This document shows, piece by piece, positions 1 through 42,736 of a stretch of DNA of 42,736 nucleotides. How positions within the stretch are numbered: position 1 is the stretch's first letter; each line of letters opens with the position of its first letter. Source of the DNA: a virus. The position numbers were made by a program, and so were the translations under genes. The notes beneath the pieces are model-generated. The model was given only the letters and a program-made list of their open reading frames with translations. It was not told where the DNA came from and did no database searches. Where the stretch lies: positions 1 through 42,736 of IMG/VR virus record IMGVR_UViG_3300050821_020419; one strand, 5' to 3'.

Positions 1-97
1 GCTCAGCTCTAGGTTTGCAAACATCTACCAATAACGGGTCTTCTTATTCATCTACAGGATATGTTTGTAGTCCAATTCAGACGGACTCTATTCCTTT
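1..97. repeat. terminal redundancy, identical to 42640-42736
   Basis: Bases 1-97 repeat exactly at 42640-42736 and the reading frame of the last fibre gene continues across the junction. This is what a circular or circularly permuted genome looks like after assembly. A physical direct terminal repeat is less likely because the repeat is short and lies inside a coding region. Confidence 0.9.
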
Positions 98-302
98 GAC
101 TGTTGGTGGCCTTTATTATCTTTTTAATGTGACGAGCGGCGCGCAATGTGTAGTGCATGGCAGTTTTGTGACTACACCGGGGGGGGTTGCGACCCTTACC
201 GATTATTTTGGAGCTTCTCCCGATACTAGTGTGAATGCTATTCGGGTTCATTCGGGATCGTCGTTTTCAGGTAAATTTACACTATACGGAATCTCTCAGT
301 AA
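1..302 (+). CDS. tail fibre protein, C-terminal part (continues from 41580-42736)
   Basis: This is the 3' end of the fibre gene that starts at 41580. Codons are in phase from base 3 (TCA GCT CTA) to the TAA at 300-302, and the same codons appear at the right end of the window. Joined across the circular junction the gene gives a protein of 453 residues. The visible tail is Ser/Thr/Gly rich with beta-type alternation, as expected for the receptor-contacting end of a fibre. There is no start codon with a ribosome site here; the internal TTG at 15 is a Leu codon of the larger gene. Function is inferred from position after six other fibre-type genes and from composition. Confidence 0.85.
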   Translation, partial: SALGLQTSTNNGSSYSSTGYVCSPIQTDSIPLTVGGLYYLFNVTSGAQCVVHGSFVTTPGGVATLTDYFGASPDTSVNAIRVHSGSSFSGKFTLYGISQ

Positions 303-321
303 TTTTTATTTAGGAGTTTTT

Positions 322-444
322 ATGAAACACAAGAAAGAACATGAAATGAAAAAAGAAAAACACCATCACGAAGAAAAGCATAAAAAAGAGCATCACGACA
401 AAAAAGAGATGATGATGAAAAAAGAACATAAGAAGAAAAAATAA
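322..444 (+). CDS. Lys/His-rich small basic peptide
   Basis: A 40-residue peptide made almost only of Lys, His, Glu, Asp and Met. A good AGGAG site (312-316) lies six bases before the ATG. It follows the last fibre gene by 19 bases, so it is probably cotranscribed with it. The composition suggests a disordered polycation that could bind nucleic acid or metal through its His clusters; this is inference. I know no named family for it. Low complexity could be coincidental, but the ribosome site and the TAATG coupling to the next peptide argue for a real gene. Confidence 0.6.
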   Translation: MKHKKEHEMKKEKHHHEEKHKKEHHDKKEMMMKKEHKKKK

Positions 445-572
445 TGGACAAAATCATCCTCAAAGATAAAAAAAAAATAGATAAGATGATGGATGACCTT
501 GTCAAGAAGGATAAACCTCGCGATAAGAAGATCGAGAAGTGCGACAAGGCCATGATGAAGAAGAAAAAGTAG
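444..572 (+). CDS. Lys-rich small basic peptide
   Basis: A 42-residue peptide whose ATG overlaps the stop of the previous peptide (TAATG at 442-446), so translation is probably coupled. About half the residues are Lys or Asp/Glu, with a run of four Lys at the C-terminus. The gene ends directly against the stop codon of the minus-strand exonuclease gene, with no spacer. It resembles its upstream neighbour in composition and both may be DNA-associated. No family is recognised. Confidence 0.55.
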   Translation: MDKIILKDKKKIDKMMDDLVKKDKPRDKKIEKCDKAMMKKKK

Positions 573-1466
573 CTATTGGCTCAAAAACCATTGCTCGATT
601 GGTGTCTTACGGTATGCTTCTTGATTGGTTATACCATAATCCTCCATCATCTTTTTGTAGTCCAGATTTCCAAGCTTTTTCACTTTTTTAAGCTTGTATT
701 CTTCTCCGGGGATACCTGAGATGATCGATCTTTCATGCGGGCACTTGCCTATGATCTCATCTTTCAACGATTTGTACTTTCTTTCCAACGCCTTAATCTG
801 CTCTCCCACCTCAAATGCTTCCTTTGCCTTTAAGGATAGGCTTAAATCGATTATATGGGTCCAGTCCCTGATGGTAGCCTCTGGCGGACTAAAATCGATC
901 ATAGAGGCAAAGAACGACAAAACCTCATGAAACATATTGTCAGCATAATCTTGGTCCTTTTCATATTCTACGATCACTCCATCTTCAGAAACTCCATCCC
1001 AAGAGAAGTAAACGACATGACAAGCGCCAGAAAGATCCCATTGGTGGGCTACCTGCGCGACATAATGCTCGGGGATTTCACCTTTCATCGCAGTAGCATG
1101 ATCTCTTTTGCCGGGACATTTGATCTCAGCTATATATAAATCTCCGTTTTCATCTACCCAGAAACCATCCAGTGAAGCGATGAGATCAGGATGAGCCAAG
1201 CTCTGAAGAACTTTTGGCTGATAGTCCCTTCCCGTCATACGATTCAAAATCTCTCTAGCCTTAGATTCTAGATCTGATCCTCTTTGCATCGCATGGGTTT
1301 TCTCTTTCGAGGTCCCTCTCATCATTCTTTCCCAGCACTGAAGCTTAGTTTCAAATGGGCTGACTCCCATGATGGCGGAGACGTCCGATGAGCCGATCTT
1401 TCCTTTCCTAAAATCTAGCCACTCTTGCGTTCCTTGTTCCACTTCTATAATATTGAATTTGTTCAT
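573..1466 (-). CDS. YqaJ-family phage recombination exonuclease
   Basis: A 297-residue protein of the lambda-exonuclease/YqaJ nuclease family, which resects double-stranded ends 5' to 3' for single-strand annealing. Visible family features are the N-terminal QEWLDFRKGKIGSSDVSAIMG stretch (split here: QEWLDFRKGK, then IGSSDVSAIMG), an acidic residue in ASLDGFW near residue 100, the catalytic E-x-K in AEIKCPGK, and the Q-VAHQ motif after it. The second half is a helical, Lys-rich extension. It lies downstream of the ERF annealing protein on the same strand with a 50-base gap containing a hairpin. Exonuclease plus annealing protein is the classic two-component phage recombinase pair, so function is well supported. 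Confidence 0.85.
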   Translation of the reverse strand: MNKFNIIEVEQGTQEWLDFRKGKIGSSDVSAIMGVSPFETKLQCWERMMRGTSKEKTHAMQRGSDLESKAREILNRMTGRDYQPKVLQSLAHPDLIASLDGFWVDENGDLYIAEIKCPGKRDHATAMKGEIPEHYVAQVAHQWDLSGACHVVYFSWDGVSEDGVIVEYEKDQDYADNMFHEVLSFFASMIDFSPPEATIRDWTHIIDLSLSLKAKEAFEVGEQIKALERKYKSLKDEIIGKCPHERSIISGIPGEEYKLKKVKKLGNLDYKKMMEDYGITNQEAYRKTPIEQWFLSQ

Positions 1467-1492
1467 GAGTATTGCTTCTTTTATCCTTGGAA

Positions 1493-1521
1493 GGCGCCCC
1501 GGATTAAAGGGCGCCTTTTTT
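1493..1521 (+). terminator. GC-rich hairpin followed by T run between ERF and exonuclease genes
   Basis: GGCGCCC (1493-1499) pairs with GGGCGCC (1509-1515) around a 9-base loop, followed by six T on the plus strand. As a Rho-independent terminator it would stop plus-strand transcripts, antisense to the exonuclease/ERF operon. Read on the minus strand it is an intercistronic hairpin without a T run, which could shape the ratio of ERF to exonuclease mRNA. Confidence 0.6.
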
Positions 1522-2140
1522 ATTTCTTAACTAATTCATTAGAACGCTGAACCATTCTTTGTTGAATCTTTTCTTGCTCTGATAAAGGAACAAGATCAAA
1601 ACGATCCACGCCATAATGTCTTAGAGCTCTTCCTCTCCATTCCTGATCGTATGGAGTGATATTTTTTCTGATATGATCTTCTATATGAGATGCTGTGATG
1701 GAAGAAATGTACTGCACTTGTGCGGTTTCTTGTCTTGGAGCGTCCTTAACAGATTCCCCATCATCATCATCCTCTGTGCTAATGCCCAAAATAGCGGAAA
1801 GAGCGTATCTACGGTTATAAGTCATCGCGCTACCAATCTTTTGGATATCGATGTCCTTAGTATTCACGTTCAAAACACTTCTGATCCATTGACCTGAGTT
1901 GTGCATTAAGATTGTGATGAGCTTGAGAGCATCCTGTTCTTGGGAATAAACCTGCGTAACAGATAGTCCGTTTTTGTCTAAAGGGGCCCTGATCGCCTCC
2001 CAGATTGCAGATAAATCCGCGTACGAATAGGTAAACTTTCCTCCTCCCGCAGTCTTTCCTTTTGCAACTGGCGGTGTCATCCCTTGCATCTTAGAAAGTG
2101 CCTCTGCTAACTTAGAAATATCTTGACTCATGTTTTCCAT
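1520..2140 (-). CDS. erf: ERF-family single-strand annealing protein
   Basis: A 206-residue protein of the ERF family (P22 Erf type), which anneals complementary single strands and works with the exonuclease encoded next. The Gly/Tyr-rich core around KFTYSYADLSAIWEAIR, the QVYSQEQD segment and the QKIGSAMTYNRRYALSAILG stretch followed by an acidic patch are typical. I chose the ATG at 2140 because an AAGGAG site sits eight bases before it; the frame is open further upstream to 2191 but without such a site and through the promoter. The C-terminal third is more variable and may contact other replication proteins. Confidence 0.85.
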   Translation of the reverse strand: MENMSQDISKLAEALSKMQGMTPPVAKGKTAGGGKFTYSYADLSAIWEAIRAPLDKNGLSVTQVYSQEQDALKLITILMHNSGQWIRSVLNVNTKDIDIQKIGSAMTYNRRYALSAILGISTEDDDDGESVKDAPRQETAQVQYISSITASHIEDHIRKNITPYDQEWRGRALRHYGVDRFDLVPLSEQEKIQQRMVQRSNELVKK

Positions 2141-2170
2141 GTGTGTCTCCTTGTAGTTAATACGATAATC

Positions 2171-2199
2171 ATGATATCTTAGTGTAAACATTAAGTCAA
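2171..2199 (-). promoter_or_regulatory. sigma70 promoter for the ERF/exonuclease operon
   Basis: On the minus strand TTGACT (2199-2194) and TATCAT (2176-2171) are spaced by exactly 17 bases. Transcription would start near 2164, giving a leader of about 24 bases to the ERF start. A 19-base block covering the -35 (2184-2202) is repeated exactly at 6617-6635. Confidence 0.7.
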
Positions 2200-2211
2200 T
2201 ACACGCGTGTA
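2200..2211. promoter_or_regulatory. 12-bp palindromic operator candidate
   Basis: TACACGCGTGTA is a perfect palindrome that abuts the -35 box of the minus-strand promoter and ends three bases before the HTH gene's ATG. A direct repeat GTGTAAACAT (2182-2191 and 2207-2216) flanks it, centres 25 bp apart. Placement fits autoregulation by the HTH protein; this is inferred, not shown. Confidence 0.5.
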
Positions 2212-2214
2212 AAC

Positions 2215-2514
2215 ATGAAGAAAAAAACAGTGAAGCAGCTTTTACAGCACATAAAAAACCAAAACTTTATTTTAAGTCAACTCACTAAACCAGGATTTAT
2301 CGACTTAAAGACCCTGAGTTTGAAAAAATGGATCGATGAATGTCATATCACCAACTCAGAACTAGCAGAGGTATTAGGTGTTTCACGGATCACTATTCAT
2401 GCGTATAGAAGGGGTAGGCAAAACCCAATCAAAAAAACTTTTGACAAAATCGTAAAGCTCTCTGAAGGATTCATTCACTCCTTTGAGCAGATGAAGGATG
2501 ATTATGGCAGCTAA
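2215..2514 (+). CDS. HTH transcriptional regulator (Cro/C1-like)
   Basis: A 99-residue protein with a helix-turn-helix at about residues 40-80: ITNSELAEVLGVSRITIHAYRRG is a textbook XRE-type motif with a recognition helix rich in Arg and Tyr. It diverges from the ERF/exonuclease operon across a 74-bp control region holding a promoter and a palindrome, the position expected for a phage switch regulator. The ATG has no Shine-Dalgarno sequence; the palindrome occupies that space. It may repress or activate the recombination operon and the similarly controlled operon at 6.6 kb. No cleavage or dimerisation domain is seen, so it is closer to Cro than to CI in size. Confidence 0.65.
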   Translation: MKKKTVKQLLQHIKNQNFILSQLTKPGFIDLKTLSLKKWIDECHITNSELAEVLGVSRITIHAYRRGRQNPIKKTFDKIVKLSEGFIHSFEQMKDDYGS

Positions 2515-2710
2515 AGCTATCAAATTAGAGCCTATACCTATCAAGACATTTAGTATAATGACAGATCAAGGGGATATAAAAGTACAAGGTCACTTCTGGA
2601 ACACTGACAAAGATGGCAACCTCTGCGTGTATAAAAAAGATCATTATAATTTGAAGATGCAGTGTGCCACATTCAGAAGCTGGCTATCGATCGTGGCTAT
2701 TTCTTCTTAG
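2504..2710 (+). CDS. small protein of unknown function
   Basis: A 68-residue protein overlapping the end of the HTH gene by 11 bases. I chose the ATG at 2504 because GAAGG lies six bases upstream; an ATG at 2498 is too close to it. Residues around QGDIKVQGHFWNTDKDGNLCVYKKDH look like a short beta-sheet domain. The gene ends convergently over the last bases of a minus-strand small gene. Coupling with the regulator suggests an early or regulatory role, but I recognise no family. Confidence 0.5.
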   Translation: MAAKAIKLEPIPIKTFSIMTDQGDIKVQGHFWNTDKDGNLCVYKKDHYNLKMQCATFRSWLSIVAISS

Positions 2711-2843
2711 GCATCTTGGCACCTGACTTTCGGGCCTCATTCAAAGCTGCGGCAATTGATTGATTTCTAGGATGGCCGCTAGACTCCATTTCCTTGATGT
2801 TCTGTCCTATTACGCTCTTCGACTTTCCTTTTTTTAATGGCAT
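2697..2843 (-). CDS. small basic phage protein (DUF6496-like)
   Basis: A 48-residue basic protein that starts MPLKKGKSKSVIGQNIKEM and continues with GHPRNQSIAAALNEARKSGAK. This pattern, a Lys-rich start, an N-I-K-E-M helix and an A-A-A-x-x-x-A-R-K-S-G-A end, is one I know from many phage genomes as a small protein of unknown function (I believe DUF6496). It begins inside the end of the RusA gene (10-base overlap), so it is translationally coupled to it. It could be a DNA-binding accessory of the resolvase; that is inference. Confidence 0.65.
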   Translation of the reverse strand: MPLKKGKSKSVIGQNIKEMESSGHPRNQSIAAALNEARKSGAKMPKKK

Positions 2844-3256
2844 ATGTACTCCTTCAGACGGATAATTGTTCTTGGGTTAAGGGAATATTCTTTCGACGTC
2901 CATCCTTCCACGATCTGCGAATCATTTTTGATGACCACTCCTTGCAAGACGTCGCTTCCCAGTTTTCTCAAATTGTCTATATCGGGAGTAGACGTTGGTC
3001 TCAACGCCCCCATAATCATAAGATCTTGTTTTTTTTTGGAAGCTGATTTAGGGATTGGCATGTAGAAAAACATATCGCAAATGAGCGGAGTCTCAAGGAT
3101 TGGTCCTTTATACTGACCTCTTAGGATCTCTTTAAAATCGTTCATTACCTTTGTTCTTGGAGAAAAAGCCCCTCGCGTCCCTACATAAGGCGCTTTCCAG
3201 GGAAGAGGGAGGCCCCAAATTATCAATTCAAGTGCCAAAGAAGGTGAGTTGTTCAA
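2834..3256 (-). CDS. rusA: RusA-like Holliday junction resolvase
   Basis: A 140-residue endodeoxyribonuclease of the RusA family, which cuts four-way junctions during recombination and before packaging. The signature is the TPDIDNLRKLGSDVL stretch, in which the two Asp and the Asn-Leu-x-K are the metal-binding and junction-contacting residues, followed by a conserved NDSQIVEG strand. It probably starts at TTG 3256, with AGGA six bases upstream and the start inside the previous gene. It belongs with the ERF/exonuclease pair functionally although it is in a separate operon. Confidence 0.85.
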   Translation of the reverse strand: MNNSPSLALELIIWGLPLPWKAPYVGTRGAFSPRTKVMNDFKEILRGQYKGPILETPLICDMFFYMPIPKSASKKKQDLMIMGALRPTSTPDIDNLRKLGSDVLQGVVIKNDSQIVEGWTSKEYSLNPRTIIRLKEYICH

Positions 3257-3428
3257 CTTTTTTCCTAACTTTCAAAGAATCTCTTGGGTTAGTTCTAACA
3301 TACGTTTCTTTTAGAAACCACATTTCTCTTTGAAGCCTCGTGATCCATTTCTCTAGGCGTGTAATCTTTTTTTCAAGAGTTTCTTGATATAAATCGTGAT
3401 GCATTTGACTCTCCATGTCGGACGTCAA
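3228..3428 (-). CDS. small coiled-coil protein of unknown function
   Basis: A 66-residue protein dominated by an amphipathic helix (residues 12-45, with LEKKITRLEKWITRLQRE showing heptad spacing). The TTG at 3428 overlaps the stop of the upstream gene; the ATG at 3416 is an alternative start. Neither has a clear ribosome site, so coupling is likely. It sits between an unknown gene and rusA in one minus-strand operon. No family is recognised. Confidence 0.5.
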   Translation of the reverse strand: MTSDMESQMHHDLYQETLEKKITRLEKWITRLQREMWFLKETYVRTNPRDSLKVRKKVEQLTFFGT

Positions 3429-3688
3429 TCATACCATTCAAAACGATTTAGACAAAACAAGATCATATCAACTGCCTCATCCGGCGTCTCTGTAGTTTCA
3501 AATGCAATTTTCATACCAGACTGCATCAACAAAACACTGAGTTGGGTATGATTCCACCTTTTAGACTTTCTGGTAACCCATCGATCCAGTTCACACACAA
3601 GGTCTTTAAGATCAGCTACGTAGTCAGGGGACATTTCTTCTTTCATCAAGACAAACATATATGAAGGATTGTTTTGAGAACCACTCAA
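3425..3688 (-). CDS. hypothetical protein
   Basis: An 87-residue, mainly helical protein and the first gene of the minus operon that leads to rusA. It starts at TTG 3686-3688; ATGs further in are alternatives because no strong ribosome site is visible. The sequence around KSKRWNHTQLSVLLMQSGMKIAFETTETPDEAV does not match a family I know. Transcription may come from the extended -10 motif at 3822-3835. Confidence 0.45.
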   Translation of the reverse strand: MSGSQNNPSYMFVLMKEEMSPDYVADLKDLVCELDRWVTRKSKRWNHTQLSVLLMQSGMKIAFETTETPDEAVDMILFCLNRFEWYD

Positions 3689-3750
3689 ATAAATTCTTGA
3701 TTAGACTTTTTAGTTTAAGGGGATTAAGATCGAACCTATAAATAAAAGAA

Positions 3751-3771
3751 CCTCGGGAGAGAAGCCCGAGG
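3751..3771. terminator. hairpin, possible bidirectional terminator
   Basis: CCTCGGG (3751-3757) and CCCGAGG (3765-3771) form a seven-base stem with a seven-base loop. A T-rich stretch follows on the minus strand (TTCTTTTATTT) and a short TTTT follows on the plus strand. It lies in the control region between two divergent operons and could be an attenuator for the minus operon. Confidence 0.45.
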
Positions 3772-3821
3772 CTAGAGTTTTACTAAGAAAACAGTGTTCT
3801 ATTCTACTGAACATTGACTAT

Positions 3822-3835
3822 TGTAAAGCATAGCA
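3822..3835 (-). promoter_or_regulatory. extended -10 promoter motif shared with 17870-17883
   Basis: On the minus strand the 14-mer TGCTATGCTTTACA contains TGnTATGCT, an extended -10 element. The same 14-mer recurs at 17870-17883 upstream of another minus operon. No good -35 is visible. Both copies lie 130 bp or less upstream of the first gene of a minus operon. Confidence 0.45.
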
Positions 3836-3886
3836 ACTTAAAATCAACTCTAAAGAAATAGTTGACATAAGTCAAGGGCTCTCTCG

Positions 3887-3908
3887 AGGTTCCAATCACA
3901 AGGAACCT
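3887..3908 (+). promoter_or_regulatory. hairpin masking the ribosome site of the replication gene
   Basis: AGGTTCC (3887-3893) is the exact complement of GGAACCT (3902-3908), which ends directly before the ATG at 3909 and contains most of the AGGAA ribosome site. In the mRNA the seven-base stem would hide the site, suggesting translational control. A TTGAC-N4-GTCAA inverted repeat lies just upstream at 3862-3875. Confidence 0.5.
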
Positions 3909-4874
3909 ATGAACCTATTTGATCTCTTAAACGCCAATAATTACTTCTGTGTGAATCGCAAGCTAGCTCAAGAAATAGGGTTAGAAACGGCTGTATTCTT
4001 AAGCGAAATAGTAGACAAGCACGCCTACTTCGAATCTAATGAAATGCTGAAAAATGGATGGTTTTATCTAACCATAGAAACTGCTGAAGAGAGAACCAGT
4101 CTTAGTAGAAGACAACAAGACTCAGCCATTGAAGCGCTCAAAAAATTAGGTTTTATCGATTCCAAGCAAATGGGCTTACCAGCTAAAAGGCATTTCTTCC
4201 TTTTTAAAGAAAAGATTACAGAATGGCTGTTTCGTACAAACAAGGATGGCGATTCGAGCAAACTGGAGTGGCGAAAAACGCCAACCAGGAGTGGCGAAAA
4301 CGAACAACCTACACCTATATATAAAAGACCTAATAAAAAGACCTATATCTCTCTTGTCCCCCCTGTCGGTGAGACGACAGACAGTGTTTCTTCTAAAGAA
4401 AAAAAAGAACTTCCTTCAGAAGCTTATGAAATAGCGGAGGCCATTTGGAAGCACGTTCACAAGATTCATCCGAACCACAAAGCACCTAACATCGAGGAAT
4501 GGGCAAGAACCATCGAGATTTGCCACAGGATCGATCATCGCGCTTGGGAGGACATAAGACTCGTCTTAAGGTTTGCGACCGAAATAGACCCCTTCTGGGC
4601 CAAAACAATGCAGTCCGCCGATTCCTTGCGGAGGAACTTCGATAAGATCTCTTTGAAAATGAAACCTGTCGAGACCGAAGGCTCCAGGATTGAGATAAAC
4701 CGGGAATTTGCCTTCAAAATTAAAAATCTCTTGGCCAAGAAGGGCCAGGAACACCTTTTAATCGTTCATGCCAAGTCAGTCCAAAGGCAAAACGGAGACT
4801 CAACCTCTTTAGATTTGCCTCCAGAAACTTTTGAGAGTATTTTGGTTAACTGGTTTAGCTTGAGGGTGAAATGA
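3909..4874 (+). CDS. replication initiator/replisome organiser-like protein
   Basis: A 321-residue protein. The first 105 residues look like the winged-helix domain of phage replication proteins: an N-terminal helix region (NRKLAQEIGLETAVFLSEIV), then YLTIETAEERTSLSRRQQDSA as the recognition part and a KLGFIDSKQMG turn with a beta wing. A low-complexity linker (about 110-165) leads to a helical C-terminal domain with a DnaD-like feel. Such proteins bind the origin and help load host helicase. Its ribosome site is masked by a hairpin (3887-3908). It is the first gene of a plus-strand operon and overlaps the next gene by ATGA. Assignment rests on architecture, not on a precise family match. Confidence 0.6.
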   Translation: MNLFDLLNANNYFCVNRKLAQEIGLETAVFLSEIVDKHAYFESNEMLKNGWFYLTIETAEERTSLSRRQQDSAIEALKKLGFIDSKQMGLPAKRHFFLFKEKITEWLFRTNKDGDSSKLEWRKTPTRSGENEQPTPIYKRPNKKTYISLVPPVGETTDSVSSKEKKELPSEAYEIAEAIWKHVHKIHPNHKAPNIEEWARTIEICHRIDHRAWEDIRLVLRFATEIDPFWAKTMQSADSLRRNFDKISLKMKPVETEGSRIEINREFAFKIKNLLAKKGQEHLLIVHAKSVQRQNGDSTSLDLPPETFESILVNWFSLRVK

Positions 4875-5191
4875 ATGATTATGAACTTCCCGAAGAGCGT
4901 CAAAACGAAGGCAAGCCTCATCCAGATTCTGGAAAAAATTTTCTTTACTCAAGCAAAAAATTATGGGGCTTGTTTTTTAAAGAAGATGTCAAAGTGGAAT
5001 TGCAGAAAAAGAACCAAATCCCACTTTGTTGTCTATTCGTTTATGGGACAGCTGCCAGACACTCTTATTGGATTTCTTTTCACCAAAACGCTGTCTTGTT
5101 CAATACTGAACTATCTGATATTCTAAATCATATGAGGCAAAATGGTCTTATAAAAACGCCTCTTGTCGATGCAGATGATAAGTGGGGATGA
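4871..5191 (+). CDS. hypothetical protein coupled to replication gene
   Basis: A 106-residue protein whose ATG overlaps the stop of the replication gene (ATGA), with GAGG just upstream. It has a disordered, acidic N-terminus and a central hydrophobic strand region (IPLCCLFVYGTAARHSYWIS). I recognise no family. Operon position suggests a replication accessory role. A long stretch of non-coding, structured sequence follows it. Confidence 0.5.
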   Translation: MNDYELPEERQNEGKPHPDSGKNFLYSSKKLWGLFFKEDVKVELQKKNQIPLCCLFVYGTAARHSYWISFHQNAVLFNTELSDILNHMRQNGLIKTPLVDADDKWG

Positions 5192-5380
5192 TAGCATCTC
5201 ACTTGAAACCTAAGAGGAATTAGAGTTAACATTCAAGTGCCGAAGATTGCTGAATAGGTAGGCGCGCCTGTGCCAAGGCTCGGGAAGGGATAAAACGAAA
5301 CCGAAACTCTCTCGAAAGGAGAGGAATCATAGGGCGACGAAACCCCCCATGAAAGTGCGATTCTTTCTCTGCGGCTCATT
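5192..5380 (+). ncRNA. candidate structured RNA
   Basis: About 190 bases without a gene, rich in local complementarity: CACTTGAA (5200-5207) with TTCAAGTG (5232-5239); CTCTC (5307-5311) with GAGAG (5319-5323) closing a UCGAAAG loop; GAAAG (5351-5355) with CTTTC (5363-5367). Several GAAAC boxes and a GGCGCGCC palindrome (5261-5268) are also present. The GC content is higher than in neighbouring intergenic DNA and there is no open frame. It could be the leader of the SpoVG-like gene that follows or an independent small RNA. It matches no riboswitch or ribozyme consensus I can recall; strand is inferred from the flanking genes. Confidence 0.45.
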
Positions 5381-5392
5381 TAATGAGGATGG

Positions 5393-5698
5393 ATGAAAAT
5401 ACTTAACTACAGGCGCCAACCGCAAGGATCTTATGCGCTGGCCCTCTTCGACGTGCACATCCCCGCCATCGACTGCACCTGGCACAATCTCAAATTAGTG
5501 CAAAACAAGAAGGGAGGGAAATATATTCAGTCCCCCCAATTCAAAGATGGTGAAGTAGACGGCAAAGCAATCTACAAGCCTTATTTTTCCTTCGGTGATC
5601 ATAAGGGACGCGAGTTCAATAGCAAATGTCTTGAACTCTTAAGAGAATTCGACTCAGGACCAAACCCTCACACGATGTCCGATAGCTTATTCAACTAA
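5393..5698 (+). CDS. SpoVG-like protein
   Basis: A 101-residue protein that resembles the SpoVG fold used by many phages: MKILNYRRQPQGSYALALFD, then VHIPAIDCTWHNLKLVQNK and a K-Y-I-Q-S-P strand match the order of beta strands followed by a FVxxP-like motif in SpoVG. SpoVG proteins bind DNA or RNA. The ATG follows GAGGATGG. The gene ends convergently with an 8-base overlap on the minus operon. Family assignment is moderately sure; the role in this phage is unknown, though the structured leader makes RNA-linked control possible. Confidence 0.5.
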   Translation: MKILNYRRQPQGSYALALFDVHIPAIDCTWHNLKLVQNKKGGKYIQSPQFKDGEVDGKAIYKPYFSFGDHKGREFNSKCLELLREFDSGPNPHTMSDSLFN

Positions 5699-5915
5699 AT
5701 TCCGAGTCGTCGCTAAACTCTATCCAAGAGGCCTTTGGGTACCCAGATTTAACCCTTCTTTGATACTCAAGACTGTTACAACTTTTCTTGTATCCAGATG
5801 TCCTGGCCAGCCAGCTTTGATTAATCTTTAGGAAGAAACGCTTTCTGCGAGCATCCTCTTCCCAAAGCTGCTTGTATCTTTCTAAGACCGGATCAATCGG
5901 CTTCGAACTCTTCAA
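5691..5915 (-). CDS. small basic protein of unknown function
   Basis: A 74-residue protein rich in Lys, Arg and aromatic residues (RRKRFFLKINQSWLARTSGYKKS). It has no ATG; the likely start is TTG 5915 inside the end of the preceding gene (23-base overlap). Its sequence has a DNA-binding look, but no defined motif. It is the last gene of the minus operon starting at 6577. Confidence 0.45.
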   Translation of the reverse strand: MKSSKPIDPVLERYKQLWEEDARRKRFFLKINQSWLARTSGYKKSCNSLEYQRRVKSGYPKASWIEFSDDSEFS

Positions 5916-6015
5916 GGTCTACATCTTCCCCATTTCCCTTCTCGTCCGCATACAATTCGCGCATATCAGAAGGCTCGAGTTGATCATACCAGGATTGAAA
6001 TTTATCGATGTTCAT
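5893..6015 (-). CDS. 40-residue acidic peptide
   Basis: An acidic peptide starting MNIDKFQSWYDQLEPSDM and ending in a Glu/Asp-rich tail. GAGGAATC immediately precedes the ATG, the same initiation cassette seen at 15976, 16096 and 17292. The start overlaps the stop of the upstream gene (ATGA). Its acidity beside two basic neighbours is notable. No family is recognised. Confidence 0.6.
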   Translation of the reverse strand: MNIDKFQSWYDQLEPSDMRELYADEKGNGEDVDLEEFEAD

Positions 6016-6356
6016 GATTCCTCACTATTTTTCTTTTGTATTTCTGTTGAAAAGAACCTCAGGATTTCTCCCCACCTTCTAAAAGAGGCTAGACGATATC
6101 GAAGAGGCATTTCAATGAGAGGCCTTTCTAACTTTCCATCTACCACCGCGATCAGCCTCTGTTTATCCGTCGACCATCCCACTTGAAGATCTCTTTCTAC
6201 CTGAAAAAAAACCTCCGATATAAGGGCCCCCCTTTTTAGGATAGACTCTAATCTTTTTATGTGACTGCTTATTTCTGCCAGAAACGCCCTAGACTCTTCC
6301 ACATTCATCTCAAGATCGTCATAGAGATCGGTATTAAAATTACCCATTGAGTTCAT
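6012..6356 (-). CDS. hypothetical helical protein
   Basis: A 114-residue protein, mostly helical, with a possible coiled coil at residues 17-42 (MNVEESRAFLAEISSHIKRLE) and a basic C-terminal half. The ATG overlaps the stop of the upstream gene (TAATG). It belongs to the four-gene minus operon driven from the promoter near 6630. I recognise no family. Confidence 0.55.
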   Translation of the reverse strand: MNSMGNFNTDLYDDLEMNVEESRAFLAEISSHIKRLESILKRGALISEVFFQVERDLQVGWSTDKQRLIAVVDGKLERPLIEMPLRYRLASFRRWGEILRFFSTEIQKKNSEES

Positions 6357-6577
6357 TACACCCCTTCCTCATGCCAATCATAGGCAGCATTCATCGCATG
6401 TTCAGCGATTTCCTTCACCACTTCTCTACTTGGGGCGGTGTCATACATCATTTTGAACACGAACACTAACATTTTTCCTGCAAAGTCAGGAATTGTGAAC
6501 TTGTCTTTATTTTTCTCTACCAATGAGAGAAATTCTTCCCATAACACTTCATTTTTGTTTTTTTCTTCTTTTTCCAT
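6356..6577 (-). CDS. hypothetical protein, first gene of minus operon
   Basis: A 73-residue helical protein (KNEVLWEEFLSLVEKNKDKF, then a TAPSREVVKEIAEHAM helix). AAAAGG lies before the ATG. It is the first gene downstream of the promoter at 6604-6632, which shares 19 bp with the recombination promoter, so it is probably expressed early together with ERF and the exonuclease. No family is recognised. Confidence 0.55.
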   Translation of the reverse strand: MEKEEKNKNEVLWEEFLSLVEKNKDKFTIPDFAGKMLVFVFKMMYDTAPSREVVKEIAEHAMNAAYDWHEEGV

Positions 6578-6593
6578 AAAACCTTTTCTTTTT

Positions 6594-6635
6594 ATGCATA
6601 TGCATCATTACACATAGTAAACATTAAGTCAATAC
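6594..6635 (-). promoter_or_regulatory. promoter/operator repeating the 2.2-kb control sequence
   Basis: The 19-mer at 6617-6635 is identical to 2184-2202. On the minus strand it gives TTGACT (6632-6627), a 17-base spacer and AATGAT (6609-6604). A perfect 12-bp palindrome, ATGCATATGCAT (6594-6605), overlaps the -10 and start region and could be an operator. Confidence 0.6.
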
Positions 6636-6701
6636 CCGATGTCTTTTTTTAATCCCTTTATTTTTATTCGCCCATGTAAAAAAATGGGTTCAAGAGGATA
6701 T

Positions 6702-6920
6702 ATGCTTTTCCCTACCGTCAAGATACAGATAGACTCCTTTGATTCCTGCAACTGGAGGTGCTGTTTCCCTAAAAAAGAGAAAATCGACACCCCCATAAAA
6801 GCCACCAAAACCAAGTCCATGAAAAGATCAGATATCAGCTCCTCAACAGTGTCTGAAATGGAACTAATTGAGACAGTGACCAAGACATCCCATGTATATC
6901 ATCATCACCCCAAGCACTGA
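6702..6920 (+). CDS. small Cys/His-containing protein
   Basis: A 72-residue protein with a Cys cluster (DSCNWRCCFPKKEK) followed by a Lys/Ser/Thr-rich tail ending in a His run. I chose ATG 6702 because AAGAGG lies four bases upstream; the frame is open from an ATG at 6639 without a ribosome site. It diverges from the 6577 operon across the repeated promoter, mirroring the HTH gene at 2215. Function is unknown. Confidence 0.45.
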   Translation: MLFPTVKIQIDSFDSCNWRCCFPKKEKIDTPIKATKTKSMKRSDISSSTVSEMELIETVTKTSHVYHHHPKH

Positions 6921-6962
6921 GTTATGTACAAAATAATTTACTTTACTATATCTTAGGCACAT

Positions 6963-7160
6963 ATGACGCCAATCGAAGTTTCAGTTAAAGTTTCAGACGA
7001 AGAGCAAACGCTCACTCAAAAGTATCTTCACTACCCACAAAACTCCGAACTCTTTATTTCTCATGAGGATACGGAACTCAAGCGCATGGTTGAAGAAACT
7101 ATCGGCAAGTTTAAGGGCCAGCCGACAGATGTCATCGTTAAATTTAAGTATGTGTGGTGA
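6963..7160 (+). CDS. hypothetical protein upstream of small terminase
   Basis: A 65-residue protein with alternating hydrophobic residues that suggest beta strands (TPIEVSVKVSDEEQTLTQK, VIVKFKYVW). AGG lies before the ATG. It ends three bases before the terminase small subunit start, so the two are cotranscribed. No family is recognised. Confidence 0.6.
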   Translation: MTPIEVSVKVSDEEQTLTQKYLHYPQNSELFISHEDTELKRMVEETIGKFKGQPTDVIVKFKYVW

Positions 7161-7162
7161 TT

Positions 7163-7672
7163 ATGGGAGGAGCACCCAAAGGCAATCAAAATGGGGTTAA
7201 GCTTAAAGACCCTAAGATCAGAAAAAGAGCCTACAAAGCCTACTGCGCTTGGATAGCCGATGGAAAGGTTAAAGAATCGTTTACGTTTGAAGAGGGAGAC
7301 CTTAAATGTGTATTCAAAACGATTGAAAGCTATATGGAAAAAGATCCTGTAGAGTTTCCACCCATACACAGGGAATTTGCTCAGGCTAAGGGATATGCGC
7401 ATTGGGAAGATATAGTTGGCAAATCGGCGCAGGGTAAGAATAAAGAAGCCAACACAGCATCTCTTCAGATGGTTATGCGAAATAAATACGGCTGGGACAA
7501 GCCCGATCCGAACAAAGAGCACATCAACGTAGAAAAGCTAGAAGCTTTAGTCAGCTTCTTCACTCGCATCACGCCTTCTCAAGCAAAATCACCCGAATCA
7601 ATACAAGAAGAGCATAAAGATCGTAGTGCGTTACAGGATCAGACATCGCACGATCAGGAAGCCTCTCAATAG
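7163..7672 (+). CDS. terminase small subunit (P22 gp3-like)
   Basis: A 169-residue DNA-recognition subunit of the packaging terminase. The N-terminus (GGAPKGNQNGVKLKDPKIR) is typical of this group, followed by a helical domain containing a Trp-x-x-Asp pattern (CAWIADGKVK) and a C-terminal part with LQMVMRNKYGWDKPD, the helix-plus-GW-D-K motif common to small terminases of this type. I chose ATG 7163 over the GTG at 7154. The last 104 bases overlap a convergent minus-strand gene. The large subunit follows 0.5 kb downstream. Confidence 0.65.
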   Translation: MGGAPKGNQNGVKLKDPKIRKRAYKAYCAWIADGKVKESFTFEEGDLKCVFKTIESYMEKDPVEFPPIHREFAQAKGYAHWEDIVGKSAQGKNKEANTASLQMVMRNKYGWDKPDPNKEHINVEKLEALVSFFTRITPSQAKSPESIQEEHKDRSALQDQTSHDQEASQ

Positions 7673-7985
7673 CTGCTATCATATCATCGATAGCTGCGAG
7701 ATGTTGTCTAGTAGCGCTGTCTTTTGCTTCAAATTCTGCAGGCTCTTTTAGCTTCTCTTTAGCCCACTCCAATATCTTATCGTCAGTTGATTCAACGATC
7801 GACGGAACGATTTCGTTTCCCTCATCATCGATTCTCAAGAAGTTCTCCCAATTGATGGCTGAGCACTTGAAATAAGAGCTTCCCCCATCAACTGCGATTT
7901 CTCCGCACTTGCAATGCACATAGTCGTGTCTGTGGAAGCTTTCGATGATATCTCCGCACAGTTTACACTTGGCTCTGTTTTTCAT
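7569..7985 (-). CDS. zinc-ribbon protein (DUF7695-like N-terminus)
   Basis: A 138-residue protein that begins KNRAKCKLCGDIIES, then HDYVHCKCGEIAVDGG. These two Cys pairs (C-x2-C and C-x-C) plus His form a zinc ribbon that I associate with DUF7695 in phages. The rest is helical and includes an IDDMIAAIERLPDR segment. The 3' end overlaps the small terminase gene by 104 bases on the opposite strand. The start overlaps the end of the upstream gene by 23 bases. Function is unknown. Confidence 0.65.
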   Translation of the reverse strand: MKNRAKCKLCGDIIESFHRHDYVHCKCGEIAVDGGSSYFKCSAINWENFLRIDDEGNEIVPSIVESTDDKILEWAKEKLKEPAEFEAKDSATRQHLAAIDDMIAAIERLPDRAMSDPVTHYDLYALLVLIRVILLEKA

Positions 7986-8163
7986 TCTGTAACTCCACTA
8001 AAGCATCAACGATTGTTTTCAAAGCGAGGGCAAAGTTGAACTCGTCCTCGTCATAAAATTCGTCTGTTCCCACGATCTCAGAGTGTTTGCCGAACTCTTT
8101 GCTCAAGAATTCTAGTGTATAACTCTTGTTCATATTTTTTTTATCTGTTACATTTTTTTCCAT
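7963..8163 (-). CDS. small acidic protein divergent from terminase
   Basis: A 66-residue acidic, helical protein (DEFYDEDEFNFALALKTIVDALVELQ). I chose ATG 8163 because AAGGA lies seven bases before it; an inner ATG at 8133 is the alternative. The start codon shares the palindrome CATG with the start of the terminase large subunit on the other strand. It forms a two-gene minus operon with the zinc-ribbon gene. No family is recognised. Confidence 0.5.
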   Translation of the reverse strand: MEKNVTDKKNMNKSYTLEFLSKEFGKHSEIVGTDEFYDEDEFNFALALKTIVDALVELQNEKQSQV

Positions 8164-9415
8164 GCCCGATCCTTTTAGCCCTAAGCAGGTTGAATTCATT
8201 CAAAACTCTAACGCAAAATACAATTTAGCGCACGGGGCGGTGAGATCAGGGAAAACAGTAGCCACATTGTTCCGCTTTCTCAAGGAAGCCACGTTCTGCC
8301 CGGGCAACTCGATCTTCATCATTGGGTATTCCCTAAGCACAATTTATCGGAACATCATCTCTCTTCTGTTTGATTCGGAAGAGCTTAGATTCTTTGCGCC
8401 TCTTTGCAATTGGAGCAAAGGCGAGCATGTTCTTTTATTCGGAGCTAAGAGCATCAAGTGCTTGGGCGCTGGCGATGAGGGGGCATTAGGCATTATCCAG
8501 GGCCTTACGATCGATCTATGCTACTGCGATGAGATGACTCTTTATCCCGATAACGTAATCGATATGTTAGACACGCGCTTATCCCGCTCACACTCAAAGC
8601 TATTTGCCTCTATGAACCCAAGGCAGCCTGATCATAAGATCAAAAAGTGGATCGACAAGGCAGAGGCCGGCAACCCTCTTTATTACGCTCTTCATTGGGT
8701 TGTGGATGACAATATATTTCTTGACGAAAACTATAAGACTAACTTACGAGATAACTTAACTGGGTTGTTTTATAAACGTAATTACCTAGGCATATGGTGT
8801 ATGGCCGAGGGGGCTATCTATGACTTCTTTGATCGCAAGGTGCATGTGGTGTCTCGCGCTGATCGCTGCGCGGATTATTATATTGCTGGCATTGATTATG
8901 GCAGTTCTTCCGTTTTTGCTTGTGTTCTTATTGGTGTGTCCACTGGGAGATCTAATCAACTGGGCAAGAAGATGTGGGTGGAGAAAGAATACTACTGGGA
9001 CGTAGAGCAGACGAAGCGCCAAAAGACTAACGTTGAGTTCTTACGCGATATGCAGCACTTCTTGGATGGCTATGGCGCCAAGGTCTATATGGACCCATCG
9101 GCTGCATCTATGAAGCTTGAGCTTCGTAGGGCCGGCATCCCGGTCATCGACGCCGATAACGATGTCTTAGAGGGCATCCGTGTGTGTGCATCCTTAATGG
9201 CAGAAGGAACCCTCGGTGTATTAAATACTTGCGTCAATTTAATCCGTGAGATTGAAGGCTATGTATGGGATGAGCGCAAGGCCAAGATGGGCGAGGACGC
9301 GCCCCTTAAGAAAAACGACCACGCTTTAGACGCGATGCGCTATGCTATTTACACGCACAAAGTGAATGCTGTAAAGTTGCAGCAGAAGGTTCCTCAAGGA
9401 AGGTTGATGATATGA
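8162..9415 (+). CDS. terL: terminase large subunit (PBSX family)
   Basis: A 417-residue packaging motor. Walker A is GAVRSGKT (residues 25-32), and the Walker B region is DLCYCDEMTLY at about 118-128. The C-terminal nuclease has the acidic residues expected for the RNase H fold in AGIDYGSSS, VYMDPSAAS and KNDHALDAMRYA. It matches the PBSX-type large terminase layout. The start at ATG 8162 has no visible ribosome site, and an upstream in-frame TTG (8126) gives an unlikely hydrophobic extension. Together with the P22-like portal it indicates headful or site-specific packaging of a circular or concatemeric genome. Confidence 0.92.
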   Translation: MPDPFSPKQVEFIQNSNAKYNLAHGAVRSGKTVATLFRFLKEATFCPGNSIFIIGYSLSTIYRNIISLLFDSEELRFFAPLCNWSKGEHVLLFGAKSIKCLGAGDEGALGIIQGLTIDLCYCDEMTLYPDNVIDMLDTRLSRSHSKLFASMNPRQPDHKIKKWIDKAEAGNPLYYALHWVVDDNIFLDENYKTNLRDNLTGLFYKRNYLGIWCMAEGAIYDFFDRKVHVVSRADRCADYYIAGIDYGSSSVFACVLIGVSTGRSNQLGKKMWVEKEYYWDVEQTKRQKTNVEFLRDMQHFLDGYGAKVYMDPSAASMKLELRRAGIPVIDADNDVLEGIRVCASLMAEGTLGVLNTCVNLIREIEGYVWDERKAKMGEDAPLKKNDHALDAMRYAIYTHKVNAVKLQQKVPQGRLMI

Positions 9416-9681
9416 ATATTGATGATCTTCAGAGGATTTTAGAAAGACTTAAGGGCCTAGAGGAGTTTTACGAGAAGTCCCAAGAAAGATCCAGGGAGTG
9501 TTGGGAGAAAGAAAGATCCCGAAGAACTCTAGAAGATGATGTTTATATGTTGATGCTGGCCGCGCATACTCTTTTCAAAGCCGGGGCTTTGTCCTCGGAA
9601 GATCATGATAAGACTATAGATATTTTAAGAAAGAAAGCAGCTGCTTTTGGGGTTTATTTTATTGCCCCTTTTTTAAATTAA
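9412..9681 (+). CDS. coiled-coil hypothetical protein
   Basis: An 89-residue helical protein with a highly charged coiled coil (residues 8-40, LERLKGLEEFYEKSQERSRE). It overlaps the terminase stop (ATGA). Its initiation region, the 17-mer at 9400-9416, is repeated exactly before the next gene. No family is recognised. Confidence 0.6.
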   Translation: MNIDDLQRILERLKGLEEFYEKSQERSRECWEKERSRRTLEDDVYMLMLAAHTLFKAGALSSEDHDKTIDILRKKAAAFGVYFIAPFLN

Positions 9682-9691
9682 GGTTGATGAT

Positions 9692-9997
9692 ATGAAGTAC
9701 AGAGCTTGTTGCACTGGAAGATGCCGGAGCGGAGAATGTTCTACCTGTGAATCTGGAGGATGTTGGTGTGTGTGCCACTCTCTTCGTTTTTTACGTTCCC
9801 ACCAATTGGAATTGAATAGGTTTAATGAAGGGAAAAATGCCCCGAATTTGGAACGTCAGGCAGAGCTAGCAGACGTAATAAAAAACCTCACCGAAAAGCT
9901 GAAGCTTTACGAGCAGGACGGCGGCAAATACCCGGTAAGGCAAAAGCTAATTGATGCGGGCTTCATTGATTTCAAGGGGATAGGGGGGAGTGGATGA
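9692..9997 (+). CDS. Cys-rich small protein
   Basis: A 101-residue protein with ten Cys in the first 30 residues (YRACCTGRCRSGEC, then CESGGCWCVCH), suggesting one or two zinc sites or disulfides, followed by a helical region (NLERQAELADVIKNLTEKLK). Its initiation region at 9680-9696 is an exact copy of the one at 9400-9416. It lies in the terminase-portal interval, a common place for small accessory genes. No family is recognised. Confidence 0.6.
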   Translation: MKYRACCTGRCRSGECSTCESGGCWCVCHSLRFLRSHQLELNRFNEGKNAPNLERQAELADVIKNLTEKLKLYEQDGGKYPVRQKLIDAGFIDFKGIGGSG

Positions 9998-9998
9998 T

Positions 9999-10223
9999 AT
10001 GAATGATCAGATCACGGAACCCCTTCCGTGCCCCTTTTGTGGGTGGAAAAATATAAGGGTGATGCTTGCTAAAAGAAGATCAAAGGTTTGCAAAGGGTGG
10101 GAATACACTTATTGTTGGTGCGCAGTGTGCAGCACCCGGGGCCCGGCGGCTTATAGCCTGGATGGAGAAGATCGGGGAATGTCATGCAGAAAGTGCATAG
10201 AAAGATGGAATGAAAGAAAGTAG
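9999..10223 (+). CDS. Lar-like restriction alleviation zinc protein
   Basis: A 74-residue protein starting with PLPCPFCGWKN, then a middle Cys pair (WCAVCSTRGP) and a final CRKCIERWNERK. This order (LPCPFCG, x-C-x2-C-x-RGP, W-N-x-R) is the pattern of Lar-family proteins, which can modulate type I restriction enzymes. ATG 9999 is preceded by GGGGAG; the GTG at 9990 is an alternative. The family call is good, but the role in restriction evasion here is only inferred. Confidence 0.7.
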   Translation: MNDQITEPLPCPFCGWKNIRVMLAKRRSKVCKGWEYTYCWCAVCSTRGPAAYSLDGEDRGMSCRKCIERWNERK

Positions 10224-10519
10224 GACGACCGAAGGGCAATAAAGAGATTCCAATCAAATAAAGTTTTTATTACGATTAGAGCACAACCTCGAGGTGCTCT
10301 ATCAGCTTCTATTACCCCCCCTGGAATAATGCGCTAGAACCGAATCAGGGCAACGTTCGCCAGTGGCTCGATAATCTCTACAGTCGTTTCCAGCCTATCG
10401 AGCAAGCTCGCTGGAACCAATCGAACATCGATACTTTATTTTACGCGGGCTCGCAGACCTTCATAAATAGGTATTTTAACTTCACCCCATCGTTCTCATA
10501 CCAAAACTTCTACTTCAAT
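10224..10519 (+). other. 5' extension of portal frame without start codon; C7 run
   Basis: The portal frame stays open from 10280 (after TAG 10277-10279), and its translation looks conserved: YYPPWNNALEP, then WLDNLYSRFQPIEQARW and NIDTLFYAGSQTF. No ATG, GTG or TTG occurs in this frame before 10520. A run of seven C (10315-10321) sits at the point where another frame, with a GTG at 10294, could join by a one-base shift. A 6-bp hairpin GAGCAC/GTGCTC (10279-10296 region) precedes it. This is either a sequencing error, a frameshift site, or an unusual start. Confidence 0.6.
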
Positions 10520-12409
10520 TTGATCCAGCAGCCGGTTAATATGATCAGCGGCTTTCAAAGGCAGCACCGAAAGTCGATCACCTACTTGCCTTCGGAAGGA
10601 GCCGATCCGAATACAACAGACCAATACACAAGGCTAATCACACATGTTTGCAATACAGAGGGGATTAATGAGCAATTTTCTAAGGCTTGTGAGCTTTCCG
10701 CCGTTTCTGGCATGGTTCTACTACAACCCTACTTGGACTATGTTGGCGATGACCCTGCTCAGGGAAACCTTAAGCTAAAAATTTGGGAGTATAATGCGTT
10801 TCTTGTCGATCCTTATTTCCGTAATCCTGATATGTCTGACGCTCAGTTTGTATGGTGCCAAGAGTATATCAGCAAGCAAGAGGCTCAAAACAGATTCCCA
10901 GGAAAGCTTGAGCAAATAGCTCCGATGGCGGGAACGCCGCAGAGATACGGAAGCTTTTACTTCCTTCCAGAAAACTACAATATGGCTCGTAATGATCTAA
11001 TGGTCTTGAGCTATGTGTGGTACAAGTGGAAGAGAAAGAGAAAGCGCCTTTACTCTCGTACGCGCAATCAGTTCTTTGATTTTTCGGAGAAGAATGCTAA
11101 CCTTGATCAAATTCTTTACGCCATTCCAGATATGGAAGTGGTTGAAGTAGAGGTTCCTTGCTGGAAACTCGCAACTGTCTTGAACGATCAGTTGATGTTT
11201 CAAGGAGATAATCCACTTGGATTCGATAATTGTCCCTTTATTCCTGTTTTTTGGAATTACGATCCTCATATCAATTATTACGATCTTCGCGTTAGATCAC
11301 TCGTAAAGACGATGCGCGATCCGCAGTTCTTGATGAACCGTCAAATAATTATTTCACACGACCAGAAAGAATCGACGATTAACTCCGGCTATAAGCGTAA
11401 AGTCGGCGCTGTTGCTAACGAAGATAATCTCAAGAAGTCGGGTCAGGGTTGGGATGTGATCATCAACGAAGGTTACGAGATGACCGACTTTGAAAAGATT
11501 CAACCTAACGCTGTGCCTGAATCGGATTTCGCTCTAGCTGATCGCCTTATGCAGCTGATTTATTCGACCTCTGGGGTCAACATGGAGTCTTGGACTGGGG
11601 ATGATCAAAAGCAGTTGTCAGGTCTCACCATGCTCTTGAAGCAGGGCGCTAACCTAATGATCCTCCAAAAGTACTTCGATCAGTGGGATTATTCCTTGAA
11701 ACTCTTAGGCAAGCTGCTGTTGGACATCACTTTAAATAACTGGAATGAGGCTAAAGTTGGGCTTCTCATCGGTGAAGAGCCAACAGAGCACTTCTTCTCT
11801 AAGATCTTTGCTAAGTATCAGGTGATCGTTGCTGAAGGCTTAAATACTGCCACGCAGAAGAATATGCAGGCTCAGCAACTACTTGAAGTGAACCAGATCT
11901 TTGGAAGAGAGGTATTCCCTCCAAGCATGATCGTCAAGGATATGAATATCTCAGGCGTCTCAGAGGCCATGGAGTATCTACAAGGCCAAGAGAAAATGCA
12001 GGCCGCGCAAGCGGAACATATCCAGACTGTGCAGGCTGTATTTGAAGAGGCTAAGGTCAAAGAGCTTTACTCTAAAGCTGTTGCGAACATCGCTACTGCA
12101 AAAGAAAGACATGGTCGCGCTGAGGCGGACATTGGTCTATTTGAAGAGCGCTTGAGCGAAATTCAGCAAAACAAGGCTCTTTCTATGAAGCATAAGACAG
12201 AGGCTCTAGCCAAGCTTGTTGAGGTGATTGACAAGTACGGCCAGATCGAGGCTTCGTTAGCTGAGGGTAAGCTTAAGTCTATTAGTATTGAGCAAGACGT
12301 AGATGAGGATATGGATAAAATAGATGCTCGCAAACAATCGTTGGCTAATGATTTCATTGCTAAGATGCTTGGAGGCGCGATGCAGGGGCAACAGGGGGGT
12401 ATGCAATGA
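10520..12409 (+). CDS. portal protein (P22-like)
   Basis: A protein of 629 residues from the first possible start (TTG 10520), the dodecameric ring through which DNA passes. The conserved core includes NMISGFQRQHRKSI near the N-terminus, SAVSGMVLLQPYLDY, the VDPYFRNPDMSDAQFVWCQ region and a helical stem and wing, then a long C-terminal coiled coil rich in Gln and Ala (from about 480) that would form the barrel. The true protein very likely begins about 80 codons upstream because the open frame there carries portal-like residues. The tail overlaps the next gene (ATGA). It lies just after the terminase genes, the standard order. Confidence 0.85.
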   Translation: MIQQPVNMISGFQRQHRKSITYLPSEGADPNTTDQYTRLITHVCNTEGINEQFSKACELSAVSGMVLLQPYLDYVGDDPAQGNLKLKIWEYNAFLVDPYFRNPDMSDAQFVWCQEYISKQEAQNRFPGKLEQIAPMAGTPQRYGSFYFLPENYNMARNDLMVLSYVWYKWKRKRKRLYSRTRNQFFDFSEKNANLDQILYAIPDMEVVEVEVPCWKLATVLNDQLMFQGDNPLGFDNCPFIPVFWNYDPHINYYDLRVRSLVKTMRDPQFLMNRQIIISHDQKESTINSGYKRKVGAVANEDNLKKSGQGWDVIINEGYEMTDFEKIQPNAVPESDFALADRLMQLIYSTSGVNMESWTGDDQKQLSGLTMLLKQGANLMILQKYFDQWDYSLKLLGKLLLDITLNNWNEAKVGLLIGEEPTEHFFSKIFAKYQVIVAEGLNTATQKNMQAQQLLEVNQIFGREVFPPSMIVKDMNISGVSEAMEYLQGQEKMQAAQAEHIQTVQAVFEEAKVKELYSKAVANIATAKERHGRAEADIGLFEERLSEIQQNKALSMKHKTEALAKLVEVIDKYGQIEASLAEGKLKSISIEQDVDEDMDKIDARKQSLANDFIAKMLGGAMQGQQGGMQ

Positions 12410-12558
12410 TGTATCTTGTATTTTTAATGGTGGCTTTGCTATTTGCAGGGTGTTCTTCAAAACCATCCAACGAGATCGATGCTCTCGCTGAAGAGGTTAT
12501 CAAGCGCAAAGAAGGCGTGGATATTCGCGTCACGCCTGTAGATCCTGAGAAGAAATAA
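12406..12558 (+). CDS. small lipoprotein
   Basis: A 50-residue protein with a hydrophobic signal (MYLVFLMVALLFAG) and a lipobox LFAGC at residues 12-16, so Cys16 would be lipidated. The mature part is about 35 charged residues. It overlaps the portal stop by ATGA. Small phage lipoproteins act as outer-membrane superinfection blockers or as outer spanin (Rz1-like) subunits. The mature part lacks the Pro-rich character of Rz1, so exclusion is a bit more likely; this is inference. Confidence 0.7.
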   Translation: MMYLVFLMVALLFAGCSSKPSNEIDALAEEVIKRKEGVDIRVTPVDPEKK

Positions 12559-12751
12559 AAGGCTCGTATCTGCGTAGGTTTGGTTCGTTAAAGTCCATTA
12601 TTCTGATAAAACATGGTTCGCATACTAGGGGCATTTCTTTCCAATCATCGTCAGGGAAAAGCGACTTAGCTTCCTCTCTGGCACAAAGGATGTCTCTTTC
12701 TTGTGGGAAAATTTCCTGGCAGTACGCGCACTGAAATGTATTGTCTTTCAT
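12530..12751 (-). CDS. zinc-binding small protein
   Basis: A 73-residue protein with FQCAYCQEIF and LVCEPCF, two C-x2-C pairs that would form a zinc ribbon. I chose ATG 12751; a longer frame exists, but its N-terminus looks non-coding. The 3' end overlaps the lipoprotein gene by 29 bases on the opposite strand. No family is recognised. Confidence 0.5.
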   Translation of the reverse strand: MKDNTFQCAYCQEIFPQERDILCAREEAKSLFPDDDWKEMPLVCEPCFIRIMDFNEPNLRRYEPFISSQDLQA

Positions 12752-12898
12752 ATAAAATAAAACCGCCCGAAAAGGAAGCCTCAAGGGAATCATGAAACCC
12801 ATAGAGGATGTTTACCTAAACCTTGCTCTCTTGTGCCTACATCCTTACTGTTGAAAAGCCTTTTATACTTACGTCTTAAAACTTAAGCCTTCAGTCTA

Positions 12899-12975
12899 TG
12901 GCATTTGAAGTAGGAATCGAACCCACAACCCCAACATTAACAGTGTCGTGCTCTAACCAGTTGAGCTATTCATAT
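12899..12975 (-). tRNA. tRNA-Asn (GTT)
   Basis: The minus strand folds as a full cloverleaf: acceptor ATATGAA/TTCAAAT with one A-A mismatch, D arm GCTC/GAGC with AACTGGTTA loop, anticodon arm CGACA/TGTTG with loop CTGTTAA (anticodon GTT), T arm GTGGG-TTCGATT-CCTAC, discriminator G and an encoded CCA. The encoded CCA and the nearly perfect arms suggest a working phage tRNA. Confidence 0.9.
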
Positions 12976-13013
12976 AATTTATAATTTTTTATCTCTCTGC
13001 GTCGGTTAATTTT

Positions 13014-13523
13014 TTAGTCTAAAAGGTCCGTGATACAGTTAACGATTTCTAGTTTGGCGTCGATTACTGAAGGCTCGCTAGAAAATACACTAACCTTGTG
13101 GTCCCTTTCTTTAGGATCATAGTATCTACGAAGCTTGACTTGGATCTGCGCGCCAGTGGATTGATTCATTACTCCCTCTCTCAGGCCTCTATCGCCCAGG
13201 CATTTCCAAGCGCTTTCTTCTACAAGACACAGTTTTTTTCTGCGGAAGATCCACTCAGAAATAGACTTTTCAATGTGTTTGCCATCAATCTCGATGGATA
13301 CCTTGGTCATGACGTTTGTTTTGAGGATTCTATAGTTGAGATTGGAGATCTCTTTTAAGAGGTCGTGATGGGCCTGTAACCACGAGCTTACTTGGGCTTT
13401 TTGGTCAGTGTAAAGGGCCGTCTCGCAGTCCAAATCACAGCAGTGCTGCGTGATTTTCATCTTAATATCGTCAGCTTTTTTCAATAAATCTTTTGATTTC
13501 TTAAGTGCTTCGATTAATTTCAT
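13014..13523 (-). CDS. DIP1984/septicolysin-like family protein
   Basis: A 169-residue protein starting MKLIEALKKSKDLLKKADDI, with a central SNLNYRILKTN pattern and IDGKHIEKSISEWIFRRKKLCL. This order (MKL-x-EAL, then I-x-x-T-N, then G-x-x-I-x-E-x-I-x-x-R) fits the DIP1984 (DUF6847, septicolysin-like) family, whose molecular role is not settled. GGAG lies before the ATG, and a near-perfect sigma70 promoter lies just upstream. The protein appears complete. The family call is from memory of the pattern. Confidence 0.55.
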   Translation of the reverse strand: MKLIEALKKSKDLLKKADDIKMKITQHCCDLDCETALYTDQKAQVSSWLQAHHDLLKEISNLNYRILKTNVMTKVSIEIDGKHIEKSISEWIFRRKKLCLVEESAWKCLGDRGLREGVMNQSTGAQIQVKLRRYYDPKERDHKVSVFSSEPSVIDAKLEIVNCITDLLD

Positions 13524-13546
13524 ATTTGGTCTCCATGTGCCTGAGT

Positions 13547-13575
13547 ATTTTACGTTTTATGTGCTATGTTGTCAA
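13547..13575 (-). promoter_or_regulatory. near-consensus sigma70 promoter
   Basis: On the minus strand TTGACA (13575-13570) and TAAAAT (13552-13547) are separated by exactly 17 bases. It lies between the tRNA-like element and the DIP1984-like gene, and should drive that gene and the tRNA-Asn downstream. Confidence 0.75.
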
Positions 13576-13580
13576 TGTGA

Positions 13581-13673
13581 TGAGCCTGACGGGAATCAAA
13601 CCCATCTTTTCTGCTCGTCTGCCTCTTATACGTATTTTCCCGAACAGTGTTTTAATCAATTAGACTAAGGCTC
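13581..13673 (-). tRNA. tRNA-like element with aberrant anticodon arm
   Basis: The minus strand has an acceptor-like stem (GAGCCT/AGGCTC), a D-arm-like segment with loop AATTGATTA and a good T arm (ATGGG-TTTGATT-CCCGT). Instead of a normal anticodon arm it has CTGTTCG paired with CGAGCAG (one mismatch) around a 23-base loop. No anticodon with T33 can be placed. CCA is not encoded. The 5' strand overlaps the last codons of the neighbouring gene. It may be a degenerate class II tRNA, a tRNA mimic or a coincidence. Confidence 0.4.
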
Positions 13674-13910
13674 GTCTGGATTTTCTTTTTCTTTCATTGC
13701 GTCATATTCGATAATTAGACGATCGATGCTTTCGAAAATACTCCTTTTAACCAATTCTCTGTTTCTGCAATCCGATAGTATTTTTCCTATAAGATTGATT
13801 AAAACGGTCATCCCATCAAAGGGTTTCAAGTTGTTCATTACAAACAGTGATATGACCTGATCACAAGCAGACCGGACGGTGGCTTCTTTTTCATCTGAAA
13901 ATTCTTGCAT
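13665..13910 (-). CDS. hypothetical helical protein
   Basis: An 81-residue helical protein (ATVRSACDQVISLFVMNN, then RNRELVKRSIFESIDRLII). GAGAG lies before ATG 13910, and its start lies inside the end of the preceding gene. Its last codons form part of the tRNA-like acceptor stem. No family is recognised. Confidence 0.5.
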   Translation of the reverse strand: MQEFSDEKEATVRSACDQVISLFVMNNLKPFDGMTVLINLIGKILSDCRNRELVKRSIFESIDRLIIEYDAMKEKENPDEP

Positions 13911-14058
13911 AAATGCTCTCTGTCCTTATGATGGTCGATTGCACTATTTCCCATCCGAAACGTAGTACAAAGTTAACGGCAAAGGTGCCCAGCAGGGAGT
14001 GCATCTCTACTGGGCGAGGAAACGAAAGATCTAAGATATCTAAAGGGTCCAGATTCAT
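13891..14058 (-). CDS. small hypothetical protein
   Basis: A 55-residue protein starting MNLDPLDILDLSFPRPVEM, with a moderately hydrophobic middle (LLGTFAVNFVLRFGWEIV) and a basic end. It overlaps the next gene by 20 bases. GAG lies before the ATG. Plausible by composition and tight packing, but no family is recognised. Confidence 0.4.
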   Translation of the reverse strand: MNLDPLDILDLSFPRPVEMHSLLGTFAVNFVLRFGWEIVQSTIIRTESIYARIFR

Positions 14059-14065
14059 GGAGCTC

Positions 14066-14170
14066 TCACGTAGATTCCTTGAATATTTTCACCATTGTAA
14101 ACACGAACCACAAAGAAAGCCAGCATTTGCATGCCATCATAGCTAGTTCTCTGTGTTTGTCTGTGTACAT
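14066..14170 (-). CDS. 34-residue membrane-type peptide
   Basis: A short frame encoding MYTDKHRELAMMACKCWL followed by a hydrophobic stretch (SLWFVFTMVKIF). It ends seven bases before the next start. It could be a small membrane peptide of the lysis or accessory region; the ribosome site is weak. It is at the limit of what can be supported. Confidence 0.3.
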   Translation of the reverse strand: MYTDKHRELAMMACKCWLSLWFVFTMVKIFKEST

Positions 14171-14189
14171 TCTTTTTACTCCATTGAGA

Positions 14190-14456
14190 TCATGATATAT
14201 TGTCCGGGTAGGGCGGCGGCGGTGTAGCCGGCTTCGGATGTAATGGCCATGGCGTTGGGTCGGGCAAGAGAAGGTCCCAATAACTAGACGTGGGAGGGTT
14301 TGCTGCGGCCCTCACTTGCGTAAGAGACGATCTTGCCACTACATCCGTCTTAGCCTGTCCCTGTCCTGTATCTCTACAGTCTCGGTTTCCCGTAATCTGC
14401 TGCGCGGTTTGCCCCGAGATTCCCATGATGAATCCTTTAATCATTGCGTTGATCAT
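14190..14456 (-). CDS. Pro-rich small protein
   Basis: An 88-residue protein with an N-terminal helix (INAMIKGFIMGISGQTAQQ) and a Pro-rich C-terminus (PTPWPLHPKPATPPPPYPDN). AGAGG before ATG 14456 sets the start. The hydrophobic N-terminus and proline-rich tail recall spanin or membrane-anchored accessory proteins, but there is no lipobox. It follows the membrane protein gene with a 20-base overlap. Confidence 0.5.
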   Translation of the reverse strand: MINAMIKGFIMGISGQTAQQITGNRDCRDTGQGQAKTDVVARSSLTQVRAAANPPTSSYWDLLLPDPTPWPLHPKPATPPPPYPDNIS

Positions 14457-14718
14457 TGTTTCCCTCTGGAGCTGAGCTCCTTGTGTATCTATAGATAACG
14501 TATCCCATGCCGCCAATAGCCGCTGTGGCTAGTGGGGATGTTGTAGCCATGCAATGCAAGGCTGTTATTGCAACTCTAGCGACAGAAAGGGTAGTGATCG
14601 CTGTCACCGCCCCGGCTGCTTGAGCGCTTCCCCCTATGAAAGATTCTCTTGCGATTCTTTCTTCGTCCTCTGTCATTCCGAGAGGTGATAGTACTTTATT
14701 AATGATTGCTCTCAACAT
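14437..14718 (-). CDS. Ala-rich membrane protein
   Basis: A 93-residue protein with a hydrophobic Ala/Thr/Gly-rich region from residue 35 to 77 that could form two membrane helices, and a charged C-terminus. It lies in a run of small membrane proteins that probably make up the lysis region. Holin is possible, not shown. Confidence 0.5.
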   Translation of the reverse strand: MLRAIINKVLSPLGMTEDEERIARESFIGGSAQAAGAVTAITTLSVARVAITALHCMATTSPLATAAIGGMGYVIYRYTRSSAPEGNNDQRND

Positions 14719-14758
14719 AAATTGGAGCTAATTTACTTAAATGACCGAAATAACGCAA

Positions 14759-14956
14759 TTAGCAATCTTTTTTTAGTTTTTCGAGGGCGTCTTCCACCCT
14801 CTTATCATGGAATTGGAGAATATCCTCGGATGCTTTTATACATGTGTCCACTTGATTAAAAATCTCTTCTATTTGCTTTCTCGCAATGTACGCATGGACC
14901 AGAAACCCGGTGCAGAAGGCAATCACGTGTCCTGTAATTATGGCGGCAATTATCAT
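14759..14956 (-). CDS. small membrane-anchored coiled-coil protein (spanin-like?)
   Basis: A 65-residue protein with one N-terminal membrane helix (MIIAAIITGHVIAFCTGFLV) followed by a helix with heptad-like spacing (RKQIEEIFNQVDTCIKASED) and a basic end. That is the layout of an inner-membrane spanin, although short. GGAG before the ATG; the start overlaps the stop of the upstream gene. Function is inferred from topology only. Confidence 0.5.
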   Translation of the reverse strand: MIIAAIITGHVIAFCTGFLVHAYIARKQIEEIFNQVDTCIKASEDILQFHDKRVEDALEKLKKDC

Positions 14957-15177
14957 TCTTTCGTCTCCTTTACGTTTTTTAGCAGAATAGCTACGTTTTC
15001 TTTAGACAAACCGCAGCTGCTTCCTTGCAGATTTACCTTAGCCTCAGGATAGAGTTTCACGAATTTGTGTAGCCCCTTCCATCCTTCCGGCTGCAATTCG
15101 GAAATTGGCTTATGATCGGCGTCTAAATAAGCAGCCATTCCATTGGTGAATAGAAAGGCTTCGCCTGTTTTATGCAT
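14953..15177 (-). CDS. hypothetical small protein
   Basis: A 74-residue soluble protein (HKTGEAFLFTNGMAAYLDAD, ELQPEGWKGLHKFVKLYPEA). I chose ATG 15177 because AAAAGG lies six bases before it. It lies in the membrane-protein cluster and is coupled to the spanin-like gene. No family is recognised. Confidence 0.5.
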   Translation of the reverse strand: MHKTGEAFLFTNGMAAYLDADHKPISELQPEGWKGLHKFVKLYPEAKVNLQGSSCGLSKENVAILLKNVKETKE

Positions 15178-15240
15178 ATGTTGCCTTTTGGTCAAAAATT
15201 AAGCATGTTTTCATGATGTGTTGGTCGTTTTGGTATTTTT

Positions 15241-15426
15241 TCAGTTTTTCCAAAGTGGGAATAAAAGTGCTGTCCAAAGCCCCACATTGATGGCTAAGGA
15301 AATACGAGGAATCCAAAGCCATAAAATCCAGTGTTCTTTATCATATAAACGCATCATATTAATTGATACCAATCCGATTAGTGATATTAAAATAGCTACA
15401 ATATATAAATAATTAATTTCTACCAT
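15241..15426 (-). CDS. two-helix membrane protein (holin-like)
   Basis: A 61-residue protein with two hydrophobic segments, residues 6-25 (YLYIVAILISLIGLVSI) and 33-59 (ILWLWIPRISLAINVGLW). GGGAG lies before the ATG. Size and topology fit a class II holin, but holins cannot be called from topology alone, and no endolysin gene is seen nearby. Confidence 0.5.
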   Translation of the reverse strand: MVEINYLYIVAILISLIGLVSINMMRLYDKEHWILWLWIPRISLAINVGLWTALLFPLWKN

Positions 15427-15443
15427 AGGTCTCCCTCATCTTT

Positions 15444-15734
15444 TCATGGTATGTTGATTGTTTCGGCATCATCTACCAATTGACTACCAATATCTACCGA
15501 TTTGGTAGGAAGCTCAGGTAAGGGCATCCAATGTGTCACTTCATCGGAGAAGGAGGGGGTTTTATCCAAGTATTGAAGCACTCTATCCAAACTATCCCAG
15601 ATAGTTTGCCATCGTTCTATGCAATCAGCGATTTCGATGGTGATGTTAAGTGGATTTTCGTCCCGCTTTGTCACCACTAGGTAAGTGCCTTCTTCTAAAG
15701 GCAGCCTATCTTTAACGCTAATCCAATGAGTCAT
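15444..15734 (-). CDS. DUF551-type protein
   Basis: A 96-residue protein with the two halves of the DUF551 signature: THWISVKDRLPLEEGTYLVV at the start and VTHWMPLPELP near residues 67-77. These proteins are common in phages of many bacteria; their function is not known. The ATG overlaps the stop of the upstream paralogue (ATGA), with GGAGG before it. It and the next gene are tandem paralogues. A hydrophilic tail of about 20 residues follows the second motif. Confidence 0.75.
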   Translation of the reverse strand: MTHWISVKDRLPLEEGTYLVVTKRDENPLNITIEIADCIERWQTIWDSLDRVLQYLDKTPSFSDEVTHWMPLPELPTKSVDIGSQLVDDAETINIP

Positions 15735-16096
15735 TTTATCTCCTCCGGGGGCTTAGGTAAGGGCATCCAATGGGTGGGATGTATGTACTCAGAGCAACAC
15801 CCGCACCCATTTTGACTTACATTCCAGTTTTTGAAAATGTTATAATAAGCTACATACATCTCATTATCTTCTTTCAGACGAACTAGAACGCATTCTGACG
15901 GACGCTCTATCTTGCCATTATCTTGGTTCTTTGTAAGATCTGGTAATCGATCTTCTACTGATATCCACTCGCTCATGATTCCTCCTTTTTGGACTTGTTC
16001 CTCTCGTTCACACGCCTGGCATTTTCTAATTTCCACACCGTTTTGAAAATCGTGATGCAGTCCATATTTTTCGCATTTGTCATTTTCACACGCCAT
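15731..16096 (-). CDS. zinc-motif/DUF551 protein with two possible starts
   Basis: A 121-residue frame. The first 40 residues contain two Cys pairs (CENDKCEKYG, CQACE) that may bind zinc. The rest, from SEWISVEDRLPD to THWMPLPKPP, is a DUF551 domain. An AAGGAGG site followed by AATC and an in-frame ATG at 15976 gives a second start exactly at the domain boundary. So this gene may make a long and a short product, or be two genes fused in frame. GAGGAATC precedes both starts. Function unknown. Confidence 0.7.
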   Translation of the reverse strand: MACENDKCEKYGLHHDFQNGVEIRKCQACEREEQVQKGGIMSEWISVEDRLPDLTKNQDNGKIERPSECVLVRLKEDNEMYVAYYNIFKNWNVSQNGCGCCSEYIHPTHWMPLPKPPEEIK

Positions 16097-16102
16097 GATT
16101 CC

Positions 16103-17062
16103 TCACTTTTCGAAACTTAAGTTTATAACTTTAAAACTTATGGGCGCATGCCCTTGATTATATTGAGATCGGACAACGACTCCTTCTCTCTGGTTTCCGT
16201 TGGCGTATAAACCTTCCCCAAATAACTCTATTCCTCCCTTTTCAAAATACGGCCCTATCTCCACTACGTGGCAGCGAGGAAATTGTAATTGTTCGAGTAG
16301 CTTCCAGAACTCCCGTACTTCCAAATATCGATGTTCGTCAATTTTGTATGCTGAGAAAGCAAATCCATCGATTTCTTGCAGCCCCATAGGGTTGCCCTGG
16401 ATCTTAGGTCCACATGTTTCCCATTGAAGGGCTATGCCTTCTGGTAGATTTTCTTCGAGTTTATATTTAACAGCTATCTTCCAGTATCCATTATTTTCGT
16501 CTCTTTCTAGCTCCATATTTCTAGAGCAAACTCCGAATTGTCCCTTATATCTGAAGGCAGTCGTAGAAGATCCGTCCATTTTTTCTGTTATATAGAAAGG
16601 CTCTCCAACGAGGGCATCGACCAATTCTTCATGTCTTTGGTAATTCGGTTCGTCCGTCTTGGGTATGAAGCTGGGAAAGTTTCCTTTCATTATTCCGGCT
16701 AGGTTGGGGGGAACCGGTTTGTGGTATTTGATAACTCCAAAATTGGCCGTGCAGTCTGTCCCAACTGGAAATTCTAGATGATATGGCATTATTACTACTT
16801 CGCTGGGAGCTCCCTTAAATCTCCTCATCTTCACACGCCAGTCGCTAGATTTCATGAAAAGCATATCTTCTCTTTCGGGGATCTTTGCATCTGGGAGAAA
16901 TACGACGCATAGATCGTCGATATCGAAATCTTGTTTTTTAACCACGCCTTTCCATTTGCCGCCTTCCCCGCACACCACAGTTGCTGATACAATGAAGTCG
17001 GCGTTAGGAATAGGTTGCAAATCTACAATCTTGCCTACGAAAACGAGTCCGTCTTTACTCAT
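16103..17062 (-). CDS. RNA ligase (DRB0094/Rnl5-like)
   Basis: A 319-residue nucleotidyltransferase-type RNA ligase that seals nicks in RNA with ATP. Motif I is EKMDGSS with the AMP-accepting Lys at about 161; motif III-like residues surround WETCGPKIQG; motif IV is REGVVVRS and motif V is SFKVINLSF near the C-terminus. The N-terminal 110 residues (GKIVDLQPIPNADFIVSATV and on) form the extra OB-type domain seen in the Deinococcus DRB0094 type rather than in T4 Rnl1. The start at ATG 17062 is preceded by GGGGAATC and overlaps the upstream stop (ATGA). It probably repairs host-cleaved tRNA or other RNA damage. Confidence 0.85.
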   Translation of the reverse strand: MSKDGLVFVGKIVDLQPIPNADFIVSATVVCGEGGKWKGVVKKQDFDIDDLCVVFLPDAKIPEREDMLFMKSSDWRVKMRRFKGAPSEVVIMPYHLEFPVGTDCTANFGVIKYHKPVPPNLAGIMKGNFPSFIPKTDEPNYQRHEELVDALVGEPFYITEKMDGSSTTAFRYKGQFGVCSRNMELERDENNGYWKIAVKYKLEENLPEGIALQWETCGPKIQGNPMGLQEIDGFAFSAYKIDEHRYLEVREFWKLLEQLQFPRCHVVEIGPYFEKGGIELFGEGLYANGNQREGVVVRSQYNQGHAPISFKVINLSFEK

Positions 17063-17292
17063 GATTCCCCATCCTTTAGCCATCCACCCCATCTTTTCAG
17101 ATAAACCATCGTCTCATAGAATTGATCCACTCCAAGTTCCTCGCATTTTTTGGCGTCTTTAAGGATAGCTTCGTGCTCTTTTCTGCCGTGAACATTTATA
17201 TATGTCACAGGCGGTAGATCGGCTGGAGGATCGATTCCCCTAAATTCATCTAACGGGTTTAGATTTGGCCTAAGATCGATATATTCTTTCAT
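17059..17292 (-). CDS. hypothetical protein upstream of RNA ligase
   Basis: A 77-residue protein starting MKEYIDLRPNLNPLDEFRGI and ending in a helix with KCEELGVDQFYETMVYLKRW. GAGGAATC precedes the ATG, as in several genes of this strand. It overlaps the RNA ligase start, so the two are translationally coupled and could act together. No family is recognised. Confidence 0.55.
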   Translation of the reverse strand: MKEYIDLRPNLNPLDEFRGIDPPADLPPVTYINVHGRKEHEAILKDAKKCEELGVDQFYETMVYLKRWGGWLKDGES

Positions 17293-17298
17293 GATTCC

Positions 17299-17508
17299 TC
17301 AATCCTTTGTGATGGTAAATATCGAACCGATGATGAATGCCCAGAATACGAAAGATCCAATGAATACAGCCACGCCAAGCCATAATTGCATTATTTCAAA
17401 CCATAATGGAGCGTATACGTCAGAATATTCTGAACATATCATAACGTAACTTGCTATAGTTGCCACCGAAAGGATTATTGTTAATAAAGCAGCTATTCCC
17501 ACATGCAT
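17299..17508 (-). CDS. two-helix membrane protein
   Basis: A 69-residue protein with membrane segments at about residues 4-26 and 41-65 (GIAALLTIILSVATIASYVM; LWLGVAVFIGSFVFWAFII). It lies six bases upstream of the next gene in the same operon. It could be a holin or another membrane accessory. No family is recognised. Confidence 0.5.
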   Translation of the reverse strand: MHVGIAALLTIILSVATIASYVMICSEYSDVYAPLWFEIMQLWLGVAVFIGSFVFWAFIIGSIFTITKD

Positions 17509-17539
17509 GATTACCCACTTGTTATGATAACTTCACTTA

Positions 17540-17761
17540 TCATGCTTTTAGAGTCCCCGACCCATAATATCCGGGATCTTTTCTTTGCTCTTCTTGGAAC
17601 GCAATCCACCCTTCGGTTTTCTCAGGGTGTTCATTTGGATTCCACGGAGGCGGGAAGTAGCCTACAACATAACGTTGTTCCTTTTTACATTCACAAATAG
17701 CGGATGGTCGTTGTGAACCATTTGTTTGTTGCCCACATACTTTGCATTGTATTTTATCCAT
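17540..17761 (-). CDS. zinc-ribbon small protein
   Basis: A 73-residue protein with MDKIQCKVCGQQ and a second Cys pair in SAICECKKE, then GYFPPPWNPNEHPEKTEGW. I chose the ATG at 17761, which follows GGAGG by four bases and overlaps the stop of a tiny upstream gene (TGATG). No family is recognised; zinc binding is likely. Confidence 0.55.
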   Translation of the reverse strand: MDKIQCKVCGQQTNGSQRPSAICECKKEQRYVVGYFPPPWNPNEHPEKTEGWIAFQEEQRKDPGYYGSGTLKA

Positions 17762-17844
17762 CATTCCTCCCTTCCCGATCTGACAATTGCATAGCCGACT
17801 ATTCCAAACACGCAATATAGAGCGATCATTCCAATCCAGAGCAT
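17761..17844 (-). CDS. 27-residue membrane peptide
   Basis: A tiny gene encoding one hydrophobic helix (MLWIGMIALYCVFGIVGYAI) and a short charged tail. AGGA lies five bases upstream of the ATG, and its stop overlaps the start of the next gene. These signals make it more than a random frame. It is the first gene of the long minus operon. Confidence 0.5.
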   Translation of the reverse strand: MLWIGMIALYCVFGIVGYAIVRSGREE

Positions 17845-17860
17845 ATTTTTCCTATTTTCC

Positions 17861-17883
17861 TTTACACTCTGTAAAGCATAGCA
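17861..17883 (-). promoter_or_regulatory. TTTACA/TGTAAA inverted repeat and extended -10 motif
   Basis: TTTACA-CTC-TGTAAA (17861-17875) is a perfect inverted repeat. It overlaps the 14-mer at 17870-17883, identical to 3822-3835, which reads TGnTATGCT on the minus strand. It lies 17 bases upstream of the first minus gene and is a good candidate for the promoter and operator of the 17.8-kb minus operon. Confidence 0.5.
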
Positions 17884-17903
17884 TTTTGGGTATCATTTGT
17901 ATA

Positions 17904-17931
17904 TTGCAAAACATTTCTTTAAAGGTATAAT
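17904..17931 (+). promoter_or_regulatory. sigma70 promoter for 17960
   Basis: TTGCAA (17904-17909) and a perfect TATAAT (17926-17931) are separated by 16 bases. Transcription would start near 17938, about 22 bases before the next gene. It diverges from the minus promoter just upstream. Confidence 0.6.
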
Positions 17932-17959
17932 GAGGCCAAAGCTCAAACTCGAGGTAAAT

Positions 17960-18181
17960 ATGAGTGGTAGACGTATTGACGATCATGCATCATTCGCTGG
18001 ATCTGGCGGGAAAGTATCTCCTCTTCCAGAAGGGAATAAAGTGAAACATTTTCACAGTGCTGAAGGTGCCGCACATGTCGGATCAGAATATCCAGACACT
18101 AGTGAAATGATTCACAGAGACCAAAATAGTGCAGATTCCAAGGCAAAATCGCATAAAATGAAGCCTGGTTATCGCTATTAA
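17960..18181 (+). CDS. small polar phage protein
   Basis: A 73-residue hydrophilic protein with MSGRRIDDHASFAGSGGKVS, then SAEGAAHVGSEYPDTSEMIH. GAGG lies five bases before the ATG; an upstream frame to 17897 is not supported by a ribosome site. It may be a minor virion or DNA-binding protein; composition resembles small phage structural proteins, but I recognise no family. A strong promoter lies just upstream. Confidence 0.5.
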   Translation: MSGRRIDDHASFAGSGGKVSPLPEGNKVKHFHSAEGAAHVGSEYPDTSEMIHRDQNSADSKAKSHKMKPGYRY

Positions 18182-18264
18182 AGTTTGATGGGCAACGCGA
18201 AGATTCGAGCTAGCCGGGATATCGGTAGTTAATTGGTGCAAGTCCAATCCCCATCGATTAAACT
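18182..18264 (+). ncRNA. cloverleaf-like RNA upstream of a terminator
   Basis: An 11-bp closing stem (AGTTT 18182-18186 plus GATGGG 18187-18192 with CCCATC 18250-18255 and AAACT 18260-18264, four-base bulge) encloses two or three hairpins: CTA-G-CCG with CGG-TAG (18210-18228) and ATTGG with CCAAT around the seven-base loop TGCAAGT (18232-18248). The last arm is placed like a T arm, but no anticodon fits. With the terminator at 18288-18324 it would form a discrete RNA of about 140 nt, or the 3' end of the 17960 transcript. Confidence 0.5.
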
Positions 18265-18287
18265 AAACTTGCTCTCCATGCGGTTTT

Positions 18288-18324
18288 GGGAGAAAGGACT
18301 CGTTTACACCCTTTCTCCCTTTTT
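18288..18324 (+). terminator. Rho-independent terminator
   Basis: GGGAGAAAGG (18288-18297) and CCTTTCTCCC (18310-18319) form a perfect 10-bp stem with a 12-base loop, followed by five T. It ends the plus-strand transcript carrying the small gene at 17960 and the cloverleaf element. Confidence 0.8.
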
Positions 18325-18342
18325 AAAGTTGAGCGGGCAAGT

Positions 18343-18431
18343 GGCTGGGGGTTCCCGGCCGTGTCAAATGGGTGTTTTACGTTTTGATCCATAAGGATGA
18401 CCCGATCCAAAAACGTTATTTAAGGAGATCT
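18343..18431 (+). promoter_or_regulatory. structured leader of the 18432 gene
   Basis: GGCTGGG-GGTT-CCCGGCC (18343-18360) forms a stable hairpin. It is followed by ACGTTTT/AAAACGT plus GATC/GATC, a second long stem whose loop contains AAGGATG. A true AAGGAG site follows at 18422-18426. The layout could tune translation of the next gene. Confidence 0.4.
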
Positions 18432-18662
18432 ATGGCAAAACACGGTGTTTTCAATAATCCAATCGCCCCTAAGACGCGTAAAGCAGACAAGAATTTCTCC
18501 GCTCCGACTAAAGAGCAGGCGACTACCGGCCAATATATGGCTGCCGGAGACTACTACGGCACTGGGTTCAAACAACCAGTTGGCAAGATGCGTGGTGGGT
18601 CTGTTGGCATGAATCCGGTTCCTCAAAAGTCGTTGAAGATAGCACCTGAATCGTTGGCTTAG
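18432..18662 (+). CDS. small basic phage protein
   Basis: A 76-residue basic, Gly/Pro/Lys-rich protein (MAKHGVFNNPIAPKTRKADK; GKMRGGSVGMNPVPQKSLK) likely disordered. AAGGAG precedes the ATG. It lies just before the capsid cluster and could be a minor structural or DNA-binding protein. It overlaps the end of a minus gene by four bases. No family is recognised. Confidence 0.6.
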   Translation: MAKHGVFNNPIAPKTRKADKNFSAPTKEQATTGQYMAAGDYYGTGFKQPVGKMRGGSVGMNPVPQKSLKIAPESLA

Positions 18663-19141
18663 ACCATACGAAATTTATCTGTGGTTAAGATACCTTCCAG
18701 GATCTTTTTGATGCGATCCTCGCTATAATCATCTGGATGCGGTTTTTCCAGTTCTTGTCTATTGTGCTCGAAGTTATAAATTGAGGCCAATATGTCCTCA
18801 GACTCAAACATTTTCCCTCTTTTGTATTGTCCCCACATTTCTCTTGGGGGGATTAACCACACCACCTCAATTATATCGCTTTTAGATAGGGCGCGGAAAA
18901 GGTAGCTATTCGTCTGGGCGTTGGGTTTCGTAAGCCGAGGCTGCCAAATCATCCTTTTCGTAACGCCGTCGTCCGCTGTTCTAGGGTGTGCGAAAAGATA
19001 AATGTAGGGAAAATGCTCTTGCATCGAAAGAGAGTCTTTATTCTTCTTTAAGCAATCTTCAGCTCCTTGGAAGATGTTGAGGGACTGGTCTTTTTTTAAA
19101 TGAAGAAGACGATCGTGGGCATCGAATGTATGAATTTTCAT
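18659..19141 (-). CDS. conserved-looking phage protein of unknown function
   Basis: A 160-residue protein (MKIHTFDAHDRLLHLKKDQS; FAHPRTADDGVTKRMIWQPR; WLIPPREMWGQYKRGKMF). I recall similar proteins in metagenomic phages, with the AHPRTADDG and PPREMWGQYK blocks, without known function. GGTGAC precedes the ATG. It is a lone minus gene inserted in the plus structural block, facing the scaffold promoter. Confidence 0.6.
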   Translation of the reverse strand: MKIHTFDAHDRLLHLKKDQSLNIFQGAEDCLKKNKDSLSMQEHFPYIYLFAHPRTADDGVTKRMIWQPRLTKPNAQTNSYLFRALSKSDIIEVVWLIPPREMWGQYKRGKMFESEDILASIYNFEHNRQELEKPHPDDYSEDRIKKILEGILTTDKFRMV

Positions 19142-19151
19142 TTGTCACCAA

Positions 19152-19199
19152 TTGAAATTTTGAATATAAGTATCTATATCACAGTGCGCTAACACGCGT
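19152..19199 (+). promoter_or_regulatory. promoter and operator candidate for scaffold/capsid genes
   Basis: TTGAAA (19152-19157) and TATATC (19175-19180) are 17 bases apart. ACACGCGT (19192-19199), also the core of the palindrome at 2200-2211, lies about 12 bases downstream and could be a repressor site on this late promoter. Confidence 0.45.
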
Positions 19200-19217
19200 A
19201 CACAAAAAAAGGATTAC

Positions 19218-19895
19218 ATGACGACTCCCACAAATCCCCCAGAAAACCAAACTGTAGACGCCAACGCTAACTTGAAAGAAGTCAACATCATCCAGCTCCG
19301 CAAGCAAGTTGAACACGAAAGAAAAGCCAGACAAGAAGCTGAAGAGCGGGCCACAAGAGCTGAAAAAGAGAGGGAAAATGCACGACATAACCCCGATGCA
19401 GATGATGATATTCTTTCTGATGAGCCTTACGTTGATCATAAGTCTTTGGATAGAAAGCTAAAGAAATTTGAAGCCAGCATGGATCAGAGAATCGATAAGA
19501 AGGCTGAGGAAAAAGCTCGCGTTCTTATGGAACAAGAAAGACGTTCTAACTACCTGAAGCAAAAACAAGACTTCGATCAGGTGATGACTCAAGAGATGAT
19601 GCAAAAATTGGTGGCGAAAGACCCGGAACTCGCTGAGACGATCTTAGAGATGCCGGATGGTTTTGCTCGTCAAAAACTAGTCTATCATGCGATCAAGGCG
19701 ATCGGATTGGATAAGAAGGAAGAGCCCAAGAAGTCCATCCAAGAGACCATCGAAAAAAACCGCAGAAGCCCTTATTACCAACCGTCTGGAGGAGCAACTC
19801 CTCCTTATGATTCTGCTGGGGACTACTCAGACGCTGGCAAGAAAAACGCCTACGAAAAAATGCAGGCCCTCAAGTCCAAGATGAGGCTCGGGTGA
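19218..19895 (+). CDS. scaffold-like protein
   Basis: A 225-residue, highly charged protein. Residues 20-60 are a coiled coil (KEVNIIQLRKQVEHERKARQ, then EAEERATRAEKERE), residues 80-150 contain more helices, and the C-terminus is basic (ALKSKMRL). Position directly upstream of the capsid gene, charge and coiled coils fit a scaffolding protein that is removed from the procapsid. AAAGGA precedes the ATG. The stop is five bases from the capsid start. Confidence 0.65.
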   Translation: MTTPTNPPENQTVDANANLKEVNIIQLRKQVEHERKARQEAEERATRAEKERENARHNPDADDDILSDEPYVDHKSLDRKLKKFEASMDQRIDKKAEEKARVLMEQERRSNYLKQKQDFDQVMTQEMMQKLVAKDPELAETILEMPDGFARQKLVYHAIKAIGLDKKEEPKKSIQETIEKNRRSPYYQPSGGATPPYDSAGDYSDAGKKNAYEKMQALKSKMRLG

Positions 19896-19899
19896 ACCT

Positions 19900-19942
19900 A
19901 TGTCATCGGATGCTTTATCTAGACAGTTGATATTAAATAATT
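19900..19942 (+). CDS. major capsid protein, exon 1
   Basis: ATG 19900 begins a short open frame, MSSDALSRQLILNN plus one base, cut by TAA at 19942-19944. Joined after T19942 to 20765 it gives a TTC codon and a continuous 330-residue capsid protein whose start reads LILNNFTKVTDLP. A GGTG-type ribosome site precedes the ATG, and the start is placed as expected after the scaffold gene. Its last ten bases pair with an intron sequence to form P1. Confidence 0.7.
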
Positions 19943-20010
19943 AAGTTGATAATTTGAAGTTAGCGTACAGCCGCTCGCTACGGCAAAATGGGTTATGCTA
20001 GCTTCTAGCT

Positions 20011-20056
20011 ATACTTAGGTATAAATGGGTATAATTAGGTATAAATTAGTATAATT
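20011..20056 (+). repeat. 10-bp tandem repeat inside intron
   Basis: About 4.5 copies of a 10-base unit close to ATAAATTAGGT (register ATAANTNGGT) run from 20011 to 20056. It lies between P2-like and core pairings of the intron, where length variation is tolerated. Confidence 0.7.
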
Positions 20057-20294
20057 CGAAGCATCTGTCTGCGTGCGCGCGCAAACTGATGGCGTAATGC
20101 CCTCTCGCAATGGGAAAAACCCACCGTCTTGAAGGTGGTGTCGAATAGCGTATTGGGGTCGCTCCCTGGCATCTCTTTAAGAAGGGACTAATTTCAACCA
20201 TAGGGTTAAAATTATGTCTATTACTACAACCGGCAATTTGGGTTAACATAGTGGCCCAATAAAAATCTTCTCTGATAGACTTGAACACCTGACC

Positions 20295-20723
20295 GTGAAA
20301 GACGAAGGCAACAAGGGGCAAGTTGTGAAAATTAGATGTGCGAAATGTAGCGACGAATGTGATGAAAGTAGGTGCCGGGTGGCGGAAGCAAAGGCGTTTT
20401 TCTTCTGTCAGTTTTGTGATCTATTCCTAGATGATCATCCTCATCTTTCGGTGAGAGACTATTTGGGTCATAAATTCGAAGGAAAAGTTTCCGAAAGCAT
20501 ACGAAAAGCACATAAAAATCGAACTCAAGGGAAAAGCCCTTGGGATTCACAACAGCCTGAACGTAGCAAGCGAGAAGACTTTCCGATAAAAAATGCTCCT
20601 GATTTAAAGACTTCTAGCCAAGGAATGGGAATGCCGTCCTTTAACTATGTTGTGGATAAAGAAGGAAAAATTGGAAAGATGCGGTGCTCTGAACATTGTG
20701 GAAACACAGTGAGGGATAAGTAG
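20295..20723 (+). CDS. intron-encoded zinc-finger protein
   Basis: A 142-residue protein from GTG 20295 lying in the intron between the two P7 strands, i.e. the P8 loop where intron proteins often sit. It has Cys clusters CAKCSDEC and CQFC that would bind zinc, a basic segment KVSESIRKAHKNRTQGKSP that resembles the NUMOD3-type DNA-binding element of homing enzymes, and a C-terminal MRCSEHCGN. No HNH, GIY-YIG or LAGLIDADG catalytic motif is visible. It is probably a homing-type DNA-binding protein or a degenerate endonuclease; a maturase is possible. Confidence 0.5.
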   Translation: MKDEGNKGQVVKIRCAKCSDECDESRCRVAEAKAFFFCQFCDLFLDDHPHLSVRDYLGHKFEGKVSESIRKAHKNRTQGKSPWDSQQPERSKREDFPIKNAPDLKTSSQGMGMPSFNYVVDKEGKIGKMRCSEHCGNTVRDK

Positions 20724-20764
20724 AGAAAGTCCCCGCCAACTGTAAGGGATTTCCTAATAGTTGG

Positions 20765-21714
20765 TCACGAAAGTAACAGATTTGCCTATGATTTTGCAGT
20801 CGCTTGCGCCTGCGATGTTGTATGTACCAACGCCAACAATGAACTATATCTTAGTGTGCGACAAGGTGTCCATGCCTGCTAACGGGGGCACAACCTGCCG
20901 TTTCATGCGACCGCGCGCACTAACCGCCCCAACTATCCAGTTGGGAAATAGTGGGATCGATCCTCCCGCTCAGGTGCCTCAGCGCGATATTATTGATGCT
21001 CAAATGGCTTTTTTCGGAACCGGGTGCATCATTAACGAGCAGGTGATCCTACAGGACCAAGAGGGCGTTCTCGCTTGGGTTTCTGAAAGATTGGCTGTCG
21101 CTATGAGACAGGCTGAAGATTTGATTCTTCGTGACTACATTATTTCTGCGGCATCGCAGATTAATGCGGCTGGCGGAGCGAATCAAGACAACCCAACTAA
21201 CCTTGGTGTGTCTGATTTTAGCCTAGTAGCCTCAACTCTTGATACAAACAACGCTTATAAATTTATGAGCGGTATCGAGGGGATGGATCGATTTGGTACC
21301 GGCCCAGTGCGCGCAGCATATTTCATGCTGTCCTCAACTGAGCTACAACCAGATTTTGATGCATTGACTGGCAGCGGATTTAAATCCCAATGGGAATATC
21401 CGACTAATGCCTCTGCACTTCCGAGCGAATATGGTTCTGTGTTTAACACAAGGATTCTAGTCAGCTCTGAAGCGCCTGTTGCTCGTGCAGCATCTGCTAA
21501 CTCAAGAGACGTGTATTACAACACGGTTGTTGGGAAGCAGGCGATTACGCACATCAACCAGGATGGGTATTCAATGAACTTGATTTACCGAGATCCTTAC
21601 TATTCTGGAATGCTCGCACAAAATGCGACTTTGGCGGTTAAGTTCGCCCAAGCGCAAGCGATCACCCAAGATACAGCGATTAGAAACCTACTCTGCACAC
21701 GCAGCGGCAACTAA
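20765..21714 (+). CDS. major capsid protein, exon 2 (N4-gp56 type)
   Basis: Exon 2 encodes residues 15-330 of the capsid protein. The core pattern (RPRALTAPTIQLGNSGIDPP, QVPQRDIIDAQMAFFGTGC, EDLILRDYIISAASQINAAG) and the C-terminal region with ILVSSEAPVAR and MNLIYRDPYYSGMLAQNATL match the N4-gp56 family of major capsid proteins with the HK97 fold. Taken alone the frame begins at TTG 20761 inside the intron end with no ribosome site, which supports the spliced start at 19900. The next structural gene follows after 11 bases. Confidence 0.9.
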
Positions 21715-21725
21715 AGAGGTGTATC

Positions 21726-22850
21726 ATGGCTGAATATTCAAGAATGGCAAGAGGTAGCTTTACAACTGCTGCTTCTCCTGTAACTCAAGTGGTTAATCTT
21801 CCTTTCCAACCTCAAAGGGTGGAACTCGTTAACTACACTACCTATAGTGCTCCCGCTCAATATGCTATTAGCAAGGCGACCTGGGATACTGCTATGGGAC
21901 AAAGCAACACAGTATTCGAATATCTCGAGTCGGCTTCCGCTGCCTGGATTCCTGCCGTTGACTATACAACAAGTGGTATCAGCACATTCGGTGCTGGCCT
22001 ATCGCTTCAATATGGTCCACAAAAGCAGATTATCGGTGCAACGAAGGCAAGTCCTATCGTATTCAACGTAACTGCTCACGGATATAGCGTGGGTGATGTA
22101 GTTGTATTCGAAGGACTATATCAGTCCGCAACGACTGGTATGCCTCAGATTTGCGGAATGCCTTTCCAAATTAGCGCTGTGACAGATTCAAGCCACTTTA
22201 CTGTTGTTTGGAATGGTAACCAGTCTAACTACACTGCTCTATCAGGATCTCCAACCGGAGCATATGTGAAGAAGGTTTTATATCCCTTCCTATATTGCCC
22301 AGGAGTGAGCTTCATTAGTGCCGTGTCGACTGGTACAACAACCACTGTGACTACAACTACAAACCATAACTTGGTTGTTGGACAAGAAGTTGCATTTAGA
22401 ATTCCTTCAGCTTGGGGCATTACCCAGTTGAATTCGCTTCCTAATGCGGCGCTTCCCGGCTCCCCAGTCTATGGCTATGTAACGTCACTCACAAGTAACA
22501 CGGTTTTCGTTTGCAGCATTAACTCGTCTAGCTTTACAGCGTACGCTAACAACCCAGCGGTTGCTAGTGTTCCTGGTCTTAGCTTCCCACAAGTTCTTTC
22601 TGTAGGGGATGTGAATACAGGCGGTGTCGCATATAGCGGCGGCGCTCTATATCCTTCTCCATCGTTCCCAACTTCCTCTGGAGGTGCGTCAACGATTAAT
22701 GGACCTGCTATTAGTGGGGCTTTCGTGAACAATACTTCTCAAGGTTTCGTGGTTCAAAACGGTGCCGGCGCGGTGCAATCTTCTGCAACGCTCCTCACTG
22801 CTTCGAGCTTATATATCTGGGAAGCATTCCTTTATGACATCTCTTCATAA
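21726..22850 (+). CDS. virion structural protein with FCCH-like domains
   Basis: A 374-residue, Ser/Thr/Gly-rich beta protein. It carries two repeats of the pattern seen in phage FCCH-type domains: SPIVFNVTAHGYSVGDVVVF and, later, TTTNHNLVVGQEVAFRIPS. The second half is paralogous to the next gene. Its position directly after the capsid gene fits a head decoration or head-completion protein. GAGG precedes the ATG and a terminator follows the stop. Confidence 0.65.
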   Translation: MAEYSRMARGSFTTAASPVTQVVNLPFQPQRVELVNYTTYSAPAQYAISKATWDTAMGQSNTVFEYLESASAAWIPAVDYTTSGISTFGAGLSLQYGPQKQIIGATKASPIVFNVTAHGYSVGDVVVFEGLYQSATTGMPQICGMPFQISAVTDSSHFTVVWNGNQSNYTALSGSPTGAYVKKVLYPFLYCPGVSFISAVSTGTTTTVTTTTNHNLVVGQEVAFRIPSAWGITQLNSLPNAALPGSPVYGYVTSLTSNTVFVCSINSSSFTAYANNPAVASVPGLSFPQVLSVGDVNTGGVAYSGGALYPSPSFPTSSGGASTINGPAISGAFVNNTSQGFVVQNGAGAVQSSATLLTASSLYIWEAFLYDISS

Positions 22851-22852
22851 TG

Positions 22853-22875
22853 AAAGGGGGGCAACCCCCTTTTTT
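22853..22875 (+). terminator. Rho-independent terminator
   Basis: AAAGGGGG (22853-22860) and CCCCCTTT (22865-22872) form an 8-bp stem closed by a GCAA tetraloop, followed by T residues. It would end or attenuate the capsid transcript three bases after the structural gene stop. Confidence 0.85.
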
Positions 22876-22904
22876 GATGTAAAGCAGCTTTACAAGAGGT
22901 AAAA

Positions 22905-23351
22905 ATGAGTTTTCCCGTTTTACAAGGGCCTCAAGCGCCCGAGTCTAATCCTCCAATCCAGCCGCAGTACTATAAACCATCGGAGTTTGTAATCACGGCA
23001 ATCACTCCCGGAGTTGCGACAACGGTAACAACGGCAACATCTCCCTTTGGAGTTAGCAATAACTATGTGATTGGTCAATTAGTTAGATTTGTGATGCCAA
23101 GCGCTTATGGAATGAGGCAACTCGACCAAAAAACTGGCTACGTCATAGCTCTTCCCGGATTGAATCAGGTAACAGTCAACATCAACACACTAAATAATTA
23201 CGATTCCTTTATTTCATCTCCTTCATATGGGCCGACAAAACCGCAGCTCATACCGGTTGGGGATGTGAATTCTGGGATCATCAATGCATCTGGAAGGATT
23301 TCCAACGGAACTACTATTCCTGGGGCATTTATTAACATTTCTCCTGCGTAA
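22905..23351 (+). CDS. virion structural protein, paralogue of 21726 product
   Basis: A 148-residue protein whose residues 25-148 align with the second half of the preceding protein: FVMPSAYGMRQLDQKTGYV against FRIPSAWGITQLNSL, and IPVGDVNSGI against LSVGDVNTGG, ending in GAFIN against GAFVN. This suggests duplication of one virion domain. AGAGG precedes the ATG. Role is probably minor structural. Confidence 0.6.
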   Translation: MSFPVLQGPQAPESNPPIQPQYYKPSEFVITAITPGVATTVTTATSPFGVSNNYVIGQLVRFVMPSAYGMRQLDQKTGYVIALPGLNQVTVNINTLNNYDSFISSPSYGPTKPQLIPVGDVNSGIINASGRISNGTTIPGAFINISPA

Positions 23352-23372
23352 AGCAGGAAAAGGATTTTAACA

Positions 23373-23939
23373 ATGAACAAACCAAAAGTTAACAGCGAGT
23401 CTCAAAAAGAGCTCGATAGAGCAGAAAAACAATTCGAGGCATTCGATGCTCAGGTCAAAGAGATGACTTTAGATCGGATGAACACCGCGCCAGATAAGGA
23501 AAGAGAGCCTCAAACTAAACTCTCTTCGGGTGAAGTCAAAAGAATGGATGCGCCCTACATTAAACCTGTGCGTTCAATCTCCTCAAGAGAGCAATTTAAC
23601 GAAAAATATAGAGCCGATCACACTAGAGCATGGGAATATATTAAGTGCATCGTTGAAAACAACGAGATCATCGGGGAAGATGTCGAATGTTGGACTAAAA
23701 AGTTTGCCGGAGACCCAGCGCACTTTTGGAAGATTCCAGTAAATAAGCCTGTTTATATTCCAAGACTCTTAGCCAAACAAATCTCCGATTGCAAGTATCA
23801 TCGCCTACGCATGGAGGACACGCAAATGAGCGGGGCTGATCATGCTGGAACTTATGTTGGGACAATGGTTGTGGATCAGGTGAAGCATCGTCTTGATTGT
23901 AGAGAGGCTGGAAATAGTTTTGCTTCAGTGGGATTCTAG
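23373..23939 (+). CDS. head/neck structural protein (unknown)
   Basis: A 188-residue protein with a charged coiled-coil N-terminus (residues 8-50) and a compact C-terminal part (WKIPVNKPVYIPRLLAKQIS; GTYVGTMVVDQVKHRLD). AAGGA precedes the ATG. Position between capsid-type and tail-accessory genes suggests a virion protein. No named family is recognised. Confidence 0.55.
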   Translation: MNKPKVNSESQKELDRAEKQFEAFDAQVKEMTLDRMNTAPDKEREPQTKLSSGEVKRMDAPYIKPVRSISSREQFNEKYRADHTRAWEYIKCIVENNEIIGEDVECWTKKFAGDPAHFWKIPVNKPVYIPRLLAKQISDCKYHRLRMEDTQMSGADHAGTYVGTMVVDQVKHRLDCREAGNSFASVGF

Positions 23940-23969
23940 TACAGTAAAATATTTATTCGTGTATTATGG

Positions 23970-23986
23970 GCCTCAAAATATGAGGC
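23970..23986 (+). promoter_or_regulatory. hairpin holding the ribosome site of the 23991 gene
   Basis: GCCTCA (23970-23975) and TGAGGC (23981-23986) form a six-base stem with a five-base loop; the 3' arm contains the GAGG that serves the TTG start at 23991. This could limit translation, as at 3887-3908. Confidence 0.45.
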
Positions 23987-23990
23987 TCAT

Positions 23991-25160
23991 TTGGATCTCG
24001 TTAGTGACATCATCACCTACGTCCGTCGAATAGTAAAGACCCCATCGAATGCCAGCTTGACCGATGATCTAATCATCGATTACATCAATCGATTCTGGAT
24101 CATGGACGTAGACGCTCGCATCCAGCTTTTTGATCTCAAGACCAAGTATCAGTTCGAGACTATTCCTCAGGTGTGTGATTACAACATGCCTCTTTATTCT
24201 ACTCAAACGCAGCCTGGATCGCAGGCTATATCGACCTATCCTGTCTATCAGGGTTTCACGGATGATTGTTATGTCAATGGAATAAGGATACCTCTCTACA
24301 CTCAAAGAGGCTCCTTTTGGAACATTTGGCCCAACTACATCCAAGCTCTCAATGAAGTGGCGATAGGAGATGGAACTACCACCACTTTTTCATTTACCCT
24401 TCCCTTCTTCCCCGCCATCCCAGGTCACGTGGACATGACGGGGATTGTCTCTTCAGGGAATGTGATCGATCCTATCTTCTCCACAACCATCAATACTAAT
24501 ATCCCGACATCCAGTATCTATCCCGGCGTTTTCATCGTGTATCAGACGCAGAGTGGGGGGATCTCCACAATCACAGATAGCGGAACTTTCTTAAGTGGCG
24601 ATACTTCAGGACAATTGCATGGTCTTTTGATCAATTACTCTTCTTCAGGAAGCACGAGCCCATATCCAAATGGTTACAGCTCTCTTGGAACCTATAGCAC
24701 GACTCAAAATACAGTCAACTATATCACTGGCCAGGTGAATATCACTTTCCCGAGCGCTCCACCTGCTGGGACACCGATCCAGGCGCAATGTTATTTCTAT
24801 GAGCCTGGAATTCCGAGAGCAATTTTATACTATAACAACACGATAACGATTAGGCCCCCTCCAAATGTTCCTTATCTAATCGAGATGGATGCTTACCTTA
24901 CTCCCGCTGCGTTTTTATCTACCTCTCAGGCGGTCCAATTTGGGTATATGTGTGAATATATTGCCAGAGGTGCTGCTCGCAAGATTTTAAGCGATACGGG
25001 TGACATGGAACAATTTCAGTTTTATGAGCCTTTATTCAAGGAACAAGAAATTCTCGTTTGGAAAAGATCCCAGCGTCAAGTTACCGGGAATCGAACAGGA
25101 ACAATATTCTCTGATCTTATGGGCCCAAGCCCATTGAATCCAGCCCAAGGAGGCACATAG
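23991..25160 (+). CDS. head-tail connector-like structural protein
   Basis: A 389-residue protein. The N-terminus (DLVSDIITYVRRIVKTPSNA, then SLTDDLIIDYINRFWIMDVD) is a helical pattern found in phage adaptor-type proteins that sit under the portal. A Gly/Ser-rich middle section follows, and the C-terminus (RGAARKILSDTGDMEQFQFY) is helical again. The only start is TTG 23991, with GAGG five bases upstream inside a hairpin. Adaptor role is inferred from position and the terminal helices. Confidence 0.55.
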   Translation: MDLVSDIITYVRRIVKTPSNASLTDDLIIDYINRFWIMDVDARIQLFDLKTKYQFETIPQVCDYNMPLYSTQTQPGSQAISTYPVYQGFTDDCYVNGIRIPLYTQRGSFWNIWPNYIQALNEVAIGDGTTTTFSFTLPFFPAIPGHVDMTGIVSSGNVIDPIFSTTINTNIPTSSIYPGVFIVYQTQSGGISTITDSGTFLSGDTSGQLHGLLINYSSSGSTSPYPNGYSSLGTYSTTQNTVNYITGQVNITFPSAPPAGTPIQAQCYFYEPGIPRAILYYNNTITIRPPPNVPYLIEMDAYLTPAAFLSTSQAVQFGYMCEYIARGAARKILSDTGDMEQFQFYEPLFKEQEILVWKRSQRQVTGNRTGTIFSDLMGPSPLNPAQGGT

Positions 25161-25700
25161 ATGACATTTCCAGTACTAGGAATCCCTAACGCTACGGACA
25201 TTCCTTCACAATCACAAGCACAGATTCAAACGAACTTCAATAGCATCATTGGATGGGCGGCAGTGGATCATTTGGGCTATGGTGCTGCCAACGCGGGCAC
25301 TCATAATCAAGTGACTTTTTCTGGAGTCACTAGTCAATCGGTCCCAACAGATCCTGAAGCAGTACTTTACACGAAGAACGATACAAGCAGCCATCCCCAG
25401 CTATTTTTTCTAAATAGCCAAAATTCTACGTTCTACAATGCAGCTTCAAATGGTTGTACCGTTTTGATGGGGGGAATCCTCCTTCAATGGGGCAATGTCA
25501 CTGTTCCAGCAGGCGGCAGCGCTACCTTCACATTTCCAGTTACTTTCCCTAATAATGTATTTGTTGTGACCGTCACCTGTAGGGCAGTAGGGGCATTTAA
25601 GGCCGGATTTGGTACCGGAACAAATAGTGCAATTCCTATCTATTTGGAATCTGCCGCTGGGGGATCTCAAAACGTGTGTGTAATGGCCATAGGTAACTAA
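25161..25700 (+). CDS. tail fibre-like protein with gp53-type C-terminus
   Basis: A 179-residue protein. The N-terminus (DIPSQSQAQIQTNFNSIIGW) is a helical anchor, and the C-terminal domain (GGILLQWGNVTVPAGGSATF, then PNNVFVVTVTCRA) is the gp53-like fold found at the tips of many phage tail fibres. AGGAGG precedes the ATG. It may be a short receptor-binding or tail-needle-like protein. Confidence 0.65.
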   Translation: MTFPVLGIPNATDIPSQSQAQIQTNFNSIIGWAAVDHLGYGAANAGTHNQVTFSGVTSQSVPTDPEAVLYTKNDTSSHPQLFFLNSQNSTFYNAASNGCTVLMGGILLQWGNVTVPAGGSATFTFPVTFPNNVFVVTVTCRAVGAFKAGFGTGTNSAIPIYLESAAGGSQNVCVMAIGN

Positions 25701-28328
25701 ATGACCCAAAAGATCTTCATTGGCGCCCCTGTCACTAAAGGTCTTGAACAATTCCTTCTACCTTTCAATATCGATAACGATGCTTTTTCCACTCTATTTA
25801 ACGCTTACGCATGGCGCGGTAGAGTCAAAAGGAAAAGAGGAACCATCGCCTTGGGAAGGTTGCAAGTCCAGGTAGATATCGTAAGCAGCGTCACTAAACC
25901 TTGGCAAACGACTGCTGTTACTTTAAGCGGAGGAACAGCAACGCTTCAATTTCCAATCGGCCCAGGCTCTGTGTCTTTCACTGTTGGATCTAACACTTAT
26001 ACAGAGCCTGCAACTCCCGACGGAACCTTAGTAGGAACTCCCTCGGGAAGCGGAACGATTCATTATTCCACCGGTGCCATCACGATCTCAGGCGGAGGCA
26101 GTAGCACTCTGACTGGGACCTATTCGTACTATCCATGTCTCCCGGTAATGGGACTCCGAAATCTCGTGGCAACTTCGAGTCAATATCCTCTGCTTTTATC
26201 CTTCGATACGCAGTACAGTTATGAGATATCGTCTTCTTCCAACACGTTCTACAATGTCAATTTCTATAAGACAACCGGGGTTCCTTTCAAGTGGAGCGGT
26301 CAAAACTATCAACAGTTTTGGACTTCGAATTATCAGGGTGCTTTGTGGGCGACCAACAACAATCCAGGTTTTAACTTTGTTAATGGCACCTATGGTTCTG
26401 GATCAGGAACATCAGCCGTTACGTTCAACTTTAAGTCTCTAACGGTCAATTTCGCAACTTTGGTTGTGGGGGACCAATTGTGGTTCAATGAATGGTCCAG
26501 TGGGGGATCTACCATCAATGGTCTTGTCGGAAGCGTTAGCGATGTGTCTGGAGCGGCTTCTGGTAACTATGTGGTAACTTTCTCAGGCAATCAAACAGTC
26601 GCCGGAACGGGCATTGCTCAGCTTATGACCAACACGATCCCAGGGCAAGATGGAATCAAGTGGTATGATGGAGACCCAACAAGTAACGGCATTCCTCCGA
26701 ATAGTCCTACGGGCTTTGGATGGGTCAATTTTGCACCTCCTTTGACTGCGACGACTACCACTATCGATGATGAACCAGCTCAAAAATATTATCTCGTCGG
26801 GGCATTAGCAGTTGTTCCATTCAAAGACAGACTGATTTTCTTTTCTCCATGGATACAGACGTCTAGTGGGGCATCCGCAATCCAATTGAATGATGTGGCC
26901 TTATGGAGCTGGAATGGAACTCCTTACTATGCAGCACCCGTCCCTTCGGGACAGACTGCCAGTGCGGGCGCCTATTACATCGATCAGATTGGATTTGGTG
27001 GCTGGCTTTCGGCGGGAGTCGATCAATCCATCGTGACTGTCAGCACAAATGAAGACGTTTTGATTGTAGGATTTACACAAAAACAGACTCGCTTTGTGTA
27101 CACAGGTAATGATTTAATCCCGTTCCTTTTCTACATCATCAACTCCGAACTTGGATCGGCCTCCACTTTCTCCGCGATCACCTTAGATAGAGGTGCTCTG
27201 GCATTTGGTTTGAATGGATTGACGTTAACATCGCAAATTTCCTCACAGAGGATCGATCTTTCTATTCCCAACGAAGTGTTCCAGTTGAAAGGCCCAGCTT
27301 CCGTCTTTGCAGCACAAAGGATTAGCTCTGTCCGAGACTTTTATCATGAATGGGTGCATTTCACATTTGTTCCCAATAATAGTCAATGGTCCTATCCAAC
27401 GCAGACTCTTCAGTACAATTATCGAGAGCAAAGCTGGGCGATTTTCTATGAGAACTTTACCGCACATGGAACCTACAGGAAAGTTTCTGCCTATACTTGG
27501 GCAACCATTCCTTTTGCCACATGGAATACATGGAACGAATCGTGGAGCTCTTCTACGCTCAATCCTCTCTTCCCAAGCACAGTAGCTGGCAACCCTCAAG
27601 GATTTGTTGTCGTGAAAGGTCAAGGAACTGGGGAAGCTCCCACAGGATATATTTCAGCCGTCGCCAACACTTCGGGGTTTGTTCAAATTACTTCAACTGA
27701 TCATTGTGTCGCCCAGAATGATTATCTCTATTTCCAAGGAGCTTTGGGAACCACGTTCATCAATGGCGTCATAGGGAAGGTCAGTCAAATCGTCGATGCC
27801 AATAATTTTATCGTAGACATCGTGTTTGTATCGGGAACTTATATCGGACTTGGAACTTTCACTAGGCTGAGTCAGCCCTTGATTCAGACAAAGCAATTTC
27901 CTTTATTTTGGAATGAAGGAAGAAAGATTCGGCTTGGAACACAAAAATATCTTCTGGACTATACAGACAACGCGCAAGTGACTCTCAATATTTACTTAAG
28001 CCAAGATCCAGACGATGCTTGGAATATGGGTCCTATCGTCCCTAACGATGAATCCACTAATAATTCACTGGTCTACTCCACTACTCTTTACACATGTCCT
28101 GAGAGCTCCAATATAGGACTAACGCCCTCTAATACAAACCTTCAGATGCCTATTGCCCAAAATCAGTATCAAATTTGGCACAGGGTCAATACGTCTTTGA
28201 TAGGGGACAGCGTACAAGTCGGCATTACCTTAAGTGATGCTCAAATGAGAAATCTTACCTATGCTACGGCTGAGATCGGTCTTCATGCAATCCAATTAGA
28301 TGTGGCAAAAGGACCGATGCTAAGTTGA
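25701..28328 (+). CDS. large tail accessory (nozzle-like) protein
   Basis: An 875-residue protein made mostly of beta strands. KDRLIFFSPWI, FVYTGNDLIPFLFYIIN and ISSVRDFYHEWVHF with a NYREQSWAIF block resemble the tail nozzle/stabilisation proteins (P22 gp10 or T7 gp12 style) of short-tailed phages. A small inserted FCCH-like domain is at about residues 640-710. The gene follows the connector and precedes a small tail gene with a TTGA overlap. Assignment is by pattern and order. Confidence 0.6.
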   Translation: MTQKIFIGAPVTKGLEQFLLPFNIDNDAFSTLFNAYAWRGRVKRKRGTIALGRLQVQVDIVSSVTKPWQTTAVTLSGGTATLQFPIGPGSVSFTVGSNTYTEPATPDGTLVGTPSGSGTIHYSTGAITISGGGSSTLTGTYSYYPCLPVMGLRNLVATSSQYPLLLSFDTQYSYEISSSSNTFYNVNFYKTTGVPFKWSGQNYQQFWTSNYQGALWATNNNPGFNFVNGTYGSGSGTSAVTFNFKSLTVNFATLVVGDQLWFNEWSSGGSTINGLVGSVSDVSGAASGNYVVTFSGNQTVAGTGIAQLMTNTIPGQDGIKWYDGDPTSNGIPPNSPTGFGWVNFAPPLTATTTTIDDEPAQKYYLVGALAVVPFKDRLIFFSPWIQTSSGASAIQLNDVALWSWNGTPYYAAPVPSGQTASAGAYYIDQIGFGGWLSAGVDQSIVTVSTNEDVLIVGFTQKQTRFVYTGNDLIPFLFYIINSELGSASTFSAITLDRGALAFGLNGLTLTSQISSQRIDLSIPNEVFQLKGPASVFAAQRISSVRDFYHEWVHFTFVPNNSQWSYPTQTLQYNYREQSWAIFYENFTAHGTYRKVSAYTWATIPFATWNTWNESWSSSTLNPLFPSTVAGNPQGFVVVKGQGTGEAPTGYISAVANTSGFVQITSTDHCVAQNDYLYFQGALGTTFINGVIGKVSQIVDANNFIVDIVFVSGTYIGLGTFTRLSQPLIQTKQFPLFWNEGRKIRLGTQKYLLDYTDNAQVTLNIYLSQDPDDAWNMGPIVPNDESTNNSLVYSTTLYTCPESSNIGLTPSNTNLQMPIAQNQYQIWHRVNTSLIGDSVQVGITLSDAQMRNLTYATAEIGLHAIQLDVAKGPMLS

Positions 28329-28813
28329 CATACACTCTAAATAACTCAGGAAGCTACCTAAAAACGTCCAGGACTTTTCCTGAAGAATCACAAATGCTCA
28401 GCGTAGAGATGTCCAAATCATACATCGATATTGCCAACGCTGTGAATGAAAGAACTATCGGGGTGTTTGCAACCGTTCCCTCAGTTACTGGAAACAGTTG
28501 GTTTATCGGTAAAATGTCGCCCACCTCTAATTCTTTGAGACAACAAACGGTCAGGCAGGTTTTTTTATTTACTTCCGCTGGCAGCATCGCGCATGGCATC
28601 AATACTGCCCAAATAGGTGGATTCGTTGCTATATACGGCACCTTCACCGATGGGACGAATTTCTATCCTCTTCCCTATGTCGATGTGAATGCCGCTAATA
28701 ATCAAGTGAATGTTTACGTAAGCCCGACCAATATCGTGATCACAGCTGGGGGTGGATCTCCTCCCACGATTTCAAGTGGGTTTGTAGTTCTAGAGTGGCT
28801 CAGTCAAGTTTAA
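28325..28813 (+). CDS. small tail structural protein
   Basis: A 162-residue protein (LNNSGSYLKTSRTFPEESQM, then MSKSYIDIANAVNERTIGVF) with a beta-rich C-terminal half. The TTG start overlaps the previous stop (TTGA), so translation is coupled. It may be a tail tip or adhesin-support protein. The end overlaps a minus gene by four bases. Confidence 0.55.
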   Translation: MTYTLNNSGSYLKTSRTFPEESQMLSVEMSKSYIDIANAVNERTIGVFATVPSVTGNSWFIGKMSPTSNSLRQQTVRQVFLFTSAGSIAHGINTAQIGGFVAIYGTFTDGTNFYPLPYVDVNAANNQVNVYVSPTNIVITAGGGSPPTISSGFVVLEWLSQV

Positions 28814-29265
28814 TTCCAAAAATGGCTGAAGTGTTTTCCGAATAAATCGTATCCTTTTTGAAGTCTTTCATCGTATTCCTTTCGATTTTTACGATATTCT
28901 TCTCTATCAGCCTCATTTTCCCAAGAAAATTGAACGCTTTTAGACCCATCTTTATCCTTCACGACTGTTCGCTTCATTTTCTCAAGGCCCCCTGGATCAT
29001 TTTTTTCGTTTATCGTTTCTTCCATGGACCATATAATGCAGTCGAGAATATCTTCCCATTTTTTTTCCGCCTCTTCCCATCGTTCATCGTCTGCGTTCTC
29101 GAACATGCAGGAAGGAACTCCGCGTATCTTTTTTTTATATTTTTTCATTGCGGGAAGGATAATATGAGCAAAAGTATCATCTAGCGACCATAGATCATAT
29201 TTATGAATTCTTACCTTTATTTTTCTGCGTCCTTTTTTAGGATATGGCCCCATTTCAACTTTCAT
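28810..29265 (-). CDS. hypothetical charged protein
   Basis: A 151-residue, strongly charged protein with a basic start (MGPYPKKGRRKIKVRIHKYD) and long helices (ERWEEAEKKWEDILDCIIWS; EADREEYRKNRKEYDERLQK). AGGAAGGA precedes the ATG. It ends the minus block that begins with the helicase. I recognise no family, although the WSLDDT and IIWSMEET pieces look conserved. Confidence 0.55.
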   Translation of the reverse strand: MKVEMGPYPKKGRRKIKVRIHKYDLWSLDDTFAHIILPAMKKYKKKIRGVPSCMFENADDERWEEAEKKWEDILDCIIWSMEETINEKNDPGGLEKMKRTVVKDKDGSKSVQFSWENEADREEYRKNRKEYDERLQKGYDLFGKHFSHFWN

Positions 29266-29453
29266 ATTTTTTCCTTCCTAGGTGATCTAACTCTTCTTGG
29301 GCCACATATGACGCTAGATATGAAATGAGCACATGTCTCTTGATGGACATTCAAGGCTTTGGATAATACGTCCATATTGCATAAAGGATGCCACCAAAGC
29401 TCTCTGAAGGCCTTAATTAATTGTTTTTCCGTTTCGATTTCTTTATTTTTCAT
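29262..29453 (-). CDS. small HTH-like protein
   Basis: A 63-residue protein with a short helix-turn-helix-like segment (NMDVLSKALNVHQETCAHFI) and a basic tail. AGAGG inside the end of the upstream gene precedes its ATG (11-base overlap). Coupled translation suggests it works with the integrase-like fusion. Function is inferred only. Confidence 0.5.
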   Translation of the reverse strand: MKNKEIETEKQLIKAFRELWWHPLCNMDVLSKALNVHQETCAHFISSVICGPRRVRSPRKEKI

Positions 29454-30189
29454 ACACCTCTAATTTGATATTCAATTTTTCCATGACTTTAATCAAGTTT
29501 TTGAGTGTGGGATTCTTGGTTTTATCCAGCGTGTATTGCACTGTCTGAAGAGCCATGCCCGTCTCTCTAGCCAAACTTCTTTGGGTAAATGCAAGTTTTT
29601 TCATCGATTCTTGAATCTTAGTATTTAACTTTTCCCTAAAAGATTTGAAAGACTCATCATCTATGACTAAGTTTTTCCCCCTATTATTGGCTTGGTGATG
29701 CATATCACACGCTGTGACAGGATTGTATGTGGCCCATTTCCATTTTTTAATAGCGGTTCCATACAAAGAGGATAAAGCCATGAGATATTTCCTTCGACTC
29801 TCCGTTGTCATGGGAGTACCGTATTTTGTGGTTCTTTGATATAAAGAATCCGCCACAAATTCGATTTCAGAATTCGTAATCTCAGATGCGATTTTATCTC
29901 CCAAATTTTCCTTCCAAAAATTCATATAGGATCTTTGATGGTTCGGATAGTTGCTGGTCGGCAATATTTCTATGATTGCCCTTTCAATCCATAGTTTAAG
30001 AGGCAACTTTGGAATAATGAAACCACCTAAATTGGAATTTTCGAAAGAAGATTCCGTTTGAGATGCGAACAATTCGGCTTTTTCTTTAGTAGAAAAAGTT
30101 TTGGTGATGGCCGCAAATCCTTTTTTTCGGATATATACAGTGTAGCTGAGCTTTCCGTTTTTTCCTTTCCTTTCTCTGACAGACGCCAT
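29443..30189 (-). CDS. integrase N-terminal/core-binding domains fused to HTH, no catalytic domain
   Basis: A 248-residue protein. Residues 1-55 (VRERKGKNGKLSYTVYIRKK and on) are an integrase arm-binding domain. Residues 64-170 look like the SAM-like core-binding domain (LKLWIERAIIEILPTSNYP; SSLYGTAIKKWKWATYNPV). A tyrosine recombinase would then continue with its R..K..HxxR..Y catalytic domain, but after NRGKNLVIDDESFKSFREKL the sequence turns to an XRE-type HTH (FTQRSLARETGMALQTVQYT) and ends. So it can bind DNA but not recombine it; it is probably a regulator or att-site binding protein. AAGGA precedes the ATG. Confidence 0.6.
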   Translation of the reverse strand: MASVRERKGKNGKLSYTVYIRKKGFAAITKTFSTKEKAELFASQTESSFENSNLGGFIIPKLPLKLWIERAIIEILPTSNYPNHQRSYMNFWKENLGDKIASEITNSEIEFVADSLYQRTTKYGTPMTTESRRKYLMALSSLYGTAIKKWKWATYNPVTACDMHHQANNRGKNLVIDDESFKSFREKLNTKIQESMKKLAFTQRSLARETGMALQTVQYTLDKTKNPTLKNLIKVMEKLNIKLEVYEK

Positions 30190-30190
30190 A

Positions 30191-30649
30191 TTATCCTTTT
30201 TTTCCTACTTTTTCTAAGAGTTCAACCACTATCTTTTCCAAGGAATTAACCTTCGCTTCCATTCTCTCGTAGAGCTGGGCGATTGTGGGGTTTTTGATGT
30301 CGAGTTCTTTATAAATTCTGAAAAGCATCTCACGATTGATTCCTAGTTTAGTTCTTATCTGCCAAAAAGATTTTCCCTCATGAAACAATCGGAGGACATC
30401 TTCCTTGTGTGCATCTCCTCTATTGATCTTAGATCCTGAGGTTATTTTTCTGACGTTTCTAGCGTCAGATTCTATTTGAGCTTTTTCAGCATTATAGGAA
30501 TCTTTTCCTCCGGCTCTTCTGATCTCTACTACGACGACGTTTTTTGTTCTTCCCATATTCTTAGCAATTTGTGAGGCGCTGATTCCCTTTTTCAAGGATG
30601 ACTCTATTTCTTTCCTCTCCTCTATCGAGAGTCTTCTAAATTTCCCCAT
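30191..30649 (-). CDS. IS30-like double HTH protein
   Basis: A 152-residue protein. Residues 5-55 (RLSIEERKEIESSLKKGISA, SQIAKNMGRTKNVVVVEIRR) match the N-terminal HTH of IS30-type transposases. A second HTH follows (DVLRLFHEGKSFWQIRTKLG) and then a C-terminal coiled coil (ERMEAKVNSLEKIVVELLEK). There is no DDE catalytic domain, so this is probably a domesticated DNA-binding regulator. It is one base from the integrase-like gene. Confidence 0.55.
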   Translation of the reverse strand: MGKFRRLSIEERKEIESSLKKGISASQIAKNMGRTKNVVVVEIRRAGGKDSYNAEKAQIESDARNVRKITSGSKINRGDAHKEDVLRLFHEGKSFWQIRTKLGINREMLFRIYKELDIKNPTIAQLYERMEAKVNSLEKIVVELLEKVGKKG

Positions 30650-30650
30650 G

Positions 30651-31916
30651 TCAGTTACTTATTCCTATGATTAGTTGATTGGCTACAAATTCTGTCAAAG
30701 GTTCTGAAAAAACAACCTGTTTTTCGCTCAGATATTGCCTCTGCCATACTGAGGCTGGTTTTTCATATATATTTTTTGGGATGAAAACATCCATCTTTTC
30801 AATCACCGTGTGATCAGTTTCGTTAAGAAGTTCTTTTTCTACTCGGATGCCGTAATCGGACAGCCTTTCTCCGTGACGAATTTTATATTTCTTGGCATTG
30901 GCTTCAAAGATATCCTCAATGGAACAGACGTCATATTCATTGTCTGTAAATTCGATCACTTTACAAAGACTTTTCCCCGGGAATGTTCTGGAGCCTCTAC
31001 CTATCATCTGGATATACAATACTTTCGAAGTAGTAGGTCTTGCCATTAGTAAACAGGTTATAGAAGGCTCATCAAACCCTTCGGTAAGAATCTGACAATT
31101 TGTAATCACTGTGATTATCCCTTCCTTAAAATCTTTCAAGATAGACTGACGCCTGGTTTTTGATAGTTCTCCGTGCACTGCTTCACAAGTTATTCCCTTA
31201 TCCCTAAATGACTTAGCTAAATCCTCCGCGTGCGCGATGTTGGCGGTGAAGCATAAAGTTTTGCATTCTGAGGCGATCTTTTTCCATTCGTTCACGATCA
31301 ACTCGTTTCTGTTCTTCACATTGATGATGGGGGCCAATCTAGCTGAGATGAAATCCCCTTTTTGCGTGCTAATACCTTTCAACGAGCAATCCGTTCGAAC
31401 TCGATATCCTTCGTAATCGCAGAGAAAGCCTTCTTTGATCATGTCGATCATGGTAAAAGAGCAGATTGGTTCGCCAAAAATGTCTTTCATTCTCTGTCCA
31501 TCGGATCTGAAGGGAGTGGCCGTAGTTCCGAGTATTTTTAGATTCCCCTCTTGGCTAAGGCGTTCGATTAAGTTTTGATAGGATAGGGCGCCTGATCTAT
31601 GACATTCATCGATGATCAAAAATTCATATCCTTGGTTTTTCAGCTTACCTCTACTGAGATGAACCGAGGCTTTTTGAATAGACATCACTTTATAGGGAAC
31701 GTTTTTTACTATCGTTTTAAGAGTTCTTTCCGACTGTTCTATGAGTTCTTTTGTGTGAGCCACGATTAGAGTTTTCCTATTCAATTTCTGGACGATATGA
31801 GAAAAAACGACCGTCTTGCCGCTGCCCGTCGGTAAAACGATGAGTTGCCTATTTGTCTCTTTGAACCCCGATATCGCATCGGAAATCACTTTTTCTTGGT
31901 ACGGCCTCAATTTCAT
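30651..31916 (-). CDS. DEAD/DEAH-type superfamily 2 helicase
   Basis: A 421-residue helicase. Seen motifs: Q-like RPYQEKV at residue 4; Walker A LPTGSGKT (about 29-36); motif Ia VAHTKELIEQ; motif II IDECHRSG (DECH); motif III GTTATPFRSD; motif V TEGFDEPSITCLLMARPT; motif VI QMIGRGSRTFPG. It is of the RecG/UvsW-like group rather than an RNA helicase by overall order. It likely remodels replication forks or recombination intermediates. A promoter at 31924-31952 puts the transcript start at its ATG, suggesting a leaderless mRNA. It heads the minus operon in the structural half. Confidence 0.85.
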   Translation of the reverse strand: MKLRPYQEKVISDAISGFKETNRQLIVLPTGSGKTVVFSHIVQKLNRKTLIVAHTKELIEQSERTLKTIVKNVPYKVMSIQKASVHLSRGKLKNQGYEFLIIDECHRSGALSYQNLIERLSQEGNLKILGTTATPFRSDGQRMKDIFGEPICSFTMIDMIKEGFLCDYEGYRVRTDCSLKGISTQKGDFISARLAPIINVKNRNELIVNEWKKIASECKTLCFTANIAHAEDLAKSFRDKGITCEAVHGELSKTRRQSILKDFKEGIITVITNCQILTEGFDEPSITCLLMARPTTSKVLYIQMIGRGSRTFPGKSLCKVIEFTDNEYDVCSIEDIFEANAKKYKIRHGERLSDYGIRVEKELLNETDHTVIEKMDVFIPKNIYEKPASVWQRQYLSEKQVVFSEPLTEFVANQLIIGISN

Positions 31917-31923
31917 AGGTCAT

Positions 31924-31952
31924 ATGATAATCCATAGGTCGTTTCAGAACAA
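31924..31952 (-). promoter_or_regulatory. promoter for the helicase operon
   Basis: On the minus strand TTGTTC (31952-31947) and TATCAT (31929-31924) have a 17-base spacer. The start point falls at about 31917, i.e. at the helicase ATG (31916), so the mRNA would be leaderless. Confidence 0.5.
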
Positions 31953-31966
31953 TAACCAATCTTTTT

Positions 31967-31995
31967 TTGAGTTATTCAACAAATATCTTTATAGT
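31967..31995 (+). promoter_or_regulatory. promoter for internal virion protein genes
   Basis: TTGAGT (31967-31972), a 17-base spacer and TATAGT (31990-31995) form a good sigma70 promoter; the start point would be near 32002 and the next ATG at 32021. It diverges from the helicase promoter, with the two -35 boxes 14 bp apart. Confidence 0.6.
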
Positions 31996-32020
31996 GTTAC
32001 CATCGTTTCAAGAGGTATTT

Positions 32021-32587
32021 ATGTCAGCAAACACAGGTTTCGGACCCACTGGAGTTTCTTCCGTTAAGGGAACTGGATATAAGCAAATCTCCATGCCGAC
32101 CAAGTCTAATGATCAAATGGAACTTTTTAGAACTCTTCTTGGAGGAGCTCAAGGAGGTCTAGGCGGCGGGGGATTGTCTCAGCTTTCTAATCTAGCTTCT
32201 GGAGGCGATGAGGCGATGTGGTCGCAACTCGAGGCTCCCGCTATGCGTCAATTTGGTCAGCTCCAAGGGGACATAGCATCTAGATTCAGTGGAATGGGAA
32301 GCGGCGCCCGTAGGTCTAGCGGATTTCAAAACTCTATGAATAGCGCGGCAGTAGATCTATCCGAGAGGCTTCAATCACAACGGATGGGATTGCAACAGAG
32401 TGCGATTCAGCAGCTCTTAGGCTTATCTCAATCACTGTTAGGAACCGATCTTCAAGAGAATATGTTCATGCCCAAGAAAAAGCCGTTCTGGCAGGAACTT
32501 TTGGGCGGAATGTCTCCAGGAATCGGCCAGGGCGTTGGCACCGTTGGGGGAATGTGGTTAGGTAAGAAGGCTGGATTACTAGGGTGA
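32021..32587 (+). CDS. internal virion (ejection-like) protein
   Basis: A 188-residue Gly/Gln/Ser-rich helical protein (QMELFRTLLGGAQGGLGGGG; QLQGDIASRFSGMGSGARRS; DLSERLQSQRMGLQQSAIQQ) ending in a Gly-rich, possibly membrane-active segment (MSPGIGQGVGTVGGMWLGKK). This composition is typical of small podovirus ejection proteins, such as those of T7 gp14 type. AGAGG precedes ATG 32021; the TTG at 31967 is inside the promoter. It is followed at once by a larger protein of similar type. Confidence 0.65.
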   Translation: MSANTGFGPTGVSSVKGTGYKQISMPTKSNDQMELFRTLLGGAQGGLGGGGLSQLSNLASGGDEAMWSQLEAPAMRQFGQLQGDIASRFSGMGSGARRSSGFQNSMNSAAVDLSERLQSQRMGLQQSAIQQLLGLSQSLLGTDLQENMFMPKKKPFWQELLGGMSPGIGQGVGTVGGMWLGKKAGLLG

Positions 32588-32590
32588 TAT

Positions 32591-34891
32591 ATGGCTTATA
32601 GAGGAATTCTTCCAGAAGCTCCAAGTTTTTCAACTCAACTAGCGCGCGGTCTTGGCTCCGGCATTGGACAAGGATTTGGAAGCACTGTTGATCGTCTTGT
32701 TCGATCTTTAGAAAGCAACAAGGTGGATACATCCAAAAGGCTCTCCAATGTCTCAGGGTTCATCTCGAAGGAACTTAAGAACCGAGGAAGAAAATCTCTG
32801 GTTGAAAATCCAGAATATTTAGATAAGTTCCGAAAAGAAATGATTCCTTTGATTGAACAGGGATTTTCGGAGGATCAAGCCTTCGAAGCTGTTTATGGAA
32901 ATAATGAAGAGGAAAGAAAAACTGCCGATAATCCAGAAAGATCTCCCTATCATGGGGGCGGTGGTTTCGACAATTTTAAGAAAAACTTAAGATCTTTAGG
33001 TCCAGCAGCTTTAGGCGCTGTAGAAAATCTAGCTACCCCATTTCTACAACTAGCTCGACACAAACCAAGTCAAAATACACTGGAAGAGCTATTAGGCAAT
33101 AAGGTTCCCTATAAATCGGGAGGAACTCATTTTGATCTACCCTCCGAAAAATTGGCTGAAAAACTCTATGAGGGACTTCCCGAAGAGGAAATCCGAAAAT
33201 TAAAAGAAAGCCAGGCGGTGCAAGAAACCGCTCTTGGATTTGCGATTCCTTCTGCGGCTGAACATGGGATCAAAAAGTTTGGTAAAAAAGCAGCTACTAT
33301 TCCAAAACAAATCGAATATAAAAGCTCCACTGCTCCGGGCATTGCAGCTGAAGAATCTATCGCTGCTGAAAATGCGGCAGCAGAGACAGCGAAGCCAACC
33401 TTAGAGGGAAGGATTTCCTCAGAAATAGCAGAATCTCCGACCGAAATGCGGATCACCCGATCGCAGCCCGAAACTAGACTATATCCTTTAGCTAACGATC
33501 CTAATTTGAGAAGAGAGCAGATCAAACTTTTCCCAAGATATGAATCTGAAATAGCTGCGGATGCGGCGCAAAGAGCGGCAAGGGAGTCGGCACGTATTCC
33601 TAAGACCGAAGCTGGATTGATCAGCAAGCAAACGAGAATTTCCGAAGCTGAAAAAATATTGCCGGCTGTTCAAAAATCATATGAGAACTCGATCGCCCGC
33701 GTGAGAGCCCTGGAAGATGCTGTAGTTGCCGTTCAAGGCGAAAAGAGAAGGGTTGCTCAGGCTCTTTTACAAAGGGCTCAAAAAGACCTAGAGAACGCCG
33801 AATTCGAACTAATTCAGACGTTAAACAATGCCAAGACAGGGGAAAGACGGGTCGGACTTCCTCAGATGGAAAAAGCGGCGCAACAAAAGATTGCAGAAAT
33901 TGGAGACAAGGTAGCTGAAGGCGAAGCCGTCACTTTGGCCAAAATGGACTATTCCCCAGAAATGATCTCTGAGGCGAAAAAAATTTCCAAATCAAAAATC
34001 CTTCCAACTACTAAAGCAAATGACTATTATACGATGGTTCACGATACCTACGCCAATCAATATAAAAATAGAATCAAGGATATTCAAAAAGAAATAGCAT
34101 CCAATCTGAAAGAAAAAAACATGTCTGGTCTTCAGCAAAACATGATACTCAACAAAGAGAGAGAGTATCTAGAAAAGATGATTCAAAGTGCTGACGCCGA
34201 AAATAAAATACATCGCCAAAAAATGGCCCTTAGAGAAATCTCTCAGAGAAAAATGGCTCAAGATCGCTTCGAGAAATTAAAACCGACGCCTGGAGAAAGT
34301 AAGGCAACCGCAATTGCCGAGCAAAGATCCTGGAAGGGTAAAATGGAAGAGGCGAAAACTCCTCAAGAGAGAGCAAAAGTCATTGATGATGTAACCTCTC
34401 AAATGGCTTCTGAAGATCCTAAGAATGCAAAAATACTGCAATCAGAAGGAAACAGCCTAAAAACTAAGCTTGAAGAAGTTATCAACAAAAACAAAACCAA
34501 TACTTTAGATCCTTCGGGGAAATCTACAGGCAGCCACTTTGAAAGATTGATGAGAGAATTCACAGAGATGAAAAAAAGCTTCCCTCACATCTGGAAAAGC
34601 CGCCTAGGAAAAGACTTCATCATAGGCGCGGGGACAGCAGTTTTTGATGAGCTTTTCAAGAAAGATCTAGATCTTCCTTTCGGAGCGAGCGCCTTGGTAT
34701 CGACTTTCATCGGAAGGCAGACATACGGAGGACGAAGCATCCGCGGATTGACCAACATGGTTGTGAAAGGGGCGATCAAAAAATATAAGATTTTGAGAGC
34801 TTCGCAGGCCTACAAGAAAGGAGACGATGAGTCTTTAAAAAACTATTCGCCTGCCATCAAAAAAGCCGCTAGAGAAAAGGCTTTCGGTTAA
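32591..34891 (+). CDS. large internal virion protein
   Basis: A 766-residue, highly charged helical protein. It starts with a Gly-rich segment like that of the preceding protein (LARGLGSGIGQGFGSTVDRL), has an Ala/Glu-rich middle and long coiled coils (about residues 330-620), and ends with a glycine-containing hydrophobic stretch (GKDFIIGAGTAVFDELFKKD). This fits a large ejection protein that leaves the head with the DNA. GGGTG precedes the ATG. No lytic domain is visible. Confidence 0.65.
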   Translation: MAYRGILPEAPSFSTQLARGLGSGIGQGFGSTVDRLVRSLESNKVDTSKRLSNVSGFISKELKNRGRKSLVENPEYLDKFRKEMIPLIEQGFSEDQAFEAVYGNNEEERKTADNPERSPYHGGGGFDNFKKNLRSLGPAALGAVENLATPFLQLARHKPSQNTLEELLGNKVPYKSGGTHFDLPSEKLAEKLYEGLPEEEIRKLKESQAVQETALGFAIPSAAEHGIKKFGKKAATIPKQIEYKSSTAPGIAAEESIAAENAAAETAKPTLEGRISSEIAESPTEMRITRSQPETRLYPLANDPNLRREQIKLFPRYESEIAADAAQRAARESARIPKTEAGLISKQTRISEAEKILPAVQKSYENSIARVRALEDAVVAVQGEKRRVAQALLQRAQKDLENAEFELIQTLNNAKTGERRVGLPQMEKAAQQKIAEIGDKVAEGEAVTLAKMDYSPEMISEAKKISKSKILPTTKANDYYTMVHDTYANQYKNRIKDIQKEIASNLKEKNMSGLQQNMILNKEREYLEKMIQSADAENKIHRQKMALREISQRKMAQDRFEKLKPTPGESKATAIAEQRSWKGKMEEAKTPQERAKVIDDVTSQMASEDPKNAKILQSEGNSLKTKLEEVINKNKTNTLDPSGKSTGSHFERLMREFTEMKKSFPHIWKSRLGKDFIIGAGTAVFDELFKKDLDLPFGASALVSTFIGRQTYGGRSIRGLTNMVVKGAIKKYKILRASQAYKKGDDESLKNYSPAIKKAAREKAFG

Positions 34892-35108
34892 TTTTATCCT
34901 CAGCCGCTTTTTCTAACATGTCATTGACTAGATTTTCCTGCTCCCACTGTATCCATGTCCATTTCTTCACCTCACGGATAATCAGGACCTTAAATCTATC
35001 TTCGAATGGCCACATGCCGAACTCTTCGTCCTTGAGTGCTTCGGCAAAGCACTTCCTATAGGCTTCGACTAAAAACTCCGAATCAAACCAATCTCTTCCT
35101 GATATCAA
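34869..35108 (-). CDS. hypothetical acidic protein
   Basis: A 79-residue protein rich in Trp and acidic residues (EALKDEEFGMWPFEDRFKVL; EVKKWTWIQWEQENLVNDML). The start is TTG 35108, just after a tiny membrane peptide. It overlaps the end of the large internal protein gene by 23 bases on the other strand. No family is recognised. Confidence 0.5.
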   Translation of the reverse strand: MISGRDWFDSEFLVEAYRKCFAEALKDEEFGMWPFEDRFKVLIIREVKKWTWIQWEQENLVNDMLEKAAEDKINRKPFL

Positions 35109-35109
35109 A

Positions 35110-35166
35110 TCATTCTTCTGGCGAGAATATCAAAAATATTAACATACATAAGATAAAAGGGTTCAT
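35110..35166 (-). CDS. 18-residue membrane peptide
   Basis: A very short frame (MNPFILCMLIFLIFSPEE) with a strong AAAGGAG site five bases before its ATG and the next gene starting right after. The single hydrophobic stretch could cross a membrane. Size is at the limit, but the ribosome site is unusually good. Confidence 0.4.
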   Translation of the reverse strand: MNPFILCMLIFLIFSPEE

Positions 35167-35189
35167 TTTGTCTCCTTTACTTTTTCTTA

Positions 35190-35219
35190 ATGTTAACATG
35201 ACTGTAACGTTTTAGACAA
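35190..35219 (-). promoter_or_regulatory. minus-strand promoter for the 35.1-kb genes
   Basis: TTGTCT (35219-35214), an 18-base spacer and TAACAT (35195-35190) on the minus strand, with a 10-bp palindrome ATGTTAACAT (35190-35199) over the -10. Confidence 0.4.
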
Positions 35220-35301
35220 CCATGAAACTTTTATTTAATTTGTGTGTAAAAAAAACATTTACTTGATAATCTTGGTTTGAATCAAGTCGAGGAGTTTTTT
35301 C

Positions 35302-36168
35302 ATGACAACACCTGTCGCAGTAAACCTATACGGACTCAGCGTAGGGTCAGCAAGTTCAGCCAATTTTCTGCCTTATATTTCTACCGTTGCCCCTTCTTCC
35401 ACTAATATCCAAGGTCCAAATGGTCCATTTGGCTTAGGACAAAGATGGATCGATAAGGTGGGGTTAAATGGATATGAGTTGGTCGGATTGTCCGCCTCTA
35501 ATGGCACAATAAGCGCGACCTGGACTCAGACCTCCGGAGCCAGCCAAACCTTCACAACAATTACGGTCACGGGACTTAGTACTTTAGGCGCGGTGACTCA
35601 ATTAGGGACACTCAGCTTAAATGCGTCCGGTGCTGCAACAACAACGATTGGAGGATCTAGTGGGGCCTTAACAATCAACGTAGGTTCTGGAAATATGGCC
35701 GTCGTTGGCGGTGGCAATACGATTGGAATTGGTAACGATGCGGCTGCCAATACGGTCGTTCTTGGATCGACTAATACAACCGCTTCAACCACTGTTGCTT
35801 CAGGATCTGGCGGAATCACCCTTACCGGAGCTGTTGCAAATAGTTCTACCATCACTTCTGCTGGCAATATTTTGATCAACGGAGCTGGAAAATATCTAGG
35901 CGTTCATCACGGAGCTGTTACCGACTTTATGGGAACAGGAACTTTGTCTTCTGGCACCGTAATGATTGCAAATACGAATATCGCAACCGGAGACATGATC
36001 ATCCTGTCTAGAATTGCGGCAAACGGCTCAACTACTTTTGGAGAGTTAAGCTATACGATTTCTAACGCAGCTAGTTTCACTGTAACAAGTTTGATCTTAG
36101 GGACTCCAGGTAGTACTCAGACAGCAGATAGCAGCACATTTTCCTATTTGATCGTTAGACCTATTTAA
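35302..36168 (+). CDS. tail fibre protein
   Basis: A 288-residue beta protein. After an N-terminal anchor (PVAVNLYGLSVGSASSANF) come Gly/Thr/Ala repeats such as TTIGGSSGALTINVGSGNMA and NTVVLGSTNTTASTTV, which form the trimeric beta-helix shaft of tail fibres. AGGAG precedes the ATG. It opens the fibre cluster that runs to the window end. Confidence 0.65.
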   Translation: MTTPVAVNLYGLSVGSASSANFLPYISTVAPSSTNIQGPNGPFGLGQRWIDKVGLNGYELVGLSASNGTISATWTQTSGASQTFTTITVTGLSTLGAVTQLGTLSLNASGAATTTIGGSSGALTINVGSGNMAVVGGGNTIGIGNDAAANTVVLGSTNTTASTTVASGSGGITLTGAVANSSTITSAGNILINGAGKYLGVHHGAVTDFMGTGTLSSGTVMIANTNIATGDMIILSRIAANGSTTFGELSYTISNAASFTVTSLILGTPGSTQTADSSTFSYLIVRPI

Positions 36169-36178
36169 GGAGTAAATA

Positions 36179-36532
36179 ATGTCAGTTAACCAAGCTAAAA
36201 TCAATGCGCTCCAATCTTTGGCTCACGGATCAATCACAACTGGCTACGTGGCAGTGGGGAGTATTTTAGTTCTTCCCCTTTCTATGTTCAGGTTGATCAA
36301 TAACACGGATGGAGACGTGTTCTTTTCCATTGATGGTGTTACTGATCAATTTTTTGTTCCAGCCGCATCTTTTGTTCTCTATGACGTAGCGGCTAACCGA
36401 GGGATCAATCAGGCTTTTAACGTTCCTGGAAGTGTGCAGTTTTATGTGAAGTATTCAACGTCTCCGTCTAAGAATGCGGTCTATGTTGAATCTATCTCTC
36501 CAAACATAGTAACTCCAACTCTTCCACTTTAG
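36179..36532 (+). CDS. small structural protein of the fibre cluster
   Basis: A 117-residue beta protein (FRLINNTDGDVFFSIDGVTD, then QFFVPAASFVLYDVAANRG). This type, with a pattern of N-N-T-D-x-x-V-x-x-S-x-D-G, occurs in many phages near tail fibres and may be a cap or fibre-base protein. AGGAG precedes the ATG. Confidence 0.55.
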   Translation: MSVNQAKINALQSLAHGSITTGYVAVGSILVLPLSMFRLINNTDGDVFFSIDGVTDQFFVPAASFVLYDVAANRGINQAFNVPGSVQFYVKYSTSPSKNAVYVESISPNIVTPTLPL

Positions 36533-36539
36533 GGTGAAA

Positions 36540-37442
36540 ATGAGTGATTCTGTAAAATTTGGGTTTCCAAGGCTAGAAGATCCAGCGGAGCGTCTAGATC
36601 GGATCGAAAATGTCCTACCTATTTGTGTCAGAATCAGTGAGTACAGAGAAAGTGTCAAACGAGTTGATGTCATTTCATCTAATTTAGAGTCGTTAAGCTC
36701 AGATTCTATGAGGCTGGCTCAAGATCTCAAATCCTTGAAAGATTCCTTGTCCAAAAACACCCAAGAGCATGTCGATAAACTAGGACACCGTGACAAAGAA
36801 CATTCTCACCTCAAATCTCAAGTAAATCAATTGTCTCCTCGGTTGATCGCATTTTCTCATGATCTTGAAGGCCTGACCTTAGAGGTTGCGGAAATGAAAA
36901 AAAACGTTTCCTTCATCCTAGAAAGAGCTCGAGTTGAATCTCTCCCAGAAAAACTAACCTCTCTTCTCGTACAAGTGCAGAATCAACAATCCCAAATCGA
37001 TTTGATGATGCGTTCATTTGCTTCCCTCTCTCAGATGCATGAAAAAGTAGATAGGAATGTTCAAGAATTAGGCGTGATCTCTGCAAAGCATACCGAATCT
37101 TCCAACGATCATTGGGATCGAATGGATAAGCTGCACAAGGACTTGGATTATCATCGATCCTCCAATGCAGAATCCATGTCTCAAATGACTGCAAAGATGG
37201 AATCATTTAAAAAAGCCTTGATGGAATTGATTGACCAAAAGATTGCCAATATCCAATTCCCTGAAGCCGGTCCCGGCGGAGAAGATATCAAGAAATGGAT
37301 AGCGAACGCTCTAGAGTCGGTAATGATGGATTCCAAGATCGCGATCGCTCGGACCAACAACAATGAGATGAAAGTAAATCTTCTGGATAAAAAGATAGAG
37401 CAGTTGTCTTTGGTAGTAAAAAGATTTGAATTGAGCCAATAG
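36540..37442 (+). CDS. long coiled-coil protein
   Basis: A 300-residue protein dominated by coiled coils from residue 45 to 300 (SSDSMRLAQDLKSLKDSLSK; LEVAEMKKNVSFILERARVE; LIDQKIANIQF). The first 40 residues are globular. It may form a rod that links or positions fibres. I chose ATG 36540 over the in-frame GTG at 36534. Confidence 0.55.
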   Translation: MSDSVKFGFPRLEDPAERLDRIENVLPICVRISEYRESVKRVDVISSNLESLSSDSMRLAQDLKSLKDSLSKNTQEHVDKLGHRDKEHSHLKSQVNQLSPRLIAFSHDLEGLTLEVAEMKKNVSFILERARVESLPEKLTSLLVQVQNQQSQIDLMMRSFASLSQMHEKVDRNVQELGVISAKHTESSNDHWDRMDKLHKDLDYHRSSNAESMSQMTAKMESFKKALMELIDQKIANIQFPEAGPGGEDIKKWIANALESVMMDSKIAIARTNNNEMKVNLLDKKIEQLSLVVKRFELSQ

Positions 37443-37449
37443 GAGCCTC

Positions 37450-37953
37450 ATGAGCCAAGCCGGTCAACTTGGTATAGATGGCATACCTACCGTACCAACG
37501 CAGTTTGTAACCGATAGCGGGACGGCGGTCCCTGCGGCCAATATTTTGAACGTCTTGGGAGGAGCCGGAATAGCGACTTCGGGAAGTGGCGACACTATTG
37601 TTATCACGGCAATCGGCCAAGGCTTTACGTGGAATGTGGTAACGAGTGCGATGAATCCTATCACGCTCACGCCTGAAAATGGATATATCGCTAAAGGAGC
37701 AAGTCCAGTGCAGTTTAATCTACCTGTGGGTGCTGGGATCGGAGACACATACAAGATCGTAGGATATGGAAATCTATGGTCAATTGCCCAAAATGCTAAC
37801 CAAGCTATCACTTTAGGGATTGCAACAACGACGCTGGGAGTTTTCGGGAGCATGGCCGCAACAACGATCACTGACAACGTAGAAATCGTTTGTGTAACGA
37901 ATAACTTTGAGTTCTTTTGTGTAGATAGCATTGGGAACCCAGCTTTAAATTGA
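37450..37953 (+). CDS. tail fibre protein, small
   Basis: A 167-residue protein. The first half has IPTVPTQFVTDSGTAVPAAN and GDTIVITAIG beta-strand repeats. Residues 62-165 form a domain shared with the next gene (WSIAQNANQAITLGIATTT; VEIVCVTNNFEFFCVDSIGN). GGAG precedes the ATG. It probably forms a fibre tip. Confidence 0.6.
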   Translation: MSQAGQLGIDGIPTVPTQFVTDSGTAVPAANILNVLGGAGIATSGSGDTIVITAIGQGFTWNVVTSAMNPITLTPENGYIAKGASPVQFNLPVGAGIGDTYKIVGYGNLWSIAQNANQAITLGIATTTLGVFGSMAATTITDNVEIVCVTNNFEFFCVDSIGNPALN

Positions 37954-37965
37954 GGAGAATAACAA

Positions 37966-38721
37966 ATGGCAACAGGTAATAGTATAAATGCCAATGGGTC
38001 GGGCATAGCGAAATATGACGGCGCCGGAACTTGGTCAACCACCACAACGACCCAGCACAATGCTTTAGTGGGGGGAACAAGTAACGCCATTGTAAACGTT
38101 GCTCCAACGGCTACCGCAGGCGTTCCTTTAGTGAGTAATGGAAGTTCGTCTGATCCTTCATTTAGTACAGCCCTGATCGCCGGCGGCGGAACAGCAAGTA
38201 CAAGTTTTACTACTAATGGTGTAGTAGTTTCAGGGGCCACAAGTACCACGGCGTTAACTGCTATCCAGCTCACTACGAATGGCGGCCTAATCATTGGCGG
38301 TACAACTCCCGCTGAAGCTACGTTAACTGCTGGTACCGGTATCAGTATCGTGAACGCCTCTAACAGCATTACAATTAACTCCACTGGCGGTGGACTCACT
38401 TGGTCTGTTGTCACAGGAACATCCCAATCAGCGGCTATCAACAACGGATACTTTACCAATAATGTAGGATTGGTTACCGTTACTCTTCCAACAACAGCGG
38501 CTGTTGGAACCGTACAGGCAGTCTCAGGAATGGGGGCAGGCGGTTGGAAGATAGCTCAGAATGCCCTACAGCAGATTTTTTTCGGCATCACCACCACTAC
38601 CGCCGGTACCGGAGGATCTCTAGCATCAACTCAGCAGTATGATGCTATAGAAATGGTCTGTAACGTTGCAAACACTTCATGGGTCGTTCAATCCGTTATA
38701 GGTAACATAACTGTTGTGTAA
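37966..38721 (+). CDS. tail fibre protein, paralogue of preceding
   Basis: A 251-residue fibre protein. The Thr/Ser-rich shaft (TTTQHNALVGGTSNAIVNVA; ISIVNASNSITINSTGGG) is followed by the same C-terminal domain as in the previous gene (WKIAQNALQQIFFGITTTT; IEMVCNVANTSWVVQSVIGN). A long antisense frame here (37464-38459) is not real. GGAG precedes the ATG. Confidence 0.65.
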   Translation: MATGNSINANGSGIAKYDGAGTWSTTTTTQHNALVGGTSNAIVNVAPTATAGVPLVSNGSSSDPSFSTALIAGGGTASTSFTTNGVVVSGATSTTALTAIQLTTNGGLIIGGTTPAEATLTAGTGISIVNASNSITINSTGGGLTWSVVTGTSQSAAINNGYFTNNVGLVTVTLPTTAAVGTVQAVSGMGAGGWKIAQNALQQIFFGITTTTAGTGGSLASTQQYDAIEMVCNVANTSWVVQSVIGNITVV

Positions 38722-38728
38722 GGATTAA

Positions 38729-41401
38729 ATGGCTAACATAGGCAATAGCCTAAATCTCCCAGCATCTTCGACTGCTAATTCCCTCACTTTGGGAAACGGC
38801 GCTACTCTATTAACTTCTAACATATTAGAAGTCAAAGGATCAGCTGCTTTTGGCTCTTATGCTGGAACAGCAGCACCATCTAACGGCGTTCTAGTATCCG
38901 GCTATTCTGGATTTGGAATCAGTTCCCCGACGGCGAGTCTACATCTATCTAGAAGTGCTGTTGCGACTTCTGGTTCGGCTCCTTACTTTCAATTAGACAC
39001 GGTTGCCGACACTACCTTGACAACTACGGTAGAAGTTCCGATTGTTTATCTCAACTTAGCCGCAGCTTCACAACAATGGGCTACAGGAACGATAGCCAAT
39101 CAAAGGCATGTTCGTATTTCTCAACCCACTATGACTTTCGTGGGAGGATCTACCGTTACAAATGCCACCGTGTTAGAGGTAGATGGCCCTACAGCGGCAG
39201 GAACCAACGCAACCTTGACTGCTACTCATGGTATTCTTGTGGGCGCAGGAACTGGAGGCGCAGGAACACAGACTAACGTTTATGGCATATACGCCACGAA
39301 TCCAGGCTTTGGAACGCGCAAGATAGCTCTATATGCCGACAATGCCTCTGTTGGATTTACAGCGGTATCGCCTCCAAGTAGCGGAATGATTGTAAATGGA
39401 AACTTGGGCGTAGGAACTTCATCACCGGCTTCGTCTGCTAAAGTTGCGATTACTCCGGCCATTTCTTCTGGTAGCGTAACTACTGGACTTTTAGTTAACC
39501 CTACTTATACCGTTGCGTCAGGAACTCTTTATGGCCAGCAAATAACTTCTGCCTTCAATCCCCCTACTGGCGACACCTATACGGCTAGTTATGGTCTTTA
39601 TGTAGCCCCAACAAGCACTCCCGTAGGAACTGGAACTACGACGACTTCTTACGGTCTTTATGTTGCTGGAACGGTCGTGAGTGCGAATACTGTGTCTACT
39701 TCTTATGGTGCCTATATAGCCGCTCCCTCTGGAGCTGGGACAATCACCACAAACATTGCTCTCTACGCGGATAACTTAAGTGTAGGATATGCATCGAATG
39801 CGACTCCAACTAACGGTTTGATTATCAGCGGCTCGACTCTCATTGGAACAACCACCGATGACGGTTCCCATAAGCTTCAAGTGTCGGGAACTATCTTAGG
39901 CACTGCCATTACTCTCACCACGGGCGCGACAAATGGCTACGTTCTTACATCAGATGCTAGCGGCAATGGTACATGGCAAGTTAACACCGGTTCGGTTAGC
40001 TCCGTAAGTGGCACCACAAATCAGATTGTAGCATCTCCCTCAACAGGGGCAGTTGTTGTTGGATTCCCAGCAACAGCGGGTATTTCGATCGGAAGCTATC
40101 AAGCTAATTCTCCCCCTACAGGCGGTATCTTGATGCCAGGGCCTCTCGTTATAGGAACGACTGCTCTAACCAATAATGGATACGTGGTAGTCAAGCCAAC
40201 TCTCAGTTCTGGAACTATCTCAAATGGATTGATCGTTAATCCAACTTACACCGTATCTGGGTCTAATTCTGGAGGTACAGGAATATTCACTGGAACCTAC
40301 ACGCCTCCAGCAGGAAGCACTTATCCAACTATAACTGGATTTCAGTCTCAAACTACTGTTAGTTCGACTAGTAGCGGAGCTGTGACGACTGTAAATGGAC
40401 TTGTAGTTAATCCGATTATCAATATGTCAAGTACCGGAGGAGTTACAACTCTTTACGGAATCTACACTCAGACCACAGTTACAGCCGGAACCGTATCAAC
40501 TTACTATGGCCTATATGTAGATACTCCATCTGTCACCGGAAGCATTACGACAGGATATACAGCTATTCTAGGGCCAACCAATGCAGCAAAGGTCGGTATT
40601 GGAACAAATACCCCCGCTAATCTTCTAGATGTAAATGGAGGGGTTGCAATAGGTTCTTATGCTGGCTCGTCAGGGGTTTCTAATGGTCTCGTCGTTAGCG
40701 GACAGGTAGGTGTTGGCACAGCCACCCCAGATTCAAGCTCTGTCATGCAAATGTCTTCCACAAGTCAAGGTCTTCTCATTCCTTCCATGACTTTCACTCA
40801 GAAAAACGCCATCTCTTCTCCAGCTGTAGGACTTACCGTCTTTGATAGCACAGAATCTCAATACTCCCAATATTGTACTGTGACAGATATAACAGCTGTC
40901 CAGAATAGTGCATCTCAAAACGTATCTGTCACAAGTGCCGCCGCTTGGAATTTCGTCATGATGGGATCTTGGTGGGAAGTCGCTCTATCTACGGGACTCA
41001 GCACATTTAGTTGGACTTCTAATGCTGCGATCGGAACTTTCACCGTGTCTCAGTGCTCAGGAATACAAAGTAATGGATCTAATAGCAGTTATCTAGATTA
41101 CGTTTTACCCAATAATCCTCCAGTAGGCGTTTACATGATCGAGTGGTTCACTCTTCTAGACACAGCAGCTGGGAAAATAGATGTATCCGTTAAAGCAAAT
41201 GGAGCAGTTGGCTACACTATCATTCGAAATACTTTTGACAGTTACAGCGCGGACAGAACTATTTGTATGATGAGAGAGATGACGGCTGTAACTGCGTCAG
41301 GCAACACATTCAATGTCAGATTTGCCGCGAACGGTAAAAACTCATCAAGTGGTAGTTTTTTTGTTAATATGGTACAGTTGCGAATAACCCGTGTAGGGTA
41401 A
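38729..41401 (+). CDS. large tail fibre protein
   Basis: An 890-residue fibre protein. It has several copies of the fibre turn G-x-G-T-x-x-P-x-x-x-L-x-V (GVGTSSPASSAKV; GIGTNTPANLLDVNG; GVGTATPDSSSVM) and repeats such as ALYADNASVG/ALYADNLSVG and GLLVNPTYTVASG/GLIVNPTYTVSGS, showing internal duplication. Near the C-terminus the LIPSMTFTQKNAISSPAVGL segment marks the usual transition to a receptor-binding head domain of about 200 residues. It is the largest fibre and likely the main host-range determinant. Confidence 0.75.
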   Translation: MANIGNSLNLPASSTANSLTLGNGATLLTSNILEVKGSAAFGSYAGTAAPSNGVLVSGYSGFGISSPTASLHLSRSAVATSGSAPYFQLDTVADTTLTTTVEVPIVYLNLAAASQQWATGTIANQRHVRISQPTMTFVGGSTVTNATVLEVDGPTAAGTNATLTATHGILVGAGTGGAGTQTNVYGIYATNPGFGTRKIALYADNASVGFTAVSPPSSGMIVNGNLGVGTSSPASSAKVAITPAISSGSVTTGLLVNPTYTVASGTLYGQQITSAFNPPTGDTYTASYGLYVAPTSTPVGTGTTTTSYGLYVAGTVVSANTVSTSYGAYIAAPSGAGTITTNIALYADNLSVGYASNATPTNGLIISGSTLIGTTTDDGSHKLQVSGTILGTAITLTTGATNGYVLTSDASGNGTWQVNTGSVSSVSGTTNQIVASPSTGAVVVGFPATAGISIGSYQANSPPTGGILMPGPLVIGTTALTNNGYVVVKPTLSSGTISNGLIVNPTYTVSGSNSGGTGIFTGTYTPPAGSTYPTITGFQSQTTVSSTSSGAVTTVNGLVVNPIINMSSTGGVTTLYGIYTQTTVTAGTVSTYYGLYVDTPSVTGSITTGYTAILGPTNAAKVGIGTNTPANLLDVNGGVAIGSYAGSSGVSNGLVVSGQVGVGTATPDSSSVMQMSSTSQGLLIPSMTFTQKNAISSPAVGLTVFDSTESQYSQYCTVTDITAVQNSASQNVSVTSAAAWNFVMMGSWWEVALSTGLSTFSWTSNAAIGTFTVSQCSGIQSNGSNSSYLDYVLPNNPPVGVYMIEWFTLLDTAAGKIDVSVKANGAVGYTIIRNTFDSYSADRTICMMREMTAVTASGNTFNVRFAANGKNSSSGSFFVNMVQLRITRVG

Positions 41402-41427
41402 ATTTTACATGACACAGGAAGTATAAT

Positions 41428-41583
41428 ATGAAGTTTTTAGAACTCACAGAAGAAGCAGAAAAAGCATTGGCCCAAGTGGTAGATCACGCTCTTAAAGCGG
41501 GTGGATTGGCAGTACATCACCTAGTAAACCAGGTAATGTCGACTCTAAAGGATAAACCACCTGAACCGCCAGTTGCTCAATGA
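41428..41583 (+). CDS. 51-residue protein between fibre genes
   Basis: A short helical protein (LTEEAEKALAQVVDHALKAG, then LVNQVMSTLKDKPPEPPVAQ). GGAAG precedes the ATG, and its stop overlaps the next gene start (ATGA), so it is coupled to the last fibre. It may be a fibre chaperone or an attachment helix. No family is recognised. Confidence 0.6.
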   Translation: MKFLELTEEAEKALAQVVDHALKAGGLAVHHLVNQVMSTLKDKPPEPPVAQ

Positions 41584-42736
41584 CAAGTCCTATAAACCAA
41601 TCAGTTTATCTTATAGCCAATGCTGTTGGAACTATTCGGGCTCCGATCCAGGAGCCCTTCGATCCTACTCCTCATAACATCAATTATTCTCTTTTTCAAC
41701 CTTGGCAAAATACTTTAACTGGCGTCCTATGGCAGCTCAACTCTTTCTCCGCCTCTAATGGAGTCATAACGGCAAACTGGATCGAGTTCGCACTCCAATC
41801 GAATGTTGTACAATCGATCGTAGCAATCCCTCCTCTCAATGCGAGTGCAGCCGTCGGAGCGGTGGTGCTGTCCTTGACAACTCCTCTTATAGGTCAATAT
41901 GGAGGAACGGGCGTCAATAACGCAGGTCTCACTATTAATCTTGGATCTCCAACGACAGGATATGTATTAACTTCCGATGTTAGTGGTAACGCAACCTGGC
42001 AACCTGTGCCAGCGGCTGGCGGTCTAACATTAGGCGCTTTTGGATCAGTTCCGAATGCTGACGGTTTAACTCTTACTGGAAACGTTCTTAACATGCAACC
42101 AGCCGATGGAACTCATCCTGGAGGCGTAAGCACAACTTCCCAAACATTTGCTGGGGCAAAAAACTTCGCTATTTCTGTTTCTTCTCCAATTTTTGCGGTA
42201 TTATCTGGAGGAGGAGGAACATCTCAAATCGAATATCCTTCATCTGCGGCTAACTATAACTTCAATCTGCCTTCTACTGCTGGAACTTCTGGATATTTTT
42301 TAACCAGCGCAGGGGGGGGCAGTTCTCCCATGACGTGGACAGCTACCATCCCAGTTACAAATGGTGGCACTAACAATACTAGTTTCACTGCTTACTCGGT
42401 CATTTGTGCTGGAACGACATCCACGGGGACATTCCAAAACGTTTCTGGTCTAGGATCATCTGGACAGGTTCTCACTAGTGGAGGCGCGGGCGCTCTTCCT
42501 ACTTGGGAAACTGGCCCTACTGGCGCTGGGGGATGGATTGTTCTTTCTACACAAAGTGTAAGCGGCGTTACAGAAGTTGATTTTACCTCTGTGATTACCT
42601 CAACTTACAATAACTATGTGTTAGCTATAAGTTCTCCCGGCTCAGCTCTAGGTTTGCAAACATCTACCAATAACGGGTCTTCTTATTCATCTACAGGATA
42701 TGTTTGTAGTCCAATTCAGACGGACTCTATTCCTTT
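41580..42736 (+). CDS. tail fibre protein, N-terminal part (continues at 1-302)
   Basis: The first 385 codons of a 453-residue fibre protein that continues at base 1. It starts TSPINQSVYLIANAVGTIRA, with Trp-containing segments and then beta-rich shaft pieces (YVLTSDVSGNATWQPVPAAG), a motif also present in the 38729 protein (YVLTSDASGNGTWQ). The ATG overlaps the previous stop. It is open to the window end only because the circular genome is cut here. Confidence 0.8.
   Translation, partial: MTSPINQSVYLIANAVGTIRAPIQEPFDPTPHNINYSLFQPWQNTLTGVLWQLNSFSASNGVITANWIEFALQSNVVQSIVAIPPLNASAAVGAVVLSLTTPLIGQYGGTGVNNAGLTINLGSPTTGYVLTSDVSGNATWQPVPAAGGLTLGAFGSVPNADGLTLTGNVLNMQPADGTHPGGVSTTSQTFAGAKNFAISVSSPIFAVLSGGGGTSQIEYPSSAANYNFNLPSTAGTSGYFLTSAGGGSSPMTWTATIPVTNGGTNNTSFTAYSVICAGTTSTGTFQNVSGLGSSGQVLTSGGAGALPTWETGPTGAGGWIVLSTQSVSGVTEVDFTSVITSTYNNYVLAISSPGSALGLQTSTNNGSSYSSTGYVCSPIQTDSIP

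What the first reader, a model, noticed from the sequence alone, without database searches (positions are those of the whole stretch)
29443..30189. Integrase DNA-binding domains fused to an HTH in place of the catalytic domain
The arm-binding and core-binding parts of a tyrosine recombinase are followed, right where the catalytic domain should begin, by an XRE-type HTH and then the stop. No RHRY residues are present. A protein that can read att-like sites with two kinds of DNA-binding module but not cut would be a new type of phage regulator, perhaps one that silences or competes with integration.
Basis: partly seen in the sequence, partly recalled or inferred. Interest (0 to 1): 0.75.

Follow-up and report, generated by a model that had tools for sequence, protein, structure and literature searches.

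The report
Catalysis-free integrase partnering a phage helicase
A phage gene has kept the DNA-gripping half of an integrase, replaced the DNA-cutting half with a second DNA-reading domain, and travels with a DNA helicase gene in many uncultured phages, so it looks like a DNA-targeting partner for that helicase and not a tool for integration.

Summary
The 248-residue ORF at 29443-30189 (minus strand) has an arm-binding domain (about 1-50) and a core-binding domain (about 62-165) of a tyrosine recombinase, confirmed by sequence and by a predicted fold that finds lambda integrase. An XRE-type helix-turn-helix (about 187-246) follows where the catalytic domain should start. No catalytic domain lies in any frame of the record. 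The interpretation (integration silencer or competitor) is not supported. The gene sits in a reverse-strand operon behind an SF2 helicase and another DNA-binding protein. In 13 phage loci one clade of short helicases (99/95 support) is always followed by an arm plus core-binding protein without a catalytic domain; none of 157 long relatives is. The three cases with a further C-terminal domain form one helicase subclade (100/98). The cassette is optional (3 of 50 related phages), sits in at least three slots in either orientation, and other phages show the empty slot. In one phage the neighbouring HTH_38 protein is fused to this protein. Best reading: an accessory two-part module in which integrase-derived and HTH domains aim a helicase at specific DNA. 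That mechanism is inferred. Transcriptional regulation, as by MrpR, is the main rival. The host is probably Chlamydiota.

The parts
29443..30189 (-). 248-aa protein: integrase arm-binding domain (aa 1-50), core-binding domain (aa ~62-165), XRE-type HTH (aa ~187-246); no catalytic domain
30191..30649 (-). 152-aa DNA-binding protein: IS30-transposase-type HTH_38 (aa 3-45) plus a second HTH resembling the C-terminal domain of DNA invertases (aa 71-138); its HTH_38 part occurs fused to the core-binding/C-terminal-domain protein in related phage G034
   Evidence: Pfam HTH_38 8.6e-10; phrog_125 DNA invertase 1.3e-5; fusion
30651..31916 (-). 421-aa SF2 (ResIII/RadD-like, phrog_16) helicase with intact motifs, first gene of the operon; member of the short-helicase clade always followed by an arm plus core-binding protein
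29262..29453 (-). 63-aa ORF overlapping the end of the integrase-like gene by 11 nt; probably the same operon, function unknown
   Evidence: (overlap), no convincing family match
28810..29265 (-). 151-aa phrog_11543 protein of unknown function, overlapping the previous ORF by 4 nt; last gene of the reverse-strand run
   Evidence: phrog_11543 3.8e-25
28814..31966 (.). variable slot between two conserved plus-strand late genes (28325-28813 and 31967-32587); the slot is empty in several related phages

Best explanation
The gene encodes a catalysis-free DNA-binding protein derived from a tyrosine recombinase, one half of an accessory two-part phage cassette whose other half is a short SF2 helicase. 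SHOWN by sequence: domain make-up, operon, strict pairing with one helicase clade, co-inheritance, optional presence, movement between slots. INFERRED: the integrase-derived domains (here helped by the C-terminal HTH and the neighbouring HTH_38 protein) bind specific DNA sites and recruit or load the helicase there, which then unwinds or strips that DNA. Because the cassette is an optional insert among late genes, it most likely serves conflict or conditional control (against a competing element, or at a phage site) and not the core life cycle.
For: Pairing: of 184 full-length related helicases with at least 250 nt downstream, 14 entries (13 distinct loci) have an arm plus core-binding protein within 500 nt; in most the gene starts 7-25 nt before the helicase stop, L093 overlaps further, G034 is 2 nt away, and in the window the HTH_38 gene lies between; 0 of 157 helicases of 500 aa or more have one. 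Those 13 helicases are one side of a branch, 99/95 support; the three whose partners carry a further C-terminal domain form a subclade, 100/98. The partner-protein tree recovers the HTH-less group at 100/100. In 50 portal-related phages the helicase occurs in 3 (G015, G034, G046) and the full partner in exactly those 3. All partners tested are basic (pI 8.3-9.8). In G034 two HTH_38-like repeats replace the arm domain in a 379-aa fusion with core-binding plus C-terminal domain, directly behind the helicase, linking the window's two DNA-binding proteins. Accessory: the window slot is empty (flanking genes within about 0.25 kb) in G005, G008, G014, G026, G027, G038, and holds other cargo in others. 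The cassette also lies between terminase and portal genes in either orientation and between scaffold and capsid genes. The phage has its own O/DnaD-like initiator.
Against: No interaction, DNA-binding or helicase assay exists; adjacency and co-inheritance do not prove a complex. Genes in one operon can be a helicase plus its repressor. No binding site was found; promoter and terminator matches in the region are no more than shuffles give. No match to a known defence family names the pair.
Confidence: 0.5

Rival explanations
1. It is a transcriptional regulator: a retired tyrosine recombinase that binds operators and represses the cassette promoter or phage promoters, as MrpR does in SPbeta.
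For: MrpR is an experimentally shown precedent: recombinase fold, no recombination activity, master repressor (PMC10516654). The C-terminal domain resembles phage repressors and antitoxin-type HTHs.
Against: MrpR keeps the catalytic-domain fold; here it is missing. Most relatives have no HTH yet keep the helicase link. No inverted or direct repeat resembling an operator was found near the operon; promoter matches around it are at chance level.
Confidence: 0.25
2. Helicase and DNA-binding protein form a replication-initiation pair: the integrase-derived protein marks an origin and loads the helicase.
For: The helicase family (phrog_16) includes phage DNA helicases; an origin-binding adaptor is the simplest use of a helicase plus sequence-specific binder (inference).
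Against: Optional in related phages (3 of 50); the window also has an O/DnaD-like initiation protein at 3909-4874; position and orientation vary.
Confidence: 0.12
3. One reading: it binds att-like sites and silences or competes with integration of this or rival elements.
For: Its arm and core-binding domains are homologous to full integrases found in Chlamydiota and Legionella genomes.
Against: Best identity to any full integrase found is about 30%, so shared att specificity is unlikely; no integrase in the record and the two relatives with an integrase lack the cassette; the constant partner is a helicase.
Confidence: 0.06
4. A decaying integrase gene that by chance ran into an HTH reading frame.
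For: It lacks the catalytic domain; no close homologue exists for a dN/dS test, and the one near-identical pair gave too few changes to judge (0 synonymous, 4 non-synonymous in 95 codons).
Against: Arm plus core-binding without catalytic part recurs in loci with 17-35% identity to the window protein; the ORF is intact and abuts or overlaps its operon neighbours; window and L092 align nearly end to end including the C-terminal domain (28.7%, E 9e-20).
Confidence: 0.03

Closest known systems
Tyrosine recombinases of the lambda Int / Legionella-Chlamydiota integrase type
   Same: Arm-binding and core-binding domains, by sequence and predicted fold
   Different: Whole catalytic domain with the R-H-R-Y residues is absent; replaced by an XRE-type HTH, or by nothing in most relatives; paired with a helicase
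MrpR (YopR), master repressor of Bacillus prophage SPbeta (PMC10516654)
   Same: A recombinase-derived phage protein that has lost catalysis and is expected to act by binding DNA
   Different: MrpR retains the overall recombinase fold including the catalytic-domain region; the window protein has no such domain, has an extra HTH, and comes with a helicase
ALOG domains of plants and DIRS1-type elements (PMC3537659)
   Same: N-terminal DNA-binding domain of tyrosine recombinases reused alone as a DNA-binding module
   Different: Eukaryotic regulators; no helicase partner or XRE HTH (abstract read only)
phrog_16 / RadD-like SF2 phage helicases
   Same: The partner helicase belongs here (phrog_16 E 5e-86)
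   Different: The partner clade is shorter (404-494 aa) and always followed by the integrase-like gene; other phrog_16-like helicases in the sample never are
Phage accessory (moron) hotspots carrying antiviral systems, such as those of P2-like phages (PMC9122126)
   Same: Variable cargo between conserved phage genes, empty in some relatives
   Different: No antiviral activity has been shown or matched for this cassette

Membership tests
Tyrosine recombinase (integrase) | Arm-binding and core-binding DNA-binding domains | tested here: met
Tyrosine recombinase (integrase) | Catalytic domain with R-H-R-Y | tested here: not met
   PF00589 absent from all frames of the record, stops read through; alignment ends before the domain
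MrpR-type retired recombinase repressor | Recombinase fold retained with lost active site | tested here: not met
   catalytic domain missing altogether
MrpR-type retired recombinase repressor | Operator binding and repression | not testable with these tools
   needs binding and reporter assays
XRE/Cro-CI-type HTH proteins | HTH domain over its full profile length | tested here: met
   HTH_3 positions 2-53 of 55, E 2e-4 but 1.3 bits below Pfam cut-off; phrog_4268 1.6e-7 for the excised domain; AF2 confidence low there
SF2 helicase, phrog_16 (partner gene) | Walker A, DExH, TATP and QxxGRxxR motifs | tested here: met
   alignment A3; phrog_16 E 5e-86
Known anti-phage defence system | Match to a defence-system model for the pair | tested here: not met
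   PADLOC: only generic helicase and HTH matches
Phage moron / accessory cassette | Insert between conserved genes, absent from close relatives | tested here: met
   empty slots and alternative cargo
Phage moron / accessory cassette | Own promoter and terminator | tested here: inconclusive
   consensus matches at chance level

The most novel reading that the evidence does not exclude
A new kind of phage-borne system in which a cut-down integrase, with other cut-down transposase-type and invertase-type DNA-binding modules, is the interchangeable targeting subunit that delivers an SF2 helicase to specific DNA, most likely to attack or evict competing mobile elements.
Probability: 0.22. Interest if true: 0.8.

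Novelty: new variant of a known kind. Interest (0 to 1): 0.6.

Why it matters
Retired recombinases acting as DNA-binding proteins are known from single cases such as MrpR. Here a whole co-inherited family of catalysis-free integrase-derived proteins is tied to one helicase clade, across divergent uncultured phages, with no significant relative of the two partners tested among 50,697 deposited phage records beyond ordinary integrases. If the pair works as inferred it would be a modular way to aim a helicase at DNA, with domain swaps (arm domain, HTH_38 repeats, XRE HTH) changing the target. It also gives a ready set of natural variants with which to test the idea, in a phage group that probably infects the hard-to-study Chlamydiota.

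Tried and rejected
Single-protein scans of viral and genome contigs with the window protein found nothing: too divergent for that method, so I went through portal relatives instead. A direct scan with the HTH_38 protein found nothing. PHROGs and NCBIfam scans of the N-terminal half were blank, which did not mean absence of homology. I considered that the HTH might be a misread stub of the catalytic domain, because alignment programs place it against that domain's first segment. Rejected: PF00589 is silent while many independent HTH models match the window, and L086 has an HTH match in the same place (7.5e-4); L092's C-terminal match is weak on its own (0.066), although it aligns with the window's. 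Single-sequence AlphaFold was poor (pLDDT 46.7); the alignment-based model replaced it. Operator-like repeats and promoters: nothing above chance. As a control for the Chlamydiota host signal, Acidobacteriota genomes gave 0 of 297. Paper searches found no description of the helicase plus integrase-like pair.

Full report
OBSERVATION. The ORF at 29443-30189 on the minus strand is intact and 248 residues long. Residues 1 to about 185 are homologous to the N-terminal half of tyrosine recombinases: tblastn against plasmids hits full integrases of Legionella adelaidensis (E 4e-11, residues 1-211) and Paraburkholderia phymatum (E 3e-11, 1-184), and the alignment covers arm-binding and core-binding domains up to the interdomain segment. 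An AlphaFold2 model from a 10-row alignment has mean pLDDT 77.5; the arm and core-binding regions are mostly at 82-95 and the C-terminal part at about 50-65. Foldseek returns lambda integrase (1z1b, probability 1.00) and the lambda core-binding domain (2oxo, TM 0.83 by target length). Residues about 187-246 are an XRE-type HTH (HTH_3 E 2e-4; phrog_4268 1.6e-7 for the excised domain). PF00589 is absent from every frame of the record while all 14 control genomes ring.

SETTING. The record is an IMG/VR virus contig of 42,736 bases with terminase, portal, capsid and tail-type genes on the plus strand and recombination genes (RecE-like, Erf-like) and an O/DnaD-like initiation protein near the left end. 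The finding lies in a reverse-strand run between two plus-strand late genes: helicase 30651-31916, HTH_38 protein 30191-30649, the finding 29443-30189, then ORFs of 63 and 151 aa, with gaps of 1 nt or overlaps throughout. The helicase is SF2, phrog_16 (E 5e-86). The HTH_38 protein joins an IS30-transposase-type HTH to a second HTH resembling the end of DNA invertases.

RELATIVES. Direct searches failed, so I took 80 phages with a related portal and searched 50 of the records. Helicase homologues occur in three (G015, G034, G046) and partners with a core-binding domain in exactly those three; G050 has only an 88-aa free arm domain. In G034 the partner is a 379-aa protein in which two HTH_38-like repeats replace the arm domain ahead of the core-binding and C-terminal domains, and the repeats match the window's separate HTH_38 protein (E 3e-5 each in a pairwise comparison). 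This is a fusion that links the two window proteins. In G015 and G046 the partner is arm plus core-binding only.

PAIRING WITH ONE HELICASE CLADE. Helicase-based scans of viral and genome contigs gave 184 full-length helicases with room downstream. Fourteen entries, 13 distinct loci, have such a partner protein as the adjacent gene (in the window, one gene further); none of 157 long helicases does. Two of the 13 partners (L097, L105) are cut by contig ends, so absence of a catalytic domain is seen only in the 11 complete ones. In the helicase tree the 13 are one side of a branch with 99/95 support; window, G034 and L092, whose partners carry a further C-terminal domain, form a subclade with 100/98 support, and the other ten form the sister group. 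The partner tree recovers the HTH-less group at 100/100 and does not reject a single group of the other three (p-AU 0.31); all cassette proteins lie on one side of a branch from full integrases, though only at 85/82. The trees are midpoint-rooted, and the sample was drawn with this helicase family, so the counts describe this sample only.

ACCESSORY CASSETTE. The window slot lies between genes 28325-28813 and 31967-32587. In G005, G008, G014, G026, G027 and G038 these two genes are separated by roughly 0-0.25 kb, the empty slot; in others the slot holds unrelated cargo, including an HNH endonuclease-like, a ParB-like and a primase-zinc-finger-like gene, named by me from their sequences and not by a library search. 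The helicase plus partner cassette also sits between terminase and portal genes in either orientation (G015, L105, L108) and between scaffold and capsid genes (G046, L259). It is therefore optional and found in several slots.

HOST. The portal protein has relatives in 9 of 234 Chlamydiota genomes, one at 67% identity on a 40-kb phage-like contig (G197), and in 0 of 297 Acidobacteriota. G197 shares tail and capsid genes, and no cassette was found in the 28 kb of it that I fetched. Contigs in metagenome bins can be misassigned, so Chlamydiota is probable, not shown.

MECHANISM. What is shown: a catalysis-free integrase-derived DNA-binding protein, inherited together with a specific helicase lineage, inside an optional cassette. 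What is inferred: it aims the helicase at DNA. The main alternative is a repressor like MrpR, a recombinase-fold protein without recombinase activity that is the master repressor of SPbeta (PMC10516654). Integration control is disfavoured because integrases are missing from the record and rare in the group, and because the two relatives that do have one lack the cassette.

NOVELTY. Retired recombinases are known (MrpR; ALOG domains, PMC3537659), so the kind is known. The truncated form with an HTH, the strict pairing with a helicase clade and the modular swaps are new in what I could search: no significant relative of the window partner (best E 0.05, ordinary integrases) or of the L103 partner among 50,697 deposited phage records, and no paper found describing the pair. 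The Foldseek viral library does list other short integrase-like proteins of 170-201 aa, so free-standing arm plus core-binding proteins may be wider than this cassette.

Noticed in passing
L094:7007-7684 and L100:5143-5826: A serine recombinase (resolvase/invertase type, by eye) gene follows directly behind the helicase plus integrase-like pair in two phages.
   Followed up: no
L089:1486-1752 (G050) and L082:304-555: Free-standing arm-binding-domain proteins of 83-88 aa in related phages, without core-binding or catalytic domain.
   Followed up: partly
window 16103-17092 (-): RNA ligase gene (Pfam RNA_ligase 1e-22, phrog_968 5e-41) beside a phrog_924-type protein of unknown function; one tRNA-Asn at 12899-12975.
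   Followed up: no
window 28814-31966 and the same slot in L322, L329-L332: Hotspot between two late genes with different cargo in different phages (HNH-like, ParB-like, primase-zinc-finger-like).
   Followed up: partly
L342 / G197:C2 (39,969 bases): A phage-like contig in a Chlamydiota genome assembly with 67% portal identity to the window: tailed phages of this group probably infect Chlamydiota.
   Followed up: partly
viral fold library (A0A8S5T878, A0A6J5P5D5, A0A4D5ZRF1, A0A6J5M3I5): Several short viral proteins (170-201 aa, some named integrase) match the model and may be arm plus core-binding proteins without a catalytic domain.
   Followed up: no
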